Source: Natranaerofaba carboxydovora (lineage in GTDB: Bacteria > Bacillota > Natranaerobiia > Natranaerobiales > Natranaerofabaceae). Taken from it: 64,000 nucleotides of DNA. Below, piece after piece: positions 1 through 64,000 of this stretch (positions within the stretch are counted from its first letter, which is position 1; each line of letters begins with the position of its first letter). The notes beneath the pieces were generated by a model. The model worked only from the letters and a program-made list of their open reading frames with translations. It was not told the origin of the DNA and searched no databases. The stretch is taken from the NCBI RefSeq assembly GCF_022539405.1, contig NZ_CP054394.1, positions 622,501-686,500 on the forward strand. Direction: 5' to 3'. A program made the position numbers and the translations under genes.

Positions 1-1001
1 TTCAAGATATGGTTATGTCTATTAGAATGGTGCCCTTGTCTACTACTTTTCATAAAATGCATCGGATTGTGAGAGACATAACGAAAAAGCAAAACAAAGA
101 AGTAGAGCTAAAAATTAGAGGTGAAGAAACTGAAGTAGATAAAAACATTATCGAACATATATCCGACCCCTTGATGCATTTGGTTAGAAATTCTATTGAT
201 CATGGAATCGAGTCAAGTGAGGAAAGAGAGAAAAAAAACAAGGAAAAAGTAGGAAACATTACTATTGAAGCAAAAAACTCAGGTAGTGATGTTTTGATCA
301 TAATCAAAGATGATGGGAAAGGACTAGACAAAGAAAAAATCCTGCAAAAAGCATTTGAAAAGGGCCTAATAGAGAATCGAGACAAGGAAATGACAGATAA
401 AGAGATCTACAACATGATACTAATACCTGGATTTTCCACAAAAGATGATATTTCTGAATTTTCCGGCAGAGGTGTGGGGATGGATGTTGTGAACAAAAAT
501 CTAGAGGTTGTGGGTGGCTCTGTAGGAGTAGACAGCGAAGTAGATGTCGGTACAAGTATAACCCTCAAGATTCCATTGACTCTTGCTATTATTGATGGTA
601 TGAACCTAAAGGTAGGCAACTCAAGGTTTACTATACCATTGGTTAATATTAAAGAATCCTTTAGGCCAAAAGAAAAAGATTGTTTAAAAGATCCAGATGA
701 TAACGAAATGGTCATGGTACGGGGAGAATGTTATCCAATTCTAAGACTTCATGAGTATTTTAATAGCGATCCAGAGACGGAAGATTTTGCAAGTGGGATA
801 CTGGTTATGGTAGAGCATGACGAAAAGAAGCTTTGCTTATTTGCGGACGGGCTATTAGGGCAGCAGCAGGTTGTAGTTAAGGCTTTGCCGACTTACATCA
901 AAAATATTAAAAACATCAAAGGTTTGGCCGGATGTACACTACTTGGTGACGGGAGCATTAGTTTGATTTTGGATGTAGGGGGATTAAGTAAAGTTAACTA
1001 A
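1..1001 (+). CDS. cheA: Chemotaxis histidine kinase CheA, C-terminal part (cut by window start)
   Basis: This is the 3' portion of the chemotaxis kinase that phosphorylates CheY and CheB in response to receptor signals. The open frame is already running at base 3, so the Hpt (P1), P2 and most of the dimerisation domain lie outside the window. The ATPase domain is clear: N box HLVRNSIDHGIE (about nt 177-212), G1 box DDGKGLD (about nt 307-327) and G2 box GRGVGMDVV (about nt 468-494). A CheW-like P5 domain follows (about nt 590-1000). It heads an operon with cheW, a receptor, cheR and cheB. Family assignment is firm; the output pathway (flagella or another function) cannot be told from this fragment. 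Confidence 0.95.
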   Translation, partial: QDMVMSIRMVPLSTTFHKMHRIVRDITKKQNKEVELKIRGEETEVDKNIIEHISDPLMHLVRNSIDHGIESSEEREKKNKEKVGNITIEAKNSGSDVLIIIKDDGKGLDKEKILQKAFEKGLIENRDKEMTDKEIYNMILIPGFSTKDDISEFSGRGVGMDVVNKNLEVVGGSVGVDSEVDVGTSITLKIPLTLAIIDGMNLKVGNSRFTIPLVNIKESFRPKEKDCLKDPDDNEMVMVRGECYPILRLHEYFNSDPETEDFASGILVMVEHDEKKLCLFADGLLGQQQVVVKALPTYIKNIKNIKGLAGCTLLGDGSISLILDVGGLSKVN

Positions 1002-1023
1002 TAACTAAGAGAGGAGAATAGTT

Positions 1024-1530
1024 ATGGCAAAGACTACAGAAGAAAAAACGCAAGAAAAGTTTGAACTAGAAGAAGATACGCAAAAAGGAAAATACTTAAC
1101 TTTTGTCTTAGGCAAAGAAACTTACGGTATTGGGATAGAGTTTGTAACAGAGATAATTCGGCTGCAACCGATTACCGAAGTGCCTGAGCTGCCAGGTTAT
1201 ATAATGGGGATCATAAATCTAAGGGGAAAGATAATTCCTGTGATGGACGTAAGGTTGAGATTTAATAAAGAGTTTAGAGAATACAATGAAAGAACATGTG
1301 TCGTTGTTATAGATGTTAGTGATACTTCAATTGGTTTGATCGTAGATGGAGTATCAGAAGTTCTCTCGATACCAGATTCAGAAATAGTTGATCCACCAGA
1401 AGTTAAAAAGTATGGGAATAAGTTTATAAAGTCTATTGGAAAAGTAAAAGACGAAGTTAAGCTTTTACTAGATTGTAACAGACTAATATCAGAAGATGTA
1501 ATGGAGGAGCTTGAAGCTTTGACAACATGA
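1024..1530 (+). CDS. cheW: Chemotaxis adaptor protein CheW
   Basis: This 168-residue soluble adaptor couples chemoreceptors to CheA. After a charged N-terminal tail of about 22 residues, the CheW fold starts at KYLTFVLGKETYGIGIE. It carries the typical motifs VPELPGYIMGIINLRG and PVMDVRLRF, and the late VDGVSEVLSIP motif. The ATG follows GAGAGGAGAAT closely. The gene starts 22 bp after cheA and precedes the receptor gene, so kinase, adaptor and receptor are probably co-expressed. Length and motifs are normal for the family. Confidence 0.95.
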   Translation: MAKTTEEKTQEKFELEEDTQKGKYLTFVLGKETYGIGIEFVTEIIRLQPITEVPELPGYIMGIINLRGKIIPVMDVRLRFNKEFREYNERTCVVVIDVSDTSIGLIVDGVSEVLSIPDSEIVDPPEVKKYGNKFIKSIGKVKDEVKLLLDCNRLISEDVMEELEALTT

Positions 1531-1609
1531 AAATACTATTAAAGTAATTTGTAATGTATCAAAGTATAACAAAAGTTTAATAAAAAATTGACTAGAAGGA
1601 GGATGAAAA

Positions 1610-4345
1610 ATGAATATGAATACTAATTTATTGTTTGGTTTTATATTATCAGGGGTACTAATTATTGTAGTAGGAGTTTTGGGAGCGTCTAATGTTATAG
1701 CTTCGACACTTATGTATATTATAGTTGCTGCAGCGGCAATTAGTGTGGTAAGTATTGGATTATTTTTAACTTCAAGTATGAATAAATCTTTGAGAAGTAT
1801 TAATTCTAATGTAGCAGAATTAGCTGATGGAAACGTTAATGTAAGTTTCCAATATAATGATGATGAAATAGGCTACCTAAATAAATCTCTTAGTAAAATT
1901 GCCCAAAACATGAGAGAAGAGGTGGAGGTAGCCAAAAAAATAGCAGATGGAGATCTTGCAGTAAAGGTGAATGCTAAGTCCGAGAATGATATTTTGGGTA
2001 AGAGTATAGAGCAGATGGTAGAAAACTTAAGAAGCTTGATTGAAGAGGCAGGAATGTTAGAAAAAGCGGCTATGGAAGGAGATCTAAATACTCGAGGTGA
2101 TACTGAAAAGTTTAGAGGAGGTTATAAAGATATAATTAAAGGAGTTAATAACACTTTAGATGCGGTTATAAGTCCCTTAAATGTAGCAGCGGAAAACGTA
2201 GAAAGAATTAGTGTGGGTGATATACCACCATTAATCACTGCCGAGTACAAAGGAGATTTTAACCAAATTAAAAATAGCCTAAACCATCTTATAGAAGAAA
2301 CAACTAACATTACAGATACTGCCAAGAAACTTGCTGTTGGAAATACAAATGTAAGTTTAGACAAGAGAAGTAAAGATGATTCACTTATTGAGAGTTTACA
2401 AAAAGTAATAGCTAATAACCAGCATGATGCAGAAAATATCCAGACTTTAGCAGCTGGAAACCTAGATGTAGATATAAAAGTTATGTCAGAAGATGATGTT
2501 ATGGCAAAGAGTGCAGTAGTATTAAAAGAAACTTTGAAAGAGTTAGTGGTGGACATGAAGGATTTATCTAGAGCAGCAGTCGCCGGAAAGCTTGACACAA
2601 GGGCGGATGTAAGTAAACACAAAGGAGAGTTTGCAAATATTGTACAGGGTATCAACGATAATTTAGATTCAGTTATAAGTCCTTTGAAAATGGCGGCTGA
2701 TTATGTAGAAAGAATAAGTGTTGGCGATATTCCACCGGTTATCACTGATGAGTACAAAGGAGATTTTGATGAAATCAAAAATAGTTTAAATCATTTGATA
2801 GAAGAGACGACAAATATAGCAAAAATAGCTGGAAAGCTTTCAGTAGGTAATACTAACGTTAGCTTAGATAAACGTAGTGATGATGATATGTTAATTGACA
2901 GCCTACAAAAAGTAATAGCCAATAACCAGCATGATGCAGAAAATATCCAGACTTTAGCAGCTGGAAACCTAGATGTAGATATAAAAGTTATGTCAGAAGA
3001 TGATGTTATGGCAAAGAGTGCAGTAGTATTAAAAGAAACTTTGAAAGAGTTAGTGGTGGACATGAAGGATTTGTCTAATGCAGCTATTGACGGAAAGCTT
3101 GATACCAGGGCAGATGTGAGTAAGCACAAAGGAGAATTTGCCAGTATTTTGGAAGGGGTTAATGATACCTTGGATCAAGTAATTGAACCTGTTAAGGAAG
3201 CTTCAGAAGTGCTTCAGGAGATGGCAGAAGGAAACCTGCAAAAAAGAGTTGTAGGAGAGTATAAAGGGGATCATGCCAAAATTAAGAATGCTTTAAATGA
3301 GACGCAAGACTCATTATCATCTTATGTTACAGAAATCTCCAAAACATTGACAGAAATGGCCAATTCTAACTTGAATGTTGAAATTAGAGGGGAATATAAA
3401 GGAGATTTTGCAGAAATAAAAGATGCCCTAAACCTTATAATAGCATCATTAAATGAAGTTTTAAGCGAGGTTAACAGTGCTTCTGAGCAGGTGGCATCTG
3501 CTGCAAAACAGGTTTCGGATTCTGGAATGTCTTTATCTCAAGGAACTACAGAGCAGGCAAGCTCAATTGAAGAACTTACAGCTTCTATTGAACAAATTGC
3601 AGCTCAGACTAAACAAAACGCTGAAGATTCAACTACAGCTCAAGAGTTATCCCAAACTGCTAAAGAAAACGCAGAAAAAGGGAATAGACAGATGAAGGAC
3701 ATGCTTGGAGCGATGAGCGAAATAAATGAGTCTTCAAATAGTATTTCGAAAATAATAAAAGTTATTGATGAGATTGCATTCCAAACAAATATATTAGCAT
3801 TAAATGCGGCTGTTGAAGCGGCTAGAGCAGGACAGCATGGCAAAGGGTTCGCTGTTGTGGCAGAAGAAGTTAGTAATTTGGCTGAAAGGTCTGCAAATGC
3901 TGCCAAAGAGACAACTGAAATGATCGAAGGATCTATAAATAAAGTTGAACATGGGACAAGCATTGCTAATCAAACAGCAGAAGAACTTAATGAAATTGTA
4001 AATGGAATAACCGATGTTGCAAGCTTAGTTGGAAATATCTCAAGCGCTTCAGGTGAGCAGGCAGCAGCGGTAGAACAAATTAATCAAGGGGTTAATCAAG
4101 TTTCTGAAGTGGTACAAAATACGTCTGCTACTTCCGAAGAAACAGCTGCGGCGAGCGAAGAAATGTCATCACAAGCCGATGTCTTGAAGCAAAAAGTAGG
4201 CCAGTTTATTTTAAAACGGAATAAAAATCAAACCTTTGAAAGAATGGATGAACTTAATGTTAATGACAATGGCAATGAGGAATTAATAACTGCGGATAAA
4301 GTACAAAAAATAGCCCTTACTGACAGCGAACTTGGTAAGTATTAA
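1610..4345 (+). CDS. Methyl-accepting chemotaxis protein with tandem HAMP-like repeats and no extracellular sensor
   Basis: The protein has 911 residues. Two hydrophobic helices (about residues 7-28 and 32-54) form a tight hairpin with almost nothing outside the membrane, so there is no periplasmic ligand domain. A HAMP domain follows, then a long array of HAMP-like units. Two of these units repeat with a 507 bp (169-residue) period. The C-terminal signalling domain has the conserved tip [20 protein letters not shown] and the flanking methylation helices, for CheR and CheB to modify. Signals are probably sensed in the cytoplasm or membrane, or through a partner protein. ATG 1610 follows GAAGGAGGATG. 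Family is certain; ligand unknown. Confidence 0.93.
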
Positions 4346-4350
4346 TTTCT

Positions 4351-4379
4351 AGGGGGCGTTATAGTACGTCCCCTCTTTT
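4351..4379 (+). terminator. Intrinsic terminator/attenuator between the receptor gene and cheR
   Basis: A 9-bp stem with one G-U pair is formed by AGGGGGCGT (4351-4359) and ACGTCCCCT (4366-4374), with a 6-nt loop. A short T run follows (CTTTT, 4375-4379). Because cheR begins only about 20 bp later on the same strand, it probably works as a partial terminator that lowers expression of cheR, cheB and the kinases relative to the receptor. This role is inferred. Confidence 0.6.
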
Positions 4380-4397
4380 AAGTAAAGGAGAATGTCC

Positions 4398-5210
4398 ATG
4401 CTTAAACTAACCACAAAAGAATTCCAACTACTGGCCGAATATATCAAAAATAATTACGGAATTACTTTAAAAGACGAAAAAAAACATTTAGTGCTTAGCA
4501 GACTCCAAAATGTAGTAAAACAAATGGACTTTAGTAGTTTTACTGAATATTATAATCATCTTGTTGCTGATACTAGCGGTTGTTCAGTGAGTGTTCTTAT
4601 AGATAAGATTACCACTAATCATACTTATTTTATGAGAGAAGCTAAGCACTTTTATTATTTTAGAGATGAAGTACTCCCATACTTAAAAGAGACAGTAAAA
4701 GATAAAGATTTACGTATATGGTGTGCGGCTTGCTCAACTGGGGAAGAACCTTATACCCTAGCAATGATAATTGATGAATTTTTTGGTGAAGAAAAACGGT
4801 ACTGGAACACACAAATTTTGGCTACGGATATTTCTCATAGTGCTTTAGAGACTGCAAAAAAAGGTATATATAGCAATGAACAGTTACTGCCTCTAGCAAA
4901 AAGATGGAAGATTTCTTACTTTAAAAAAATAGACAATGATAATTCATTAATTGTTGAGAAGCTAAAAAAAGAGGTTATTTTTAGAAAATTAAACTTAACA
5001 GATCGCACATTTCCCTTTAAGAAAAAACTTCACGTCATATTTTGTCGGAATGTAATGATATATTTTGATAATGAAATAAAAGAAAAATTAGTAGAAAGGC
5101 TTTACTACTCTTTAGAAGAAGGGGGATTTCTTTTTATTAGTCATTCTGAATCTCTTAACAGAGCAAAGACAAAGTTTAAATATATTCTTCCTGGTGTCTA
5201 TAGAAAGTAA
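4398..5210 (+). CDS. cheR: Chemotaxis receptor methyltransferase CheR
   Basis: CheR transfers methyl groups from S-adenosylmethionine to glutamates of the receptor's signalling helices. The N-terminal helical domain is followed by the Rossmann methyltransferase fold. Recognisable motifs are TTNHTYFMREAKHF, the SAM site LRIWCAACSTGEEPYTLAM, ILATDISHSAL and VIFCRNVMIYFD. Two in-frame ATGs exist. I chose 4398 because the AAAGGAG at 4384-4390 is only 1 nt from the ATG at 4392 but 7 nt from 4398. About 270 residues is normal. It pairs functionally with cheB just downstream. Confidence 0.95.
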   Translation: MLKLTTKEFQLLAEYIKNNYGITLKDEKKHLVLSRLQNVVKQMDFSSFTEYYNHLVADTSGCSVSVLIDKITTNHTYFMREAKHFYYFRDEVLPYLKETVKDKDLRIWCAACSTGEEPYTLAMIIDEFFGEEKRYWNTQILATDISHSALETAKKGIYSNEQLLPLAKRWKISYFKKIDNDNSLIVEKLKKEVIFRKLNLTDRTFPFKKKLHVIFCRNVMIYFDNEIKEKLVERLYYSLEEGGFLFISHSESLNRAKTKFKYILPGVYRK

Positions 5211-5261
5211 CGATAGAGATATGATACTTATATCCATGCGTGTTTAAATGAGGTGAAAATA

Positions 5262-6305
5262 GTGGCTACTATTAAGAAAATAAAAGTTTTAATAGTGGAT
5301 GATAGTTTGTTTTTTAGAGAGTTTTTGGCAAGAGGATTATCAGCAGACCCAATCCTTGATGTAGTGGCCAAAGCTAAGGATCCCTTCGATGCCAGGGACA
5401 AAATTCTAAAGTATAGGCCTGATGTTATGACTTGTGATGTGGAAATGCCCAAGATGAATGGTATTGAGTTTGTTAAGCGTTTATTATCACAATACAAGAT
5501 GCCGGTTATTATTGTAAGTTCTATAGGAGATGCAGCTTTTGAAGCTATGAAAATTGGGGCTATAGATTTTGTATCTAAACCAGATACTAGGTCATCAGAA
5601 AATGTAGAAAGTTTTTTGGCAGATATGATTTATAAAATAAAAATTGCTGCAAGATCAAATATAGTGCAATCAAAAATTAGAGAATCCAACTCGGTTCGAA
5701 CAGAACCAAACTATGATGATAAAAAAGTAAAAGTGAGTGGTAATAAAATTATTGCTATGGGTGCTTCCACCGGAGGAACTGAGGCGATATTTAATATTTT
5801 AAAAAAGCTACCAACTGAAATTCCTGGGATATTAATTGTCCAACATATACCCCCCATGTTTTCTAAGTTGTTTGTGGATCGAATGAACGACCAACTTCCA
5901 TTAAAAGTAAAGGAAGCAGAAAATGGAGACTATGTACAGCCAGGAACTGCTTATGTTGCACCTGGTTCAAAACATATGAGGATCAGAAAAATCGGCAACA
6001 ATTGTAAAATAAATTTGTTTGCCGGGGAAAGACGAAATGGACACTGTCCTTCTGTAGATGTTTTGTTTGAATCTGTTGCGGATTCCTGTGGCAAAAATGC
6101 CATTGGTATAATATTAACTGGGATGGGATATGACGGGGTGAAGGGTCTTATGGCCATGAGGCGAAAAGGTGCAAAAACAATCGGTCAGGATGAAAACACA
6201 TCAGTAGTGTATGGAATGCCTAAAGCTGCTTTTGACATAGGTGCAGTAGAAGAACAAATGCCTTTAGACAAAATACCTCAAGCAATAATCTCGTTCCTAA
6301 ATTAA
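5262..6305 (+). CDS. cheB: Chemotaxis response regulator methylesterase CheB
   Basis: CheB removes receptor methyl groups after phosphorylation by CheA. The receiver domain has phospho-acceptor Asp about residue 59 in CDVEMPKMNG. After a linker comes the esterase domain with the catalytic triad in its usual motifs: Ser about 169 in GASTGG, His about 195 in QHIPP and Asp about 291 in GMGYDG. I start at GTG 5262 because the AATGAGGTGA at 5247-5256 is well placed for it; an upstream in-frame GTG at 5253 lies inside that site. The enzyme is intact and should complete the adaptation module with cheR. Confidence 0.95.
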   Translation: MATIKKIKVLIVDDSLFFREFLARGLSADPILDVVAKAKDPFDARDKILKYRPDVMTCDVEMPKMNGIEFVKRLLSQYKMPVIIVSSIGDAAFEAMKIGAIDFVSKPDTRSSENVESFLADMIYKIKIAARSNIVQSKIRESNSVRTEPNYDDKKVKVSGNKIIAMGASTGGTEAIFNILKKLPTEIPGILIVQHIPPMFSKLFVDRMNDQLPLKVKEAENGDYVQPGTAYVAPGSKHMRIRKIGNNCKINLFAGERRNGHCPSVDVLFESVADSCGKNAIGIILTGMGYDGVKGLMAMRRKGAKTIGQDENTSVVYGMPKAAFDIGAVEEQMPLDKIPQAIISFLN

Positions 6306-6344
6306 TTTTAACTTTGAGAGGTTCTTTTAAAGGTTGGTGATAGT

Positions 6345-8654
6345 ATGACTAACGTACCAGATTATTTTGATGCCATTTTAAGATGTATTGGAGACGGTGT
6401 TATTTATGTAGATATAGAGGGAAATGTAGAATATATTAACGATGCTGGTGAAAATCTAACGGGTTGGAAGTTAGAAGAAGCATATGGCAAGCCTTTTGAA
6501 GAAGTTTTTCCGATTATAAATATTAAAAATAACAAATCTATCGATAGTCCAATTTGGGAAGTTTTAAATGGAGCTGATATGGTAGGGCTTAAAGAATATT
6601 CAGCACTTATAGCAAAAAATGGCACAAAATATTATATATCCGCAAGTTTTTCAGCTGTTAAAAGGTCACAAGAGAAGTGTAAGGAGACTGAAGCTGAGAA
6701 TAATTTGATTGGAGTAGTAGCAGTTTTTCGTAATATTAATAAGATCAAGAAAATGGAAGAGGAGATAAAAAAAGAACGTAATATAAGCTTAGCTATGCTT
6801 GATAACTTGCCTGTTATGGTTTGGCGCTCAGATCTATCAAGGGACTACTATTTTAATAAGACTTTCCTGGATTTTTTGGGGACAGAACTTAAAAATACTA
6901 TGGCAACTATTTGGGAAAAAACTCATCCAGATGACATTGATAGGTTTTTGGAAGTCTATACTGATTCATTTAAAAAACGTGCACCTTATGAATTAGAGAT
7001 AAAAATGGAAAGAAAAGATGGAGAGTACCGGGATGTTATAAGTATTGGATCTCCTTATTATAATATTGATAATGAATTTATGGGTTTTGTTGGCACATTT
7101 CTTGATATAACTGAGCGAAAAAAGGCAGAATCAGCTCTAAAAGAGTCAAAAGTTAAAGCAGAAGTTGCAAATAAAGCAAAGAGTGAGTTTTTAGCAAATA
7201 TGAGCCATGAGATCCGTACCCCCCTAAATGGTATTATTGGAATGATTGAGCTTACAAGACTAACTGATCTTACCAAGGAACAAGAAGATAATTTAAGAAT
7301 AGCAAAAAACTGTGTAGATACTTTATTAAAAATCATTAATGATGTATTAGATTTTTCAAAATTAGAAGCAGAAAAGCTGGTGATAACTGAAGATTATTTT
7401 GATATACACGAAATGATAGAAGAAGTAATTAATATGCACAAATTGAATGCACAGGAGAAAGGTTTGAAAATTATAACGGTAATAGGTGATGATGTACCAA
7501 ATTATCTAAAAGGTGATGAAAATAGGATAAAACAAGTGCTAAATAATTTTGTAAGTAATTCTGTAAAATTTACAGATTATGGCCAAATAAGACTGGCTGT
7601 AGATTTAGTGGCAATTAAAAGTGAATATGCTAGCTTGAAATTCTCAGTTTCTGATACTGGAATAGGTATCCCATCTGAACAGCACGAAAAGATAATAGAA
7701 AGCTTTACACAAGCAGATACTTCTTATACTAAAAAGTATGAAGGGACAGGTCTTGGATTAAGCATTTGTAAAGAAATTTTGAAGCTTATGGATAGTCAGA
7801 TCGAAATCAACAGTGAAGTAGATGAAGGTAGTGAATTTTATTTTTACCTTAAATTAAAAAGAGGGAGAAGTAGAGCAAATCGAGATTTAGTTATACCAGA
7901 TCAAGTTAAAGAAAAGATAAATGAAGAGTATAGGATACTTTTGGTTGAAGATGATAGAGTAAATCAATCTAGCCTTTCATTAATTTTAAAAGAGCATGGA
8001 TATACTGTAGATTTGGCTTGTAATGGTAAAGAGGCTTTAGAGCGTTATTATAGCAGTTTTTATGATCTTATACTTATGGATATTCAGATGCCAGAGATGG
8101 ATGGTGTAGAAGCTACAAAAATAATAAGAGATAAGGAGAAAACATCGAGGGGAAAATATACTCCTATTATTGCAATTACAGCATTTGCCTTAGATGGTGA
8201 CAGGGAAAAGTTTATGAACTCTGGTATGGACGAGTATATCGCAAAACCAGTCAACTTTGTGGAGCTTTTTGACAAGGTTAAAAAATTTACTGAGAAAAGT
8301 AATAGAATAGCTGGTTATAGCGATAACGCTAGTGAAAGTGTTACTGTTAATGAACATGGAGAAGTGATTTTTAAAGATGATGATAAAAAAATCTTAAATG
8401 GAAATGGTCTATATATAATAGATGAATATGTTTTAGAGTTTAAAAGGGCACTTGAAGAGAAAAATTTACTATCGATTGAACAATTAGCTCACAGATTAAA
8501 GAAAGAGACTGAAAAAATAGGTGCTGTTGAATTAAAAAATAAAGCATTCAAAATAAAATTAGCAGTAAGACGTGATGACATTAATAATGTTAGACATAAC
8601 TTTAGAGATTTTATAAACGAATTTAATGTTTTGAAAGGAGTTAAAAAAGATTAA
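6345..8654 (+). CDS. Hybrid sensor histidine kinase (PAS-PAS-kinase-receiver-Hpt-like)
   Basis: This 769-residue protein has no membrane helix, so it is a soluble sensor. Order: PAS (about residues 5-130), PAS/PAC (about 145-262), HisKA with phospho-His about 288 in SHEIRTPLNG, and HATPase with N box NFVSNSVKF, DTGIGIP and GTGLGL. A receiver follows with Asp about 579 in LMDIQMPEMDG. The final about 110 residues look like a degenerate Hpt domain with a candidate His about 716 in LAHRLKK. Its place straight after cheB and before a lone receiver suggests a phosphorelay tied to the chemosensory system. The input signal is unknown; a PAS cofactor cannot be predicted. Confidence 0.9.
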   Translation: MTNVPDYFDAILRCIGDGVIYVDIEGNVEYINDAGENLTGWKLEEAYGKPFEEVFPIINIKNNKSIDSPIWEVLNGADMVGLKEYSALIAKNGTKYYISASFSAVKRSQEKCKETEAENNLIGVVAVFRNINKIKKMEEEIKKERNISLAMLDNLPVMVWRSDLSRDYYFNKTFLDFLGTELKNTMATIWEKTHPDDIDRFLEVYTDSFKKRAPYELEIKMERKDGEYRDVISIGSPYYNIDNEFMGFVGTFLDITERKKAESALKESKVKAEVANKAKSEFLANMSHEIRTPLNGIIGMIELTRLTDLTKEQEDNLRIAKNCVDTLLKIINDVLDFSKLEAEKLVITEDYFDIHEMIEEVINMHKLNAQEKGLKIITVIGDDVPNYLKGDENRIKQVLNNFVSNSVKFTDYGQIRLAVDLVAIKSEYASLKFSVSDTGIGIPSEQHEKIIESFTQADTSYTKKYEGTGLGLSICKEILKLMDSQIEINSEVDEGSEFYFYLKLKRGRSRANRDLVIPDQVKEKINEEYRILLVEDDRVNQSSLSLILKEHGYTVDLACNGKEALERYYSSFYDLILMDIQMPEMDGVEATKIIRDKEKTSRGKYTPIIAITAFALDGDREKFMNSGMDEYIAKPVNFVELFDKVKKFTEKSNRIAGYSDNASESVTVNEHGEVIFKDDDKKILNGNGLYIIDEYVLEFKRALEEKNLLSIEQLAHRLKKETEKIGAVELKNKAFKIKLAVRRDDINNVRHNFRDFINEFNVLKGVKKD

Positions 8655-8675
8655 AAAGTATAGGGGGAGGTTTAT

Positions 8676-9074
8676 TTGATTAAGATATTGATAGCTGAGG
8701 ATGATTTGGCGAGCAGAAAGTTTATGCATAAGTTTTTTTCAGAATACGGGGAATGTGATTTAGTGGTAGATGGTTTAGAAGCAATTGAGGCTTATATGAT
8801 GTCTATTAAAGAAGAGGAACCCTATGACTTAATTTGTTTAGATATTATGATGCCAAAGGTGGACGGAATAAAAGTTTTAAAAGCAATTAAAGAGCTTGAA
8901 GAAAAAAATAATGTTCTTTTAGCAAATAGAGCAAAAATTATTATGACAACAGCTCTTGGTGAAACGGAGCTAGTAAAAGAAGCTTTTGAACTTGGAAGTG
9001 ATGCCTATGCTTCTAAGCCAATAGATCTTAAAAAAATAAAGCAGGTAATGGAGAAGCTATCGTTAATAGGGTGA
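8676..9074 (+). CDS. Stand-alone receiver-domain response regulator (CheY-like)
   Basis: The 132-residue protein is a single receiver domain. It has the acidic pair in IAEDD, phospho-acceptor Asp about 56 in CLDIMMPKVDG, the conserved Thr in MTTAL and the Lys in ASKPIDL. There is no output domain. TTG 8676 is preceded by AGGGGGAGG. It ends the chemosensory operon, 21 bp after the hybrid kinase, so it is the likely phosphoryl acceptor from CheA, the hybrid kinase or the Hpt-like tail. Whether it binds a flagellar switch or another target cannot be decided here. Confidence 0.9.
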   Translation: MIKILIAEDDLASRKFMHKFFSEYGECDLVVDGLEAIEAYMMSIKEEEPYDLICLDIMMPKVDGIKVLKAIKELEEKNNVLLANRAKIIMTTALGETELVKEAFELGSDAYASKPIDLKKIKQVMEKLSLIG

Positions 9075-9082
9075 CAAGAATT

Positions 9083-9110
9083 AAGGGAGCAAATTTTTTC
9101 ATGCTCCCTT
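9083..9110. terminator. Hairpin between converging receiver gene and purC
   Basis: The inverted repeat AAGGGAGCA (9083-9091) and TGCTCCCTT (9102-9110) forms a perfect 9-bp stem with a 10-nt loop. It lies between the 3' ends of two converging genes, so it may end transcription both ways. Neither side has a long T run, so its strength is uncertain. Confidence 0.55.
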
Positions 9111-9151
9111 GACTTATTGATTATTAACTAAATTGTCAGGCTGCTAGGTTA

Positions 9152-9829
9152 CTATGTTACTAAGTATTTAGCTAATTCTTTTTGGGTAAGAGACCTATCA
9201 CCTTCAAATACTCTCATACAATCTCCAGAAATTTCATCGATGACCACAATTTTATCATCAACTCTACCGAATTCTAGCTTAAGGTCTATCATATCAAGAC
9301 CTTTTTCTTTCAAATCCTTTTCGATTATTTTTGCTACTGACTTTGTGATATTTTTAATTGAATTTACTTCTTCTTCTGTCAGCACTCCAAGACTTGTTAG
9401 AGCCTCATCATTAATCAAAGGATCTCCTCTTTCATCATCCTTTACAGTTATTTCAACTAAATAATCGAGGGTTTCTAATATTTTTCCTTCGGTAAAATGG
9501 GGATAACGCCTCAAGAAACTTCCATAAGCTTTGATTCTACATATGACCTCAAGTCCTAAAGGTTCACTTCTTTTTGCTTCCATTGTTCCATCTTCTAGGG
9601 AAGCGTCAATATAATGAGTAGGGATATCATGACTGTGTAATATATCAAAGAAGTATTTTGATACTGCTAGTGAAGATAAGCCTTTATCTTCTATTTCACC
9701 TACCACCTCATTTCCACCGGGATCTATAGTATCGCCTGTCCCCGTTACATCATCTTTAAAGTATAATACTAAATTATTTTGTTCGTTCAAAAAAACTCTT
9801 TTGGTTTTTCCTTCGTAAATCTTTTCCAT
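9152..9829 (-). CDS. purC: Phosphoribosylaminoimidazole-succinocarboxamide synthase (SAICAR synthetase)
   Basis: PurC joins aspartate to CAIR using ATP in purine biosynthesis. Family motifs are visible: N-terminal IYEGKTKRVF, GGNEVVGEIEDKG, the substrate loop CRIKAYGSFLRRYP and the late LEFGRVDDKIVVIDEISGD. The frame is open to TTG 9835. I start at ATG 9829 because AGGAGG (complement of 9839-9844) is 9 nt upstream of it and only 3 nt from the TTG. The gene stands alone on the minus strand with no other pur gene beside it. Length is typical, slightly short of the 230-240 usual. Confidence 0.95.
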   Translation of the reverse strand: MEKIYEGKTKRVFLNEQNNLVLYFKDDVTGTGDTIDPGGNEVVGEIEDKGLSSLAVSKYFFDILHSHDIPTHYIDASLEDGTMEAKRSEPLGLEVICRIKAYGSFLRRYPHFTEGKILETLDYLVEITVKDDERGDPLINDEALTSLGVLTEEEVNSIKNITKSVAKIIEKDLKEKGLDMIDLKLEFGRVDDKIVVIDEISGDCMRVFEGDRSLTQKELAKYLVT

Positions 9830-9962
9830 CAACAATTGCCTCCTAGATATTTAATTTATCCTTTTATATTATTTTAGGTAAACTCCATAAATCCTCCATA
9901 GTGGTACAAATTTTTTTGATACGAGGCATATTACCTGATATAATGGGAAATAAGGGAAAATT

Positions 9963-9980
9963 GCGGGTTTATAAACCCGC
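9963..9980. repeat. Perfect 18-bp palindrome between divergent purC and selA
   Basis: GCGGGTTTA at 9963-9971 is followed directly by its reverse complement TAAACCCGC at 9972-9980. It is GC-rich in an AT-rich spacer. The flanking genes diverge, so no known transcript needs a terminator here. It could be an operator for purC or selA, or the terminator of an unrecognised small transcript (TAATTTATTT follows). No function is proven. Confidence 0.5.
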
Positions 9981-10077
9981 TAATTTATTTATAAAACTCT
10001 AAATCTATCGTAAATTATATTTTAGTTGTAAATCATATAAAAAAATTAAACGATAGTTTTAGGGAGGAGGCAAAAAT

Positions 10078-11538
10078 ATGGGCAAAAAGCTATTAAGATA
10101 TATTCCTCCTGTTCACGAACTGCTAAATCAGGATGAAATAAAAAACCTTGTCGATGATTACAATCGAGAGTTAGTTGTTGAGGAGATAAATATTCAACAG
10201 GAAGAGCTCCGTCGGGAATTGTTATCGGACGTGTTTAATTTCTCAGGAGATATATCAGTAGATATAGGTGTAGGGATTCAAAGTGAAGACCAAGAGGTGC
10301 TTTCTGAAAAAAATTACAGGCAAATCCTTGAAAGCTTATTGATTGAAAGAGTAAAAAATGGGCTTAGTCAAAGAACAGCCGAGCGGATTAAGAAAGTAAT
10401 CAATGCGACGGGGACAGTAATCCATACAAATATGGGAAGAGCTCCGCTTGCTCCTGAAGTGTGTGATGAGTTATCAGAGATATCTAGAGGTTACAACAAT
10501 CTTGAGCTAGACCTTGAGACCGGTGAAAGAGGCTCAAGATATACCCATATAGAAGATTTGATCACAAAGCTTACTGGAGCAGAGGCAGCCCTGGTGGTTA
10601 ATAATAACGCTGCCGCTGTAATGCTCGTTCTTAATAATTTGGCCAAAGGCAAAGAGGTTATATTATCTCGGGGCGAGCTTGTTGAGATTGGTGGAAGTTT
10701 TAGGGTGCCTGATGTTATGAAACAAAGTGGTGCCATCCTTAAGGAAGTAGGTACTACAAATAAAACCCATCTTAAGGATTATGAAGAGGCAATTAATGAA
10801 GAGACTGCCATGCTATTAAGTGTTCATACATCAAATTATCGTATAATTGGTTTCACAGAAAAACCGGCTTTGGATGAAATGGCCAAATTAGCTCGTGATA
10901 ATGAGCTTCCTCTTGTTAAGGACCTTGGAAGTGGTTTGTTATACAAATTAGAAGGTTATGATGAGCCTACCGTCAATGAAGTTATGTCTATGGGAGTAGA
11001 TATTGCTACTTTTAGCGGTGACAAGCTTCTTGGTGGCCCTCAAAGCGGAATTATAGTAGGCAAAAAAGAATATATAGAAAGCCTCAAAAAAGATCAGCTT
11101 ACAAGAGCCTTAAGAATGGATAAGCTGACTATGAAAGCACTTGAAACAACCCTCAGGTTGTATTTAGATTTTGATAAAGCAAAAGATAAGATTCCGGTTT
11201 TGGCAGCCCTGACAGCTCCACTACATGAATTAGAAGCTAAAGCAAATGAAATTGCTGCCAAATTAAAAGAGGTTTTAAGTGATGATTTTGAGATTGAAGT
11301 AGAGCCTGAGACTTCTAGAGTTGGAGGGGGAGCTATGCCGGAAGTGGAGCTTCCTACGAAGGTGGTTGCCTTAAAGAGTAGTGAAGAAACTTTAGAAAAG
11401 TTAAATGAAAATTTAAGACATAATGATCCTCCGATAATGCTTCGATTCAAAAAAGAAAAGCTCTTGATAGATCCTCGCTCTCTTTTAGAAGATGACAGCG
11501 AAAAGCTAATAAATGCTATTTCACAATTAACTAACTAG
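10078..11538 (+). CDS. selA: L-seryl-tRNA(Sec) selenium transferase
   Basis: SelA is a PLP enzyme that converts seryl-tRNA(Sec) to selenocysteinyl-tRNA(Sec) with selenophosphate. The 486-residue protein has the N-terminal RNA-binding region, then the aminotransferase-like core. Motifs include INATGTVIHTNMGRAPLAP, the PLP-lysine site SGDKLLGGPQ (Lys about 316) and RVGGGAMPEVELP near the end. ATG 10078 follows AGGGAGGAGG. selB, selD and the tRNA(Sec) gene are not adjacent; a GGDEF gene follows instead. Presence of selA implies selenoproteins somewhere in this genome, but I saw none in this window. Confidence 0.95.
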   Translation: MGKKLLRYIPPVHELLNQDEIKNLVDDYNRELVVEEINIQQEELRRELLSDVFNFSGDISVDIGVGIQSEDQEVLSEKNYRQILESLLIERVKNGLSQRTAERIKKVINATGTVIHTNMGRAPLAPEVCDELSEISRGYNNLELDLETGERGSRYTHIEDLITKLTGAEAALVVNNNAAAVMLVLNNLAKGKEVILSRGELVEIGGSFRVPDVMKQSGAILKEVGTTNKTHLKDYEEAINEETAMLLSVHTSNYRIIGFTEKPALDEMAKLARDNELPLVKDLGSGLLYKLEGYDEPTVNEVMSMGVDIATFSGDKLLGGPQSGIIVGKKEYIESLKKDQLTRALRMDKLTMKALETTLRLYLDFDKAKDKIPVLAALTAPLHELEAKANEIAAKLKEVLSDDFEIEVEPETSRVGGGAMPEVELPTKVVALKSSEETLEKLNENLRHNDPPIMLRFKKEKLLIDPRSLLEDDSEKLINAISQLTN

Positions 11539-11576
11539 AGGATTGCTATTGAGTTGAGTTGCAAGGAGATGTAAGT

Positions 11577-12644
11577 ATGGTCCAATATCTATGGGAAAAA
11601 TATGCAACGAATAATTTTGCATTTTCGAAAGAAGACCCTGATTATAGAAGGGTTTACCTACTGAATATTATTCTAGCCCTTGGCATGGTGGTGTTAGTTT
11701 CTTTTGCCGTTTTGAATATAATTATTTTTACAATGACTTATTTAGTGATTTTGAATATATTTTCTTTTATATTATTAATTGCTATTTCAGTTTATTTTCA
11801 TAAAACTCTAAACTTAGAGAAGACAGCCTTATTAACGACTTTGTTGATAATTTTAGTTTTGGTGATATATTTTCAGCTAAAAGAGTATAGGGACTATGCC
11901 TTGTATTGGATTACAGTGATTCCACCTGTTGTTTATTTTCTACTTGAAAAAAAGAAGGGTAGGGTAGTAACAGCAGTTTTTTTAGGGTTTATGTTGTTTT
12001 TTATATTGAGTAGGTATCAAGGATGGGTAGAAGAAAGCTTTACTACAGATTCAATATATAATATAGTAATAGCCTCCTTGGCGATGACTGTAATGATAGG
12101 CTATTATGAGCTAAGTAGGGAAGAAGCTTTTGCTGCCCTAAAGGAAAAGAATGAAGAACTAACTGAGATTTCCATTAAGGATACCCTAACAGGACTATAT
12201 AATAGGCTTAAGTTGGACCAAGTTTTAGAATATGAAGTCAATAGAAGCAATAGAACCGGAGAGGGTTTTTCTGTGATTATGGCTGATTTGGACAGGTTCA
12301 AACTTATAAACGATACCTATGGTCATATAAAAGGGGATCATTTGTTGATCAAAATTTCAGATATCATGAGAAGTTCATGCAGGAAAATAGATATAGTAGG
12401 AAGATGGGGAGGCGAAGAGTTTTTAATTATCTGCCCGGGCGTTAATACTGCTGGAGGGATAAATTTAGCCGAAAGGATAAGAAGTAGTATTGAGAATCAT
12501 CCCTTTGAAGAAGTGGGACAAGTAACTATAAGCTTAGGAGTTGCAACATATTCTCCAGGTGATACCAGGGAAACTATCGTAAAAGCCGCTGATTATGCCC
12601 TATATAAGGCAAAAGAAAAAGGTAGAAATAGAGTTGAATATTAA
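11577..12644 (+). CDS. Membrane-bound diguanylate cyclase (GGDEF protein)
   Basis: The protein probably makes cyclic di-GMP. About five to six hydrophobic helices fill residues about 25-180, resembling an integral membrane sensor. The GGDEF domain starts at DTLTGLYNR. The active-site signature is GGEEF (about residues 278-282), and an inhibitory I-site RKID sits just upstream (about 269-272), so the enzyme should be active and feedback-inhibited. I start at ATG 11577, which has AAGGAG 8 nt upstream; the frame is open from TTG 11559. It lies 38 bp after selA and ends before a strong terminator. The signal is unknown. Confidence 0.9.
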   Translation: MVQYLWEKYATNNFAFSKEDPDYRRVYLLNIILALGMVVLVSFAVLNIIIFTMTYLVILNIFSFILLIAISVYFHKTLNLEKTALLTTLLIILVLVIYFQLKEYRDYALYWITVIPPVVYFLLEKKKGRVVTAVFLGFMLFFILSRYQGWVEESFTTDSIYNIVIASLAMTVMIGYYELSREEAFAALKEKNEELTEISIKDTLTGLYNRLKLDQVLEYEVNRSNRTGEGFSVIMADLDRFKLINDTYGHIKGDHLLIKISDIMRSSCRKIDIVGRWGGEEFLIICPGVNTAGGINLAERIRSSIENHPFEEVGQVTISLGVATYSPGDTRETIVKAADYALYKAKEKGRNRVEY

Positions 12645-12690
12645 CTAATGTATGAATTTATAACGGGTGAAATGTACGCAAATCAGAGCT

Positions 12691-12745
12691 AAAGTACAGA
12701 CCCTATGTTTTTAACATTTCTAGCATAGGCCTGTACTTTTTTATT
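12691..12745 (+). terminator. Strong intrinsic terminator after the selA-GGDEF unit
   Basis: A long near-perfect stem pairs AAAGTACAGACCCTATG (12691-12707) with CATAGGCCTGTACTTT (12724-12739), followed by a T-rich tail. It separates selA and the cyclase from the ornithine operon that starts about 110 bp later. The rest of this spacer holds no visible gene. Confidence 0.85.
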
Positions 12746-12853
12746 ATTTTTTAATTTTCAAGTATTCAAAGTTTCTAATATGCTAACACTTAAAATAACA
12801 GATAAAGATAAACTGCAAAAATAATCATAAGTAAAAATGTGGGGGTATTATTC

Positions 12854-13894
12854 TTGGAAAACAATAAATCAAATAAAGGTATAAGAGTCGCAGTAATGGG
12901 TTTTGGCGCTATGGGAAAGGAGCTAGCAAGACTTGTAGAGATGAAACGAGGTTTAAAACTTGAGTGTATTATATCTAGAAATAGAGAAAGATGGGCAGAG
13001 GGGATTGAAGAAGGTTTTTCTGGGGAGTTATTTTATGAAAATATAGTAGATGCTTTTGATGAAACTTCACCTCAACTAGTCCTTCATGCTACGGGCTCTT
13101 TTATCAGGGAAGTATATCCACAGCTTAGAAGGCTTTTGTCTAGTGGAGTTGATGTGATAACTATAGCAGAAGAAATGGCATATCCCTTTAAAAAAGAACC
13201 TGATTTAATCGCTGAACTTGAGGAAATTTGTCGAAAAAACAGAGTGACCCTACTTGGTACTGGGATAAACCCTGGCTTTGTGCTGGATCTATTAATAATC
13301 ACTATGACTGGGGCATGTAAAGAAGTTGAAAGTATTGAAGCCAAGAGGGTAAATGATTTATCGCCTTTTGGGCCTACGGTAATGAGAGGTCAGGGAGTAG
13401 GAACGACGGTTGAACAGTTTGAAGAAGGAATAAAAAGTGGTGAGATAGTTGGCCATGTTGGATTTCCTGAGAGTATTGAAATGATTGCAGCTGCACTTGG
13501 AGCTAATCTAACAAGGGTTGAAGAGTATAGAGAACCTATAGTTTCTAATACAACAAGAGAAACTCGCTATGTTAAGGTAGAGCCTGGTCTTGTTGCAGGA
13601 TGCAATCATGTGGCTAGAGGATACACAGACAAAGGTGAGTTTATAGTTTTAGAACATCCTCAGCAGATAATGCCAGAAGTAGAAGGAGTAAGTACTGGAG
13701 ATTTTATAAAAATAAAAGGTATACCTGACATAAATATGTCCATTGAACCTGAAATCCCTGGAGGTATAGGGACATGTTCATTAACAGTTAATATGATACC
13801 GCAGGTTTTTTCGGCTATGCCTGGAGTAGTGTCAATGAAAGACTTGCCTGTACCTGCTGCTATAAGTAACAGGGAGAGAATAACCAAGCATTGA
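12854..13894 (+). CDS. ord: 2,4-diaminopentanoate dehydrogenase
   Basis: Ord oxidatively deaminates 2,4-diaminopentanoate to 2-amino-4-oxopentanoate with NAD(P)+ and releases ammonia. The N-terminal dinucleotide fold is clear (VAVMGFGAMGKELARLV), and the DapB-like catalytic part carries NPGFVLDLL and GQGVGTTVEQF. About 347 residues fits the family. The frame is open to GTG 12839, but TTG 12854 is preceded by GTGGGGGT at a good distance, so I use it. The gene opens the operon with oraS and oraE, which supports the assignment over other DapB-like dehydrogenases. The thiolase genes ortA/ortB usually found next to it are absent. Confidence 0.85.
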   Translation: MENNKSNKGIRVAVMGFGAMGKELARLVEMKRGLKLECIISRNRERWAEGIEEGFSGELFYENIVDAFDETSPQLVLHATGSFIREVYPQLRRLLSSGVDVITIAEEMAYPFKKEPDLIAELEEICRKNRVTLLGTGINPGFVLDLLIITMTGACKEVESIEAKRVNDLSPFGPTVMRGQGVGTTVEQFEEGIKSGEIVGHVGFPESIEMIAAALGANLTRVEEYREPIVSNTTRETRYVKVEPGLVAGCNHVARGYTDKGEFIVLEHPQQIMPEVEGVSTGDFIKIKGIPDINMSIEPEIPGGIGTCSLTVNMIPQVFSAMPGVVSMKDLPVPAAISNRERITKH

Positions 13895-13944
13895 TCTAGT
13901 GCAAAAAGTTTAAGAAAAGAACTAAAGTAAGAGGAGGAGTTTTT

Positions 13945-14370
13945 TTGACTCACGAAAGCAATACAAGTAAAGATTTGGAGCAGAAGCGAAAATTTGAGGA
14001 GCGGAGAAAAAAATTTGCCCATATGTCAGAACAAGAAATAGAAAATAGATTTTGGATGCTTTTGGATGGGATTGTTGATCCGCTAGTTAGGTTATCTAAT
14101 GATTATACTTCACCCTCGGTTGAAAGATCTGTCCTTTTAAGAATGGGCTTTAATAGTGTAGAAGCTGCCGAAATTGTTGAAGGCTGCGAAAAAAGAGGTT
14201 TGCTTGGTAAGGGTGCTGGGCATGTTGTTTTGAAATTGGCTAGAGAAAAAAATATTGATATAAAAACAGCCGGCAGCGAATTAATAGAAGGCAGAGGTTT
14301 TGATGAAGTTATGAGGATCTTCGGAGGTGAAAAACTAAGTGTCAATGTCACAAACAAACTTAATAGATAG
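13945..14370 (+). CDS. oraS: D-ornithine 4,5-aminomutase small subunit
   Basis: OraS is the small subunit of the B12- and PLP-dependent enzyme that moves the terminal amino group of D-ornithine to carbon 4. The 141-residue protein has a charged N-terminus, then the family segments RFWMLLDGIVDPLVRLSNDY, SVERSVLLRMGFNS and a C-terminal region ending in VNVTNKLNR. TTG 13945 follows GAGGAGGAG. Its 3' end overlaps the start of oraE by about 30 nt, which suggests translational coupling and a fixed subunit ratio. Identification rests on length, sequence character and the oraE neighbour. Confidence 0.9.
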   Translation: MTHESNTSKDLEQKRKFEERRKKFAHMSEQEIENRFWMLLDGIVDPLVRLSNDYTSPSVERSVLLRMGFNSVEAAEIVEGCEKRGLLGKGAGHVVLKLAREKNIDIKTAGSELIEGRGFDEVMRIFGGEKLSVNVTNKLNR

Positions 14371-16549
14371 ATTAAATGTTGAAAACATTCTTGAAGATTT
14401 AGAGAGTTACTCACCAAGAAGGGTGGGGTGGAACTGGAGGAATGTAAAAAATAATCTTCAATTAGGCCCTTTTGAATACAGCCAGGTATCTGAACCTTTA
14501 AGAAATAGCCAGCCATTACCTGCTGCTGAGTTTTTTGATGATATTGATCCCCAGCCTGAACCGGTAATTACATCTGAGATAGCTTCAGGTAGATTTGAAG
14601 ATGATATCAGGAGGATGAGGATGGCTGCCTGGCACGGGGCAGATCATATGATGGTTATAAGAACAGCGGGACAAAGTCACTATGATGGTCTTATAGAAGG
14701 TACCCCGGAGGGGATAGGTGGCGTTCCCATATCAAGAAAACAGCTTAGAGCTACGAGAAAAGCTTTGGATATTATTGAAGATGAGGTTGGCAGGCCTATT
14801 AATTTGCATTCATATGTGAGTGGTGTCGCAGGACCTGAAGTGGCCCTTTTGTTTGCTGAAGAGGGAGTTAACGGGGCTCACCAGGATCCTCAATATAATA
14901 TTTTGTACAGGAATGTTAATATGCTTAGATCTGTAGTTGATGCTGGAGTCGCCAAAAGATTAATGGTAGCAAGCGGGATGCTTCAAATAGATGGTGCTCA
15001 TAACGCAAATGCAACAACACGGGAAGCCTGGAAGGTAAAACCTGAATTATTAGTTCAGCACGGAATTAATACAGCTTTTTCGAGGAAAATTGGAATTCCA
15101 GATGAATTGATCGCCTTAAGCAGTGTTCCACCTACCGCTCCTCCTGCACCTTCATTAAAATATGATCTACCCTATGCAGTTGCTATAAGAGAGCTGTTTC
15201 CAAATAATATTATAAGGGCCCAGATGAACACAAAATATATTACCTCTGATACCAGGGAAGCAACGGTAACCCATGTGCTAAACTTAATGATTAGCCGGCT
15301 GACAAGAGCGGAGATACAAAGCACCATAACACCTGATGAAGGACGTAATGTGCCCTGGCATCACTTTAGTATCCAGGGTGTTGATACAGCCAAGCAGGCC
15401 CTTGTTGGCATGGATGGTCTTAATGAGCTTGTAAGTATAAACCGTGATGGCTTTTTGGGTGAACAGATACGTGAATATAAAGAAAGGGCAGTATTATTTC
15501 TTGAAGATATTGCTATTGAAGGAGGATATTTTAATGCTGTCCAAAAAGGCTATTTTGTAGATTCGGGTGAATATCCAGAAAGAAATAAAGATGGAATAAA
15601 AAGAGAGGTTAACGGAGGAGTAGGAGCGGAAACTATAGTAAAAAGAGAAGAAGATTATCTAGCTCCTGTTTGTCATCATTTCGGATATAACAGTGTTACA
15701 CAAGAAAATATGTGCCAGGAGTACGGCGGGTGTACTCTTTGTGATAGAACCAAAATTTCATACATTGATGAACTTGATGACAACGATAATGTCAATGAAA
15801 GGCTCAATAAAACTAAAGAATATAGGACCGGTGACAAGTTCCTGCCAGAAGTAGAATGGGCGGGAGACGGGTTTGTTAGCATGAATATTTTTTTTCCCAT
15901 ACCTTATAGGGAAGCCGAAAGAGCCGCTGTATATATGGGTGAGAAGCTTGGTCTACAAGATGTAGAGGTTATTCATTCTGAAGCTATTCATCCAGAGGAA
16001 GGGACGTATGTTGAAATCAAAGGCCGGGTAGATTTGGAACTATATAGGTCAAACTTCACAGGTCTTAAAGAAGAAGAAAGTCTGTTAAGTGATGATGAGA
16101 TAACAGAGTTTGTGAAAAATAACGGGATAAAAGTAGTTGCCGGAACAGTAGGAGAAGATGAACATTCTGTTGGTATGAAAGAAATTATAGATATTAAACA
16201 TGGCGGTTTGGAAGCTTATGGGGTTGAAAGTAGATACCTTGGTACTTCAGTTCCTATAGAAAAATTAATTGATGCTTGTATTGAAGAAAATGCAAAGGCT
16301 ATCTTAATAAGTACAATTATTACTCACGGAGATGTACATAAGAAAAACATGAAAAAACTGCATCAGCTAGCTACAGAAAAAGGGATACGTGACCGGGTTA
16401 TTCTAGTTGCAGGAGGGCCTAGAGTGACTAACAGCATGGCAAAAGAGATTGGCCTTAATGCAGGCTTTGGCAAAAAGACAAAAGGAAAAGACGTGGCTAG
16501 CTTTTTGGTGATGGAATTGAAGAAAAGGATGACTGCTATTAAAAGTTGA
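14339..16549 (+). CDS. oraE: D-ornithine 4,5-aminomutase large subunit (B12- and PLP-binding)
   Basis: This 736-residue protein is the catalytic subunit. The N-terminal TIM-barrel part contains MIRTAGQSHYDGL (as MVIRTAGQSHYDGL), QIDGAHNANATTREAWKVKP and SVPPTAPPAPSLKYDLPYA. The C-terminal Rossmann domain carries the base-off B12 motif DxHxxG as DEHSVG (His about 609). A lysine lies 11 residues later (about 620), the spacing known for the PLP-binding lysine in this family. The fused B12 domain and size separate it from two-part lysine 5,6-aminomutase. GTG 14339 sits inside oraS, with GGAGGTG upstream; ATG 14345 is an alternative. A structured repeat follows directly. Confidence 0.93.
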   Translation: MSMSQTNLIDRLNVENILEDLESYSPRRVGWNWRNVKNNLQLGPFEYSQVSEPLRNSQPLPAAEFFDDIDPQPEPVITSEIASGRFEDDIRRMRMAAWHGADHMMVIRTAGQSHYDGLIEGTPEGIGGVPISRKQLRATRKALDIIEDEVGRPINLHSYVSGVAGPEVALLFAEEGVNGAHQDPQYNILYRNVNMLRSVVDAGVAKRLMVASGMLQIDGAHNANATTREAWKVKPELLVQHGINTAFSRKIGIPDELIALSSVPPTAPPAPSLKYDLPYAVAIRELFPNNIIRAQMNTKYITSDTREATVTHVLNLMISRLTRAEIQSTITPDEGRNVPWHHFSIQGVDTAKQALVGMDGLNELVSINRDGFLGEQIREYKERAVLFLEDIAIEGGYFNAVQKGYFVDSGEYPERNKDGIKREVNGGVGAETIVKREEDYLAPVCHHFGYNSVTQENMCQEYGGCTLCDRTKISYIDELDDNDNVNERLNKTKEYRTGDKFLPEVEWAGDGFVSMNIFFPIPYREAERAAVYMGEKLGLQDVEVIHSEAIHPEEGTYVEIKGRVDLELYRSNFTGLKEEESLLSDDEITEFVKNNGIKVVAGTVGEDEHSVGMKEIIDIKHGGLEAYGVESRYLGTSVPIEKLIDACIEENAKAILISTIITHGDVHKKNMKKLHQLATEKGIRDRVILVAGGPRVTNSMAKEIGLNAGFGKKTKGKDVASFLVMELKKRMTAIKS

Positions 16550-16552
16550 TTA

Positions 16553-16763
16553 TGGTGCAAAAAGTCTATTCACATAGAAAAGTGTTTTTAATTGATACAT
16601 CTAAGACTCGTCAGCAGTTGAAATAAGGCTCCCAAATCTATGAACTCATCCTGAGTTCGATTAGCTAATGACATCCTGTCATTAGGCCTTATTTCTCCTG
16701 CTTCCTCATCAAGATGTATTGCAATTAAAAACAAAACTTTGTTCATATGACTTTTTTGCACCA
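16553..16763 (+). repeat. Structured dispersed repeat, full copy A (about 211 bp)
   Basis: This copy lies between oraE and the GlmL-type gene. Ends are inverted repeats TGGTGCAAAAAGTC and GACTTTTTTGCACCA. Inside are a second helix (GTTTTTAATTGATACATCT with AGATGTATTGCAATTAAAAAC), a third helix (GAAATAAGGC at 16620-16629 with GCCTTATTTC) and two small hairpins (GAACTCA/TGAGTTC and TAATGAC/GTCATTA). There is no open reading frame of note. It matches copies at 28320 and 46333 in the same orientation. Confidence 0.9.
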
Positions 16764-16799
16764 GAATCAAAGTTAAAATTAAGCTTAGGAGGTTTTTAA

Positions 16800-18242
16800 A
16801 TGCCTGATATTTTTCTGGTTATAGAAGTAGGAAGCACTACTACAGTGCTTTCTCTTTTTTCTTACGAGGGGGAACTACTGTATCAATATCAATATCCAAC
16901 CACAACCGAAGATATTACAGAAGGTGTTTATAGGGCCTATTCAAACATAAAAAATGCTCCTGAATTAAAAGAACGAGGCATTGAACTCGATGATAATATG
17001 GAACAGTTAGAAGTTTATGCTACAAGCAGTGCGGCAGGTGGGCTGAAGATGACAGTACACGGACTTGTCTGTGATATGACTGTTAGGGCAGCTAAGGAAG
17101 CTGCCTTTGGAGCGGGAGCAGTTATTAGTCAGATAACTGCGGGGGAGATGGATGAATATGATATAAAAAGACTGTTAGAAATAGACCCTAATATAATTCT
17201 TCTTGCAGGTGGGGTAGATTTTGGTGAAGAGGATATAGTTCTAAAAAATGCTCATAAGATAAGCAAAGCAGGCTTAAAGGTTCCTGTCATATATGCAGGT
17301 AATTCTACCTGCAGGGAAAAAATAAAAGATATCTTTGATGCAGCTAAAATACCTGTGATAGTTGTTGATAATGTTTATCCTGAATTGGATGAACTAAATA
17401 TTACCCCGACTAGAAAAGCTATTCAAAAGGTTTTTCAGGAGCATATAATAAAGGGAGAAGGTATAGAAAAATTAAAAGAACTTACAGGGAAGAATATCAT
17501 GCCTACGCCGGGTGCTGTTTTTGAAGGAGGGAACTTGCTGTATGAGCTAGTTGGAGACCTATTAATTATTGATGTAGGTGGAGCAACCACTGATGTTCAT
17601 TCTTTTACAAACGGATCTATATTTTATGAAGATCTTTTAACATCTCCTGAACCTTTTTCAAAAAGAACTGTCGAAGGTGATCTAGGAGTTTATAAAAACG
17701 CAGTTAGTTTACTAGAGAAAATAAGGGAAACTGAAGAACTAAATCAGCTAGAAAGTGATATTGACTATGAGGAAACCTTTGGGTTTTTGGATAATTGGAG
17801 TTATATTCCACAAACTAAAGAAGAAGAGAAACTGCTAAATACCCTGACCTATGAAGCTGTTAATAGGGCCCTAAAAAGGCACTCTGGCAAAATAAAACAT
17901 AGATATTCTGCTACCGGCAGAAAGAAGGTTATGGTTGGAAAAGATCTGACTGCAGTTAAATGGGTTGTTGGAACAGGTGGGGCTTTGACTTTGCAAAAAA
18001 CTGGTAAAGATATACTCCGTCAAATCATAGATAGAAGTGGTAAAGATCATGATCATTACAATGATCAAGGCGGTGAAAATTTATTACCACCCAAAGATAC
18101 AGAAGTTATTTTAGACAAAAATTATATTCTAGCAGCATCTGGAGTTGTAGGTAGAAGTAATAAAGACCTTGCTTTGAAAATATTAAAGAACTACTTTGTA
18201 GACACTTTAAATAAAAAGATGTATACTGGTAAAGTATACTAA
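16800..18242 (+). CDS. GlmL/MutL-type ASKHA ATPase, probable aminomutase chaperone
   Basis: The 480-residue protein belongs to the GlmL/MutL group found next to B12-dependent mutases. It has the actin/Hsp70-like ATPase fold: phosphate loops IEVGSTTTVLSLFS at the N-terminus and IIDVGGATTDVHS around residue 258, plus LLAGGVDFGEEDIVLKNA and VVGTGGALTLQ. Its likely job is ATP-driven protection or reactivation of OraSE, such as exchange of damaged cobalamin; this role is inferred from context and is not shown in the sequence. ATG 16800 follows TAGGAGG. It is separated from oraE by the structured repeat. Confidence 0.85.
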   Translation: MPDIFLVIEVGSTTTVLSLFSYEGELLYQYQYPTTTEDITEGVYRAYSNIKNAPELKERGIELDDNMEQLEVYATSSAAGGLKMTVHGLVCDMTVRAAKEAAFGAGAVISQITAGEMDEYDIKRLLEIDPNIILLAGGVDFGEEDIVLKNAHKISKAGLKVPVIYAGNSTCREKIKDIFDAAKIPVIVVDNVYPELDELNITPTRKAIQKVFQEHIIKGEGIEKLKELTGKNIMPTPGAVFEGGNLLYELVGDLLIIDVGGATTDVHSFTNGSIFYEDLLTSPEPFSKRTVEGDLGVYKNAVSLLEKIRETEELNQLESDIDYEETFGFLDNWSYIPQTKEEEKLLNTLTYEAVNRALKRHSGKIKHRYSATGRKKVMVGKDLTAVKWVVGTGGALTLQKTGKDILRQIIDRSGKDHDHYNDQGGENLLPPKDTEVILDKNYILAASGVVGRSNKDLALKILKNYFVDTLNKKMYTGKVY

Positions 18243-18254
18243 AGGAGTACTATT

Positions 18255-18689
18255 ATGGCCGGATTTGGGCTTTATCATTTATTGATTTTAAGGTTATTAA
18301 TAAATTTTAATATTACCGATAAAACAAAACTCCACAATCTAATTTTTTTGGGTCTTACAAGGCTAAAAGCTCCTACTGCCCAGGAAGTGATATCTTTCAT
18401 TAGGACCAAAAAAGGAGTAAGATCCCTTTTTATTGATGAGAAAATAAATGAACTTATAAGTTTTGGGTTAATAGATGAGGATTTGCAGGTTAAGGACAAA
18501 GGCAGAGAAGTATACTATAAACTTGTTTCTGCCTTAAAATATCAACCTCTTCTTAGAAATTGTGTTGAAATATCCCTTGCTAGATATGATAATTTAGAGA
18601 GTATAAATGAAGAAGTTAACTCATTTTTGCCGGTTAGGAAAAAAAGTCCGGGAGAAAAAGTATCCCTGGTGAAAATTTGGGGATATTAG
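18255..18689 (+). CDS. Small unknown protein, last gene of the ornithine operon (possible winged helix)
   Basis: I do not recognise this 144-residue protein. A hydrophobic N-terminal stretch (about residues 4-17) is followed by a helical region. Then comes a segment that looks like a winged helix: AQEVISFIRTKK, KINELISFGLIDED and LQVKDKGREVYYKL resemble the recognition helix and wing of many regulators. The C-terminus is basic and ends KVSLVKIWGY. It starts 12 bp after the GlmL-type gene, so co-transcription is likely. It might be a regulator or an assembly factor of the aminomutase; both ideas are guesses from position. Confidence 0.7.
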   Translation: MAGFGLYHLLILRLLINFNITDKTKLHNLIFLGLTRLKAPTAQEVISFIRTKKGVRSLFIDEKINELISFGLIDEDLQVKDKGREVYYKLVSALKYQPLLRNCVEISLARYDNLESINEEVNSFLPVRKKSPGEKVSLVKIWGY

Positions 18690-18736
18690 ATTAGTCTAGC
18701 CAAATAAATCTTTTAGTATAATAGGGGGAGAACATT

Positions 18737-19177
18737 ATGAAGGAAGTAGTGATTTATACTGACGGGGCGTGTAGTAATAATCCTGGTCCCGGAGGCTGGG
18801 GGGCTGTTCTTATCTGGGATTCTCACAAAAAAGAGATGAGTGGTTCTTCAGAGTGGACAACCAATCAGCGGATGGAGATGATGGCTGCTATAGAGGCCCT
18901 TAAAGCCTTGAAATATCCCTGCAAGGTGAAATTACATAGTGATAGTGCTTATCTTGTAAATGGTTTTAACCAAAAATGGTATGAAAACTGGCAAAAAAAC
19001 AATTGGATGACCAAGTCAAAGAAAAAGGTAGACAATCAAGATTTATGGGAGGAACTGATTGAATTAAATAATTATCACCAAATTGAGTGGATCAAGGTTA
19101 AAGGGCACAGTGATGATGAGCTAAATAATCTTTGTGATAAGCTTGCAAGAGAAGCCATCCCTAATAAGAATAAGTGA
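18737..19177 (+). CDS. rnhA: Ribonuclease HI
   Basis: RNase HI cuts the RNA strand of RNA-DNA hybrids. The four catalytic acidic residues are visible: Asp9 in YTDGACSNNPGPGGWG, Glu47 in QRMEMMAA, Asp69 in LHSDSAYLVNG and Asp134 in NLCDKLARE. The basic handle region WQKNNWMTKSKKKV of the E. coli-type enzyme is present. The 146-residue length is normal. ATG 18737 follows AGGGGGAG. Its stop overlaps the comEC start by 4 nt (GTGA), so the two are coupled. Confidence 0.95.
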   Translation: MKEVVIYTDGACSNNPGPGGWGAVLIWDSHKKEMSGSSEWTTNQRMEMMAAIEALKALKYPCKVKLHSDSAYLVNGFNQKWYENWQKNNWMTKSKKKVDNQDLWEELIELNNYHQIEWIKVKGHSDDELNNLCDKLAREAIPNKNK

Positions 19178-21597
19178 GGGTGAATTTAAAAGGCATCGGT
19201 ATATTTTGCTCTTTAGGTACTATAGTGGGAATAATCTTAGCTAGAGAATTTGATTTGGCAATATATCAGATTATTTACATGGTACTGGTGCTTTTAACTT
19301 CATCTTTAGTAGTGATTTTTATAATTGCAGCTGATTACAGAATTAAGCTTAAATTTTGTTATTTAATAGTTATTTTGATTTTCGCCCTTGTGTCATTTTT
19401 AACAGCTAACTACCGTCTGGATATGTTAGATTCTTATGATAGTTTAGTTGACAAAGAAGGCGTTTTTATCGGTGAGATAAGGGGAGTTTTTTCTCGAGGT
19501 CAAAACGTAGAACACTATCCACTTAGAATAAAATCATTTAACGGTGAAAAATCAAATACCAATATTAATGTAAGGCTAAGTGAAAGGATTAGTATTATTG
19601 AAGAAGAAGGCAGGTATTTTCCTGGAGATGTTTTAAAAATACACGGTTCACTTAGATCTGTACCTTTTGCGACTAATCCTGGTGAGTTTGATTACAGGGA
19701 TTATTTGTTTAGCAGGGGTAAGAGCTATTTGATTTACCCGGATGACATTGAAGTTGTAGATGCCAAATTTAGTCTTATTAGGAGTGGGGCCAGGTTAGCA
19801 GATCATTTTAAAGAGGTATTAGCTAGCAATCTACCAGAAAGGACATATTCATGGGTGAGTGCTGTTAGCTTTGGTGATCGAAGTGCACTTAATGAGACCG
19901 ATAGGGAAAACTTGCAGGGCGCTGGAGCAGGTCATATAGCAGCAGTTTCTGGACTTCATTTAAGTATTATTGGGATGGGTCTTTTTAGCTTTTTAAAGAA
20001 AAGAAGCCTTGAAAAGAAGTATGCTTTTTTTATAACATTTATTGTGATTTGGTTTTATGTGACAATGGTTGGTTTTAGACCTTCGGTGCTTCGAGCCGGT
20101 ATAATGTTAACTTTTTTTATTGTTATGGAGCTTTTTAAGGGTAGTGACAACAAAAAGTTTTTCTCTTCCTTTGATTCGCTTTTTTTCGCATTTAATTTTC
20201 TTTTGCTGCTTTTTCCCTGGTATTTATACAATTTGGGGTTTCAGCTTTCCTTTGGTGCTACTTTTTTTATCCTGCTTGTGTATCCTTACTTAGGTGAGAT
20301 TATTGATGAGCTAAGAATTAAAGGTCTAAAAATTAGTAATTATAGCTATATTACCGAACCTATTAAAGTCTCTTTCGCTGCCCTAATAGGCGTTTTCCCG
20401 CTTTTATTGTATCATTTTAGTTATGCTTCTTTTGGCAGTTTGATAATCTCTCCTTTTATTGCTGTTATTTTACCTTTGTTAATAGTCTTGACATTTTTAG
20501 GGTCTTTTCTTGCTGTGTTTGGGCCTGTTTCTTCTTTAATATTTGCAGTTTTGAATTATGTTAGTACATATTTGATTTTGATTATAGACTTTGCGGCACA
20601 AATCTCACCAGGTCTCAAGGAAAGCTGGACATTTTTGCAGGTTTTTAGCTTTTATGGTATATTTCTTTCCCTTTTTTATCTCTTTAGGTCTTCAATGGTT
20701 ATATCAAGGCTTAGAGGAGCTTTTTTTTGTTTGGGTATTTTTACAGTTGTTTTTGTATCATCTTTTCTCTATCCACTTTTTGGACGTGAATTACAGGTCG
20801 TGTTTTTAGATATAGGGCACGGGGATAGTATTTATATTAATACTCCTAATCGTAATCATATCTTGATAGATGGGGGCGGGGTACATGATGGTTCTCCTAT
20901 TAGAGATGCGGGTGAGAGTATTGTTGTGCCTTTTTTGGAGAGTCAAAATATCGATAGACTAGATATAGTAGTTGCTACCCATCCTCATGTAGATCACTTT
21001 GGGGGTCTTAGAGAGGTGATTAGAAACTATGATATTAAAATTGTTGTTCTTCCTGATCTAGTTAACGATACTCCAGAATATGAGGAACTTTTATATTTAA
21101 TTGATAAAAATCAGATTCAAACGCTGTATGTTGAAGAAAAAATGGAGATTTTTTTAGAAGAAGATTTAAAAATAGAGATTTTACACCCGGTCAAACCTTA
21201 TTTAATTGGGACCGGTTCTGACTTGAATAATAACTCGGTTGTTTTAAGAATGAGCTATGAGGAGATGTCCTTACTTTTTACAGGGGATTTGGAAGAAGAA
21301 GGGGAAAGATTAATGTTAGGTCTTGGGGAACGACTTAGAAGTGACATCTTAAAGATAGGCCATCATGGAAGTGCTACTTCTAGTACGTCTGAATTTTTAG
21401 AAGCTGTCTCTCCTGTTATTGGAGTTATCTCTGCAGGAAGGAACTCACCCTATGGCTTTCCTTCCAAGGAGACTCTGGAGAGACTGGATGAAAATAATAT
21501 CCTGCCCCTTCGAACTGACCAGTGGGGAGCAGTGGAGATAATTACTAAAGGAGAAGATATAGAGATTAATACTTTTTTGGATTATAAAATTAATTGA
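19174..21597 (+). CDS. comEC: DNA uptake channel protein ComEC/Rec2
   Basis: ComEC forms the inner-membrane channel for single-stranded DNA during natural transformation. This 807-residue version has N-terminal membrane helices and an extracytoplasmic OB-like region (about 60-190). The Competence-family membrane core follows, with GAGAGHIAAVSGLHLSIIG and FRPSVLRAGIM. The C-terminal metallo-beta-lactamase domain has DIGHGDSIYI, THPHVDHFGG and GHHGSATS. GTG 19174 overlaps the rnhA stop. The gene looks intact, but comEA and comEB are not next to it, so competence cannot be claimed from this window. Confidence 0.93.
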   Translation: MRVNLKGIGIFCSLGTIVGIILAREFDLAIYQIIYMVLVLLTSSLVVIFIIAADYRIKLKFCYLIVILIFALVSFLTANYRLDMLDSYDSLVDKEGVFIGEIRGVFSRGQNVEHYPLRIKSFNGEKSNTNINVRLSERISIIEEEGRYFPGDVLKIHGSLRSVPFATNPGEFDYRDYLFSRGKSYLIYPDDIEVVDAKFSLIRSGARLADHFKEVLASNLPERTYSWVSAVSFGDRSALNETDRENLQGAGAGHIAAVSGLHLSIIGMGLFSFLKKRSLEKKYAFFITFIVIWFYVTMVGFRPSVLRAGIMLTFFIVMELFKGSDNKKFFSSFDSLFFAFNFLLLLFPWYLYNLGFQLSFGATFFILLVYPYLGEIIDELRIKGLKISNYSYITEPIKVSFAALIGVFPLLLYHFSYASFGSLIISPFIAVILPLLIVLTFLGSFLAVFGPVSSLIFAVLNYVSTYLILIIDFAAQISPGLKESWTFLQVFSFYGIFLSLFYLFRSSMVISRLRGAFFCLGIFTVVFVSSFLYPLFGRELQVVFLDIGHGDSIYINTPNRNHILIDGGGVHDGSPIRDAGESIVVPFLESQNIDRLDIVVATHPHVDHFGGLREVIRNYDIKIVVLPDLVNDTPEYEELLYLIDKNQIQTLYVEEKMEIFLEEDLKIEILHPVKPYLIGTGSDLNNNSVVLRMSYEEMSLLFTGDLEEEGERLMLGLGERLRSDILKIGHHGSATSSTSEFLEAVSPVIGVISAGRNSPYGFPSKETLERLDENNILPLRTDQWGAVEIITKGEDIEINTFLDYKIN

Positions 21598-21652
21598 TCA
21601 GGCTGCAAATAAAAACACTATAATTATGTGAATAGACTTTTTGCCAGCCTGA
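21598..21652 (-). repeat. Internally deleted derivative of the structured repeat
   Basis: On the minus strand this 55-bp unit carries the left end of the repeat (GCAAAAAGTCTATTCACATA, then AGTGTTTTTA) and closes with TTTGCAGCCTGA. Its outer arms TCAGGCTG and CAGCCTGA pair. It starts at the comEC stop codon. The interior of the full element is missing. Confidence 0.7.
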
Positions 21653-21753
21653 ATTCATGGGTTGAGAGTTGAAAATTATAGAAAGATGTGAATTTTATTG
21701 ATAAGATCAAAAAGGGAAAACTTTTATTAAACTAGAACTTTTATCTATAGAAG

Positions 21754-21779
21754 GAATAGACTTTTTGCTGTTGAATCAA
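21754..21779 (-). repeat. Left-end remnant of the structured repeat
   Basis: The minus strand reads as the left terminus of the repeat, ending in GCAAAAAGTCTATTC, with a diverged outer part. It lies about 50 bp before the DUF1786 gene. The whole spacer 21598-21830 appears to be made of decayed repeat pieces and holds no other gene that I can see. Confidence 0.6.
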
Positions 21780-21830
21780 GTTTGTGATTAAAATATAATT
21801 TCACATAAAGTTATACAAGGAGGCCAAAAC

Positions 21831-22868
21831 ATGGAACATATTCTAGCAATAGATGTGGGTAGCGGCACACAAGACATATTGATTTATGATCCTTCAAAGG
21901 AAATGGAAAACAATGTTAAACTAATCCTCCCTTCACAGACCCAGATAATATCTAGGGAAATAAATGAAGCAGCTGCTGATGGTAAGGATATTTTTTTACA
22001 CGGAAAAGTGATGGGTGGAGGCGCATCGACCAAAGCTGTTAAAGAGCATTTGCATAAAGGGCTTAAAGTATATTCTACAAAAGAAGCTGCTTATACGTTT
22101 AAGGATAATCTTGATAGGGTAAAAGAGCAAGGCATAATTATCACAGAAGATCCTCCAAAAGATGCTTTGCCTATAGAGCTCAAAGATGTTGACACAGAAA
22201 ATCTTTCAAAAGCCTTAGCTCATTTTGGTCTAGATGTTCCGGCTAATTATGCTATAGCTTTACAAGACCATGGTTATTCACCTGATGAGAGTAACCGTCG
22301 TTTTAGGTTTAGACACTGGGAAAAGTTTCTTGACGATGGTGGAGATATATTGAATTTAGTCTATGAGAACGAAATTCCTGATTACTTTACAAGAATGCTT
22401 GCTGTCAAAAATTATCTAGGTCAAGGGGCTTTTATGGATACGGGATCAGCAGCAATACTTGGAGCTTTAGAAGATGAAAAAGTAGAGAAAAAGTATAATG
22501 AAAGAGGCTGTCTTTTAGTTAACGTGGGTAATCAGCATACAATTGCTTTTCTAATACATAGGGGTAAGGTTTATGGAGTCTTTGAACATCATACGGGCGC
22601 ACTTTCTGCCGAAACTTTGTATGGATATTTGGAGAAGTTTAAAAAAGCTGAACTCACAAATGAACAAGTTTTTGATGAAAAAGGACATGGATGTAAAATA
22701 TTAGAGGAAGCCAAAGAATTTTCCTGGGACTTTACTGCTGTCACAGGACCTAAAAGAAATATGGCTGCTGATTTTGGTTACTTGGCAGTTCCCCATGGCG
22801 ATATGATGTTAAGCGGATGCTATGGGCTTGTGAGAGGGGTGCTGCTTGCAAGAGGTGAAAAGAAATGA
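21831..22868 (+). CDS. DUF1786 family protein (ASKHA-like, function unknown)
   Basis: This 345-residue protein resembles the DUF1786 family, sometimes labelled a pyruvate formate-lyase activating enzyme, though I see no radical-SAM CxxxCxxC cluster to support that name. The N-terminus ILAIDVGSGTQDILIYD and later VNVGNQHTIAFLIHRGKV look like the phosphate loops of an actin/Hsp70-type nucleotide-binding fold. ATG 21831 follows AAGGAGG. The stop overlaps the holA start by 4 nt. Function is unknown; it is a second ASKHA-like protein 3.6 kb from the GlmL-type gene. Confidence 0.75.
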   Translation: MEHILAIDVGSGTQDILIYDPSKEMENNVKLILPSQTQIISREINEAAADGKDIFLHGKVMGGGASTKAVKEHLHKGLKVYSTKEAAYTFKDNLDRVKEQGIIITEDPPKDALPIELKDVDTENLSKALAHFGLDVPANYAIALQDHGYSPDESNRRFRFRHWEKFLDDGGDILNLVYENEIPDYFTRMLAVKNYLGQGAFMDTGSAAILGALEDEKVEKKYNERGCLLVNVGNQHTIAFLIHRGKVYGVFEHHTGALSAETLYGYLEKFKKAELTNEQVFDEKGHGCKILEEAKEFSWDFTAVTGPKRNMAADFGYLAVPHGDMMLSGCYGLVRGVLLARGEKK

Positions 22869-23821
22869 CAACTTCTCTTTATTTGCTGCATGGCGAAGAT
22901 AGTTTTAGAAAAAGTGAATACATAAAAAATTTAAAAAAAGAAGTTCTTGTTAACTCGGACGAAAATTTAAACTTTGATAGAGTAGATGGTGAAAAAGATG
23001 ATTTGGATACCCTGCAGGATATTATTGAAAGATCTCCTTTTTTGGGAGATAGACGTTTAATTTTAATTGAAAAAGCTCCTTTTTTTGGAGGTAAATGTGA
23101 AGAAAGGGTTTTAAAATACTTAGAGAGTTATATGGACAATCCTATCTCTACTAATATTATTTTATTTGTTGTCGACAAGGTGGATAAGCGTTCTCGGTTG
23201 TTTAAAAAAATAAAAAAAAGTGGAGAAGTTATTGAGTTAAATAACCCAAGATCCTATGAGGTCGAAAGTATTGTAAGAGAGAAGATATCATCATTAGGGT
23301 TAAGCTTTAAAAAGGATGCAGTGAACTTACTTATCCAAAATACAAATGGTAATTTGGGGGTAATAGAACAAGAGCTTAACAAACTATCGGCTGTAGCAGA
23401 AGAAGATACTGTGATCACAAAAGACACTGTAGAAAAATATGTTTCATCAACTGTCGAGTCAAATATATTTAAATTTGTTGACAAGCTAGGTGATAATGAT
23501 ATTGAACCGGCTTTGAAACAACTAAATGATCTTTTGCTATTAGAACCTGTACCAAGGGTATACTTTATGGTGTGTAGGCAGTTTAGGCTTTTGAACAAAG
23601 CGAAAATGTTAGTACAAGATGGGTGCTCCCAGGCAGAAATATCAAAAAAACTTAAAGTTCCAGGTTTTGTTGCCCAAAAGTTAATGATACAATCAAAAAA
23701 ATTTAGTTTAGAAGAGCTTAATAGCAAGATGATTGAACTTGGGGAATTGGATTATACCTTGAAAACCTCAGGGACATTTGATCAAAAATATATATTAGAA
23801 AAAGTGGTAATTAAAAAATAA
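22865..23821 (+). CDS. holA: DNA polymerase III delta subunit
   Basis: The delta subunit opens the sliding clamp within the clamp loader. The 318-residue protein starts with YLLHGEDSFRKSEYIKNLKK, typical of Firmicute HolA. It continues with IIERSPFLGDRRLILIEKAP and ends with the helical collar region (VCRQFRLLNKAKMLVQ, TSGTFDQKYILEKVV). ATG 22865 overlaps the stop of the previous gene. holA followed by rpsT on the opposite strand and then gpr, spoIIP and lepA is the usual Firmicute order. Confidence 0.92.
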   Translation: MTTSLYLLHGEDSFRKSEYIKNLKKEVLVNSDENLNFDRVDGEKDDLDTLQDIIERSPFLGDRRLILIEKAPFFGGKCEERVLKYLESYMDNPISTNIILFVVDKVDKRSRLFKKIKKSGEVIELNNPRSYEVESIVREKISSLGLSFKKDAVNLLIQNTNGNLGVIEQELNKLSAVAEEDTVITKDTVEKYVSSTVESNIFKFVDKLGDNDIEPALKQLNDLLLLEPVPRVYFMVCRQFRLLNKAKMLVQDGCSQAEISKKLKVPGFVAQKLMIQSKKFSLEELNSKMIELGELDYTLKTSGTFDQKYILEKVVIKK

Positions 23822-23849
23822 AAATCTACTCGTTAAGAGTAGATTTTTA
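23821..23849. terminator. Bidirectional terminator between holA and rpsT
   Basis: A perfect 11-bp stem is formed by AAAATCTACTC (23821-23831) and GAGTAGATTTT (23837-23847) with a 5-nt loop. T runs are available on both strands. It lies exactly between two converging genes and should serve both. Confidence 0.85.
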
Positions 23850-23850
23850 T

Positions 23851-24132
23851 TTAGCCCGTTTGTTCTTGTTCTATATGTTTATTTAGTCTTCTTGCTAGTT
23901 TTGATTTTTGTCTGTCTGCTTTATTTCTGTGGTAAACACCCTTATTTACAGCTTTATCAAATATTTCAGAGACTTTTTTATAGTTTTCTTTTGCTTCTTC
24001 TATATTATTGTTTTCTAGAGAGCTTTCGAACTTTTTGATTGCAGTTTTTACTCTGGATTTAATCATGCGATTTCTCTGAGTTTTCGTTTCTATAACTTTT
24101 ACTCTTTTCTTAGCTCCTTTTGTGTTTGGCAC
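23851..24132 (-). CDS. rpsT: 30S ribosomal protein S20
   Basis: S20 binds 16S rRNA in the small subunit. The mature protein is 93 residues and starts MPNTKGAKKRVKVIETKTQR; it is strongly basic and helical, with NKGVYHRNKADRQKSKLARRL near the end. The open frame extends further upstream to 24294, but the true start is GTG 24132, which has AGGAGGTGAT directly upstream. It is transcribed against holA and diverges from gpr. Some 5-8 extra acidic C-terminal residues (EQEQTG) exceed the common 88-residue length. Confidence 0.93.
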   Translation of the reverse strand: MPNTKGAKKRVKVIETKTQRNRMIKSRVKTAIKKFESSLENNNIEEAKENYKKVSEIFDKAVNKGVYHRNKADRQKSKLARRLNKHIEQEQTG

Positions 24133-24279
24133 TGTATCACCTCCTATTTTTATATGGATCTGCGCATAAAAAAGCAAAGATATCTTATCATATAAAAATA
24201 TTAAAATCAAGGGGTGGTTTTTGCATAAGTTAGATACAGAAGTAAAAGCTAAGAAAAAAGTAAAGAAGGTAGGGATAAA

Positions 24280-25248
24280 ATGGATACAGAGCAATCTTTT
24301 AATACTGACTTGGCCATTGAAGCAGTAGAAGTGAAAGAGTTATTAGAGGCAACACCAAGAGATGAGATGAGTGGAGTTGAGACAACTACAAGTGAAGAAG
24401 AAGGAGTAACAATATCAAGAGTAAGCATAAAGACCCCAGCAGCCGAAAAAGCAATGAATAAAGCGATGGGGAATTATGTGAATATTGAAGCTGCCGGGTT
24501 AAGAGATAAAGATACTGAGCTTCAGGATAGGGTTACAGAAATTGTAGCAAGAGAACTTAAAGAGCTAGCAGGTTTTAATGATCAGATGGAGCTTTTGGTG
24601 GTTGGGCTTGGCAACTGGAACGTGACACCTGACTCAATAGGGCCAAAAGTAGTTGAAGATCTGGTTATCACAAGGCACTTATTACAATTAGTTCCTGACA
24701 GATTGGGTCCTGGATTTAGATCAATGGCCGGGATGGCGCCTGGTGTGATGGGAATAACGGGGATGGAAACAGCGGAAATAATAAAAGGGGTAGTAGAGCA
24801 GTTAAAACCCTCAATGATACTTGCTATTGACGCTCTATCTGCCAGGAATTTGGATAGATTAAATACAACCGTACAAATTGCTGATAATGGAATATCTCCC
24901 GGTTCTGGAGTGGGCAACAAAAGAATGGGAATTAATGAACAGACAATGGGAGTTCCTGTAATAGCGATGGGCGTACCTACAGTGGTTGATGCAGTAACGA
25001 TAGTGAGTGATGTTTTAAGTAAATTTGACGGGTCGAGTAATAATCAACAAAATCAAAATACGGATTATAACAAATTTAGGTTAATTAATGAAACATTAAG
25101 TCCTTATGGTGGAGCTAGTAATAAACTTATGGTTACCCCAAAGGAAGTTGATTCTTTTGCCGATGATATTTCTGAAGTTTTAGCAGGATCGATAAATGCT
25201 GCTGTCCACCCCAGAGTTTCCGAAGAAGGTTCTCATAAATATTTATAA
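24280..25248 (+). CDS. gpr: Germination protease (spore protease GPR)
   Basis: GPR degrades small acid-soluble spore proteins at germination. The 322-residue zymogen has an acidic propeptide before the likely self-cleavage region. The core includes LLVVGLGNWNVTPDSIGPK, ITGMETAEIIKGVVEQLKP and the motif ISPGSGVGNKR. ATG 24280 follows AGGTAGGG. Expression is normally forespore-specific (sigma G), but I could not identify a convincing sigma G site. It is direct evidence for sporulation. A hairpin that overlaps the spoIIP start lies downstream. Confidence 0.93.
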   Translation: MDTEQSFNTDLAIEAVEVKELLEATPRDEMSGVETTTSEEEGVTISRVSIKTPAAEKAMNKAMGNYVNIEAAGLRDKDTELQDRVTEIVARELKELAGFNDQMELLVVGLGNWNVTPDSIGPKVVEDLVITRHLLQLVPDRLGPGFRSMAGMAPGVMGITGMETAEIIKGVVEQLKPSMILAIDALSARNLDRLNTTVQIADNGISPGSGVGNKRMGINEQTMGVPVIAMGVPTVVDAVTIVSDVLSKFDGSSNNQQNQNTDYNKFRLINETLSPYGGASNKLMVTPKEVDSFADDISEVLAGSINAAVHPRVSEEGSHKYL

Positions 25249-25260
25249 CTTTTCTGGCAT

Positions 25261-25330
25261 ACCTCCCATTTTTAACATATATATATTTAAAACATATATA
25301 TAATAAAAGAAATGGGAGGTGATTTTTTTT
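25261..25330 (+). promoter_or_regulatory. Hairpin overlapping the spoIIP ribosome binding site (attenuator or terminator)
   Basis: ACCTCCCATTT (25261-25271) pairs perfectly with AAATGGGAGGT (25310-25320). The right arm is itself the spoIIP ribosome binding site, and the eight T's that follow (25323-25330) run into the TTG start. The loop is rich in TA repeats that could pair internally. The structure can be read as a gpr terminator and as a device that hides the spoIIP ribosome binding site in read-through RNA. Confidence 0.6.
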
Positions 25331-26435
25331 GAGAAATAAATTATTTTATTATAGAAGCGTTATTATTATGGTTATATTTGTTTTTTTGTTTGTCATCAAG
25401 CTGAATTTTTTGATTTTAAATACTTTCACAGCCCACAGCTCTGTTCAAAGCATATTACAGCCATATTCCAAAATTTTAATTACACAAGCCCTTCCTGGAC
25501 TTGAGTTGAAAAACGGAAAGACAATTTTTAACAATCCGATTGATATCATAGAAGGTTTTATGGCTATAATATATCCTGTTGATAGAACTGATCCTACGTC
25601 TTTTTTTACTGCTCAATATATCCCCTTACAGCAAAATCACACAGAAGTGTTAGCTATGGTGAACAATGATGAATTAGAAACAGACTATAAAGAACCTTCC
25701 GAAGTTACTCAAAATGTCGAGCAGCGAGGATATGAGAATACGATCAGTGAAATAGATGAAACAATTGATAATGGTGAACTAGAGGCGGAGTTTGATCTAG
25801 ATGCACCCGAAATAGAAGGAGTAGAAACGGATGAACCAAAAGTTTTAATCTATCATAGTCATACAACGGAGAGTTTTGTCCCAACATCAGGGAATGCTTT
25901 TTCCGAGAACCCGGAAGAATCAATAGTAAAAGTTGGAGAAAAATTAGTAAGTAGACTTGAGTCTTTTGGACTTGAGACTATTCATAATACAGATGTTCAT
26001 GATTTGCCAACAAGGCATGAAAGTTATGTGAGAAGTTTAGAAACTGTAGAAAGGATATTAGAAGAAAACACTGAAATTCAGATGGTTATTGATCTACACC
26101 GGGATGGAGTAAGAAGAGAGATGACAACGGCTGAAATAGATGGTGAAGAATTTGGGAAAATCCTGTTTCTTGTAGGTTCTAGAGATAATCACCCTGATTG
26201 GAAAAGAAATTATGGTTTTGCAAATAATATAAAAGAAAACTTAGAAGAGATAAGGCCTGAACTATCAAGAGGTGTTAAGACCAGGAGATTTTCTTATAAT
26301 CAGGAACTCCATCCTCATTCAGTTCTAATTGAAGTTGGGGGACATGAGAATTCTATAGAAGAAGCTAAAAGATCTATCCCCTATCTTTCTAAGGCGATTA
26401 AAAATGTTTATTTGGAAATAACGGACTCTAATTAG
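25329..26435 (+). CDS. spoIIP: Stage II sporulation protein P
   Basis: SpoIIP is the amidase/endopeptidase that helps thin septal peptidoglycan during engulfment, with SpoIID and SpoIIM. The 368-residue protein has one N-terminal membrane anchor (about residues 10-32) and a variable, acidic linker. The amidase domain has the zinc-type motifs YHSHTTESF, MVIDLHRDG, LFLVGSRDN and VLIEVGGHENSIEEA. TTG 25329 follows GGGAGGTGA. Gene order gpr-spoIIP is typical of this group. The start lies within a hairpin and T run, which is unusual. Confidence 0.92.
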   Translation: MRNKLFYYRSVIIMVIFVFLFVIKLNFLILNTFTAHSSVQSILQPYSKILITQALPGLELKNGKTIFNNPIDIIEGFMAIIYPVDRTDPTSFFTAQYIPLQQNHTEVLAMVNNDELETDYKEPSEVTQNVEQRGYENTISEIDETIDNGELEAEFDLDAPEIEGVETDEPKVLIYHSHTTESFVPTSGNAFSENPEESIVKVGEKLVSRLESFGLETIHNTDVHDLPTRHESYVRSLETVERILEENTEIQMVIDLHRDGVRREMTTAEIDGEEFGKILFLVGSRDNHPDWKRNYGFANNIKENLEEIRPELSRGVKTRRFSYNQELHPHSVLIEVGGHENSIEEAKRSIPYLSKAIKNVYLEITDSN

Positions 26436-26501
26436 TTGCCTTGCTCCTCCATAATGCAGGTGTTATAATATTGTGAAGACTAAAAGGAGGCAGATTCAAG
26501 A

Positions 26502-28316
26502 ATGAAGCAAGAATTAATCAGAAACTTTTCTATAATTGCCCATATAGACCATGGAAAATCCACTCTGGCGGATAGGTTGTTAGAGTATACCGGGACTTTG
26601 GAAAAAAGAGAAATGCAAGAACAGTATTTAGATAAGATGGAGCTTGAAAGAGAACGTGGTATTACCATTAAATTGCAGTCAGTTAAAATTAATTATAAAA
26701 GTAAAAAAGATGGACAAGAGTATGCTCTAAATATGATTGATACACCTGGTCATGTCGATTTTAACTATGAAGTTTCTAGAAGCCTTGCAGCGTGTGAAGG
26801 GGTATTATTAATTATTGATGCGGCGCAAGGTATTGAGGCTCAGACCCTTGCCAATGTATATTTAGCTATTGAGCATGATTTAGAGATTATACCTGTGATT
26901 AACAAAATAGATCTTCCAAATGCCGATCTTGATAGAATAAATGAAGAGCTAGAAGAAATCCTTGGTATAGATAGTGATGAGGCTATACATACTTCTGCTA
27001 AAGACGGAATTGGTATAGAGGAAGTTCTAGAGGCCGTGGTAAAAAGAATCCCTTCACCTGAGGGGGAGACCAAAAAGCCCTTAAGAGCACTGATATTTGA
27101 TTCATATTATGATACCTATAGAGGAGTAATTTCTTTTATAAAAGTTGTTGAGGGTAAAATAACTCCTAAAATGAAGATAAAAACTATGGCTGTTGGAAAA
27201 GAATTTGAAGTGTCAGAGCTTGGTATACTAAACCCTGACCCAAAACCGGTTGATGAGCTACATGCAGGAGAAGTTGGTTTTATGGCAGCAAATGTTAAGG
27301 AAGTCAAGGATACTAGGGTTGGAGATACTATTACATCTGCTACGAACCCGGCGCCAGAACCTTTGCCAGGTTATAAAACCATTACGCCGATGGTATTTTG
27401 CGGTCTTTTCCCGGCAGATGGTGAAGAATATGATAAATTAAGGGATGCGTTAGACAAGTTAAAATTAAATGATGCTTCTTTACATTATGAGCCTGAAAGT
27501 TCTGCAGCTCTTGGATTTGGCTTTCGTTGTGGTTTTTTGGGGCTTTTGCACATGGAGATTATTCAGGAAAGGCTTGAAAGAGAATACGGATTAAGTCTAA
27601 TAACAACTGCGCCAAATGTTGTTTATAATATAATTAAAAAAGATGGTGAAGAGATTAATGTAGATAACCCATCTAATCTTCCTACAAATGATGAAATAGA
27701 AAGAATAGCCGAGCCTTATGTTAAGGCTAATTTTATGGTTCCTCATGACTTCGTGGGTCCTGTTATGGAGCTATGTCAGGAGCGGCGGGGCATTTATAAA
27801 AGTATGGAGTATCTTGATACAAACAGGGTATTACTTATTTATGAACTTCCCCTTGCGGAGATAGTATTTGACTTTTTTGACCTGCTTAAGAGCAAAACTA
27901 GAGGATATGCATCCTTTGAATATGAATTTACAGGGTATAAAGAGGCTGATCTTGTAAGGGTAGATATTTTGGTTAATAAAGAGGCAGTGGATGCATTATC
28001 CTTTATAGTCCATCGTGACAAAGCAGACCAGCGAGGACGGCAGATGGCAGAAGAGTTAAGAAAACTTATTCCAAGGCAGATGATTGATGTCCCCATACAG
28101 GCTGCCATAGATAACAAAGTTATAGCCAGGGAGACGGTAAAAGCGCTGAAAAAGGACGTCCTTGCAAAATGTTATGGTGGTGACGTAAGTAGGAAGAGAA
28201 AATTGTTAGATAAACAGAAGAAAGGTAAGAAGAAGATGAAACAAATTGGCAAAGTGGACATCCCTCAAGAAGCGTTTATGGCGGTGCTTAGTATTGATGA
28301 TAAAGATAAAAAGTGA
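26502..28316 (+). CDS. lepA: Elongation factor 4 (LepA), ribosome back-translocase
   Basis: LepA is a GTPase that acts on stalled or misplaced ribosomes. The 604-residue protein carries G1 [21 protein letters not shown]3 [16 protein letters not shown] and G4 NKIDLPNAD. The EF-G-like domains and the LepA-specific C-terminus follow ([19 protein letters not shown]). ATG 26502 follows AAAGGAGG at a slightly long distance. Length and motifs are normal. The stop codon lies inside the terminal inverted repeat of the structured repeat that follows. Confidence 0.97.
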
Positions 28317-28319
28317 TTC

Positions 28320-28530
28320 TGGTGCAAAAAGTCTATTCACAAAAGTATAGTGTTTTTAATTGATACATCTAAGATTCGCCACCAGTCGAAATAAGGTTTC
28401 CTAATTAAAAAACTCGTCCTGAGTTCAATTAGCTAATGACCTCCTATCATTAGACCTTATTTTTCCTGCTTTCTCATCAAGATGTATTGCAATTAAAAAC
28501 AAAACATTGTTCATATGACTTTTTGCACCA
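28320..28530 (+). repeat. Structured dispersed repeat, full copy B (about 211 bp)
   Basis: This copy sits between lepA and hemW. Its terminal inverted repeats are the longest: GATTCTGGTGCAAAAAGTC (28315-28333) and GACTTTTTGCACCAGAATC (28517-28535) match over 19 bp. The internal helices seen in copy A are kept. In the third helix AAGGT pairs with ACCTT here, where copy A has AAGGC with GCCTT, a compensatory change. There is no coding potential. Confidence 0.9.
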
Positions 28531-28588
28531 GAATCGCCTGCTGCAGGCAGGTGCCTAAAAACATATAAAAATCTAATGAGGTTATACT

Positions 28589-29770
28589 ATGCAGAATATA
28601 AAGATGCAGAAAGGGCTTTATGTACATGTGCCTTTTTGTGTGTCAAAATGTAATTACTGTGATTTTGTAAGCCAAAAAATAAAAAAAGAAGATGTTTTAA
28701 AATATCTAGAAGGACTGAAATATGAAGTTGATTTTCATAAGAAAAACCTAAACGGCATATCTCTGTTTGATTCTCTCTATATTGGAGGGGGGACACCTAC
28801 TTCTTTAGAGGTTAACGATCTTGAGCACTTACTAAATATAATCTTTGAAAATGTTAACATATCTAGTGAAGCGGAAATAACAATAGAAGTTAACCCTCTT
28901 ACCATTGATGAAGATAAGGTAAAGCTAATAAAGGATTATGTTAATAGAATAAGCCTTGGTTTGCAGACTACTAAAGAGAGTTTGCTTAAGCTTATTAGTA
29001 GAATTCATACATATCAGGATTTTTTGACGACTTATGAACTTATAACCAAATATTTTGGAAATGTTAATGTTGACTTGATTTATGGTATACCAGAACAAAC
29101 ACTTGAGGATTTAAATAAAGATTTGTATAGATTAACTGGTCTTTCACCGTCACACATATCTATCTATGGTCTTACCCTAGAAGAGGGGACAGAATTATAT
29201 AAGCAGATCGAAGATAACAAGATAAATAATTTGCCCTCAGATAACCTGCAGAATGAAATGTACTATCAGGCCAGAGAAACTTTAACTAATAATGGTTACA
29301 TCCACTACGAAATTTCTAATTTTGCACTGCCTGGCAAAAAGTCAAGTCACAATTTGATCTACTGGCAAAGGGATAACTATTTAGGCCTTGGGCCTGGTGC
29401 TCATAGTTTTTGGAATTCTATACGGTGGAAAAACCCCGATGATCTAGGTGAATATTATAAAAAAAGCAAGAAAACCAAATTAGACAGCAATAATATCGAC
29501 TATCTCACAGAAGATAAAACACAAATTGATTGTTATGAAGCTCTCTTTGAAGAATTTATGTTGGGATTAAGGTTAGTTGAAGGTATAGATTTGAAGGAGA
29601 TAGGGGAAAAATTTAATTTGGATGTATACAAATTTTATCAAAATGAAATTGATGATTTACAAGAAAGGGGATTAATTAAAAAAAATAAAAATAGGATAAA
29701 ACTCACTAATACAGGTTATATGCTATCAAACAGGGTATTTGTGGAGTTTTTAACTAACCTTGACAAATAA
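28589..29770 (+). CDS. hemW: Radical SAM heme chaperone HemW
   Basis: HemW is a radical-SAM-like heme-binding protein related to oxygen-independent coproporphyrinogen oxidase (HemN). The 393-residue protein has the cluster motif CVSKCNYCDF (CxxxCxxC) near the N-terminus. SLYIGGGTPTSLE, RISLGLQTT, DLIYGIPEQT and GLGPGAHSF follow, and it ends with a C-terminal winged-helix-like segment. Unlike true HemN it lacks the long N-terminal extension. ATG 28589 has ATGAGG upstream; ATG 28604 is a possible alternative. It precedes hrcA, as in many Firmicutes. Confidence 0.92.
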   Translation: MQNIKMQKGLYVHVPFCVSKCNYCDFVSQKIKKEDVLKYLEGLKYEVDFHKKNLNGISLFDSLYIGGGTPTSLEVNDLEHLLNIIFENVNISSEAEITIEVNPLTIDEDKVKLIKDYVNRISLGLQTTKESLLKLISRIHTYQDFLTTYELITKYFGNVNVDLIYGIPEQTLEDLNKDLYRLTGLSPSHISIYGLTLEEGTELYKQIEDNKINNLPSDNLQNEMYYQARETLTNNGYIHYEISNFALPGKKSSHNLIYWQRDNYLGLGPGAHSFWNSIRWKNPDDLGEYYKKSKKTKLDSNNIDYLTEDKTQIDCYEALFEEFMLGLRLVEGIDLKEIGEKFNLDVYKFYQNEIDDLQERGLIKKNKNRIKLTNTGYMLSNRVFVEFLTNLDK

Positions 29771-29786
29771 ATTTGGTAGTGATAAT
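29760..29786 (+). promoter_or_regulatory. Probable housekeeping promoter of the hrcA heat-shock operon
   Basis: TTGACA at 29760-29765 and GATAAT at 29781-29786 are separated by 15 bp, which is short for a sigma A promoter; TAATTT at 29783 gives 17. It overlaps the end of hemW and sits just before the CIRCE operator, the normal place for HrcA repression. Confidence 0.5.
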
Positions 29787-29800
29787 TTTATAGGTAAGCA

Positions 29801-29827
29801 TTAGCACTCATAACAAAAGAGTGCTAA
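29801..29827 (+). promoter_or_regulatory. CIRCE operator (HrcA binding site)
   Basis: The sequence is a perfect CIRCE: TTAGCACTC (29801-29809), a 9-bp spacer and GAGTGCTAA (29819-29827). It lies immediately upstream of hrcA and should mediate HrcA repression of the whole hrcA-grpE-dnaK-dnaJ operon. Confidence 0.97.
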
Positions 29828-29841
29828 CAGGGGTGATGGAT

Positions 29842-30876
29842 ATGGAACTACCCGAAAGGAAAAAGAGAATTTTGGAGGCTATTATTACCTATTATATTCG
29901 CTACGCTGAGCCTGTTGGTTCAAGGTCGCTTTCGCGCCTTTATAACTTTGGGATAAGTCCTGCAACTATAAGGAACGAAATGGCTGACTTAGAAGAGATG
30001 GGGTTTTTGGCTCAACCCCATACTTCGGCAGGACGGGTGCCTAGCGAAACCGGCTACAGATTCTTTGTTGATGAACTAGTTAAATCAAGGAGGTTTTTAG
30101 AACTTAGAAAACAAGGAAGAAAGTATTTAATTAACAGACTAAAAGAGGAAAAAGCACAGGGTATTGAGGAGATAATACGCCTAACTGCACAAATACTATC
30201 TGAAATAACCAATTATACTTCTCTAGTGTTTGGACCACAGGTGACAAAAAGTTCTTTTAACCAGATGAGGTTTATACCGCTAAAAGACAATAAAGCACTG
30301 ATGGTTGTAGTAACAGATATGGGGTTGATAGAAGACAAAACTATTGATCTACCTGAAGAACTAAATGTGGAAGAAGTAGAAAGAGTAGTAGAATATCTAA
30401 ACAAAAGGCTAAAGGGACTGACAATAGATGAAATAAACAGGGACCTCTTTCTAAGTGAGTTGAGATCAGAAGTCGTTAGAAAAGCTGGTATTTTGGATGA
30501 AGCATTAAATATGTTATCAGGAAGCCAAAGACTAAAAGGTAATATTGTCCTTGACGGTAGGACTAATATTTTGGATCAACCAGAATTTAAAGATATGGAA
30601 AAAGTCCGTAAAATCTTATCAATTTTTGAAAGAGAAGAAATTCTGATTGACCTAATGTCTGACTTTGATGATATAGTTGTAAGGATTGGTAGGGAAAACC
30701 CTGTGGAAGAGGTTAAAGATTGCAGCTTGATTACGGCAAGCTATGAAGTTCACGGCAAAAGTGTAGGTACTATAGGAGTTCTAGGACCAAAACGGATGAA
30801 CTATTCAGAAGTTATTGCCATTGTTACACAAATTGCTAAGGAATTAGGTTTGGCATTAAAACATCAGGGTGAGTAA
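29842..30876 (+). CDS. hrcA: Heat-inducible transcription repressor HrcA
   Basis: HrcA represses class I heat-shock genes by binding CIRCE and is kept active by GroEL. The N-terminal winged helix includes YAEPVGSRSLSRLY and SPATIRNEMADLEEMGFL, then QPHTSAGRVPSETGYRFFVD. The GAF-like core and C-terminus follow (GPKRMNYSEVIAIV). The frame is open to GTG 29821, but that codon is inside CIRCE; I choose ATG 29842, 6 nt after AGGGGTG. About 345 residues is normal. It is autoregulated through the adjacent operator. Confidence 0.95.
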   Translation: MELPERKKRILEAIITYYIRYAEPVGSRSLSRLYNFGISPATIRNEMADLEEMGFLAQPHTSAGRVPSETGYRFFVDELVKSRRFLELRKQGRKYLINRLKEEKAQGIEEIIRLTAQILSEITNYTSLVFGPQVTKSSFNQMRFIPLKDNKALMVVVTDMGLIEDKTIDLPEELNVEEVERVVEYLNKRLKGLTIDEINRDLFLSELRSEVVRKAGILDEALNMLSGSQRLKGNIVLDGRTNILDQPEFKDMEKVRKILSIFEREEILIDLMSDFDDIVVRIGRENPVEEVKDCSLITASYEVHGKSVGTIGVLGPKRMNYSEVIAIVTQIAKELGLALKHQGE

Positions 30877-30921
30877 TCAAAATTACTAAATTAAAAAGAA
30901 GAAAAAGAGGTGAGAGCCTTT

Positions 30922-31524
30922 ATGAATGTTGATAAAGGTACCAAGAATGATAAAGAGAAAGAGAAAGAGAATGAAGTTAGCGAGGATTATGAAAAAGAAG
31001 AACAAGAAGTGGAAGAACTAGAAGAATTAGAGGCAGAAGAAATTGAAGAAGGACTTTTATCTTATGAAGAACAGGAAAAGCTTATAAAAGAAAAACAGGA
31101 GTATTTTGAAAGATTGCAGCGACTGCAAGCCGAATTTGATAATTATAAAAAAAGAATGTCAACAGAAAGGGAAAAAGATAAAAAATATGGCGCAGAAGAT
31201 GTGATGAAAGGGATATTGCCTGTCCTTGATAACTTTGAAAGGGCTTTATCTAATATTGAAGAAAATGAAGAAAAGACTGAAGAGAATGAAGGTTTTTATC
31301 AGGGTGTAAAAATGATTTATGATCAGTTAGTGGAGACCTTAGAGCAAAATGGATTAGAGAAGATTGAAGCTGAAGGAGAGAAATTTGACCCTAATTATCA
31401 TGAGGCAGTTATGATGGTTGAGAGTGAAGAGCACTCAAAAAATACTGTGGTTGAAGAACTGCAAAAGGGTTATCTATTACATGATAAGCTTCTAAGAGCT
31501 AGCATGGTTAAAGTTTCAAAATAA
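30922..31524 (+). CDS. grpE: Nucleotide exchange factor GrpE
   Basis: GrpE releases ADP from DnaK. The 200-residue protein begins with a highly acidic, Glu-rich tail (about residues 1-50). The long dimeric coiled coil (LQRLQAEFDNYKKRMSTERE) and the beta-rich head follow, ending with EKFDPNYHEAVMMVE and GYLLHDKLLRASMVKVSK. I start at ATG 30922, 7 nt after AGAGGTGAG; GTG 30910 is upstream but overlaps that site. It is the second gene of the CIRCE operon. Confidence 0.95.
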   Translation: MNVDKGTKNDKEKEKENEVSEDYEKEEQEVEELEELEAEEIEEGLLSYEEQEKLIKEKQEYFERLQRLQAEFDNYKKRMSTEREKDKKYGAEDVMKGILPVLDNFERALSNIEENEEKTEENEGFYQGVKMIYDQLVETLEQNGLEKIEAEGEKFDPNYHEAVMMVESEEHSKNTVVEELQKGYLLHDKLLRASMVKVSK

Positions 31525-31560
31525 AAAATTAATAAACAAAGGAATGAGGGGGTAGTAAAC

Positions 31561-33441
31561 ATGAGTAAGACTATTGGAATTGATCTTGGAACAACCAACT
31601 CCTGCTTTGCAGTTATGGAAGGTGGAGAATCAGCCATAATACCTAATGCAGAAGGTAATAGAACAACTCCGTCTGTAGTAGGTTTTTCTGATGAAGGGGA
31701 AAGATTTGTTGGTGAGGTAGCCAAAAGGCAGGCTATAACAAGTCCAGATAGAACAATTGCTTCTATAAAAAGACATATGGGTACTGACCACAAAGAGAAA
31801 ATTGGAGACAAAGAGTATACTCCACAGGAGATTAGTGCTTTTATCCTTCAAAAGATAAAGCAGGATGCAGAAAGCTACTTAGGAGATGAAGTCAAAAAAG
31901 CTGTTATCACAGTACCGGCATATTTTTCTGATAGTCAGCGCCAGGCTACAAAAGATGCTGGAAGGATTGCCGGCCTAGAAGTTGAAAGGATTATTAACGA
32001 GCCAACTGCAGCAGCACTTGCCTATGGACTTGATAAAGAAGATGAAGACCAGACAATTCTGGTATTTGACCTTGGTGGAGGTACTTTTGACGTATCCATC
32101 TTGGAGCTAGGCGACGGTGTGTTTGAAGTTAAAGCTACCAGTGGAAACAACAAGCTAGGTGGAGATGATTTTGACCAAAAGATAATTGATTATCTAGCTG
32201 ATGAATTTAAGAAGGAAAATGGAATAGACTTAAGAGAAGACAAAATGAGCCTTCAGAGATTAAAAGAAGCTGCTGAGCAGGCAAAAGTCGAACTGTCAAG
32301 TGTTACCCAGACAACTATAAACCTGCCATTTATAACGGCTACAAATGAAGGTCCTAAGCACCTAAATAAGGAAATAACAAGGGCTAAATTTGATGAACTA
32401 ACAAGTGACTTGATTGAGAAAACTATGGAGCCAACCCGTCAGGCTATGAAGGATGCCGGGCTAAAGCCAGAAAGTATTGATAGAGTGATTTTGGTTGGAG
32501 GATCAACCAGGATTCCTGCAGTTCAAAATGCTATAAAGGAATACATCGGCAAAGATCCTCATAAAGGTATTAACCCTGACGAAGTTGTTGCAAGAGGGGC
32601 AGCTATTCAGGCAGGAGTTCTAAGTGGAGACGTTAAAGATGTGCTGCTTCTAGATGTAACTCCGCTATCTCTTGGAATAGAGACCTTAGGAGGAGTATTT
32701 ACCAAGTTAATAGAGAGAAACACTACTATTCCTACTAGCAAGGCGAAAACATTCAGTACTGCAGCAGATAACCAGACAAGTGTTGAGATACACGTCCTGC
32801 AGGGAGAACGTGAAATGGCTCAATATAATAAATCTCTTGGTAGGTTTATCTTAGATGGTATTCCGCCAGCACCAAGAGGAGTGCCTCAGATTGAGGTTAC
32901 CTTTGATATTGATGCCAATGGAATTCTTAATGTAAGTGCAAAAGACAAAGGAACCGGAAAAGAGCAAAAGATTACAGTTGAAGCTACAAGTGGCCTAGAA
33001 GAAGATGACATCGAAGAAATGGTAAAAGAAGCAGAAAAACATGCAGAAGAGGACAAGAAGAAGAGGGAGTTAGCTGAAGCCAAAAATGAAGCAGAAACCC
33101 TTGCATACAGTACTGAGAAGACCTTAAAAGACCTTGAAGGAAAGATTGATGAGAACAAGAAAAAAGAAGTGGAAGATGCTGTGCAAAAAGTTAGAGATGT
33201 TATAGGCGAAGAAGAGCCAGATCTAGAAAAAATAAACAGTGCCAAAGAAGAACTTACAAATCATTTCCACGAGTTAAGCCAGCAGTTATATCAGGAGCAG
33301 GCAGAGACTGGTGATGTGGCAGGAGATGCAGGAGCTGGCCCAGAAGGCTCCGGAGAAGATGAAAATGTAATGAACGCAGATTATGAAGTAGTAGATGAGG
33401 ACGAGGAAGATGATAAAAAAGGAGATAGTAAGAGTGAATAA
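31561..33441 (+). CDS. dnaK: Chaperone protein DnaK (Hsp70)
   Basis: DnaK binds unfolded peptides in an ATP cycle driven by DnaJ and GrpE. All signatures are present in 626 residues: [32 protein letters not shown] and [14 protein letters not shown]. The beta-sandwich substrate domain ([14 protein letters not shown]) and an acidic C-terminal tail follow. A gap in the nucleotide domain fits the Gram-positive type (deletion relative to E. coli). ATG 31561 follows GAGGGGG. Regulation is through CIRCE upstream of hrcA. Confidence 0.98.
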
Positions 33442-33472
33442 AGATAAATTTTTTGGAGGGTGGTGTTAGGCC

Positions 33473-34615
33473 ATGACACAGCGCGATCTATACGAAATTC
33501 TGGGGGTTTCAAGGGATGCATCCCAGGATGAGATAAAAAAAGCATATCGTAAGCTGGCCCGCAAATACCACCCCGATGTAAATCCTGACAATGAAGAAGC
33601 GGAAAAAAAGTTTAAAGAGATACAGAAAGCTTATGAAGTTTTAGGTGATGATAAAAAGAGGCAAAGATACGACCAGTTTGGCCATGCTGGTGTAGATGAG
33701 GATGCGCAGCATGGAGGATTTGGCGGTCAGGATTTTGGTGACTTCGGTGGTTTTGGCGGTTTTGAAGATATATTCGATGCTTTTTTTGGAGGCGGTTTTT
33801 CTGGTGGTGGTTCCAGAAGACAAAGACCCAGGAGAGGGTCGGACCTTCTCTATAGATTAGAGCTAGAATTCGAAGAGGCAGTTTTTGGGGCAGAAAAGGA
33901 AGCAGAAATTCCTAGGACAGAAAGCTGTGAAAAATGTGAAGGTTCGGGTGCTAAACCTGGAACATCACCTGAAACCTGTCCTACCTGTGAAGGAAGGGGA
34001 GAGATTCGTCAAGCCAAGCAAACTCCCCTTGGACAGTTTGTAAATGTTTCGCCTTGTAACGCCTGTGGTGGCGATGGAAAAATTATTAAAGACAAGTGCC
34101 CAGAATGTCATGGTGAAGGAAAGGTAGTTAGAAGGAGAAAGGTTAAACTAAACATTCCTGAAGGAGTAGACGAAGGTAATAGGTTAAGAGTTGCAGGAGA
34201 AGGCCAGGCAGGTAGCAGAGGCGGGCCACCAGGAGACTTATATGTAGAGATTAGTGTAAAACCTCATGAATACTTTGAAAGAGAAGGTAATGATATATAC
34301 TATGAGGCAAATATAAGCTTTCCTTTGGCAGCTATAGGTGGAGAAATTGAGGTTCCTACTTTAGAAGGAAAAGCCAAGTTAAAAGTACCTGAAGGTACGG
34401 GTAATGGTGCGACTTTTAAATTGAAAAACCAAGGTGTTCCTACAAGAAGAGGCAGGGGACATCAGTATGTTAAGATCAATGTTGAAGTGCCCAAAAAACT
34501 AAATGCAGAACAAAAGAACATTTTGAAGGATTTTGCAAAGAGTATGGGGGAAGAGATCCCTGATGACAAATCTTTCATTGGAAGAGTAAGGGATACTTTT
34601 GGTGGAAAAGGATAG
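33473..34615 (+). CDS. dnaJ: Chaperone protein DnaJ (Hsp40)
   Basis: DnaJ delivers substrates to DnaK and stimulates its ATPase. The J domain has the HPD motif in [11 protein letters not shown] Gly/Phe-rich region lies about residues 75-120. Four zinc motifs follow: [24 protein letters not shown] and CPECHGEG. The C-terminal substrate-binding domains complete the 380 residues. ATG 33473 lies after GGAGGGTGGTG. It is a full type I DnaJ and the last chaperone gene of the operon. Confidence 0.97.
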
Positions 34616-34626
34616 GGTAAATAGTC

Positions 34627-35532
34627 ATGAGTAATGATAAAAAATGGGCAGAGCTAACAATTAAAACAAATAGAATGGCAGAAGAAGCTGTAAATAATAT
34701 CTTATATCAATACGGAATAAATGGAGTTGTTATAAGGGAAGATAGCGAGTCGATGGGGAAGGATGTCTTTTCTGAACCCATCTTGATAAAAAGCTATCTT
34801 CCCTATGATACTTTTTTGGAAAATAAACTAGATGAATTAAGAACTCGTATATTAAAGTTAAATAAGTATGGATTTCAGATAGGCGAAAATGACATAATAA
34901 TAAAGTTCTTAGACGAAAATAACTGGCTTGAGAGCTGGAAAAGCTTCTTCAAGCCTAAAATTATTGGATCGGTAGTTATAAAGCCTACCTGGGAAGAAAT
35001 CCCTTCTAAATCAGAGGATAAGATAGTAATAGAGTTAAATCCCGAAATGGCTTTTGGTACAGGGCTTCATCCTACTACTGAAGCATGTTTGAAATTTATA
35101 CAGTCCTGTCTTACTCCTGGAGAAACAGTACTAGACCTTGGGTCGGGTTCTGGAATACTATCGATAGCAGCTGCCAAACTAGGTGCTAGGAAAGCTTATG
35201 CTTATGATATAGCACCCGAGGCATATAAAGTTACTCAAAATAATGCTGAACTTAATGAAGTTTATGACAGAATCGAAGCCAAAAAATGCGATGTAACGAA
35301 AGTAAAATATCCCGAGGTTAACCTGGTTGTAGCTAACTTACATACAAAGATTTTATTAAACTTATTTGATAAAATTTATTCATCTATCTTATCTGAGGGT
35401 CACCTTATTGTGTCTGGTATTATCGACTCAAGGCGAGAAGATATAGTTGGTGAAGCAACAAAAAGTGGTTTTTCGGTGATAGATGAAGTAGTTAAAAAGG
35501 AGTGGTTAACGTTACTTCTAAAAAAAGCATAG
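34627..35532 (+). CDS. prmA: Ribosomal protein L11 methyltransferase
   Basis: PrmA trimethylates ribosomal protein L11. The 301-residue protein has the N-terminal substrate-recognition domain and linker (WLESWKSFFKPKIIG), then a SAM-binding Rossmann domain. The key motifs are NPEMAFGTGLHPTTEACL, VLDLGSGSGILSIAAAKLGA and VVANLHTKIL (the usual NPxY-like position reads NLHT). The start is 11 bp after dnaJ. Its 3' end overlaps rsmE by about 31 nt, so the two are co-translated. Confidence 0.94.
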   Translation: MSNDKKWAELTIKTNRMAEEAVNNILYQYGINGVVIREDSESMGKDVFSEPILIKSYLPYDTFLENKLDELRTRILKLNKYGFQIGENDIIIKFLDENNWLESWKSFFKPKIIGSVVIKPTWEEIPSKSEDKIVIELNPEMAFGTGLHPTTEACLKFIQSCLTPGETVLDLGSGSGILSIAAAKLGARKAYAYDIAPEAYKVTQNNAELNEVYDRIEAKKCDVTKVKYPEVNLVVANLHTKILLNLFDKIYSSILSEGHLIVSGIIDSRREDIVGEATKSGFSVIDEVVKKEWLTLLLKKA

Positions 35533-36290
35533 ATCCAATTACTAGACTGTTCTTGTCTCCTGATTGCTTTGAAAGTAGTACTGCTGTTGGAGATAAAGAA
35601 GATGCTCATTATGTAAAGAATGTTTTACGAGGAAAAGTTGGAGATGACATAATTGTTTTGGACGGGTCTGGTAAGGAATACTTCGGTGTGATCGAGAATT
35701 TGGATAACAAAATGATAAAAATAAGTTTAACTAAAAATATAGAAGAGAATAGAGAGCCTGAAGTTGATATAATTTTGGCCCAAGGAATGTGCAAAAAAGA
35801 CAAATGGGAACTTATCTTACAAAAAACAACAGAATTAGGTGTGAGGGCAATCCAACCTTTCTACAGTGAAAATACAGTTGTGCATCACAAATCAGAAAAA
35901 GAATTAAATAAAAAGCTCTCTCGCTGGGAAAAAATACTAAAAAATGCTTCAGAACAGTCTAATAGGCAAATGATACCAGAGGTTAGAACACCTCTGGGTT
36001 TTACTGAGATGCTGCAAAAATATTCTCAAATCAACTCTGTGGGAAAAAAGATTATCTTTAATGAGCATGAAAGTCAAAACAGCCTTGAACAGGTATATTC
36101 TAGTTTTAGTGGAGGGGCAATATTTTTGGTTGTTGGACCTGAAGGCGGTTTCTCAAAAGAGGAGATAGATAAAGCTATAGATAACGACTTTATTTCGGCA
36201 GGGCTTGGGCCCAGGATATTAAGGACTGAAACAGCAGCTGTTATTGTTACGGCAATTACATTGTTTCAGTTGGGTGAAATGGGAGGGTAG
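35502..36290 (+). CDS. rsmE: 16S rRNA m3U1498 methyltransferase RsmE
   Basis: RsmE methylates U1498 of 16S rRNA. It is a SPOUT-class enzyme of about 260 residues with the N-terminal PUA-like region (DAHYVKNVLRGKVGDDIIVLD as a variant) and the knot motifs: AQGMCKKDKWELILQKTTE, VGPEGGFSKEE and LGPRILRTETAA. The exact start is unclear: GTG 35502 keeps the usual N-terminal strand but AAAAGGAG is right next to it. Downstream starts would remove conserved residues. It overlaps prmA and is followed by mtaB after 6 bp. Confidence 0.92.
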   Translation: MVNVTSKKSIDPITRLFLSPDCFESSTAVGDKEDAHYVKNVLRGKVGDDIIVLDGSGKEYFGVIENLDNKMIKISLTKNIEENREPEVDIILAQGMCKKDKWELILQKTTELGVRAIQPFYSENTVVHHKSEKELNKKLSRWEKILKNASEQSNRQMIPEVRTPLGFTEMLQKYSQINSVGKKIIFNEHESQNSLEQVYSSFSGGAIFLVVGPEGGFSKEEIDKAIDNDFISAGLGPRILRTETAAVIVTAITLFQLGEMGG

Positions 36291-36296
36291 AGGAAT

Positions 36297-37664
36297 TTGC
36301 AAATAACTCCAAAAGTGGCTTTTTATACCCTTGGCTGCAAAGTTAATCAATATGATACACAGTCATTAAGAGATATGTTTTTGAATGAAGGATACCAGAT
36401 AGTTGACTTTGATGAATATGCTGACATATATATTATAAATACCTGTGTAGTAACCCACATAGCTGAGAGAAAATCTAGGCAAAATATAAGAAAGGCTAAG
36501 AAAAAAAATCCACTTTCTACAGTTGCTGTAGTTGGCTGTTATCCTCAAACTTTTCCTGAGAAGGTAAAAGAGTTAGGTGAAGTGGACGTTTTTTTGGGGA
36601 CTGAAGATAGAAAAACAATAATGAATTTAATAAAAAAAGTCAAAAAAGAAGATACAAAAGAAGACATAATAAATAATGAGATAATAGATAGCTCTAATGT
36701 GAAAAGAAAATTTAATAAATATGACAGTGTTTATGATGATGTAGGGATTAATAATTTTGATCTTCAAAAAGAACAAAAAAGCCGTCACTTTCTAAAGGTA
36801 CAGGAAGGATGTGAAAGATACTGCTCTTACTGTATCGTACCCTATGCCAGGGGCAAAATCAAAAGTAGACCTATTACTTCGGTGTTAAAAGAAGCAAAAG
36901 AAGCAGTTAATAGTGGTTTTAAAGAGATTGTTCTTACAGGGAGCAATTTGGGAGCATATGGTGATGAATCTTTTTACAAACCTGATCTGGTTGATTTGAT
37001 TCGGGCATTAACTTCATTAAATTTTGACTTTAGAGTTAGGCTTAGTTCAATTGAGCCAATGGAAATAAGTCAGGAATTAATTAATGAATTAAGCACAAAT
37101 CCCAAAATTTGTCCTCACTTACACATACCCTTACAAAGCGCAGATGATCAAATATTAAAAAAAATGAACAGGCCCTACACTGGCAAAGATTTCAAAAAAT
37201 TGATCTTTAATATAAAAGAATTGATACCTGATATTAGTTTGACTACTGATGTAATTGTTGGTTTTCCTGGTGAAAATAAAAAGCACTTCGAAAGGACAAA
37301 AGCTTTTATCAAAAAAATAGGTTTTATGGACCTTCATGTATTTAAATATTCTGTACGTGAGAAAACACCGGCAGCAAACTATGCCGATCAAGTTCAGCAC
37401 GAATTAAAGGAAAAAAGAAGCGCAGAATTAATTAAACTATCAAAGGAGTTAAAATTTGAATATCAAAAAAGATTTTTGGGCAGGAATCTAAAAGCCTTAA
37501 TTGAGACTAGAGAAGGTAATTATTATTCAGGATTAACTGAAAATTATTTAAAAGTTTATCTTCATCAAAATGAAATAGATAAAAACGGGTATGTAAAAGG
37601 AGAATTCTGTGATATAAAGCTTTACTTAATTAATGATAAAGTGATAGCTAAAATAATTAAATAA
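36297..37664 (+). CDS. mtaB: tRNA t6A37 methylthiotransferase MtaB
   Basis: MtaB adds a methylthio group to t6A37 of tRNAs decoding ANN codons. The 455-residue protein has three domains. The N-terminal cluster domain has Cys in TLGCKVNQYDTQ, INTCVVT and VVGCYPQ. The radical SAM domain has CERYCSYCIVPYARG (CxxxCxxC), and a C-terminal TRAM-like segment follows. TTG 36297 follows GGAGGGTAGAGG. The order dnaJ-prmA-rsmE-mtaB is conserved in Firmicutes. It may be read from the heat-shock promoter. Confidence 0.94.
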   Translation: MQITPKVAFYTLGCKVNQYDTQSLRDMFLNEGYQIVDFDEYADIYIINTCVVTHIAERKSRQNIRKAKKKNPLSTVAVVGCYPQTFPEKVKELGEVDVFLGTEDRKTIMNLIKKVKKEDTKEDIINNEIIDSSNVKRKFNKYDSVYDDVGINNFDLQKEQKSRHFLKVQEGCERYCSYCIVPYARGKIKSRPITSVLKEAKEAVNSGFKEIVLTGSNLGAYGDESFYKPDLVDLIRALTSLNFDFRVRLSSIEPMEISQELINELSTNPKICPHLHIPLQSADDQILKKMNRPYTGKDFKKLIFNIKELIPDISLTTDVIVGFPGENKKHFERTKAFIKKIGFMDLHVFKYSVREKTPAANYADQVQHELKEKRSAELIKLSKELKFEYQKRFLGRNLKALIETREGNYYSGLTENYLKVYLHQNEIDKNGYVKGEFCDIKLYLINDKVIAKIIK

Positions 37665-37735
37665 GCCTGCATATTTTACTGCTTCCCTTAATAATAAATG
37701 TAGTAGATATGTAATATGGGAAGCGGGTGATATTA

Positions 37736-38320
37736 ATGAACAGGCTGATTATTATTGAAAGAAGAAGAATAATCCCTCTGGTATTATTGATTGTTTTAAT
37801 GGGTGGCTTAACAATTTATGACAACATAAGAGGGGATATTGGAGGAATTATGCCGGTGCAGGATGAAGATGCTGAAGAGACTGGGGAAATAATTGCAGGG
37901 CAAAAGCTTAGTAGTGAACTTAAAGAAAGTTCAATCGATTATGTTACTGCAGATAGGGGTTTTAGGACTAGTCCGAAGACTTTTGAAGTAGCCAAGGGTT
38001 TGGAAGAATGGGTAGATATTATTGAGCACAATGACCTTAGTCTACCTGACTACCCATACAATGAATACAATGAAGTTGGAGTTTTTGCATTTAATAGCAA
38101 AATTGAAAGTTTAGAATTAGTTCCAGAGGAAGAAAAAAGGGCTAATGGTCAAACCCAGATTCAAATAGAAGTAAATACAAAAGAAAAAGAAAACCACTAC
38201 CATGTAGTAGTGGTCTCAAAAGATGTGTTAGCTAGAAATGGCGATGTACAAAACTGGCGTTTTGTAAATGAAGACGGTGATGTTATTTATCAGTTGGCGA
38301 CAGAGATTAGTGATGATTAA
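37736..38320 (+). CDS. Membrane-anchored protein of unknown function
   Basis: I do not recognise this protein of about 194 residues. One N-terminal membrane helix (about residues 11-28, LVLLIVLMGGLTIYD) is preceded by RRR, so the rest is probably outside the cytoplasm. The exported part is acidic and ends in a compact region with HYHVVVVSKDVLARNG and NWRFVNEDGDVIYQL. I start at ATG 37736 after GGGTGA; the frame is open from GTG 37727. The weak inverted repeat GCTTCCC/GGGAAGC (37681-37687 and 37718-37724) lies just before the ribosome binding site. Its 3' end overlaps the opposite-strand ATPase gene by 14 nt. Confidence 0.75.
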   Translation: MNRLIIIERRRIIPLVLLIVLMGGLTIYDNIRGDIGGIMPVQDEDAEETGEIIAGQKLSSELKESSIDYVTADRGFRTSPKTFEVAKGLEEWVDIIEHNDLSLPDYPYNEYNEVGVFAFNSKIESLELVPEEEKRANGQTQIQIEVNTKEKENHYHVVVVSKDVLARNGDVQNWRFVNEDGDVIYQLATEISDD

Positions 38321-39407
38321 TTAGTGACTTTACTTTTTCTAGTGTTTTTCTTCTGTTTTGTTCTACTCCGTCAAAATCCTGGGCGGAGCTATAATGAAGT
38401 TCTAACTCTTCCCGTATCTTTTTCATTTCAGCTAAATAGTTTATGCCCCGACTAATTAAACTATCCTGCTGGTTGATAGCATTAGATAACTCTTCTTTGT
38501 TGAAACTTAGAATTGTTTTATTATTGTTTTCAAGTGGGATACTTGCTTTATAATAAATATTTTTATCAAGGTCATATATTTCAGGGTAATTTTTGCTAGA
38601 CAAGTATATAATATTAAGTTGAGGGAGCCTTATTCCTTCCAAAATAGAAGGTTCAAATGGATGATGATATAATTCAACTTGATGTCCACAAAAAGTAGCA
38701 TGTTCTTCAATTATTTTTAGAAGATGTTCACTTGCTTTGATATTTCCTTCGACTAGAAATATTTTTGTGTTTTCTTGGATTAGATTTTTTACAAAACTAA
38801 CAACACCTTCTGGTGTAAATGCTCTTAAAAAGAGTGACCTTTTAGTAAACACATTGTTTTTTCCTTTAAATTTGCAGTGACAAGTTTCTTTTAAAGGTTC
38901 TAGCAGAAAAGTTTTTAAATCATTTAGATTTTGGGTGCTCTCTTGGTTGTTAAATAATTTGTATTGTCTAGATAAACATTCGTTAGCCTGCACAAAATAA
39001 CTGTAAACTATGTTATAATAACTTTTGACCCGGTCTTGAATGTCTTCTAATTTACTTTTTTTAGGGATTAACTTTTCGCTATCTAAATACCTTGCAAGGT
39101 CAATAATATATTCTCCAGCTGCAGGAAGATTAGGGTCTATTACGTGCGGGTGTGTGCCATCGACGAAGATTGTTTTGATCTCAGGAAATGAAATCGCATC
39201 CAAAGAGGTGCTATCTGATGCACAGTAATATAGCTCCTTGTTATAATTTTGGCCTAAATGATCTGCAATTTTTTTCATATAAGATGATTTACCAGTGCCG
39301 GGGCCGCCTTTTATGATGAATTTATATTTATAACCATACAAAATGTCAGGAAAAAATGAATGAAAGCCCCTTGCAGAGTTGTTTCCAGGAAAAAACTTTT
39401 GAGTCAT
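38307..39407 (-). CDS. P-loop ATPase of the PRK06851-like family
   Basis: This 366-residue protein has a clear Walker A motif, KGGPGTGKSSYMKK (about residues 33-46), and a second, divergent P-loop-like half (FLVEGNIKASEHLL). It resembles uncharacterised Firmicute proteins of about 365 residues with two related halves. TIFVDGTHPHVIDP follows the first half, a typical phrase of this family. ATG 39407 follows AGGAGGATGATAG on the minus strand. It stands alone, convergent with the preceding unknown gene. A role in sporulation or stress is possible but not supported by the sequence. Confidence 0.75.
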   Translation of the reverse strand: MTQKFFPGNNSARGFHSFFPDILYGYKYKFIIKGGPGTGKSSYMKKIADHLGQNYNKELYYCASDSTSLDAISFPEIKTIFVDGTHPHVIDPNLPAAGEYIIDLARYLDSEKLIPKKSKLEDIQDRVKSYYNIVYSYFVQANECLSRQYKLFNNQESTQNLNDLKTFLLEPLKETCHCKFKGKNNVFTKRSLFLRAFTPEGVVSFVKNLIQENTKIFLVEGNIKASEHLLKIIEEHATFCGHQVELYHHPFEPSILEGIRLPQLNIIYLSSKNYPEIYDLDKNIYYKASIPLENNNKTILSFNKEELSNAINQQDSLISRGINYLAEMKKIREELELHYSSAQDFDGVEQNRRKTLEKVKSLINHH

Positions 39408-39603
39408 TTAACTATCATCCTCCTTATAAAATATAAAAATCAAATTTTTTTAGCTAGCAATTTAAGCAGGATTTATAATATTTTGCTAGAATTTAATTAT
39501 ATAGAAATATATATATTAGTAATATATATTAGAACTGAAGTGAAATTACCACTAATATTCAGATCATTTTTCAATTTAAAACAATTTTCGGAGGTGTGAT
39601 TTA

Positions 39604-39948
39604 TTGGCGAAAGACTGCCTGTTTTGTAAGATAGTAAATAAAGAAATTGATAGTGATATAGTATATGAAGATGACAAGGTAATTGTTTTTAAAGATATTA
39701 ATCCGAAAGAGCCGGTACATTTATTAATTGTACCTAAGGTCCACCGAGAAAGTATAATGGATTTAAAGAAAGAAGATGCAGAGCTTATTTCCCATATGGT
39801 GTTTGTAGCTCAAGAAATAGCCAAAAAGTATAATATTGATGATAAAGAGAAAGGGTTTAACTTGTTGAACAACTATGGTAAAGAAGGTGGACAAGAGATA
39901 GATCATCTCCATGTTCACTTTTTAGCAAAAAGCAAGCCTTCGACATAA
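39604..39948 (+). CDS. HIT family nucleotide-binding hydrolase (Hint-type)
   Basis: This 114-residue protein is a histidine triad hydrolase that typically cleaves nucleoside phosphoramidates or adenylates. It begins CLFCKIVNKEIDSDIVYEDD, has PVHLLIVPKVH in the middle, and ends with the catalytic triad HLHVHFLA. TTG 39604 follows GGAGGTGTG. Position before rpsU and yqeY is conserved in Firmicutes. The spacer 39408-39603 upstream is very AT-rich and shows no further gene. Physiological substrate unknown. Confidence 0.93.
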   Translation: MAKDCLFCKIVNKEIDSDIVYEDDKVIVFKDINPKEPVHLLIVPKVHRESIMDLKKEDAELISHMVFVAQEIAKKYNIDDKEKGFNLLNNYGKEGGQEIDHLHVHFLAKSKPST

Positions 39949-40021
39949 GTTAGTTCTTAAGTTCTGTGGTTATGTCTGAAGGTGAACTTTAGTTATTGAC
40001 ATTACGGAGGGAGGGAAATTC

Positions 40022-40195
40022 GTGGCTAGAGTTAATGTTAAGAAAAATGAAACTATAGAAAGCGCTTTGAGAAGATTTAATAAAAAGTGCTCTAAAAGCG
40101 GTATTAGAAGTGAAATCAAGAAAAGAGAGTACTATGAAAAGCCTAGTGATAAGCGTAAAAAGAGAGACGAAAAACGAAAAAAACAAAAGAAGTAA
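40022..40195 (+). CDS. rpsU: 30S ribosomal protein S21
   Basis: This short gene encodes 57 residues with GTG start and TAA stop. The protein starts [20 protein letters not shown], continues [22 protein letters not shown] and ends in a run of Lys and Arg, which is the S21 pattern. GGAGGGAGGG lies just upstream of the GTG. It sits between the HIT gene and yqeY, the standard rpsU-yqeY order in Firmicutes. S21 helps mRNA binding by the small subunit. Confidence 0.95.
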
Positions 40196-40218
40196 TAAAA
40201 TAGCCTGGAGGAAAGTAA

Positions 40219-40665
40219 ATGGGTATAAAAGATCTGCTTAACGAAGATATGAAGAAGGCTATGAAAGAAAAAAATAAATCAAAGCTTTCAGTCATAAGAA
40301 TGTTACGTTCTGAAATCCACAATAAAGAAATAAATAAAGGTAATGAGTTGACAGAAGATGAAATAAATGAGCTGATCTTTAAAGAGGTTAAAAAATTAAA
40401 AGACTCTCTTGTAGATTATGAAAATTCAAATAGGGATGATTTAGTAAAAGCACTTGAAAATGAAATTGCAGTACTAGAAGAGTATTTACCAGATAAATTA
40501 TCAGAAGAGGAAATAAGGAAAATCATTGATGAAGCAATTGATAAAACAGGGGCCAAAACCAAAAATGATATAGGAAAGCTTATGAAAGAAGTAATGCCTA
40601 AAGTAAAAGGAAAAGCGGAGGGTAAGTTAGTTAACAGGATTGCTTTAGAACAAATTGAAAGTTAA
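40219..40665 (+). CDS. yqeY: GatB/YqeY domain protein
   Basis: The 148-residue helical protein resembles the C-terminal tRNA-contacting domain of amidotransferase GatB and the free-standing YqeY family. Motifs include KSKLSVIRMLRSEIHNKEI, a long coiled region, LEEYLPDKLSEEEIRKII and GKLMKEVMPKVKGKAEGKLV. ATG 40219 follows TGGAGGAAA. It follows rpsU by 23 bp and ends at a strong terminator. The precise role is not known; an effect on tRNA-dependent amidation is suggested by fold only. Confidence 0.92.
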   Translation: MGIKDLLNEDMKKAMKEKNKSKLSVIRMLRSEIHNKEINKGNELTEDEINELIFKEVKKLKDSLVDYENSNRDDLVKALENEIAVLEEYLPDKLSEEEIRKIIDEAIDKTGAKTKNDIGKLMKEVMPKVKGKAEGKLVNRIALEQIES

Positions 40666-40691
40666 TACTGAAAAATAAATAATAGCAACTT

Positions 40692-40727
40692 AAAAAGACC
40701 TTGGAATTTCCAGGGTCTTTTTTTTTG
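40692..40727 (+). terminator. Intrinsic terminator after yqeY
   Basis: AAAAGACCTTGG (40693-40704) pairs with CCAGGGTCTTTT (40710-40721) around a 5-nt loop, and a run of T's follows. It closes the HIT-rpsU-yqeY unit before the sporulation gene yqfC. Confidence 0.9.
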
Positions 40728-40779
40728 TAATTAACTCTTTTATATTTTCATATTTTTAATATGGAAAGGAGCGCGTTAA

Positions 40780-41064
40780 ATGTATAAGAATAAAAAAATA
40801 TTTAAAGCTAAAAATTTATTTTCTGAGTTTTTTGAACTACCTAAAGACATTGTTTTAGACCTCCCAAGAATTAGTATAATTGGAAATTTGCAGTTTTATG
40901 TGGAAAACCACAGGGGGATTATTGAGTACAATGATAAAGTGATTCGCATTGGTATAAGAAACGGGGAATTAGTGATAGAAGGCAGTGGTCTTGGAATAAA
41001 AAATATTCATCCTCATGAAATCCTTATTGAAGGAACTATAGAAAATATAAATTTTAGTCAATAA
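40780..41064 (+). CDS. yqfC: Sporulation protein YqfC
   Basis: This 94-residue protein matches the YqfC family, produced in the mother cell in Bacillus. It has ELPKDIVLDLPRISIIG, then VENHRGIIEYNDKVIRIG and the end region NIHPHEILIEGTIENINF. ATG 40780 follows AAAGGAG. It is followed by yqfD and phoH as in other spore formers. In Bacillus yqfC and yqfD depend on sigma E; I could not confirm a sigma E site here. Biochemical function is unknown. Confidence 0.9.
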   Translation: MYKNKKIFKAKNLFSEFFELPKDIVLDLPRISIIGNLQFYVENHRGIIEYNDKVIRIGIRNGELVIEGSGLGIKNIHPHEILIEGTIENINFSQ

Positions 41065-41087
41065 AAAAATAGTTGTGGGAGGCATAT

Positions 41088-42299
41088 ATGGTGCATTATC
41101 TAAATTTATTGTATTATATTATAGGTTATGTTAAAATTGAGCTTCGCGGAATTGGAATGGAAAAGTTCTTAAATATGGCAGTTAACCAGGGCGTTTTATT
41201 TTGGGATGTTAAAAGAAAAAAAGATAGTATTCAACTAAAAACCACATTAAAAGATTTTGCTGAATTAAGGAAAATCGCCAAGAAAACTGACTGTCATTTT
41301 AGCATTATTGTAAAAAAAGGTCTTCCCTTTTATTTTAAAAAAATGAATAAGCGAAAGGGTTTAGTTTTTGGCTGTATTTTATTTGTTGCAATACTGTATT
41401 ATCTTTCTTCATTTGTTTGGTTCATCCAGGTAGAAGGAAACCAAACTGTTGCAAGCGAAAAGATATTAGATATGACAGAAAAACATGGTTTAAGGCCGGG
41501 GATAAAAAAAGATGAAATTGATACATTAGCACTCGCAAAAGAGATAACTGCAGAGGATGATAGGCTGGTTTGGGCAGGGATAGAAATTAGTGGTACGAGG
41601 GCTCTTGTTGAAGTTGTTGAAAGAGAAGAAGAGGAAGAAAACTTTCAGGGTTATGGCGACATTGTTGCTTTAGAAAAAGGAGAAATAGAAAAAATTATTG
41701 CACTATCTGGTTATCCTCTAGTTGATGTGGGAGATGAAGTCAAAAAAGATGAAATTCTTATTGCAGGAAGAATAGTGCCTACAAAGATTGAAGAAGAACA
41801 GCCTTATATAGATTACGAAGATTTACAAGAATATCCAAGAGTTGAAGCAAAAGGCTTTGTTTATGGTACAATGGTATTTGAAAACAAAGTTGAAGTTTTG
41901 CTTGAAAGAAAAGTAGAACAAAGAACATCAAATGAATATGTTAGGCGTGGAATAAAAATTGGTGATCGAACATTCTATTTGGACTTGCAAGATGTTCCGT
42001 ATTTAGAGTATGATGTAGAAAAAATAGAAACACAAAAAATAACCGAGGGGTTTAGAGCTCCTTTTAACCTAGTTAAAAAAGTATACTATGAGACAGAAGA
42101 AGTAATTGAAAAATTATCTAAGAAAGAAGCTAGAGAAGAAGCTAGGGAACTGCTTCTAGAGGAGTTAGAAGAGCAAATTCCAGCTAACTCAGAAGTGATT
42201 GACATAGATTTTAAAGATGCAGAAATTGAAAATAATAAGCTTAGGAAAGAACTTGAGATAACAATAGAAGGTAATATGGGCAAATTAAAAAGTTTTTAA
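41088..42299 (+). CDS. yqfD: Sporulation protein YqfD
   Basis: YqfD is a membrane protein needed for normal sporulation in relatives. The protein of about 403 residues has an N-terminal cytoplasmic part (GYVKIELRGIGMEKFLNMA). One membrane helix follows at about 90-110 (LVFGCILFVAILYYLSSFVW), then a large exterior domain with IQVEGNQTV and a Glu/Lys-rich C-terminus. I start at ATG 41088, 6 nt after GGGAGG; the frame is open from TTG 41073. It ends 23 bp before the phoH start. Molecular role not established. Confidence 0.9.
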   Translation: MVHYLNLLYYIIGYVKIELRGIGMEKFLNMAVNQGVLFWDVKRKKDSIQLKTTLKDFAELRKIAKKTDCHFSIIVKKGLPFYFKKMNKRKGLVFGCILFVAILYYLSSFVWFIQVEGNQTVASEKILDMTEKHGLRPGIKKDEIDTLALAKEITAEDDRLVWAGIEISGTRALVEVVEREEEEENFQGYGDIVALEKGEIEKIIALSGYPLVDVGDEVKKDEILIAGRIVPTKIEEEQPYIDYEDLQEYPRVEAKGFVYGTMVFENKVEVLLERKVEQRTSNEYVRRGIKIGDRTFYLDLQDVPYLEYDVEKIETQKITEGFRAPFNLVKKVYYETEEVIEKLSKKEAREEARELLLEELEEQIPANSEVIDIDFKDAEIENNKLRKELEITIEGNMGKLKSF

Positions 42300-42322
42300 A
42301 ACTTTTTAGGAGGGGTGTGATT

Positions 42323-43297
42323 TTGTCGAGTTCCTTTCAATCGAATAACACTTCAAAATTTCGCCTGGAGAGCAACGAAATAGCTCAACAAATCCTTGGG
42401 GATTTAGATGGAAACTTGGATGTAATAGAAAACCTGTTTTCTGTTCAGCTAATTCCTAAAGGTCAAGAGATTGTTGTTAAGGGTGAAACAGAAGAAGTAG
42501 AACAGGCTATTTTTTTATTAGAGCAATTGTCTTCACAAGTCAAAAAAGGTAAGAGGATCTCTTCTTTTGATATTAAATATGCAGCTAAAATGGTAAAGGA
42601 AGGAAAGGAAAGCCAAATGGAAAATTTATTTGATGAGATTATATATACTACAGCCAGAGGAAAAAGCATAAAACCAAAAACGGTTGGCCAAAAAGAGTAT
42701 GTTCAGGCAATAGACAAAAACGATATAGTTTTTTGTATTGGTCCTGCTGGTACTGGTAAAACTTTTTTAGCCATGGCTATGGCCATGGCACATTTGAAAG
42801 ACCAAAAGGTTAATAGGATTATTCTTACAAGGCCAGCAGTTGAAGCGGGTGAAAACTTAGGGTTTTTACCCGGTAGTTTTCAAGAAAAAGTAGATCCTTA
42901 TTTAAGACCTCTATATGATGCGTTATTTGATTTACTTGGAGTTGAAAAAGTAGAAAAGTATATGGAAAAAGGAATAATTGAAATAGCCCCTCTTGCTTAT
43001 ATGAGAGGCAGGACTTTAGATGATTCTTTTGTTATTCTTGATGAAGCCCAAAATACAACTTCTGAACAAATGAAAATGTTTCTTACACGTCTTGGGTTTG
43101 ATTCAAAGGCAGTGGTAACAGGGGATGTGACTCAGGTTGATCTGCCCTCTGGTAAGCATTCAGGTTTGATTGAGGTTACCAAAATCTTAAAAGATGTTAA
43201 AGGGCTGTCATTTGTCTATTTGAGTGATTCGGATGTGGTAAGACATGAATTAGTCCAAAGAATCATACTTGCTTATGAAAAATATAACTCGGGCTAA
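42323..43297 (+). CDS. phoH: PhoH-like ATPase
   Basis: This protein of about 324 residues is a PhoH family P-loop ATPase, linked to RNA metabolism, and usually sits next to ybeY. An N-terminal KH-like region comes first, then Walker A CIGPAGTGKTFLAMAMAMAH. LTRPAVEAGENLGFLPGS and Walker B FVILDEAQNTT follow, with the sensor region VVTGDVTQVDLP. I start at TTG 42323, well placed after AGGAGGGG (42308-42315); GTG 42317 lies too close. Co-occurrence with pgpH and ybeY supports a role in ribosome or RNA quality control. Confidence 0.94.
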   Translation: MSSSFQSNNTSKFRLESNEIAQQILGDLDGNLDVIENLFSVQLIPKGQEIVVKGETEEVEQAIFLLEQLSSQVKKGKRISSFDIKYAAKMVKEGKESQMENLFDEIIYTTARGKSIKPKTVGQKEYVQAIDKNDIVFCIGPAGTGKTFLAMAMAMAHLKDQKVNRIILTRPAVEAGENLGFLPGSFQEKVDPYLRPLYDALFDLLGVEKVEKYMEKGIIEIAPLAYMRGRTLDDSFVILDEAQNTTSEQMKMFLTRLGFDSKAVVTGDVTQVDLPSGKHSGLIEVTKILKDVKGLSFVYLSDSDVVRHELVQRIILAYEKYNSG

Positions 43298-43315
43298 CTA
43301 TTCGGGGGGATTAAT

Positions 43316-45571
43316 ATGGCAGTTAAGAAAAAACAAAAAAGAAACCTTTTAAAAAACCTAATAGGAAGTATCAAACTTTTTAACAACAAGGAAATGTGGA
43401 AAAAAGCCGGTATTGTTGGTTTGATTTTTGTAAGTGTTATCCTTGTTATGAGTATAAATTTTTTCCCCGAAACATTTGAGAGAGGTCAGGTAAGCCCGAA
43501 AACTATATTCGCTCATAGAGATGTAATAGATGTATATACGACAGAAAAACTACAGGAAGAACAGCTTGAACAGGTCTCTGATGTGTACAAGCATGATGAA
43601 GATGTTCATGATATTGTAATGGAAAGAGTGGACGCAGTTTTTGGAATAATAATTGATACAGTAGTTAATGGTGAAATAGTTGAAGAAGCCGATGAAGAAG
43701 AAGCACAAAATCAAGATGAAAAAGTAGAATATGCTGTAGATAATATAAATGACCAGCCAGGTATTAGTAATGTGGATGAAGATTTGGTTGAAATTCTTCT
43801 TGATTCTAACCCTGATAGACTTGAAAATATGCAATACGATTTGAAACCTATTTTATCTAACGCATTAGAGCAGGGGATCAAAGAAGAAGATTTGGAAGAA
43901 GAATTAGAAGACCTAAAAAATGAAATAAGCGTTATGAATTATAATGAAAATGAAATAGATTTTTTAATTTGGTTGACTTTTGAAGCAATTGAGCCAAACA
44001 TGATTTTTGATGAAGAAGCAACTGAAGAGGAAAAACAGGAAGCTATTGATAGTGTAGAACCAGTTGAAATCCTAGAGGGTGAAGTTATTGTAAGAGAAGG
44101 AGAAAGGATAACCGAGCAACAGGCTAGAGCTTTAGAAGAACTTGATTTAATGAGGGCTGACAGAAGTATTTTGATGTTTGTGGGTTTGATTTTAATAATA
44201 GCTGTTATATTTTTATTACTAGGGTTATTTATATATTATTTCAGAAAAGATATACTCGAAAATAATAGATTATTGGTGTTAGCAGGCTTGATATTAGTTG
44301 CTTTACTTTTGCTTGCTCAAGGTATAAGTATTTTTTCAGAATTTTTGATTCCCGTTGCGATGGCGTCAATATTATATGCAGTTTTATTTGGTGCCAAACT
44401 GTCGGTTATGTTTGTTGGAATGATAGCAATTTTAATTGGTATACTAACTGATTTTAACTTTGAAGCAATGATAATTGCAATGGTTGGAGGTCTGGTTGGA
44501 ACTTTTTCTGTTACCAGGCTGCAGGAAAGAGGAGACTTGACTAGAGCAGGAATTTATGTAGCACTTATAAACTTAGCTGTTATTACAGGACTACTACTTG
44601 TTAGAGGAGGAGTAGGTTTTGATGAAAAGTTATTAAAGGCGGCGTATGGAGTGACTAATGGCTTCTTATCTGGTATATTGGCTATTGGTATATTGCCTTA
44701 TCTAGAGAGCGGATTTGGTCTTACGACGCCTGTTAGATTACTTGAGTTATCTAACCCGAACCATCCTCTTTTGAGAAAACTAATGATGGAGGCACCTGGA
44801 ACCTATCATCATAGCATTATTGTTGGAAACTTAGCAGAAGCTGCTGCAGAGAAAGTTGAAGCAGATACCATTCTATCTAGAGTTGGTGCGTACTATCATG
44901 ATATCGGAAAGATAAATAGACCATACTTTTTTATAGAGAATCAGTTTAGCAAGGAAAACCCACATGATAAGATTTCACCTAGTTTAAGTTCGCTGATAAT
45001 TGTATCTCATGTTAAAGAAGGAGTAGAGCTTGCCAGGGAATATAATCTTCCAGAGATTATACAGGATATGATCAAGCAACATCACGGGACAAATTTTGTT
45101 GGATATTTTTTCTATCAGCTTCAAGAAGATAACGAAAATAAAAATAAAATACTGGAAGAAGACTTTAAATATAAAGGTCCAAAACCTCAAACTAAAGAAG
45201 CAGCGATAGTTATGTTAGCAGATTCAGTAGAGGCTGCCGTTAGAGCTATGTCCGATCCTACTTCACACAAAATTGAGGGGCTAGTTCATAAGATTGTCAA
45301 AAAACATCTTGATGAAGGTCAGTTAAATGAATGTCATTTAACTTTGAAAGACTTAAATGAAATATCTAAATCATTTGTTCAAATACTTTTAGGGATATAT
45401 CATAACAGGGTAAAATATCCTGAAGAATTAGTGAAAAGGAGTCAGTTAAATGGAAGTTATGATAAAGGAAGCAAACAAAAGAAAACTGAAGAAAGAGGAG
45501 AACAGGATAATAGAGAAGATAACAAGGATAGTGATCGAAGAGGAGAAGATGACAGACCAGGTGGAGATTAG
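43316..45571 (+). CDS. pgpH: Cyclic di-AMP phosphodiesterase PgpH (7TM-HD)
   Basis: PgpH hydrolyses cyclic di-AMP. Of 751 residues, the N-terminus has one membrane helix (about 36-54) and a long acidic extracellular 7TMR-HDED domain (to about 285). Several membrane helices follow (about 285-480), then the cytoplasmic HD domain: YHHSIIVGNLAEAAAEKV, YYHDIGKINRPYFF and KQHHGTNFVGYF. The last about 40 residues are low-complexity and charged (Lys, Glu, Asp, Arg). ybeY starts inside this tail and overlaps it by 122 nt in another frame. ATG 43316 follows GGGGGG. Confidence 0.94.
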   Translation: MAVKKKQKRNLLKNLIGSIKLFNNKEMWKKAGIVGLIFVSVILVMSINFFPETFERGQVSPKTIFAHRDVIDVYTTEKLQEEQLEQVSDVYKHDEDVHDIVMERVDAVFGIIIDTVVNGEIVEEADEEEAQNQDEKVEYAVDNINDQPGISNVDEDLVEILLDSNPDRLENMQYDLKPILSNALEQGIKEEDLEEELEDLKNEISVMNYNENEIDFLIWLTFEAIEPNMIFDEEATEEEKQEAIDSVEPVEILEGEVIVREGERITEQQARALEELDLMRADRSILMFVGLILIIAVIFLLLGLFIYYFRKDILENNRLLVLAGLILVALLLLAQGISIFSEFLIPVAMASILYAVLFGAKLSVMFVGMIAILIGILTDFNFEAMIIAMVGGLVGTFSVTRLQERGDLTRAGIYVALINLAVITGLLLVRGGVGFDEKLLKAAYGVTNGFLSGILAIGILPYLESGFGLTTPVRLLELSNPNHPLLRKLMMEAPGTYHHSIIVGNLAEAAAEKVEADTILSRVGAYYHDIGKINRPYFFIENQFSKENPHDKISPSLSSLIIVSHVKEGVELAREYNLPEIIQDMIKQHHGTNFVGYFFYQLQEDNENKNKILEEDFKYKGPKPQTKEAAIVMLADSVEAAVRAMSDPTSHKIEGLVHKIVKKHLDEGQLNECHLTLKDLNEISKSFVQILLGIYHNRVKYPEELVKRSQLNGSYDKGSKQKKTEERGEQDNREDNKDSDRRGEDDRPGGD

Positions 45572-45944
45572 TTTGTGGTTAATAGATGATGAAAAGGAAA
45601 TGGCTAAATTAAACAATAAATATAGAGGCATCGATGATTCAACAGATGTATTATCTTTTCCTCAATTTGATGAAAATGAAATAATAGATGTTAAGAAGGG
45701 TAATTTTTTGGAAGGGAATTATTCAAACGAGGAGAATATACCTTTAGGAGATGTAATTATATCCATCACAAAAATGAGAGAACAGGCTAAAAATTACAAT
45801 CATACCGAAGAAAGGGAACTTGCATTTTTATATTTGCATGGGCTCTTACACTTACTAGGATATGATCACGCAAGTGATATAGACGAAAAAGGTATGTTTG
45901 AAAAGCAGGAGAGAATACTGAATAAATTGGGAATTAATAGGTGA
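45450..45944 (+). CDS. ybeY: Endoribonuclease YbeY (rRNA maturation factor)
   Basis: YbeY is a zinc endoribonuclease involved in 16S rRNA 3' end maturation and 70S quality control. The zinc motif HGLLHLLGYDH (HxxxHxxxxxH) is present, with NNKYRGIDDSTDVLSFP and GDVIISI upstream. The 164-residue length and the N-terminal spacing match Bacillus YbeY when ATG 45450 is used. That ATG has AAAAGGAG 8 nt upstream, inside pgpH. A shorter start at ATG 45459 would cut the first strand. The long overlap with pgpH suggests coupling. Confidence 0.92.
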   Translation: MEVMIKEANKRKLKKEENRIIEKITRIVIEEEKMTDQVEISLWLIDDEKEMAKLNNKYRGIDDSTDVLSFPQFDENEIIDVKKGNFLEGNYSNEENIPLGDVIISITKMREQAKNYNHTEERELAFLYLHGLLHLLGYDHASDIDEKGMFEKQERILNKLGINR

Positions 45945-45971
45945 TCTTTAATTGGATGGAGGTATACGAAA

Positions 45972-46325
45972 TTGGGGAATCATCCTATATATGTAAGCAT
46001 CTATATTGCAATTAAAGGATTGCTGCTGGCAATAAAAAGAGAAAGAAGTATGAAGTACCATCTAATACTTGGAACATTAGCATGTATACTTGGATTATAT
46101 TTGAGAATTGATAGGATAGAGTGGATGTTTGTTATTATTTCAATTTTTATGGTAATAGCGGCTGAAACAATAAATACTGCAATAGAAGAATCTATAGATA
46201 TTTTTGTGAAAGGATATTCAGAAAAAGCTGCTATTGCCAAAGATGTTTCTGCTGGTGCAGTTTGTATAACAGCGCTTAATGCTTTGATTATTGGGGCAAT
46301 AATCTTTTTGCCTAAAATTTTGTGA
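45972..46325 (+). CDS. dgkA: Undecaprenol/diacylglycerol kinase DgkA
   Basis: This 117-residue membrane kinase phosphorylates undecaprenol in Gram-positive bacteria, recycling the lipid carrier. Three membrane helices are visible: about 40-57, 60-80 and 95-115. The amphipathic start (IYIAIKGLLLAIKRERSMKYH) and the signature AAETINTAIEESID are typical. TTG 45972 follows GATGGAGG at some distance. It follows ybeY and precedes a full copy of the structured repeat, then cdd. The gene order matches Bacillus. Confidence 0.92.
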   Translation: MGNHPIYVSIYIAIKGLLLAIKRERSMKYHLILGTLACILGLYLRIDRIEWMFVIISIFMVIAAETINTAIEESIDIFVKGYSEKAAIAKDVSAGAVCITALNALIIGAIIFLPKIL

Positions 46326-46332
46326 AATATTA

Positions 46333-46544
46333 TGGTGCAAAAAGTCTATTCACATAAGTAAAGTGTTTTTAATTGATACATCTAAGATTCGTCAGCCGTC
46401 GAAATAAGGCTCACAAATCTATGAACTCATCCTGAGTTCGGTTAGTTAATGACATCCTATCATTAGACCTTATTTCTCCTGTTATCTCATCAAGATGTAT
46501 TGCAATTAAAAACAAGAACTTTGTTCATATGACTTTTTGCACCA
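46333..46544 (+). repeat. Structured dispersed repeat, full copy C (about 212 bp)
   Basis: The third full copy lies between dgkA and cdd, again on the same strand as the flanking genes. Ends are TGGTGCAAAAAGTC and GACTTTTTGCACCA. The inner helix GTTTTTAATTGATACATCT/AGATGTATTGCAATTAAAAAC and both small hairpins are kept. One base in the third helix and one in the last hairpin are mismatched relative to copy A. No reading frame of note is present in the 277-bp spacer 46326-46602. Confidence 0.9.
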
Positions 46545-46602
46545 GAATCAAATATAGAAATGGACAATTTTTAAAATTTCAGGTAAGGAGTATAACTATA
46601 AG

Positions 46603-47055
46603 ATGAGTTATAAAAAGCTGATAGATTCAGCTATTAAAGCTAAGGAGAATGCTTATGCCCCGTATTCTGATTTTAGAGTGGGGGCTAGTTTAGTAACTAC
46701 GGATGGTAAAATATATACTGGCTCTAATATAGAGAATGTATCTTACGGACTTAGTATGTGTGCTGAGAGGGTAGCTATTTATAAAGCAGTAAGTGAAGGT
46801 GAAAAAAACTTTGTTAGTCTAGGGCTAAGTTCTGATAGAGAGATTTTTATAACTCCTTGTGGAGCTTGTCTTCAGGTTATTATTGAATTTTGCAATGATT
46901 TGGAAATTATTTTGATAAATAATAAAGGAGACTATAAAACTAGAAAGGTTGAGGAGCTTTTGCCGGGGGCATTTAAATCATCTATGTTGATAAAGGAGGA
47001 AAAAAATTTAAACGATGAAACCCCAAAACCCCCGGGTAGAGATAAACTTAAATAA
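46603..47055 (+). CDS. cdd: Cytidine deaminase
   Basis: Cdd deaminates cytidine and deoxycytidine in pyrimidine salvage. The zinc and catalytic motifs are CAERVAIYKAV and PCGACLQVI, with YAPYSDFRVGASL and YTGSNIENVSYGLSMC upstream. At 150 residues it is about 15-20 longer than the common tetrameric form. The extra C-terminus (after LPGAFKSSML) is Lys- and Pro-rich and overlaps the next gene by 41 nt. ATG 46603 lies after AAGGAG at a long spacing. It stands at the usual position before era, except that a racemase gene intervenes. Confidence 0.93.
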   Translation: MSYKKLIDSAIKAKENAYAPYSDFRVGASLVTTDGKIYTGSNIENVSYGLSMCAERVAIYKAVSEGEKNFVSLGLSSDREIFITPCGACLQVIIEFCNDLEIILINNKGDYKTRKVEELLPGAFKSSMLIKEEKNLNDETPKPPGRDKLK

Positions 47056-48088
47056 AATCCAAAGAAATGTAGAATTGATTGTTAATAAAGCCAAACAGTT
47101 TGATATAAACGTAGTAGGAGTTACAAAGGCTTTTTTGGCAGAAGAACCGATAATGCAAGCTTATCTAAAGGGTGGGATTAAATGGCTTGCTGATTCAAGA
47201 ATAGAAAACATAGAAAAAATAAGGCGTTTTGGATTTAAGGGGATTATATTATTACTGAGGCTTCCCATGATAAGCGAAGCTTTAGAAGTTGTTAATTATG
47301 CAGATGTAAGTTTAAATAGTGAGTTAGAAACTTTAAAAAAAATTGATGAAGTTTCTAAAAGGCTACATAAAATACATGGAGTCATATTGATGGTTGATGT
47401 TGGCGACAGAAGAGAAGGTATTTTGCCTGAAGACTTGAAATACTATTATCATGAAGTACAAAAGTTAAAAAACTTGAAGTTAGTTGGTCTTGGGTTGAAT
47501 GTGGGCTGCTTTTGGGGGGTCCTACCTACTTATTCTAATGCCAAAGTTCTTTTGCAGTTAAAAGAGGAGCTTGAAAGAAAAGGCGGTAAAGTTCCCATAT
47601 TATCTGGAGGTAGTACCTGCGGGCTTACGCTTCTCTTTGAGAATGAAATGCCAGAAGGTATAAATCAACTGAGGGTTGGTGAAGGTTTCCTCCTTGGCCA
47701 GGATAGTGTTAGAGAACTTCCTATACCAGGAGCAAAAAATGATGCTTTTAAACTTTCTTGTGAAATAATTGAAATTAAAAAAAGACCATCTAACCCTGCT
47801 GGTGAAATAGGTTCTACTCCTACAGGAGATAAACCTGATTTTATGGACAAAGGAAATAGAGATAGAGCAATTCTTGCTTTAGGAAGACAGGATGTAATCG
47901 TATCATCCATTAGACCTGTTGATGAGGATGCTATAATTGAAGGAGCAAGCAGTGACCATTTAATCGTGGATATCACCAATAGCAGAAAAAACTATAAAGT
48001 TGGTGATGAAATGAAATTTTACCTGTCGTATGGAGGTATTTTTTCTGCTATGAATTCTTATTTTATTAAAAATTTATATCTAAATTGA
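47015..48088 (+). CDS. orr: PLP-dependent amino acid racemase, probable ornithine racemase
   Basis: The 357-residue protein has the alanine-racemase N-terminal fold (group containing ornithine racemase OrR). The PLP lysine lies near residue 34 in VVGVTKAFLAEEP. VILMVDVGDRREGILPEDL, LGLNVGCFWG and the phosphate site LSGGSTCGL follow. OraSE in the same window needs D-ornithine, so conversion of L- to D-ornithine is the likely role; the substrate is inferred. The start overlaps cdd by 41 nt, with AAAGGAGGA 14 nt upstream. It interrupts the conserved cdd-era order, 29 kb from the aminomutase genes. Confidence 0.8.
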   Translation: MKPQNPRVEINLNKIQRNVELIVNKAKQFDINVVGVTKAFLAEEPIMQAYLKGGIKWLADSRIENIEKIRRFGFKGIILLLRLPMISEALEVVNYADVSLNSELETLKKIDEVSKRLHKIHGVILMVDVGDRREGILPEDLKYYYHEVQKLKNLKLVGLGLNVGCFWGVLPTYSNAKVLLQLKEELERKGGKVPILSGGSTCGLTLLFENEMPEGINQLRVGEGFLLGQDSVRELPIPGAKNDAFKLSCEIIEIKKRPSNPAGEIGSTPTGDKPDFMDKGNRDRAILALGRQDVIVSSIRPVDEDAIIEGASSDHLIVDITNSRKNYKVGDEMKFYLSYGGIFSAMNSYFIKNLYLN

Positions 48089-48102
48089 AAAGAGGGGAAA
48101 TA

Positions 48103-48987
48103 ATGTTTAGATCAGGTTTTGTTTCTCTATTGGGGCGCCCAAATGTTGGCAAGTCGACTCTTGTAAACATGTTGATAGGCGAAAAAATAGTAATTACAAG
48201 TGACAAACCTCAGACTACTCGTAACAAGATTCATTGTATTTTGAATCGAGAAAATGCTCAGTTAATATTTATTGATACTCCTGGAATGCATAAGCCAAAG
48301 CATAGACTTGGAGAAAATATGGTTAGAGTTGCCCAGAGAACCCAGAGAGAAGTGGATGCTGTATTATTGTTAATGGATGGTTCTACATATTTTGGCCCTG
48401 GCGACAAATATATTTTAGAGGTTTTAAATAATATAGAAACACCCGTAGTTTTGGTAATTAATAAAACTGACTTGGTTGATATGGATAAGGCTAAAGAACT
48501 TGGAGAGCAGGTTTCTAAAGAGTATAATTTTGATCAAATTTTTTATGTTTCAGCACTTGAAGGAGAGAATTTGGACGGCTTAATAGATTATTTGGTAACA
48601 TTAATGCCAGAAGGTCCAAAGTATTATCCTGATGATATGATTACTGACCAACCTGAAAGATTATTGATAGCAGAGCTTGTAAGGGAAAAATTATTGCACC
48701 ATACAAGTGAAGAAGTTCCTCATTCTATAGCAGTTGAAGTTGACAAAATGTCCAAAAGAGAAGGCAAGGAATTAATAGATATTAATGCAACAATTTATGT
48801 CGAAAGAAAATCTCAAAAAGGGATCGTAATTGGAAAAAGCGGCAAATTACTAAAAAAGGTTGGTGAATTGGCAAGAAAAGATATTGAACATTTGCTTGGC
48901 AGTCCAGTCTTTTTGCAGTTGTGGGTTAAAGAAAAAAGAGACTGGAAAAACAAAGCTGGCTTTTTGCAAAATATGGGGTATGATTAG
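48103..48987 (+). CDS. era: GTPase Era
   Basis: Era is a GTPase that binds the 3' end of 16S rRNA during 30S assembly. The G domain has GRPNVGKSTLVNMLIG, the effector KPQTTRNKI, DTPGMHKPKH and NKTD. The C-terminal KH domain has VIGKSGKLLKKVGELARKDIE. I start at ATG 48103 with AGAGGGG upstream; the frame is open from TTG 48085, which would overlap the racemase gene. About 295 residues is normal. recO follows 3 bp after the stop. Confidence 0.95.
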   Translation: MFRSGFVSLLGRPNVGKSTLVNMLIGEKIVITSDKPQTTRNKIHCILNRENAQLIFIDTPGMHKPKHRLGENMVRVAQRTQREVDAVLLLMDGSTYFGPGDKYILEVLNNIETPVVLVINKTDLVDMDKAKELGEQVSKEYNFDQIFYVSALEGENLDGLIDYLVTLMPEGPKYYPDDMITDQPERLLIAELVREKLLHHTSEEVPHSIAVEVDKMSKREGKELIDINATIYVERKSQKGIVIGKSGKLLKKVGELARKDIEHLLGSPVFLQLWVKEKRDWKNKAGFLQNMGYD

Positions 48988-48990
48988 AAT

Positions 48991-49728
48991 ATGTCAAATA
49001 AGTTATTTACAACAGAAGGTTTAATTTTAAAGACTACAGATTATAAAGAAAATGCAAAGCTTGTTACATTGTTTACGCCGGGACACGGAAAGATATCAGC
49101 TATAGCTAAAGGTGTCAATAAAAAAAACAGCAAGATGAGAAGTTTTATTCAAATATTTGTATATGGAGACTTTCAAGTATATGCAGGAAAAAATTTATAC
49201 ACTATTACCCAGGGGAAGGTACATAATTATTTTCCGGGGATTAGAGATGATCTAGAAAGTATGTATCGTGGTATTTATATATTAGAGATATTGGAAAAAA
49301 TAACTGTAGAAGAAGAAAGTTATGATCTGTTCTTTTTGGCATTATCTTCTTTATACTTACTGAATAGCTTAAAGGATAATAGAGTGGTGCTTCTTTTTTT
49401 TCAGATTAAAATATTAGAGAATTTGGGCATAACTCCATATTTAGACTCCTGCATAAATGGTCATCATATAAGTGACAAATTGGGGTTTGATTTAGTTGAA
49501 GGTGGAATTTTGTGTGAAATATGTATGTCTAGGATAGACAGAGTTTATAAAATTCAAAGAGGAAGCTATAAGATTCTAGAATTTTTGCAAAAAGCTACTT
49601 TAGAAGATTTGAAGAAACTTAAACTTTCTTCTTCACAGTGCAATGAAATATGGAAGTTATTAAACGATTTTCTTGAAAGCCAAACAGGTATTAACTTAAA
49701 ATCAAAGAGTTTTTTGACTTCTATTTGA
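48991..49728 (+). CDS. recO: DNA repair protein RecO
   Basis: RecO loads RecA at single-strand gaps with RecR. The 245-residue protein has the N-terminal OB fold (TTEGLILKTTDYKENAKLV, FTPGHGKISAIAKGV) and a helical C-terminal domain with a cysteine cluster (CINGHH and CEICMSR) that may bind zinc. ATG 48991 is close behind era, whose last codons supply the weak ribosome binding site. Position between era and glyQ is conserved in Firmicutes. Confidence 0.92.
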   Translation: MSNKLFTTEGLILKTTDYKENAKLVTLFTPGHGKISAIAKGVNKKNSKMRSFIQIFVYGDFQVYAGKNLYTITQGKVHNYFPGIRDDLESMYRGIYILEILEKITVEEESYDLFFLALSSLYLLNSLKDNRVVLLFFQIKILENLGITPYLDSCINGHHISDKLGFDLVEGGILCEICMSRIDRVYKIQRGSYKILEFLQKATLEDLKKLKLSSSQCNEIWKLLNDFLESQTGINLKSKSFLTSI

Positions 49729-49786
49729 CAAAGCTTGTTTATTTTTGCTATATTTCCATGGTAAACCTTCAAAGGAGGTTATGTGA

Positions 49787-50674
49787 TTGTATTTTCAAGA
49801 TCTGATATTTAAATTACAAAATTACTGGACAAATAAAGACTGTTTGTTATGGCAACCGTATGATGTAGAAAAAGGTGCAGGGACAATGAACCCGGCGACT
49901 TTTTTACGTACCTTAGGGCCTGAGCCCTGGAATGTTGTTTATGTGGAGCCATCAAGAAGACCGACAGATGGTCGTTATGGTGAAAACCCAAATAGATTAT
50001 ACCAGCACCTTCAGATGCAGGTTATTTTGAAGCCTACTCCTAAAGATGTTCAAGACTTATACTTAGAAAGCCTGGAAGTTCTTGGGATTGATCAATTAAA
50101 GCATGATATAAGATTTGTTGAAGATAATTGGGAATCGCCCACTCTTGGAGCATTTGGACTTGGATGGGAAGTTTGGTTAGATGGTATGGAAATAACTCAA
50201 TTTACTTATTTTCAGCAGGTAGGAAGCTTAGAAGTCGACAGCGTTTCAGTAGAACTTACATACGGACTTGAAAGAATTGCAATGTTCATACAAGGTGTAG
50301 AAAATGTATTTGACGTAGAATGGAAAAAAGGAATTACATACGGGGAAGTATTTCAAAGGGCTGAATATGAAAATTCCTGCCATGCATTTGACTATTCTGA
50401 CCCTGATGTCTTATTTAAAGAATTCGAAATTTATGAGAAAGAAGCTATAAGACTACTTGATAAAGGGCTTGTTTTGCCTGGATATGATAATGTTTTAAAG
50501 TGCTCTCATGTTTTTAACCTGCTAGATGCTAGAGGTGCCATTAGTGTTACAGAGCGAACTGGATATATAGGTAGGGTGAGAAACCTTGCAAGACAATGTG
50601 CAAAAGAATATCTAAAAGTAAGAGAAGAAATGGGTTATCCTCTTATGAAAGAAGGAGAGAATTCAAATGTCTAG
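49787..50674 (+). CDS. glyQ: Glycyl-tRNA synthetase alpha subunit
   Basis: GlyQ forms the catalytic part of the bacterial two-subunit glycyl-tRNA synthetase. The 295-residue protein begins [18 protein letters not shown] and contains the class II motifs [37 protein letters not shown] and [12 protein letters not shown] 49787 has AAAGGAGGT upstream. The 3' end overlaps glyS by 8 nt. I saw no T-box leader in the 58 bp before it, so regulation by glycyl-tRNA is not apparent. Confidence 0.96.
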
Positions 50675-52748
50675 TACTAAAAATAATTTATTGTTTGAAA
50701 TAGGTACTGAAGAGCTACCTGCTCGTCTAATGCAGGGAGTTCTAAATCAAATGAAAAATAATGCAAAAATAAAATTAAAAGACAATCGTCTTAAATTTGA
50801 TGACATAAAAGTTATGGGGACACCAAGAAGGTTAGCTTTAATAGTTGATGGTATGGAGGAAACTCAAGAGGACTTGGAGGAATATGTAAAAGGGCCGAGT
50901 GTAGATATTGCATATGATGAAAATGGAGAACCAACAAAGGCAGCACATGGTTTTGCAAAGAGTAGTGGCGTTGATGTAAGTGAACTAGAAGTAAAAGATG
51001 TCAAAGGAAAACAGTATGTTTATGCTGTTTCTAAGACAGAAGGTAAAACTGCTAAAGAGTTGTTACCTTCAATTTTGGAAGATATAATAGTTAGTTTTGA
51101 CTTTCCAGGAAAAATGTTTTGGGAAAACAAAAGTGAGAAGTTTATAAGGCCAATAAGGTGGTTGGTAGCAATCTACAAAGATGAAGTTCTACCAGTTAAA
51201 TTTGGAAGTGTAAAAGCTGATAGATTTACCAGGGGTCATAGGTCACTATCGAGCGGAGACATAGAAGTAAAAACACCTGAAGAATATCCTAAAGTTATGA
51301 ATGATGCCTTTATTATGGTGGACCACGAAGAAAGAAAGAAGGAAATTAAAAAACAAATCGATGAAATTGCTGATTCTGTAAATGCCAAAGCAAACTTTAG
51401 TGAAGAGCTATTAAATGAAGTTAATTTTTTGGTTGAGTGGCCCACAGCACTTTTGTGTGAATTCTCCGAAAAGTTCTTGGAACTGCCTGACAAAGCTCTT
51501 ACGACCTTTATGGAAAAACATCAAAGATACTTCCCTGTTAAAAACGACAAAGGTGAACTGCTTCCATACTTCATAACTATCAAAAACGGTGACAATAGCC
51601 ACATAGATACCGTAAAGAAAGGTAATGAAAAGGTCATAAAAGCCAGATTATCTGATGCTAGATTCTTTTATGAAGAAGATAAGAAAACCACTCTTGAGGA
51701 AAAGCTTGAAAAATTAAAGTCTATAGTTTACCGGGAAGAGTTAGGTAGTGTGTATCAAAAAACAGAAAGAATGGATGAAATAGCAAGGACTCTATTAGAT
51801 ATATTAGAGATTGGAGAACCCGTTAGAAGCCATACACTTAGAGCGACCTTGTTATCTAAGGCAGATCTTGTTACCCAGATGGTCTTTGAATTTTCTAACT
51901 TGCAGGGATATATGGGTATGGAATATGCTAAGATTGATGGTGAAGAAGAAGAGGTTTGTCAGGGGATTTATGAACACTATCTGCCAAAACATGCAGGTGA
52001 TGAACTACCACAAACTATAGTTGGCACAATAGTTAGTATAGCAGACAAAGTTGACAATATTGCCAGCAGTTTTGCCATAGGACAGCAGCCAACAGGTACT
52101 CAAGATCCTTATGCTTTAAGACGCCAGGCCCTTGGGATGATATATATTATATTAGAAGCTGAACTGCATGTTTCTTTAAGGAAAATATTCAGAAAAGCAT
52201 TAAGCTTAATTCCCGATGATAGCTTTGTAGCACCTTCCACTGAAGTATTAGAAGATATTATGAATTTTATGGAATCTAGGATCAAAACCGTATTTACGGA
52301 TTATAATTTGGAAGGTGACGTCATAAATAGTGTGCTTGCTTCTGAAGGTGCTGATGTATATCTTGCCTATTCTAGAATAAAGGATCTACAAGAAGAAAAA
52401 GGAACTGAAAGATTAGAAGAGATTATGACCGCCTACAATAGAGTTAAAAACTTAGCACATAAGGCGAATGGTTCTGATATTTACTTAGAACTTTTAAAGA
52501 GTGATCAGGAAAGGGTTTTATTTCATCGATATGAAGATGCAAAAGAAAAAGTGGAAGAACTTTTAGAAGAAGGTGATAATAAGTCAGCTTTAGAAGAACT
52601 GACTAAATTAAGAGAACCTATTGATGACTTTTTTGACCATGTGATGGTTATGGTTGAGGATCACCATCTTAAAGATAATAGATTAAATTTGCTACATCAC
52701 ATAAATGAACTTTTTCATAAAGTAGCTGATTTTTCTAAGTTAAGATAA
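50667..52748 (+). CDS. glyS: Glycyl-tRNA synthetase beta subunit
   Basis: GlyS binds tRNA(Gly) and completes the synthetase. The 693-residue protein starts with [15 protein letters not shown]. It contains [35 protein letters not shown] (as [15 protein letters not shown]) and the HD-like segment with [20 protein letters not shown]. The C-terminal anticodon-binding region ends with [22 protein letters not shown] 50667 overlaps glyQ, with AAAGGAGAG upstream. A good terminator follows, then a remnant of the dispersed repeat. Confidence 0.96.
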
Positions 52749-52773
52749 GGCCGGTTATGCCGGTCTTTTTTTA
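52748..52773 (+). terminator. Intrinsic terminator after glyS
   Basis: AAGGCCGG (52748-52755) pairs with CCGGTCTT (52761-52768) with one G-U pair and a 5-nt loop, followed by a T run. It ends the long yqfC-to-glyS transcription block. Confidence 0.85.
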
Positions 52774-52798
52774 TAGACTTTTTGCACTAGAATCAAAT
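52774..52798 (+). repeat. Right-end remnant of the structured repeat
   Basis: The 25 bases include GACTTTTTGCACTAGAATC, one mismatch from the right terminus of the full copies. The rest of the element is absent. It directly follows the glyS terminator. Confidence 0.75.
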
Positions 52799-52836
52799 TT
52801 ATATCTAAAAAATTTAAATTAATGGAGGAATATGTG

Positions 52837-52864
52837 TTAACATATAGTATAAATATGATACAAT
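52837..52864 (+). promoter_or_regulatory. Probable promoter of the ccpN-ppsR-ppdK unit
   Basis: TTAACA (52837-52842) and an extended -10 TGATACAAT (TACAAT at 52859-52864) are 16 bp apart. Transcription would start about 80 nt before ccpN. The inverted repeat ATAGCTA/TAGCTAT (about 52873-52879 and 52907-52914) lies just downstream and could be an operator. Confidence 0.5.
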
Positions 52865-52952
52865 ATATAACCGATAGCTACAAAATATACATCAAAATTT
52901 AACTTAGCTATTACATATATATGTATTTTCGATAAGGTGGTGATCAGGGTCC

Positions 52953-53576
52953 TTGAAATTCTCTGACAGGCAAAAAAAAATTATCAAGATAGTAAAAGAA
53001 AATGGCCCTGTAAGTGGTGAAGAAATAGCTGATTACCTAAAACTAAAACGATCTACCTTACGCCCTGACCTATCATTATTGACTATGGCGGGTATACTTG
53101 AGGCTAGGCCTAAAGTAGGCTATTTTTATACAGGGAAAAAAATAAAGAATACTTTATTTGAATTTTTAAAAGAAAAACAGGTTAAAAAATTTAAATCGCT
53201 CCCCGTGGTGGTGACAGAAGAGACCAGTGTCTATGATGCAATAGTAACTCTGTTTTTGGAAGATATAGGAAGTATTTTTGTGGTAGGAGAAGAAAGTTCC
53301 TTAAGAGGAGTAATTTCTAGAAAAGATTTTTTAAAGACTACCCTGGGTGATAGTGATCTTAATAAGATGCCGGTGGGAATCATAATGACACGAATGCCTA
53401 ATGTTGTGACTATTTACGAAGAAGAAACCATATATAGTGCTATCAAAAAAATGGAAGAGTTCCAGGTGGATTGTCTACCAGTCGTAAAAGAGGGAAAGAA
53501 TGGTGACTTTGATGTTGTCGGCAGGTTTAGCAAGAGCCACGTGATTAAAATGTTATTAGAATACAGCGAAAGTTAA
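52953..53576 (+). CDS. ccpN: CcpN-type regulator (HTH plus CBS pair)
   Basis: The 207-residue protein has an N-terminal winged helix (QKKIIKIVKENGPVSGEEIA, RSTLRPDLSLLTMAGIL) and two CBS domains (about 75-135 and 140-205). The second contains GIIMTRMPNVVTIYEEETI. This is the architecture of CcpN, which controls gluconeogenic genes in Bacillus and senses adenine nucleotides through the CBS pair. TTG 52953 follows AAGGTGGTGAT. The neighbours ppsR and ppdK fit a role in PEP-pyruvate control. Its target sites here are not known. Confidence 0.9.
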   Translation: MKFSDRQKKIIKIVKENGPVSGEEIADYLKLKRSTLRPDLSLLTMAGILEARPKVGYFYTGKKIKNTLFEFLKEKQVKKFKSLPVVVTEETSVYDAIVTLFLEDIGSIFVVGEESSLRGVISRKDFLKTTLGDSDLNKMPVGIIMTRMPNVVTIYEEETIYSAIKKMEEFQVDCLPVVKEGKNGDFDVVGRFSKSHVIKMLLEYSES

Positions 53577-53603
53577 TGGCTGTAGATGTTGGGAGGAAAT
53601 TAT

Positions 53604-54431
53604 ATGACAGATATTATCGAAGAGAATGTATGTTACATTGTATCAGATTCTATAGGAGAAACTGCAGAATTAGTGGTAAAAGCTGTGGCAAGCCAATTCA
53701 ACTCGGACAGGATTGAACTAAGGCGTATACCATTTGTAAATGACACAGAAACGATCAAAGAAATTGTGGAAGAAGCAGAAGGATTTAACAGTATTATTGC
53801 TTATACCCTTGTGACATCAGAACTTAGAGATATTATTGAAAGAGAGGCCAAAGGGAAAAATATTACTACTGTAGATATAATGGGGCCTATGATGGATACT
53901 TTTAGGGAGGTATTTAAGAAAAATCCACGACAGGAAGCGGGGCTTGTAAGAAAATTGGATGAATCATATTTTAGAAGGGTTGATGCTATTGAGTTTGCAG
54001 TTAAATATGATGATGGGAAAGATCCCAGGGGGATTTTGAAAGCAGACGTTGTACTTATAGGGGTTTCTAGAACTTCAAAAACACCACTTAGTATGTATCT
54101 TGCAAACAAAAGATTAAAAGTAGCTAATATGCCACTAGTACCAGAGGTAGAACCTCCAGAAGAGCTTTTTAAGATACCAAAAAGAAGAATAATTGGTCTT
54201 ACAATTAGTCCAGATAAATTAAACGAAATTAGAAAGGAACGCTTGAAAACTTTAGGGTTAAAAGCCAAGGCTAATTATGCAAGTATGGAAAGAATACTTG
54301 AGGAGCTAGAGTTTTCAGAGAACTTTATGAAAAAACTAGGTTGCCCCAGGATTGATGTTAGTAATAGAGCAGTTGAAGAAACTGCTCAATCAATATTAAA
54401 AATGATTAGGGAGAGTGAGAGAGATGAATAA
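53604..54431 (+). CDS. ppsR: PPDK regulatory protein (kinase/phosphotransferase, DUF299)
   Basis: This bifunctional regulator phosphorylates pyruvate phosphate dikinase on a threonine using ADP and removes the phosphate with Pi. The protein of about 275 residues starts with [19 protein letters not shown]. It has the P-loop-like [15 protein letters not shown] around residue 150 and the C-terminal [17 protein letters not shown] start at ATG 53604, preceded by GGGAGGAA; TTG 53586 is an unlikely longer start. The 3' end overlaps ppdK by 8 nt, directly coupling regulator and target. Confidence 0.95.
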
Positions 54432-57069
54432 GGCAAAATATACTTATCTTTTCGAAGAAGGCAACTCTGATATGAGGGAAACTTTGGGTGGGAAAGGCGC
54501 AAATCTTGCTGAAATGAGCAGGATAGGACTTCCAGTACCACCAGGATTCACAGTTACTACGAAGGCTTGTAATGAATATTATAATAATGATGCTAACTTA
54601 ACAGATGAAATGAAAGAACAAATTTTTGAATCACTACAAAAAATTGAAGATGAATCAGGCAAAGGTTTTGGAGAAAAAGAAAATCCTCTATTAGTATCTG
54701 TTCGCTCAGGAGCAGTTGCGTCTATGCCTGGTATGATGGATACAGTGCTAAATCTAGGCTTAAATGACGAAACAGTAGAAGGTCTGGCAGAGAAAACAGG
54801 GAATAGAAGGTTTGCACTTGACTCTTACCGCCGTTTTATCCAGATGTTTGGAGATGTAGTGCATGGAATAGAACACTATCTTTTTGAAGATATTATAGAA
54901 AATGAAAAAGATAAAAATGGAGTCGAAAATGATGTTGAATTATCAGAAAAAGCTCTTGAAGATATAATAGTAGAATTTAAAAAAGTTTTTGAACAAAAGA
55001 CAGGTGATAAATTCCCTGAAGACCCTAAAGAACAGTTATTACAAGCTATAAAAGCAGTGTTTAATTCATGGAATAATCAAAGGGCTAAGGTTTATCGCCA
55101 AATTAATGATATACCTGACGATTTAGGAACTGCAGTTAATGTCCAATCCATGGTATTTGGTAACATGGGAGAAGATTGTGGTACAGGCGTGGCATTTACA
55201 AGAAATCCCTCAACAGGGGAGAAAAAGCTGTATGGTGAATTTTTGATGAATGCACAGGGAGAAGATGTTGTTGCAGGTATAAGAACTCCTAAATCAATTG
55301 AAGAGTTGAAAGATATTTTACCTGAGGTTTATGATCAATTCGTTGACGTATACGAAAAGTTAGAGAATCATTATCGCGATATGCAGGATATTGAATTTAC
55401 TGTAGAAAAGAAAAAGCTTTACTTACTACAAACTAGAAATGGCAAAAGAACAGCTAAGGCTGCAGTGAAAATAGCGGTAGATATGGTAAAAGAAGGTTTA
55501 ATAGATAAAAAAGAAGCTATAAACAGGGTTGAACCAAATCATATTGATCAATTACTACATCCTCAAATTGATACTGAGAAGAAATTAGATGTAATAGCTA
55601 AAGGGCTGCCGGCTTCTCCTGGTGCGGCCTCAGGACAAATAGTCTTTGATCCTAATGAAGCAGAAAGAAAAAAAGAAAATGGAGAAAATGTAGTACTTTT
55701 AAGGCCTGAAACTACTCCTGATGATATACACGGTATAGTTGCTGCTGAAGGAGTGCTTACTAGTAGGGGTGGAATGACAAGTCATGCGGCAGTTGTTGCA
55801 AGGGGTATGGGAAAACCCTGTGTAAGTGGCTGCGATGCTGTAAGTATAGATATAAATAAGGAAGTGGTTCAGGTTGATGATACTATACTTAAAAAGGGAG
55901 ACCTTATCTCAATTGATGGAGCTACTGGTAATGTGATTAAAGGTGAAGTAGAGCTAATAGATCCAAAGCTTGGAGGAGAGTTCAAAGAAATTCTTGATTG
56001 GGCAAATGATATGAAAGGATTAGCTGTCTGGGCTAATGCTGATACTCCTGAAGATGCCAAAAAAGCAAGAGAATTTGGTGCCGAAGGGATAGGTCTTTGT
56101 AGGACAGAGCATATGTTCATGGCCCAGGAGAGGATTCCAAAAGTCAGAAGGATGATAATGTCTGAAACTGAAGAACAGAGAAAAGAAGCTTTAGAAGATC
56201 TCTTGCCCCTTCAGGAAGAAGATTTTTATGAAATATTAAAAGCTATGGATGGTCTTCCTACAACTATTAGATTACTTGATCCACCGTTACATGAGTTTTT
56301 GCCTAACTCACAAGACTTAGCCTGCGAAATTGAGCGTATGAAAGTAAAAGAGGAAGACGAAGAAAAAATATTAGAAAAAGAAGAATTTCTTAAGGCTGTC
56401 AATGCCCTTGAAGAATCAAACCCAATGTTAGGGCACAGGGGTTGTAGGTTAGGACTGACCTATCCTGAGATATATATAACTCAAGCGAAGGCAATTATTA
56501 AAGCTGTTATTAAACTAAAAGATGAGGGTTGCAAACCGTGTCCGGAAATCATGATACCTCTTGTTGGGTATTCAAAAGAGCTGTCCATGATGAGAGAGAT
56601 GTTAGAGGATACAATAAAAGAATTAGAAGAAGAAAACAACATTTCACTTAATATTCCCATTGGTACCATGATAGAGCTTCCCCGTGCTTGTGTGACAGCA
56701 GATGAGATCTCTGAACATGCAGACTTCTTTTCATTTGGAACGAATGATTTGACCCAGACAACCCTTGGCTACAGTAGAGACGATGCAGAAGGGAAATTCT
56801 TACACTATTATATACAACAAAACCTATTAGAAAAAAATCCATTTTCAGTTTTAGATCAAGAAGGTGTAGGAAAGCTAATTGAGACTGCCGTAGATAAAAC
56901 AAGAAAAACAAAACCGGAATTTAAATTAGGAGTCTGTGGAGAACATGGAGGAGAGCCTAGTTCCATTGAGTTTTTCAACAAATTAGGGTTAAACTATGTA
57001 AGTTGTTCGCCTTACAGGGTGCCAGTAGCAAGATTTGCTGCGGCAAGAGCTAAATTAAACAATAATTAA
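54424..57069 (+). CDS. ppdK: Pyruvate, phosphate dikinase
   Basis: PPDK interconverts PEP, AMP and PPi with pyruvate, ATP and Pi. The protein of about 881 residues has the N-terminal ATP-grasp domain ([21 protein letters not shown]). The central swivel domain carries the phospho-His (about 454) in [16 protein letters not shown], where the nearby Thr (about 452) is the target of PpsR. The C-terminal PEP/pyruvate barrel ends with [13 protein letters not shown] use ATG 54424; GTG 54415 is also in frame. It is probably reversible and PPi-linked in a fermenter. Confidence 0.97.
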
Positions 57070-57087
57070 AAAATTAGGGAAAAAGAT

Positions 57088-57120
57088 TCTGGTGCAAAAA
57101 GTCTAACTTTTTGCACCAGA
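57088..57120. repeat. Minimal palindrome made of the two repeat ends; likely bidirectional terminator
   Basis: TCTGGTGCAAAAAGT (57088-57102) and ACTTTTTGCACCAGA (57106-57120) form a perfect 15-bp hairpin with a 3-nt loop. These are exactly the terminal inverted repeats of the 211-bp element with the middle gone. It lies between convergent ppdK and the carboxypeptidase gene and probably ends both transcripts. Confidence 0.85.
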
Positions 57121-57135
57121 TCAACACTTTGCTTC

Positions 57136-58341
57136 CTAAAACAAACCAGTGATACTATCAATAATTGATTCCCATAGGTTAGAGAAAAAGTTTGAAATAC
57201 CTCTTAAAATTTTACCAAAAAAACCTAACTCTTCAATGGTTTCTGCTGCTTCAACTGCCACGCTTCCTATTGATTCATCGCCGTCATATATATGCAGTTC
57301 ACCTAACTTTTCACCTTGTTCAACGGGTGCTTTGATATCTTCGTCGTATTCTAACTTCTGGTCAAGATCTGACGGATCCTCTTTATCTGTTACTACAGCT
57401 AATTTTTCTTTTGTGGCTAATGGAACGAAATGGTCTGTTCCCTGGGTAACTGGTGCATCGCCTACTATTTCGCCACTTTCGTATAGATTTAATTTATCGA
57501 AATTATCGAACCCATAGTCAAACATATTTCTTGCTGACTCAAATCTAGTTGGCTCATCAGGAGCTTTCATAACTACAGCAATTAACCTCATATCATCTCT
57601 GAGTGCTGTACCTACAAATGAAAAACCAGCATCTGCTGTTCTACCTGTTTTTAGACCATCAACCCCATCGTAACCATAGCTTTTTTCTGGAAGCATTAGA
57701 TTTCTATTTGGTTGTGTAATGTCATTAAATGTAAATTCATCCTTGCTTTCTAGCTCAAGAATTTTTGGAGTGTTGTTAACAGCATATTTGGAAAGTTTTG
57801 CTACGTCTCTGGCTGACATATATTGGTCTGGGTCATCAAGCCCGTGGGAATTGGCAAAACTGGTATCTTCTAGACCTATTTCTTCGGCTTTTTCATTCAT
57901 TGCTCTAACAAACCGATCTTCCGATCCTTTCATATGCTCTGCTAAAGCAATGCAACCGTCATTAGCAGAGACTACTGCAATACCAGTGATGATGTCTTCT
58001 AATTTGACCTCTTGACCAACTCTATCAAAACCCATAACACTTTGTGTACCGTCAAAAGAAATTTGCGCGTTTTCACTTATTCTCACCTTATCTTCAAGAT
58101 CAAGTTCTCCTTCTTCAAGGGCTTCTAGTCCTAACAACAAGGTCATAATTTTTGTCAAACTTGCAGGAGCCATAGGTTCGTCTGCATTGCTTTTGTATAA
58201 TACCTGCCCTGTTTCTGCCTCTAAGAGTATGACTGATTCTGCTTCATAACTGATTTCTTCAGCTTTTATAGATGTAGTAAAAGGAGAAGCTATAGATAAA
58301 AGAAATAAGAGAGTTAATATGACGGTTGTCTTTTTGTACAA
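57136..58341 (-). CDS. dacF: D-alanyl-D-alanine carboxypeptidase (penicillin-binding, DacF/DacB type)
   Basis: The 401-residue enzyme trims the terminal D-Ala of peptidoglycan stem peptides. A signal peptide (about residues 1-27) precedes the serine-protease-like domain with SLTK (Ser61, Lys64), SAN (125-127) and KTG (231-233). A PBP5-type C-terminal beta domain and a membrane-binding amphipathic tail (ISNFFSNLWESIIDSITGLF) follow. TTG 58341 has AGGAGGTC upstream on the minus strand. In Bacillus relatives such genes act in growth or spore cortex; the choice of dacF over dacB is uncertain. Confidence 0.85.
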   Translation of the reverse strand: MYKKTTVILTLLFLLSIASPFTTSIKAEEISYEAESVILLEAETGQVLYKSNADEPMAPASLTKIMTLLLGLEALEEGELDLEDKVRISENAQISFDGTQSVMGFDRVGQEVKLEDIITGIAVVSANDGCIALAEHMKGSEDRFVRAMNEKAEEIGLEDTSFANSHGLDDPDQYMSARDVAKLSKYAVNNTPKILELESKDEFTFNDITQPNRNLMLPEKSYGYDGVDGLKTGRTADAGFSFVGTALRDDMRLIAVVMKAPDEPTRFESARNMFDYGFDNFDKLNLYESGEIVGDAPVTQGTDHFVPLATKEKLAVVTDKEDPSDLDQKLEYDEDIKAPVEQGEKLGELHIYDGDESIGSVAVEAAETIEELGFFGKILRGISNFFSNLWESIIDSITGLF

Positions 58342-58370
58342 TGTTTCTTGACCTCCTCTAATTTAATGGT

Positions 58371-58405
58371 TCTACTGCAAAAGTCTAATAATTTTTTGCA
58401 GTAGG
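58371..58405. repeat. Hairpin resembling a diverged repeat-end palindrome
   Basis: CTACTGCAAAA (58372-58382) pairs with TTTTGCAGTAG (58394-58404) around GTCTAATAATT. The AAAAGTCTA core is shared with the palindrome at 57088, but the outer bases differ. It lies in the divergent spacer between the carboxypeptidase and the response regulator genes; no other gene is visible there. Confidence 0.5.
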
Positions 58406-58543
58406 ATCAATTATTATTAAATAAATAATCTCTTAAAGTAATTATATAGAAGGAATTACAACATTTAAATAGTATATATTAGATAAGTTGTATTTTATTA
58501 TCTTTTATATTATATCATTTTTTATTAAAAGCGAGGGTTGTTT

Positions 58544-59239
58544 ATGAGCAATAAAATTTTGGTAGTTGATGATGAAGAAAGAGTTATAGAAATAGTTGAG
58601 ATGTATTTAAAAAAAGAAGGTTTCGAAATATATACAGCTGCAGATGGTGAAGAAGCTGTAGAAAAAGTTAAAGCTCTACAACCGGACCTTGTTGTTTTGG
58701 ATATTATGCTTCCCAAAATGGACGGATGGGATGTTTGTAAAGAGATAAGAAAAAATCTATCTATACCTATTTTAATGTTAACAGCTAAAGGTGAAGAATT
58801 TGACAGGGTATTAGGGTTAGAGTTAGGTGCTGACGATTACCTTACAAAACCATTTAGCCCACGTGAATTAGTTGCCCGGATAAAAGCTATATTAAGGAGA
58901 GTTCCACCGGAAGGTAAAGAAGAGAAAGATGATGTTATAGAATTAGCTGATCTTAAAATTGACTATTCCTCAAGGGAAGTTTCTTTGAATGGGGAACAAA
59001 TTGTATTAACACCAAAGGAATTTGAATTGTTATGGTATCTAGCCAGCCACAAAGATAAAGTTTTTACCAGGGAAGAACTTTTGAAAAAGGTATGGAGCTA
59101 TGAATACTATGGAGACCTAAGAACTGTGGATACTCACATTAAAAGATTACGTGAAAAGTTACTTTCCCAGGAGAAAAAACCAAATTTTAATGTAAAAACT
59201 ATATGGGGAGTTGGTTACAAATTTGAGGTGACAGATTAA
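58544..59239 (+). CDS. OmpR-family response regulator
   Basis: The protein of about 231 residues has a receiver (KILVVDDEERVIEIVEMYL, phospho-acceptor Asp about 53 in VLDIMLPKMDG, Lys in LTKPFSPRELVARIKAI). A C-terminal winged-helix DNA-binding domain ends with RTVDTHIKRLREKL and TIWGVGYKFE. I start at ATG 58544, 6 nt after GAGGG. It overlaps the kinase start by 1 nt. It resembles the PhoP/ResD/WalR group, but its target genes cannot be deduced. Confidence 0.93.
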   Translation: MSNKILVVDDEERVIEIVEMYLKKEGFEIYTAADGEEAVEKVKALQPDLVVLDIMLPKMDGWDVCKEIRKNLSIPILMLTAKGEEFDRVLGLELGADDYLTKPFSPRELVARIKAILRRVPPEGKEEKDDVIELADLKIDYSSREVSLNGEQIVLTPKEFELLWYLASHKDKVFTREELLKKVWSYEYYGDLRTVDTHIKRLREKLLSQEKKPNFNVKTIWGVGYKFEVTD

Positions 59240-61068
59240 TGTTTAAAAGCTTATTTTCAAAGTTGTTTTCGACCTATTTAATCATAACTTTATTAACCCT
59301 AACAATTTTGGGAGTATTTTTATTTAGAGTTTTTGAAAACATTTACTTTGAGAGCAAAATAAATGAGCTAGAAAACCAAGCGACCAAAGTTGTTGAATTA
59401 ATAGAAGATAACTTTGAAGAAGAAGGAGATAGTGTTTCAGTACAAAATTTATTAGATTCAATTGATGGTTTTTTGGATGCAAAAGTTTGGGTGATTGATC
59501 AGGAAGGTAGAGTGGTAGGATATACTAGAAGAATGACTCTTCAGGATGATTTTATAATTGATAAAGATGATGAAGAAAAATTATTAAAATATAATGAAAG
59601 TATATCAACGAGAGGATATCATCCTAGTTTTGATGAACAAATGCTAACAGTAGCCCTGCCGATAGAATCTTCTGGAGAGGATTCTGCAGATGAAGCAAAG
59701 GGTGCAGTTTTTTTACATGCACCTATTGTAGATTTTATTGCAACCATCACTCAAAAAAGGCAGTTTATTTTTTATGCGGCTGGAATTGCTACTTTGTGTT
59801 CAATAATTACAGCTTTTTTTCTTTCAAAATCTATTTCAACTCCACTTTTTAAAATGAATAAAGCTGCTTTTGCAATGGCAGAAGGTAATTTTAAGCAGCG
59901 TGTACCTGTGGAGACTAAGGATGAAGTGGGGCAATTATCAGAGACTTTTAATTACCTTTCAGGCAAACTTCAAGATACAATAGATGAACTGCAACAGGAA
60001 AGGGACAAATTAGAAGGTATTTTACAGGGGATTGGAGAAGGTGTTATTGCCATTGACAAAGGCAATAATTTATTGTTGGCAAATAATCAAGCTTATGAGT
60101 TATTAAATATCTATTTAAATCAAGAAATGCTTGAATTCCCCTCGCTGCAGGAGTACTTTGAGAAAGTTATGGATAATGGAGAAACCTTAGAAAAAGAAGT
60201 GAACTTAAATGATGAAAGGTTACTTTTCGTTGTTGTTACACCGCTTAAAAGTTCAGATGACAAAATTTGGGGTAGCGTTGCTGTACTAAGAGATATAACT
60301 GAACTTAGAAGACTAGAGAATATGAGAAAAGAATTTGTAGCCAATGTAAGTCACGAATTAAGAACTCCGCTGACAAGCATAAGAGGGTTTTTGGAAGCTT
60401 TAATTGACGATATGGTTACTGATGAAAAAAATAAGAAAAGACATCTTGAAATAATAATGGACGAAACCTTAAGATTAGATAGATTAATAAACAATTTATT
60501 AGATCTTTCGAAGATAGAATCAAGAGAAGATGATTGGGAATATGAGGAAGTTGATTTAGGAAGTTTAGTTGATCAGATCATAACAAAATTAAAACCACAA
60601 GTTATGGACAAAGAAATAGTTCTAGTTAACGAGATTTCATCAGATATATCCAATGTTTTTGGCAGTAGGGATAGAATATCACAAATTATTATGAATCTTT
60701 TAGATAACGCAATAAATTTTACTCAAAAGGGAGGAGAAATAAAAGTAAGCGCTAAATATTTAGAGAAGGAAAAAAAAGTTGAAGTTTCAATAAAAGATAA
60801 TGGTCAAGGGATTCCCCAAGATGACTTAGAAAAGATTTGGCAAAGATTTCATAAAGTGGAAAAGTCCCGCAACAGAGGGATTGGTGGAAGAGGTACGGGT
60901 CTTGGATTATCTATTGTCAAGCATTTGGTTGAAAGTCATGGTGGTGAAATTAATGTAGAGAGTGAATATGGCAAAGGCTCTACATTTAGCTTCACACTAA
61001 AAGCTTGTGTTTGTGAAAAAAGAGAGAGCTCGATAAAAACAAGTGGGGGATTTGAAATTGAAAATTAG
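59239..61068 (+). CDS. Membrane sensor histidine kinase (HAMP-PAS-HisKA-HATPase)
   Basis: The 609-residue kinase has two membrane helices (about 11-30 and 176-198) around an extracytoplasmic sensing domain of about 145 residues. HAMP, PAS (about 255-355) and HisKA with phospho-His about 372 in [15 protein letters not shown] follow. HATPase comes last, with [21 protein letters not shown] and GTGLGLSIV. The architecture is that of PhoR/WalK-type kinases. It is coupled to the regulator gene by an ATG/TAA overlap. The last codons overlap the dgt start. The signal is unknown. Confidence 0.93.
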
Positions 61069-62074
61069 AGAAAGGGTACAGACACAGGAAGATTGGATTC
61101 TGTGGGATAAGGCAGTCTTTTCAAAAAATACAAAAGGAAGAAGATATTATGAGAAAGAGTGTGATATAAGAACGCCATTTCAAAGAGATAGGGATAGGAT
61201 AATTCACAGTAAAGCCTTTAGGAGATTAAAACACAAAACTCAGGTTTTTATATCTCCAGAAGGAGATCATTATAGGACACGTCTTACTCATACATTAGAA
61301 GTTGCCCAGATTTCTCGTACTGTTGCAAAAGCCCTTTCTCTAAATGAAGACTTGACTGAGGCAATAGCCCTTGGACATGACTTAGGGCATACTCCATTTG
61401 GACATGCAGGAGAAGAAGTACTTGATGAAATTTTAGCCGGAGGGTTCAAGCATAATGAGCAAAGCCTTAGAGTTGTAGATGTATTGGAAAATGATGAAGA
61501 TTATGATAGAAAAGGTTTAAATTTAAACTTTGAAGTTAGAGATGGGATAAAAAATCATTCAGGAGGGTTTAAACCTGCTACCCTTGAAGGTAAAGTTGTG
61601 AAAATATGTGATAGAGTAGCCTATATCAATCATGATATTGAAGATGCTATTAGAGGAGGGATTATTAGCGAAAAAGATTTACCAGAAAAAGATTTTCCAC
61701 TGCCGTCAAGGGAAAGAATAAATATGATGGTTGTGGATTTAATTGAAGAAAGCAGGAAAAAAGAAGACATTTGTATGAGTACTGAGATGAACAAATTAAC
61801 TGAGGAATTAAGAGAGTTTTTATTTGAAAATGTATATATTGGCTCTAAAGCGAAAGATGAAGAAAGTAAAGCGAAAAAGATTATAAAAACTCTATTTGAT
61901 TACTTTATGACAAATGAAAACAGCTTGCCTTCTTCTCTAAGGAGTAGAAGGTGGGAGGATGATTTGGAAAGGGTTGTATGTGATTATTTAGCAGGTATGA
62001 CAGATCGCTATATAATTGGTCTGTATAAAGAACTTTTTGTACCAAGTCCTTGGAAGTTCAGGAAAGAAGAATAA
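61058..62074 (+). CDS. dgt: Deoxyguanosinetriphosphate triphosphohydrolase-like protein
   Basis: This protein of about 338 residues is an HD-domain dNTP triphosphohydrolase of the Dgt type, which controls dNTP pools. Motifs: [59 protein letters not shown] and [16 protein letters not shown]. Start choice is uncertain: the frame opens at GTG 61043, but GTGGGGGAT is best read as the ribosome binding site for TTG 61058 (or 61052), giving the usual KIRERVQ start. It overlaps the kinase gene. dgt before dnaG is a common Clostridia order. Confidence 0.9.
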
Positions 62075-62181
62075 AATTAAAAAAATGGTATATACTACCG
62101 TATACTTGTAAATCTCTAAATGAGTGAAAAATTAATAAAAATTAAATTAATTTAAATTATTTAAGATTTATAGGAGGAATT

Positions 62182-62268
62182 TTGGATAAATTAAAGAATA
62201 CCATATACCTGTATACTAGAATATCATTATTCAGGAGGAATAAACTTAATGGAGGGGATAATACCTGA
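62182..62268 (+). CDS. Possible 28-residue leader peptide upstream of dnaG
   Basis: TTG 62182 has TAGGAGGAA directly upstream and opens a 28-codon frame that ends at TGA 62266-62268, overlapping the first codons of dnaG. The peptide starts MDKLKNTIYLYTRISLFRRN. No relative is known to me. The good ribosome binding site and overlap suggest translational coupling, but it may be chance, since TTG starts in AT-rich DNA are common. Confidence 0.35.
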   Translation: MDKLKNTIYLYTRISLFRRNKLNGGDNT

Positions 62269-64000
62269 AGATATAGTGGAAGAAATCCGAACAAGGTCAG
62301 ATATAATATCTGTTATCTCTGAATATGTAAACTTAAGAAAGAGAGGTAAAAATTATCTAGGCTTATGTCCCTTTCACGATGAAAAAACACCATCATTTAA
62401 TGTTTCGCCGGACAAACAATTATTTTATTGTTTTGGTTGTAATGAAGGCGGCAATGTATTTTCATTTCTTATGAAGGTTAATAATTTGACCTTTCCCGAA
62501 GCATGTGAACACTTAGCAGAGCAAACAGGCGTAGAGATTCCAAAAAACAAAGTCCAAAAACCGGAACATGCTAGGGAAAAAGATGAAATTAAAAAATTAA
62601 ATAACCTGTCAGCTTATTTTTATCATAAAATACTGTTAAAGTCAACTAAAGCAAGAAGTGCAATGCAATATTTATCAACTAATAGAGCTTTAGACAAAGG
62701 TGTAATTGATAATTTTTTACTAGGATTTGCACCTAATGAATGGAATATATTAACTAATTTTTTGATTAAAAAAGGTTTTAATGAAGAGTTGATGATAAAG
62801 GCAGGCTTAGTTAATAAAAGCAAAAAAGGTGATAGGCTATATGACAGGTTTAGAAATAGAATAATATTTCCTATAAGAGATCAAAAAGGAGATGTCTTAG
62901 GCTTTGGAGGGAGAATTATTTCAGGTGAAGGACAGCCTAAATATCTAAACTCCCCAGAAACACCATTATTTAACAAAAAGAAAGTATTATATGGTATTGA
63001 TATGGCTTATCAAGATATAAGAAAAAATGACAGTGTTATAATTGTTGAAGGTTATATGGATGTCATAATGATGCACCAATTTGGATTTAAAAATGTTTTG
63101 GCACCTCTTGGAACCTCATTTACTGAAAACCAAGGTAGGTTAATAAGATACAATGCCAAAAATGTTTATATCGCTTTTGATGCAGACGCCGCAGGTGAAG
63201 CTGCTGCTTTACGGAGTATGGAATTGTTGCAAAACTTGGGCCTAAATGTTAGAGTTTGTAATCTTCCAGAAGGGTATGACCCAGATGATTATCTGAATAA
63301 ATATGGCAAAGACAATTTTAATGATAAAATTTTAAATGAATCTTTGCCTTTGATGCATTATCGCCTTAGACAAGCTGCTAAAGATAAAGATATAAAATCT
63401 ATTGAAGGAAAAAAGCAATTTGTTGAAGAAGTAATACCCTTAATTGCCAAACTAAAAAGTGCTATAGAGCAAGAAGAATATTTAAAAATGATATCTGACT
63501 GGATTGAAGTTGAAAAAGGCTCTTTAGAAAAAGAACTAAGGCGTGTTAGTACTACTAATACACAAAAAGAGATAAGAAAAAGTTATGATAATAAAGCAAA
63601 AAATCAAACAAAGAAAAAAGATAAAAATAAAGGTCAAATTCGTGCACAAGAGGAATTGATTATCTTAATGTTGAACTATTCTGAGACAGTACCGATGGTA
63701 AAGAAATATTTATATCCAGAAGACTTTACTAAAGTAGAATGGTCAGTAATCGTATATCGGCTTTTTCAACTAGAAAGTCAACGAGAAAAAGATTTTGACC
63801 TGTCATTAATGTTAGCAACAGATGATATTATAAAACTTAAAGATAACAAGGAAACAAATATAAATTTGGAAGACTTAGAAAAAGAACTTACAAGACTTGC
63901 TTTTAGGGAATTACCAGAACTTAAACATTCAGATATTAATAAGATGATTAAAGACTGTGTTTTCAAGATAAAAGGAGAAGACATAGAAAGAAAAAAAGAG
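62249..64000 (+). CDS. dnaG: DNA primase DnaG (cut by window end)
   Basis: DnaG makes RNA primers for replication. The first 584 codons are present and the frame is still open at base 64000. The zinc finger has Cys40, His43, Cys61 and Cys64 in CPFHDEKTPSF and FYCFGCNEGG. The core has YGIDMAYQDIRKN and the TOPRIM motifs IIVEGYMDV and FDADAAGEAAALR, with a partial helicase-binding C-terminus at the window edge. ATG 62249 has AGGAGG 10 nt upstream. The dgt-dnaG order suggests the sigma factor gene rpoD beyond the window. Confidence 0.95.
   Translation, partial: MEGIIPEDIVEEIRTRSDIISVISEYVNLRKRGKNYLGLCPFHDEKTPSFNVSPDKQLFYCFGCNEGGNVFSFLMKVNNLTFPEACEHLAEQTGVEIPKNKVQKPEHAREKDEIKKLNNLSAYFYHKILLKSTKARSAMQYLSTNRALDKGVIDNFLLGFAPNEWNILTNFLIKKGFNEELMIKAGLVNKSKKGDRLYDRFRNRIIFPIRDQKGDVLGFGGRIISGEGQPKYLNSPETPLFNKKKVLYGIDMAYQDIRKNDSVIIVEGYMDVIMMHQFGFKNVLAPLGTSFTENQGRLIRYNAKNVYIAFDADAAGEAAALRSMELLQNLGLNVRVCNLPEGYDPDDYLNKYGKDNFNDKILNESLPLMHYRLRQAAKDKDIKSIEGKKQFVEEVIPLIAKLKSAIEQEEYLKMISDWIEVEKGSLEKELRRVSTTNTQKEIRKSYDNKAKNQTKKKDKNKGQIRAQEELIILMLNYSETVPMVKKYLYPEDFTKVEWSVIVYRLFQLESQREKDFDLSLMLATDDIIKLKDNKETNINLEDLEKELTRLAFRELPELKHSDINKMIKDCVFKIKGEDIERKKE

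Follow-up and report, generated by a model that had tools for sequence, protein, structure and literature searches.

The gene for the engulfment cell-wall hydrolase SpoIIP in Natranaerofaba carboxydovora lies directly downstream of gpr, on the same strand and across a compact gap of 80 nt, and the locus raises the question of whether RNA that reads through from upstream, for which gpr is the likely source, can be translated into SpoIIP. The window analysed here is a stretch of 64,000 nucleotides that contains both genes (contig NZ_CP054394.1, positions 622,501 to 686,500), and an initial annotation of it had proposed that a hairpin in the gap keeps spoIIP translation tied to the gene's own promoter. 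The gene names gpr and spoIIP hold, with both NCBIfam models scoring above their cut-offs. We consider it fairly probable that the spoIIP leader is a read-through-blocking hairpin and that SpoIIP is made from its own promoter only. The features of the locus are collected in Table 1.

Table 1. Positions in the window of the genes, hairpin elements and candidate promoter at the gpr-spoIIP junction
Feature	Position	Strand	Basis and remarks
gpr (spore protease)	24280..25248	+	TIGR01441, 358 bits, cut-off 120; ORF
Candidate sigma-E-like -35, AAATATT	25237..25243	+	Promoter scan blind to the hairpin; within the last gpr codons
Candidate -10, CATACCTC	25258..25265	+	Promoter scan; 14 nt past the -35; predicted start ~25272
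Left (anti-SD) arm	25260..25273 (perfect core 25261-25271)	+	Inverted-repeat list and folding; overlaps the candidate -10 and the stretch to the predicted start
Nested A-U stem inside the loop	25278..25302 (25278-25286 with 25294-25302)	+	Inverted-repeat list and folding
Right arm	25308..25321 (perfect core 25310-25320)	+	Inverted-repeat list and folding
spoIIP SD core, GGAGGTG, within the stem	25315..25321	+	Duplex with anti-SD -12.5 kcal/mol
Run of eight T, possible terminator tail; last two T open the TTG start	25323..25330	+	Sequence
spoIIP (engulfment cell-wall hydrolase), TTG start 25329-25331	25329..26435	+	TIGR02867, 193.7 bits, cut-off 123.15; ORF

The hairpin over the spoIIP ribosome binding site

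The hairpin is real and beyond chance, as the analysis confirmed. Its core is a pair of perfect 11-bp reverse complements, ACCTCCCATTT (25261-25271) and AAATGGGAGGT (25310-25320), with 38 nt between them. The initial annotation had described a perfect 11-bp stem whose right arm is the spoIIP ribosome binding site and a T run that supplies the first bases of the TTG, and both descriptions were accurate: nearly all of the Shine-Dalgarno (SD) core GGAGGTG (25315-25321) is in the right arm, and with the run at 25323-25330 and the start at 25329 it is the first two bases that are so supplied. On RNA folding the stem grows to 14 pairs (25260-25273 with 25308-25321), with U-G pairs at its ends, and the minimum free energy of the hairpin was -23.6 kcal/mol against -9.8 +/- 2.3 kcal/mol for shuffled sequences (z = -6.1).

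When both strands of the window were searched for GGAGG followed by a start, one of 52 such sites fell in a perfect stem of at least 8 bp within 60 nt, and this was the spoIIP site; an 11-bp stem arose in none of 10,400 shuffles of upstream sequence. The energy needed to open the spoIIP SD was 14.6 kcal/mol, which ranked first among 49 genes of the window, the remaining 48 requiring 6.1 kcal/mol or less. Opening energy was used instead of the probability that the SD is unpaired, which proved a weak measure when compared with shuffles of the whole upstream sequence (p = 0.18 for the window, and below 0.05 at 12 of 63 loci), we think because such shuffles retain C-rich words. A search of Rfam returned eight matches, all far under the gathering score. 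Elsewhere in the genome a second spoIIP-like gene (L002, G000:C1:1547107-1547724) is without a strong SD hairpin, with an opening energy of 2.8 kcal/mol.

Accessibility of the binding site and the candidate promoter

Folding of RNAs with different 5' ends revealed a switch in the accessibility of the SD, which cost 14.7 kcal/mol to open in the long RNA and 0.8 kcal/mol in the short one. The cost was 13.3 kcal/mol for a 5' end at 25262, 6.7 kcal/mol (half open) at 25266 and 1.2 kcal/mol at 25270, so that the SD is closed in RNAs beginning at or before 25262 and open in those beginning at or after 25270. The proposal that read-through RNA hides the binding site was thus borne out computationally. 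Its counterpart, that RNA begun inside the loop leaves the site open, agrees with the value for the short RNA, except that the predicted start at ~25272 falls on the margin of the left arm instead of deep in the loop.

That start comes from a promoter scan in which transcription was taken, by convention, to begin 14 nt downstream of the position where the -10 begins. The scan weights followed a consensus and were fixed after the loci had been seen, and the promoter in the window is a prediction only, its score (AAATATT-N14-CATACCTC) being equalled by about 7% of dinucleotide shuffles (p = 0.07). At that score, the geometry of the match fits the published lengths and gap of sigma-E promoter elements, which are given as 8 nt and 10 nt with a gap of 12 +/- 1 in an excerpt of PMC517825. 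If the candidate is right, part of the left arm is encoded by its -10, and transcripts of this promoter would lack the arm from the outset. Because the arm at this locus overlaps the -10 and not the spacer, shuffling the spacer had no effect (p = 0.87). With a spacer of 12 nt and a poorer -35, an alternative promoter whose -10 is CATATATAT at 25276 was not preferred; read by eye, it would likewise start RNA beyond the left arm.

Under the explanation that we prefer, RNA from upstream, presumably from gpr, would contain the left arm, fold and hide the spoIIP SD, and little SpoIIP would be made from it; some of the gpr read-through RNA may also terminate at the T run. RNA from the putative sigma-E-type promoter of spoIIP itself, whose -10 region overlaps the left arm, would lack that arm and carry an open SD, and SpoIIP, a cell-wall hydrolase, would thus come from its own promoter only. 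What the computations show directly is the stem and how improbable it is, the dependence of SD accessibility on the 5' end, and the recurrence at spoIIP in many lineages. Every step after folding is inferred, from use of the promoter and the position of the transcription start to actual read-through and its consequences for translation.

Comparison with other spore-forming bacteria

The same-class comparison covered three genomes including that of N. carboxydovora, the two relatives (L003 and L004) belonging to the same order and to other families. Both have an ordinary, separate gpr terminator and no SD stem, with opening energies of 3.6 and 3.5 kcal/mol, respectively. A contig scan for close relatives by way of SpoIIP gave 31 pattern matches and no relative by tblastn, and the class, with its three genomes, offers no case in which this particular stem is conserved. 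The initial annotation had held that lack of conserved pairing in relatives would refute its proposal, and this is partly what we found, the two relatives being without the stem, but comparable hairpins recur in distant lineages. The broader proposal, that spoIIP translation is tied to its own promoter, gains from the computed SD switch and the sigma-E-like match at the left arm and loses from these two stemless relatives.

For the wider comparison, spoIIP was located no more than 900 nt downstream of gpr for 136 of 246 gpr hits. Removal of pairs with an SD weaker than -5.5 kcal/mol, a gap of more than 400 nt, or more than 80% likeness to a pair already kept left 84 distinct pairs, including that of the window. 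The automatic choice of start is doubtful in several of these (e.g., L045 and L155), and the choice of promoter is doubtful for L015 and L146, whose loops contain a -10 that looks better than the one chosen; all were counted as scripted. Opening energies of at least 10 kcal/mol were found in 18 of the 84 pairs, the other 66 falling below 10, and 20/84 beat their own shuffles at p<=0.05. An excess over shuffles of at least 7 kcal/mol was seen for 13/84 spoIIP leaders versus 0/51 for lepA and 0/62 for gpr (Fisher p = 0.0014 and 0.0005, respectively), and further controls gave 0/29 for spoIVA, 2/28 for spoIIR and 1/23 for spoIID. The distribution of this excess as a whole did not separate spoIIP from lepA (Mann-Whitney p = 0.22), and the difference lies only in the strong tail.

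The SD was closed (at least 8 kcal/mol) in spoIIP RNA beginning at the -35 yet open (at most 4 kcal/mol) in RNA from the predicted start in 21/84 pairs; in five of the 84 the short form was still closed (at least 8 kcal/mol). Compared with shuffles restricted to the spacer, the real stem was stronger at p<=0.05 in 15/84, and in the strong cases the partner of the SD lies mostly between the predicted -35 and -10 (e.g., L189, L063, L103, L122 and L041). When promoters were swapped against foreign SDs, the native combination paired better at p<=0.05 in 22 and 20 of the 84, depending on the direction, and in both directions in 16/84. A two-way swap in a fixed window gave 15/84 for spoIIP, 0/23 for spoIID, 2/28 for spoIIR, 1/29 for spoIVA, 0/51 for lepA and 6/62 for gpr, and because of this last control the swap test alone is not clean. 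Based on these data, comparable hairpins recur at spoIIP in distant, scattered lineages. Among spoIIP-like genes for which no gpr was found alongside, 5/20 required at least 10 kcal/mol and 3/20 exceeded their shuffles by 7 kcal/mol; the closed SDs in these 5/20 indicate that the shared theme is protection from any upstream RNA and not from gpr alone.

The hairpins were dense in two clades. Among 15 distinct leaders from the Thermoanaerobacterales, 91.9% of cells were paired, none of 500 shuffles attained the observed covariation score, and both partners had changed in two of the pairs; L143 and L162, with the hairpin in a shifted register, were left out of this count. In one species of the order, L153, the arms are separated by a long insertion, yet the left one remains paired with an SD located 102 nt past the -10. 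The second sample, the family of G267, which we took as Bacillaceae, returned 30 loci from 60 genomes. All 30 have an SD hairpin with the left arm within the predicted promoter; the long RNA required at least 8 kcal/mol in 26/30, and the long and short forms differed by at least 3 kcal/mol in 30/30. No T run follows the SD hairpin in the sequences of these loci, and the common part is therefore SD hiding and not termination. Column-wise covariation was dropped for the Bacillaceae because the register of the stem shifts between groups.

Related systems

The mechanism is already known in kind, having been proposed for sigG and described for gene e of phage T4, and what is new is its probable occurrence at spoIIP, where it is apparently recurrent. 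In IS10/Tn10, the transposase gene is shielded against external promoters by fold-back: read-through RNA folds over the start and RNA from the element's own promoter does not, although this is a mobile element with another sequence context. For B. subtilis sigG, a hairpin of 20 or more pairs, which transcripts of the gene's own promoter are unable to form, has been proposed to block translation of read-through RNA, in the excerpts of Mearls 2018 (PMC5942855) used here, where Masuda 1988 and Sun 1991 are cited for the hairpin. Like spoIIP, sigG is a sporulation gene behind another gene, and for both a hairpin is proposed that would block read-through RNA and be missing from own-promoter RNA. 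The two differ in that sigG is expressed in the forespore and has the longer hairpin (20 or more pairs against 11-14), whereas the spoIIP stem has a T run behind it and shares sequence with a sigma-E-like -10. In phage T4, the start regions of e, soc, 49 and I-TevI are sequestered in an RNA helix, and late-promoter RNAs of e and I-TevI, which are without the 5' arm, are translated (PMC3014915 and PMC2988022, in excerpt). Gene e encodes a lysozyme, in those excerpts, and is like spoIIP in being a wall hydrolase gene whose early expression is dangerous; the T4 case differs in being phage temporal control shown experimentally, whereas spoIIP is a bacterial developmental gene for which such control is proposed here from computation.

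The spoIIP locus was reportedly described by Frandsen and Stragier in 1995. Our literature search, outside which that paper lies and in which most matches were judged by their listing, found no description of a read-through hairpin at spoIIP, and excerpts of PMC13395437, PMC12700454 and PMC5158138 contain nothing on the spoIIP leader. According to PMC3789822 (in excerpt), sigma-F as well as sigma-E directs spoIIP transcription in B. subtilis and C. difficile, and PMC6934232 (in excerpt) places C. difficile SpoIIP in the forespore. These data concern RNA or sigma dependence; a leader hairpin could uncouple protein from RNA, or might be missing wherever the forespore requires SpoIIP. Read-through expression of spoIIP may even be wanted in some species, which counts against the explanation that we prefer.

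Alternative explanations

The hairpin could instead be a plain intrinsic terminator of gpr, packed tightly over the SD and start of the next gene, with SD hiding as a by-product. The 14-pair stem, followed by one base and then eight T, resembles an intrinsic terminator in its G-C pairs and U-tract, and the inverted-repeat list holds no other G+C-rich stem in the 80-nt gap. The 34-nt loop is very long for a terminator, however, and the SD lies within the stem; a terminator scan limited to loops of at most 8 nt did not list the hairpin. The two same-order relatives have separate gpr terminators, the Bacillaceae keep the SD hairpin with no T run, and at L015 and L198 the SD hairpin is accompanied by a separate one that resembles a terminator. 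Based on this comparison we regard termination as the sole function as unlikely.

It is decidedly unlikely, in our view, that the stem is a regulatory or tuning structure within spoIIP's own mRNA, transcribed from a start that precedes the left arm. The spoIIP start is known by prediction, and the leader of sigG does have a small tuning hairpin of this type at its ribosome binding site, of -6.2 kcal/mol, in addition to the blocking one (PMC5942855, in excerpt). The spoIIP stem, in contrast, takes 14.6 kcal/mol to open, belongs to no Rfam family at the gathering score, and has a promoter match that puts the start after the arm. The least probable of the readings is that composition alone is responsible, sigma-E-type promoters tending to be C-rich on the coding strand and SDs being G-rich, such that they pair with no function. 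Leaders of the sigma-E gene spoIID, with their C-rich spacers, do reach 10 kcal/mol in 10/29 cases, yet 2/29 exceed shuffles by 7 kcal/mol and the two-way swap gave 0/23. Against this reading, several spoIIP stems reach well past the SD core, the swap test was species-specific in 16/84, spoIVA, taken as a sigma-E gene, gave 0/29 at 10 kcal/mol or more, and 10,400 shuffles of upstream sequence failed to produce the 11-bp stem.

Implications

If a read-through-blocking hairpin does control spoIIP, transcription maps of sporulation would mislead, in that forespore spoIIP RNA from gpr read-through need not mean SpoIIP protein in that compartment. Accounts of the compartment in which SpoIIP is made differ between B. 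subtilis and C. difficile, and the hairpin, which is present in the family sample taken as B. subtilis's own, offers a direct test by changing one arm. Such a leader would also be a cheap, quickly evolving shield for dangerous wall hydrolases against leaky transcription, built from promoter spacer DNA.

Other sporulation genes

The pattern CCTCCC-N(20-50)-GGGAGG occurs in four places in the N. carboxydovora genome and in none of the control reading; these are the window, L384, L385 (which overlaps long open frames) and L387. At L384 (1501-1553; G000:C1:99609-99653), where fpg and ytaF (TIGR02840, a sporulation gene) adjoin, the interval holds an SD-hiding hairpin with an opening energy of 17.8 kcal/mol, stronger than that of spoIIP and as high in 0/200 shuffles, and CATATATT adjoins its left arm. 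Among 27 distinct ytaF loci, 16 required at least 10 kcal/mol, six exceeded their shuffles by 7 kcal/mol and 15 did so at p<=0.05, the last including both same-order relatives (L405 and L406, each p = 0.049).

These observations may point to a general design of spore-formers, which we put forward tentatively as an idea of about balanced merit, leaning slightly to doubt: sporulation genes behind other genes would carry an anti-SD arm in or beside their own promoter, often in the spacer between -35 and -10, and only RNA begun there would be translated. The known case of sigG, together with spoIIP and ytaF, would be instances, and gpr, lepA and spoIVA would not. The anti-SD arm would be free to evolve under such a design because, as promoter DNA, it would never enter the proper mRNA.

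At the spoIID loci (L266-L295), C-rich promoter spacers often face the SD, with 10/29 at 10 kcal/mol or more and 2/29 exceeding shuffles by 7 kcal/mol, and two spoIIR loci (L298 and L324) have strong SD-hiding hairpins of 14-15 kcal/mol. Upstream of gpr in the window, a 16-pair hairpin with a T tail (23816-23852) lies between holA on the plus strand and a small minus-strand ORF and could serve both strands; we take this ORF to resemble ribosomal protein S20.
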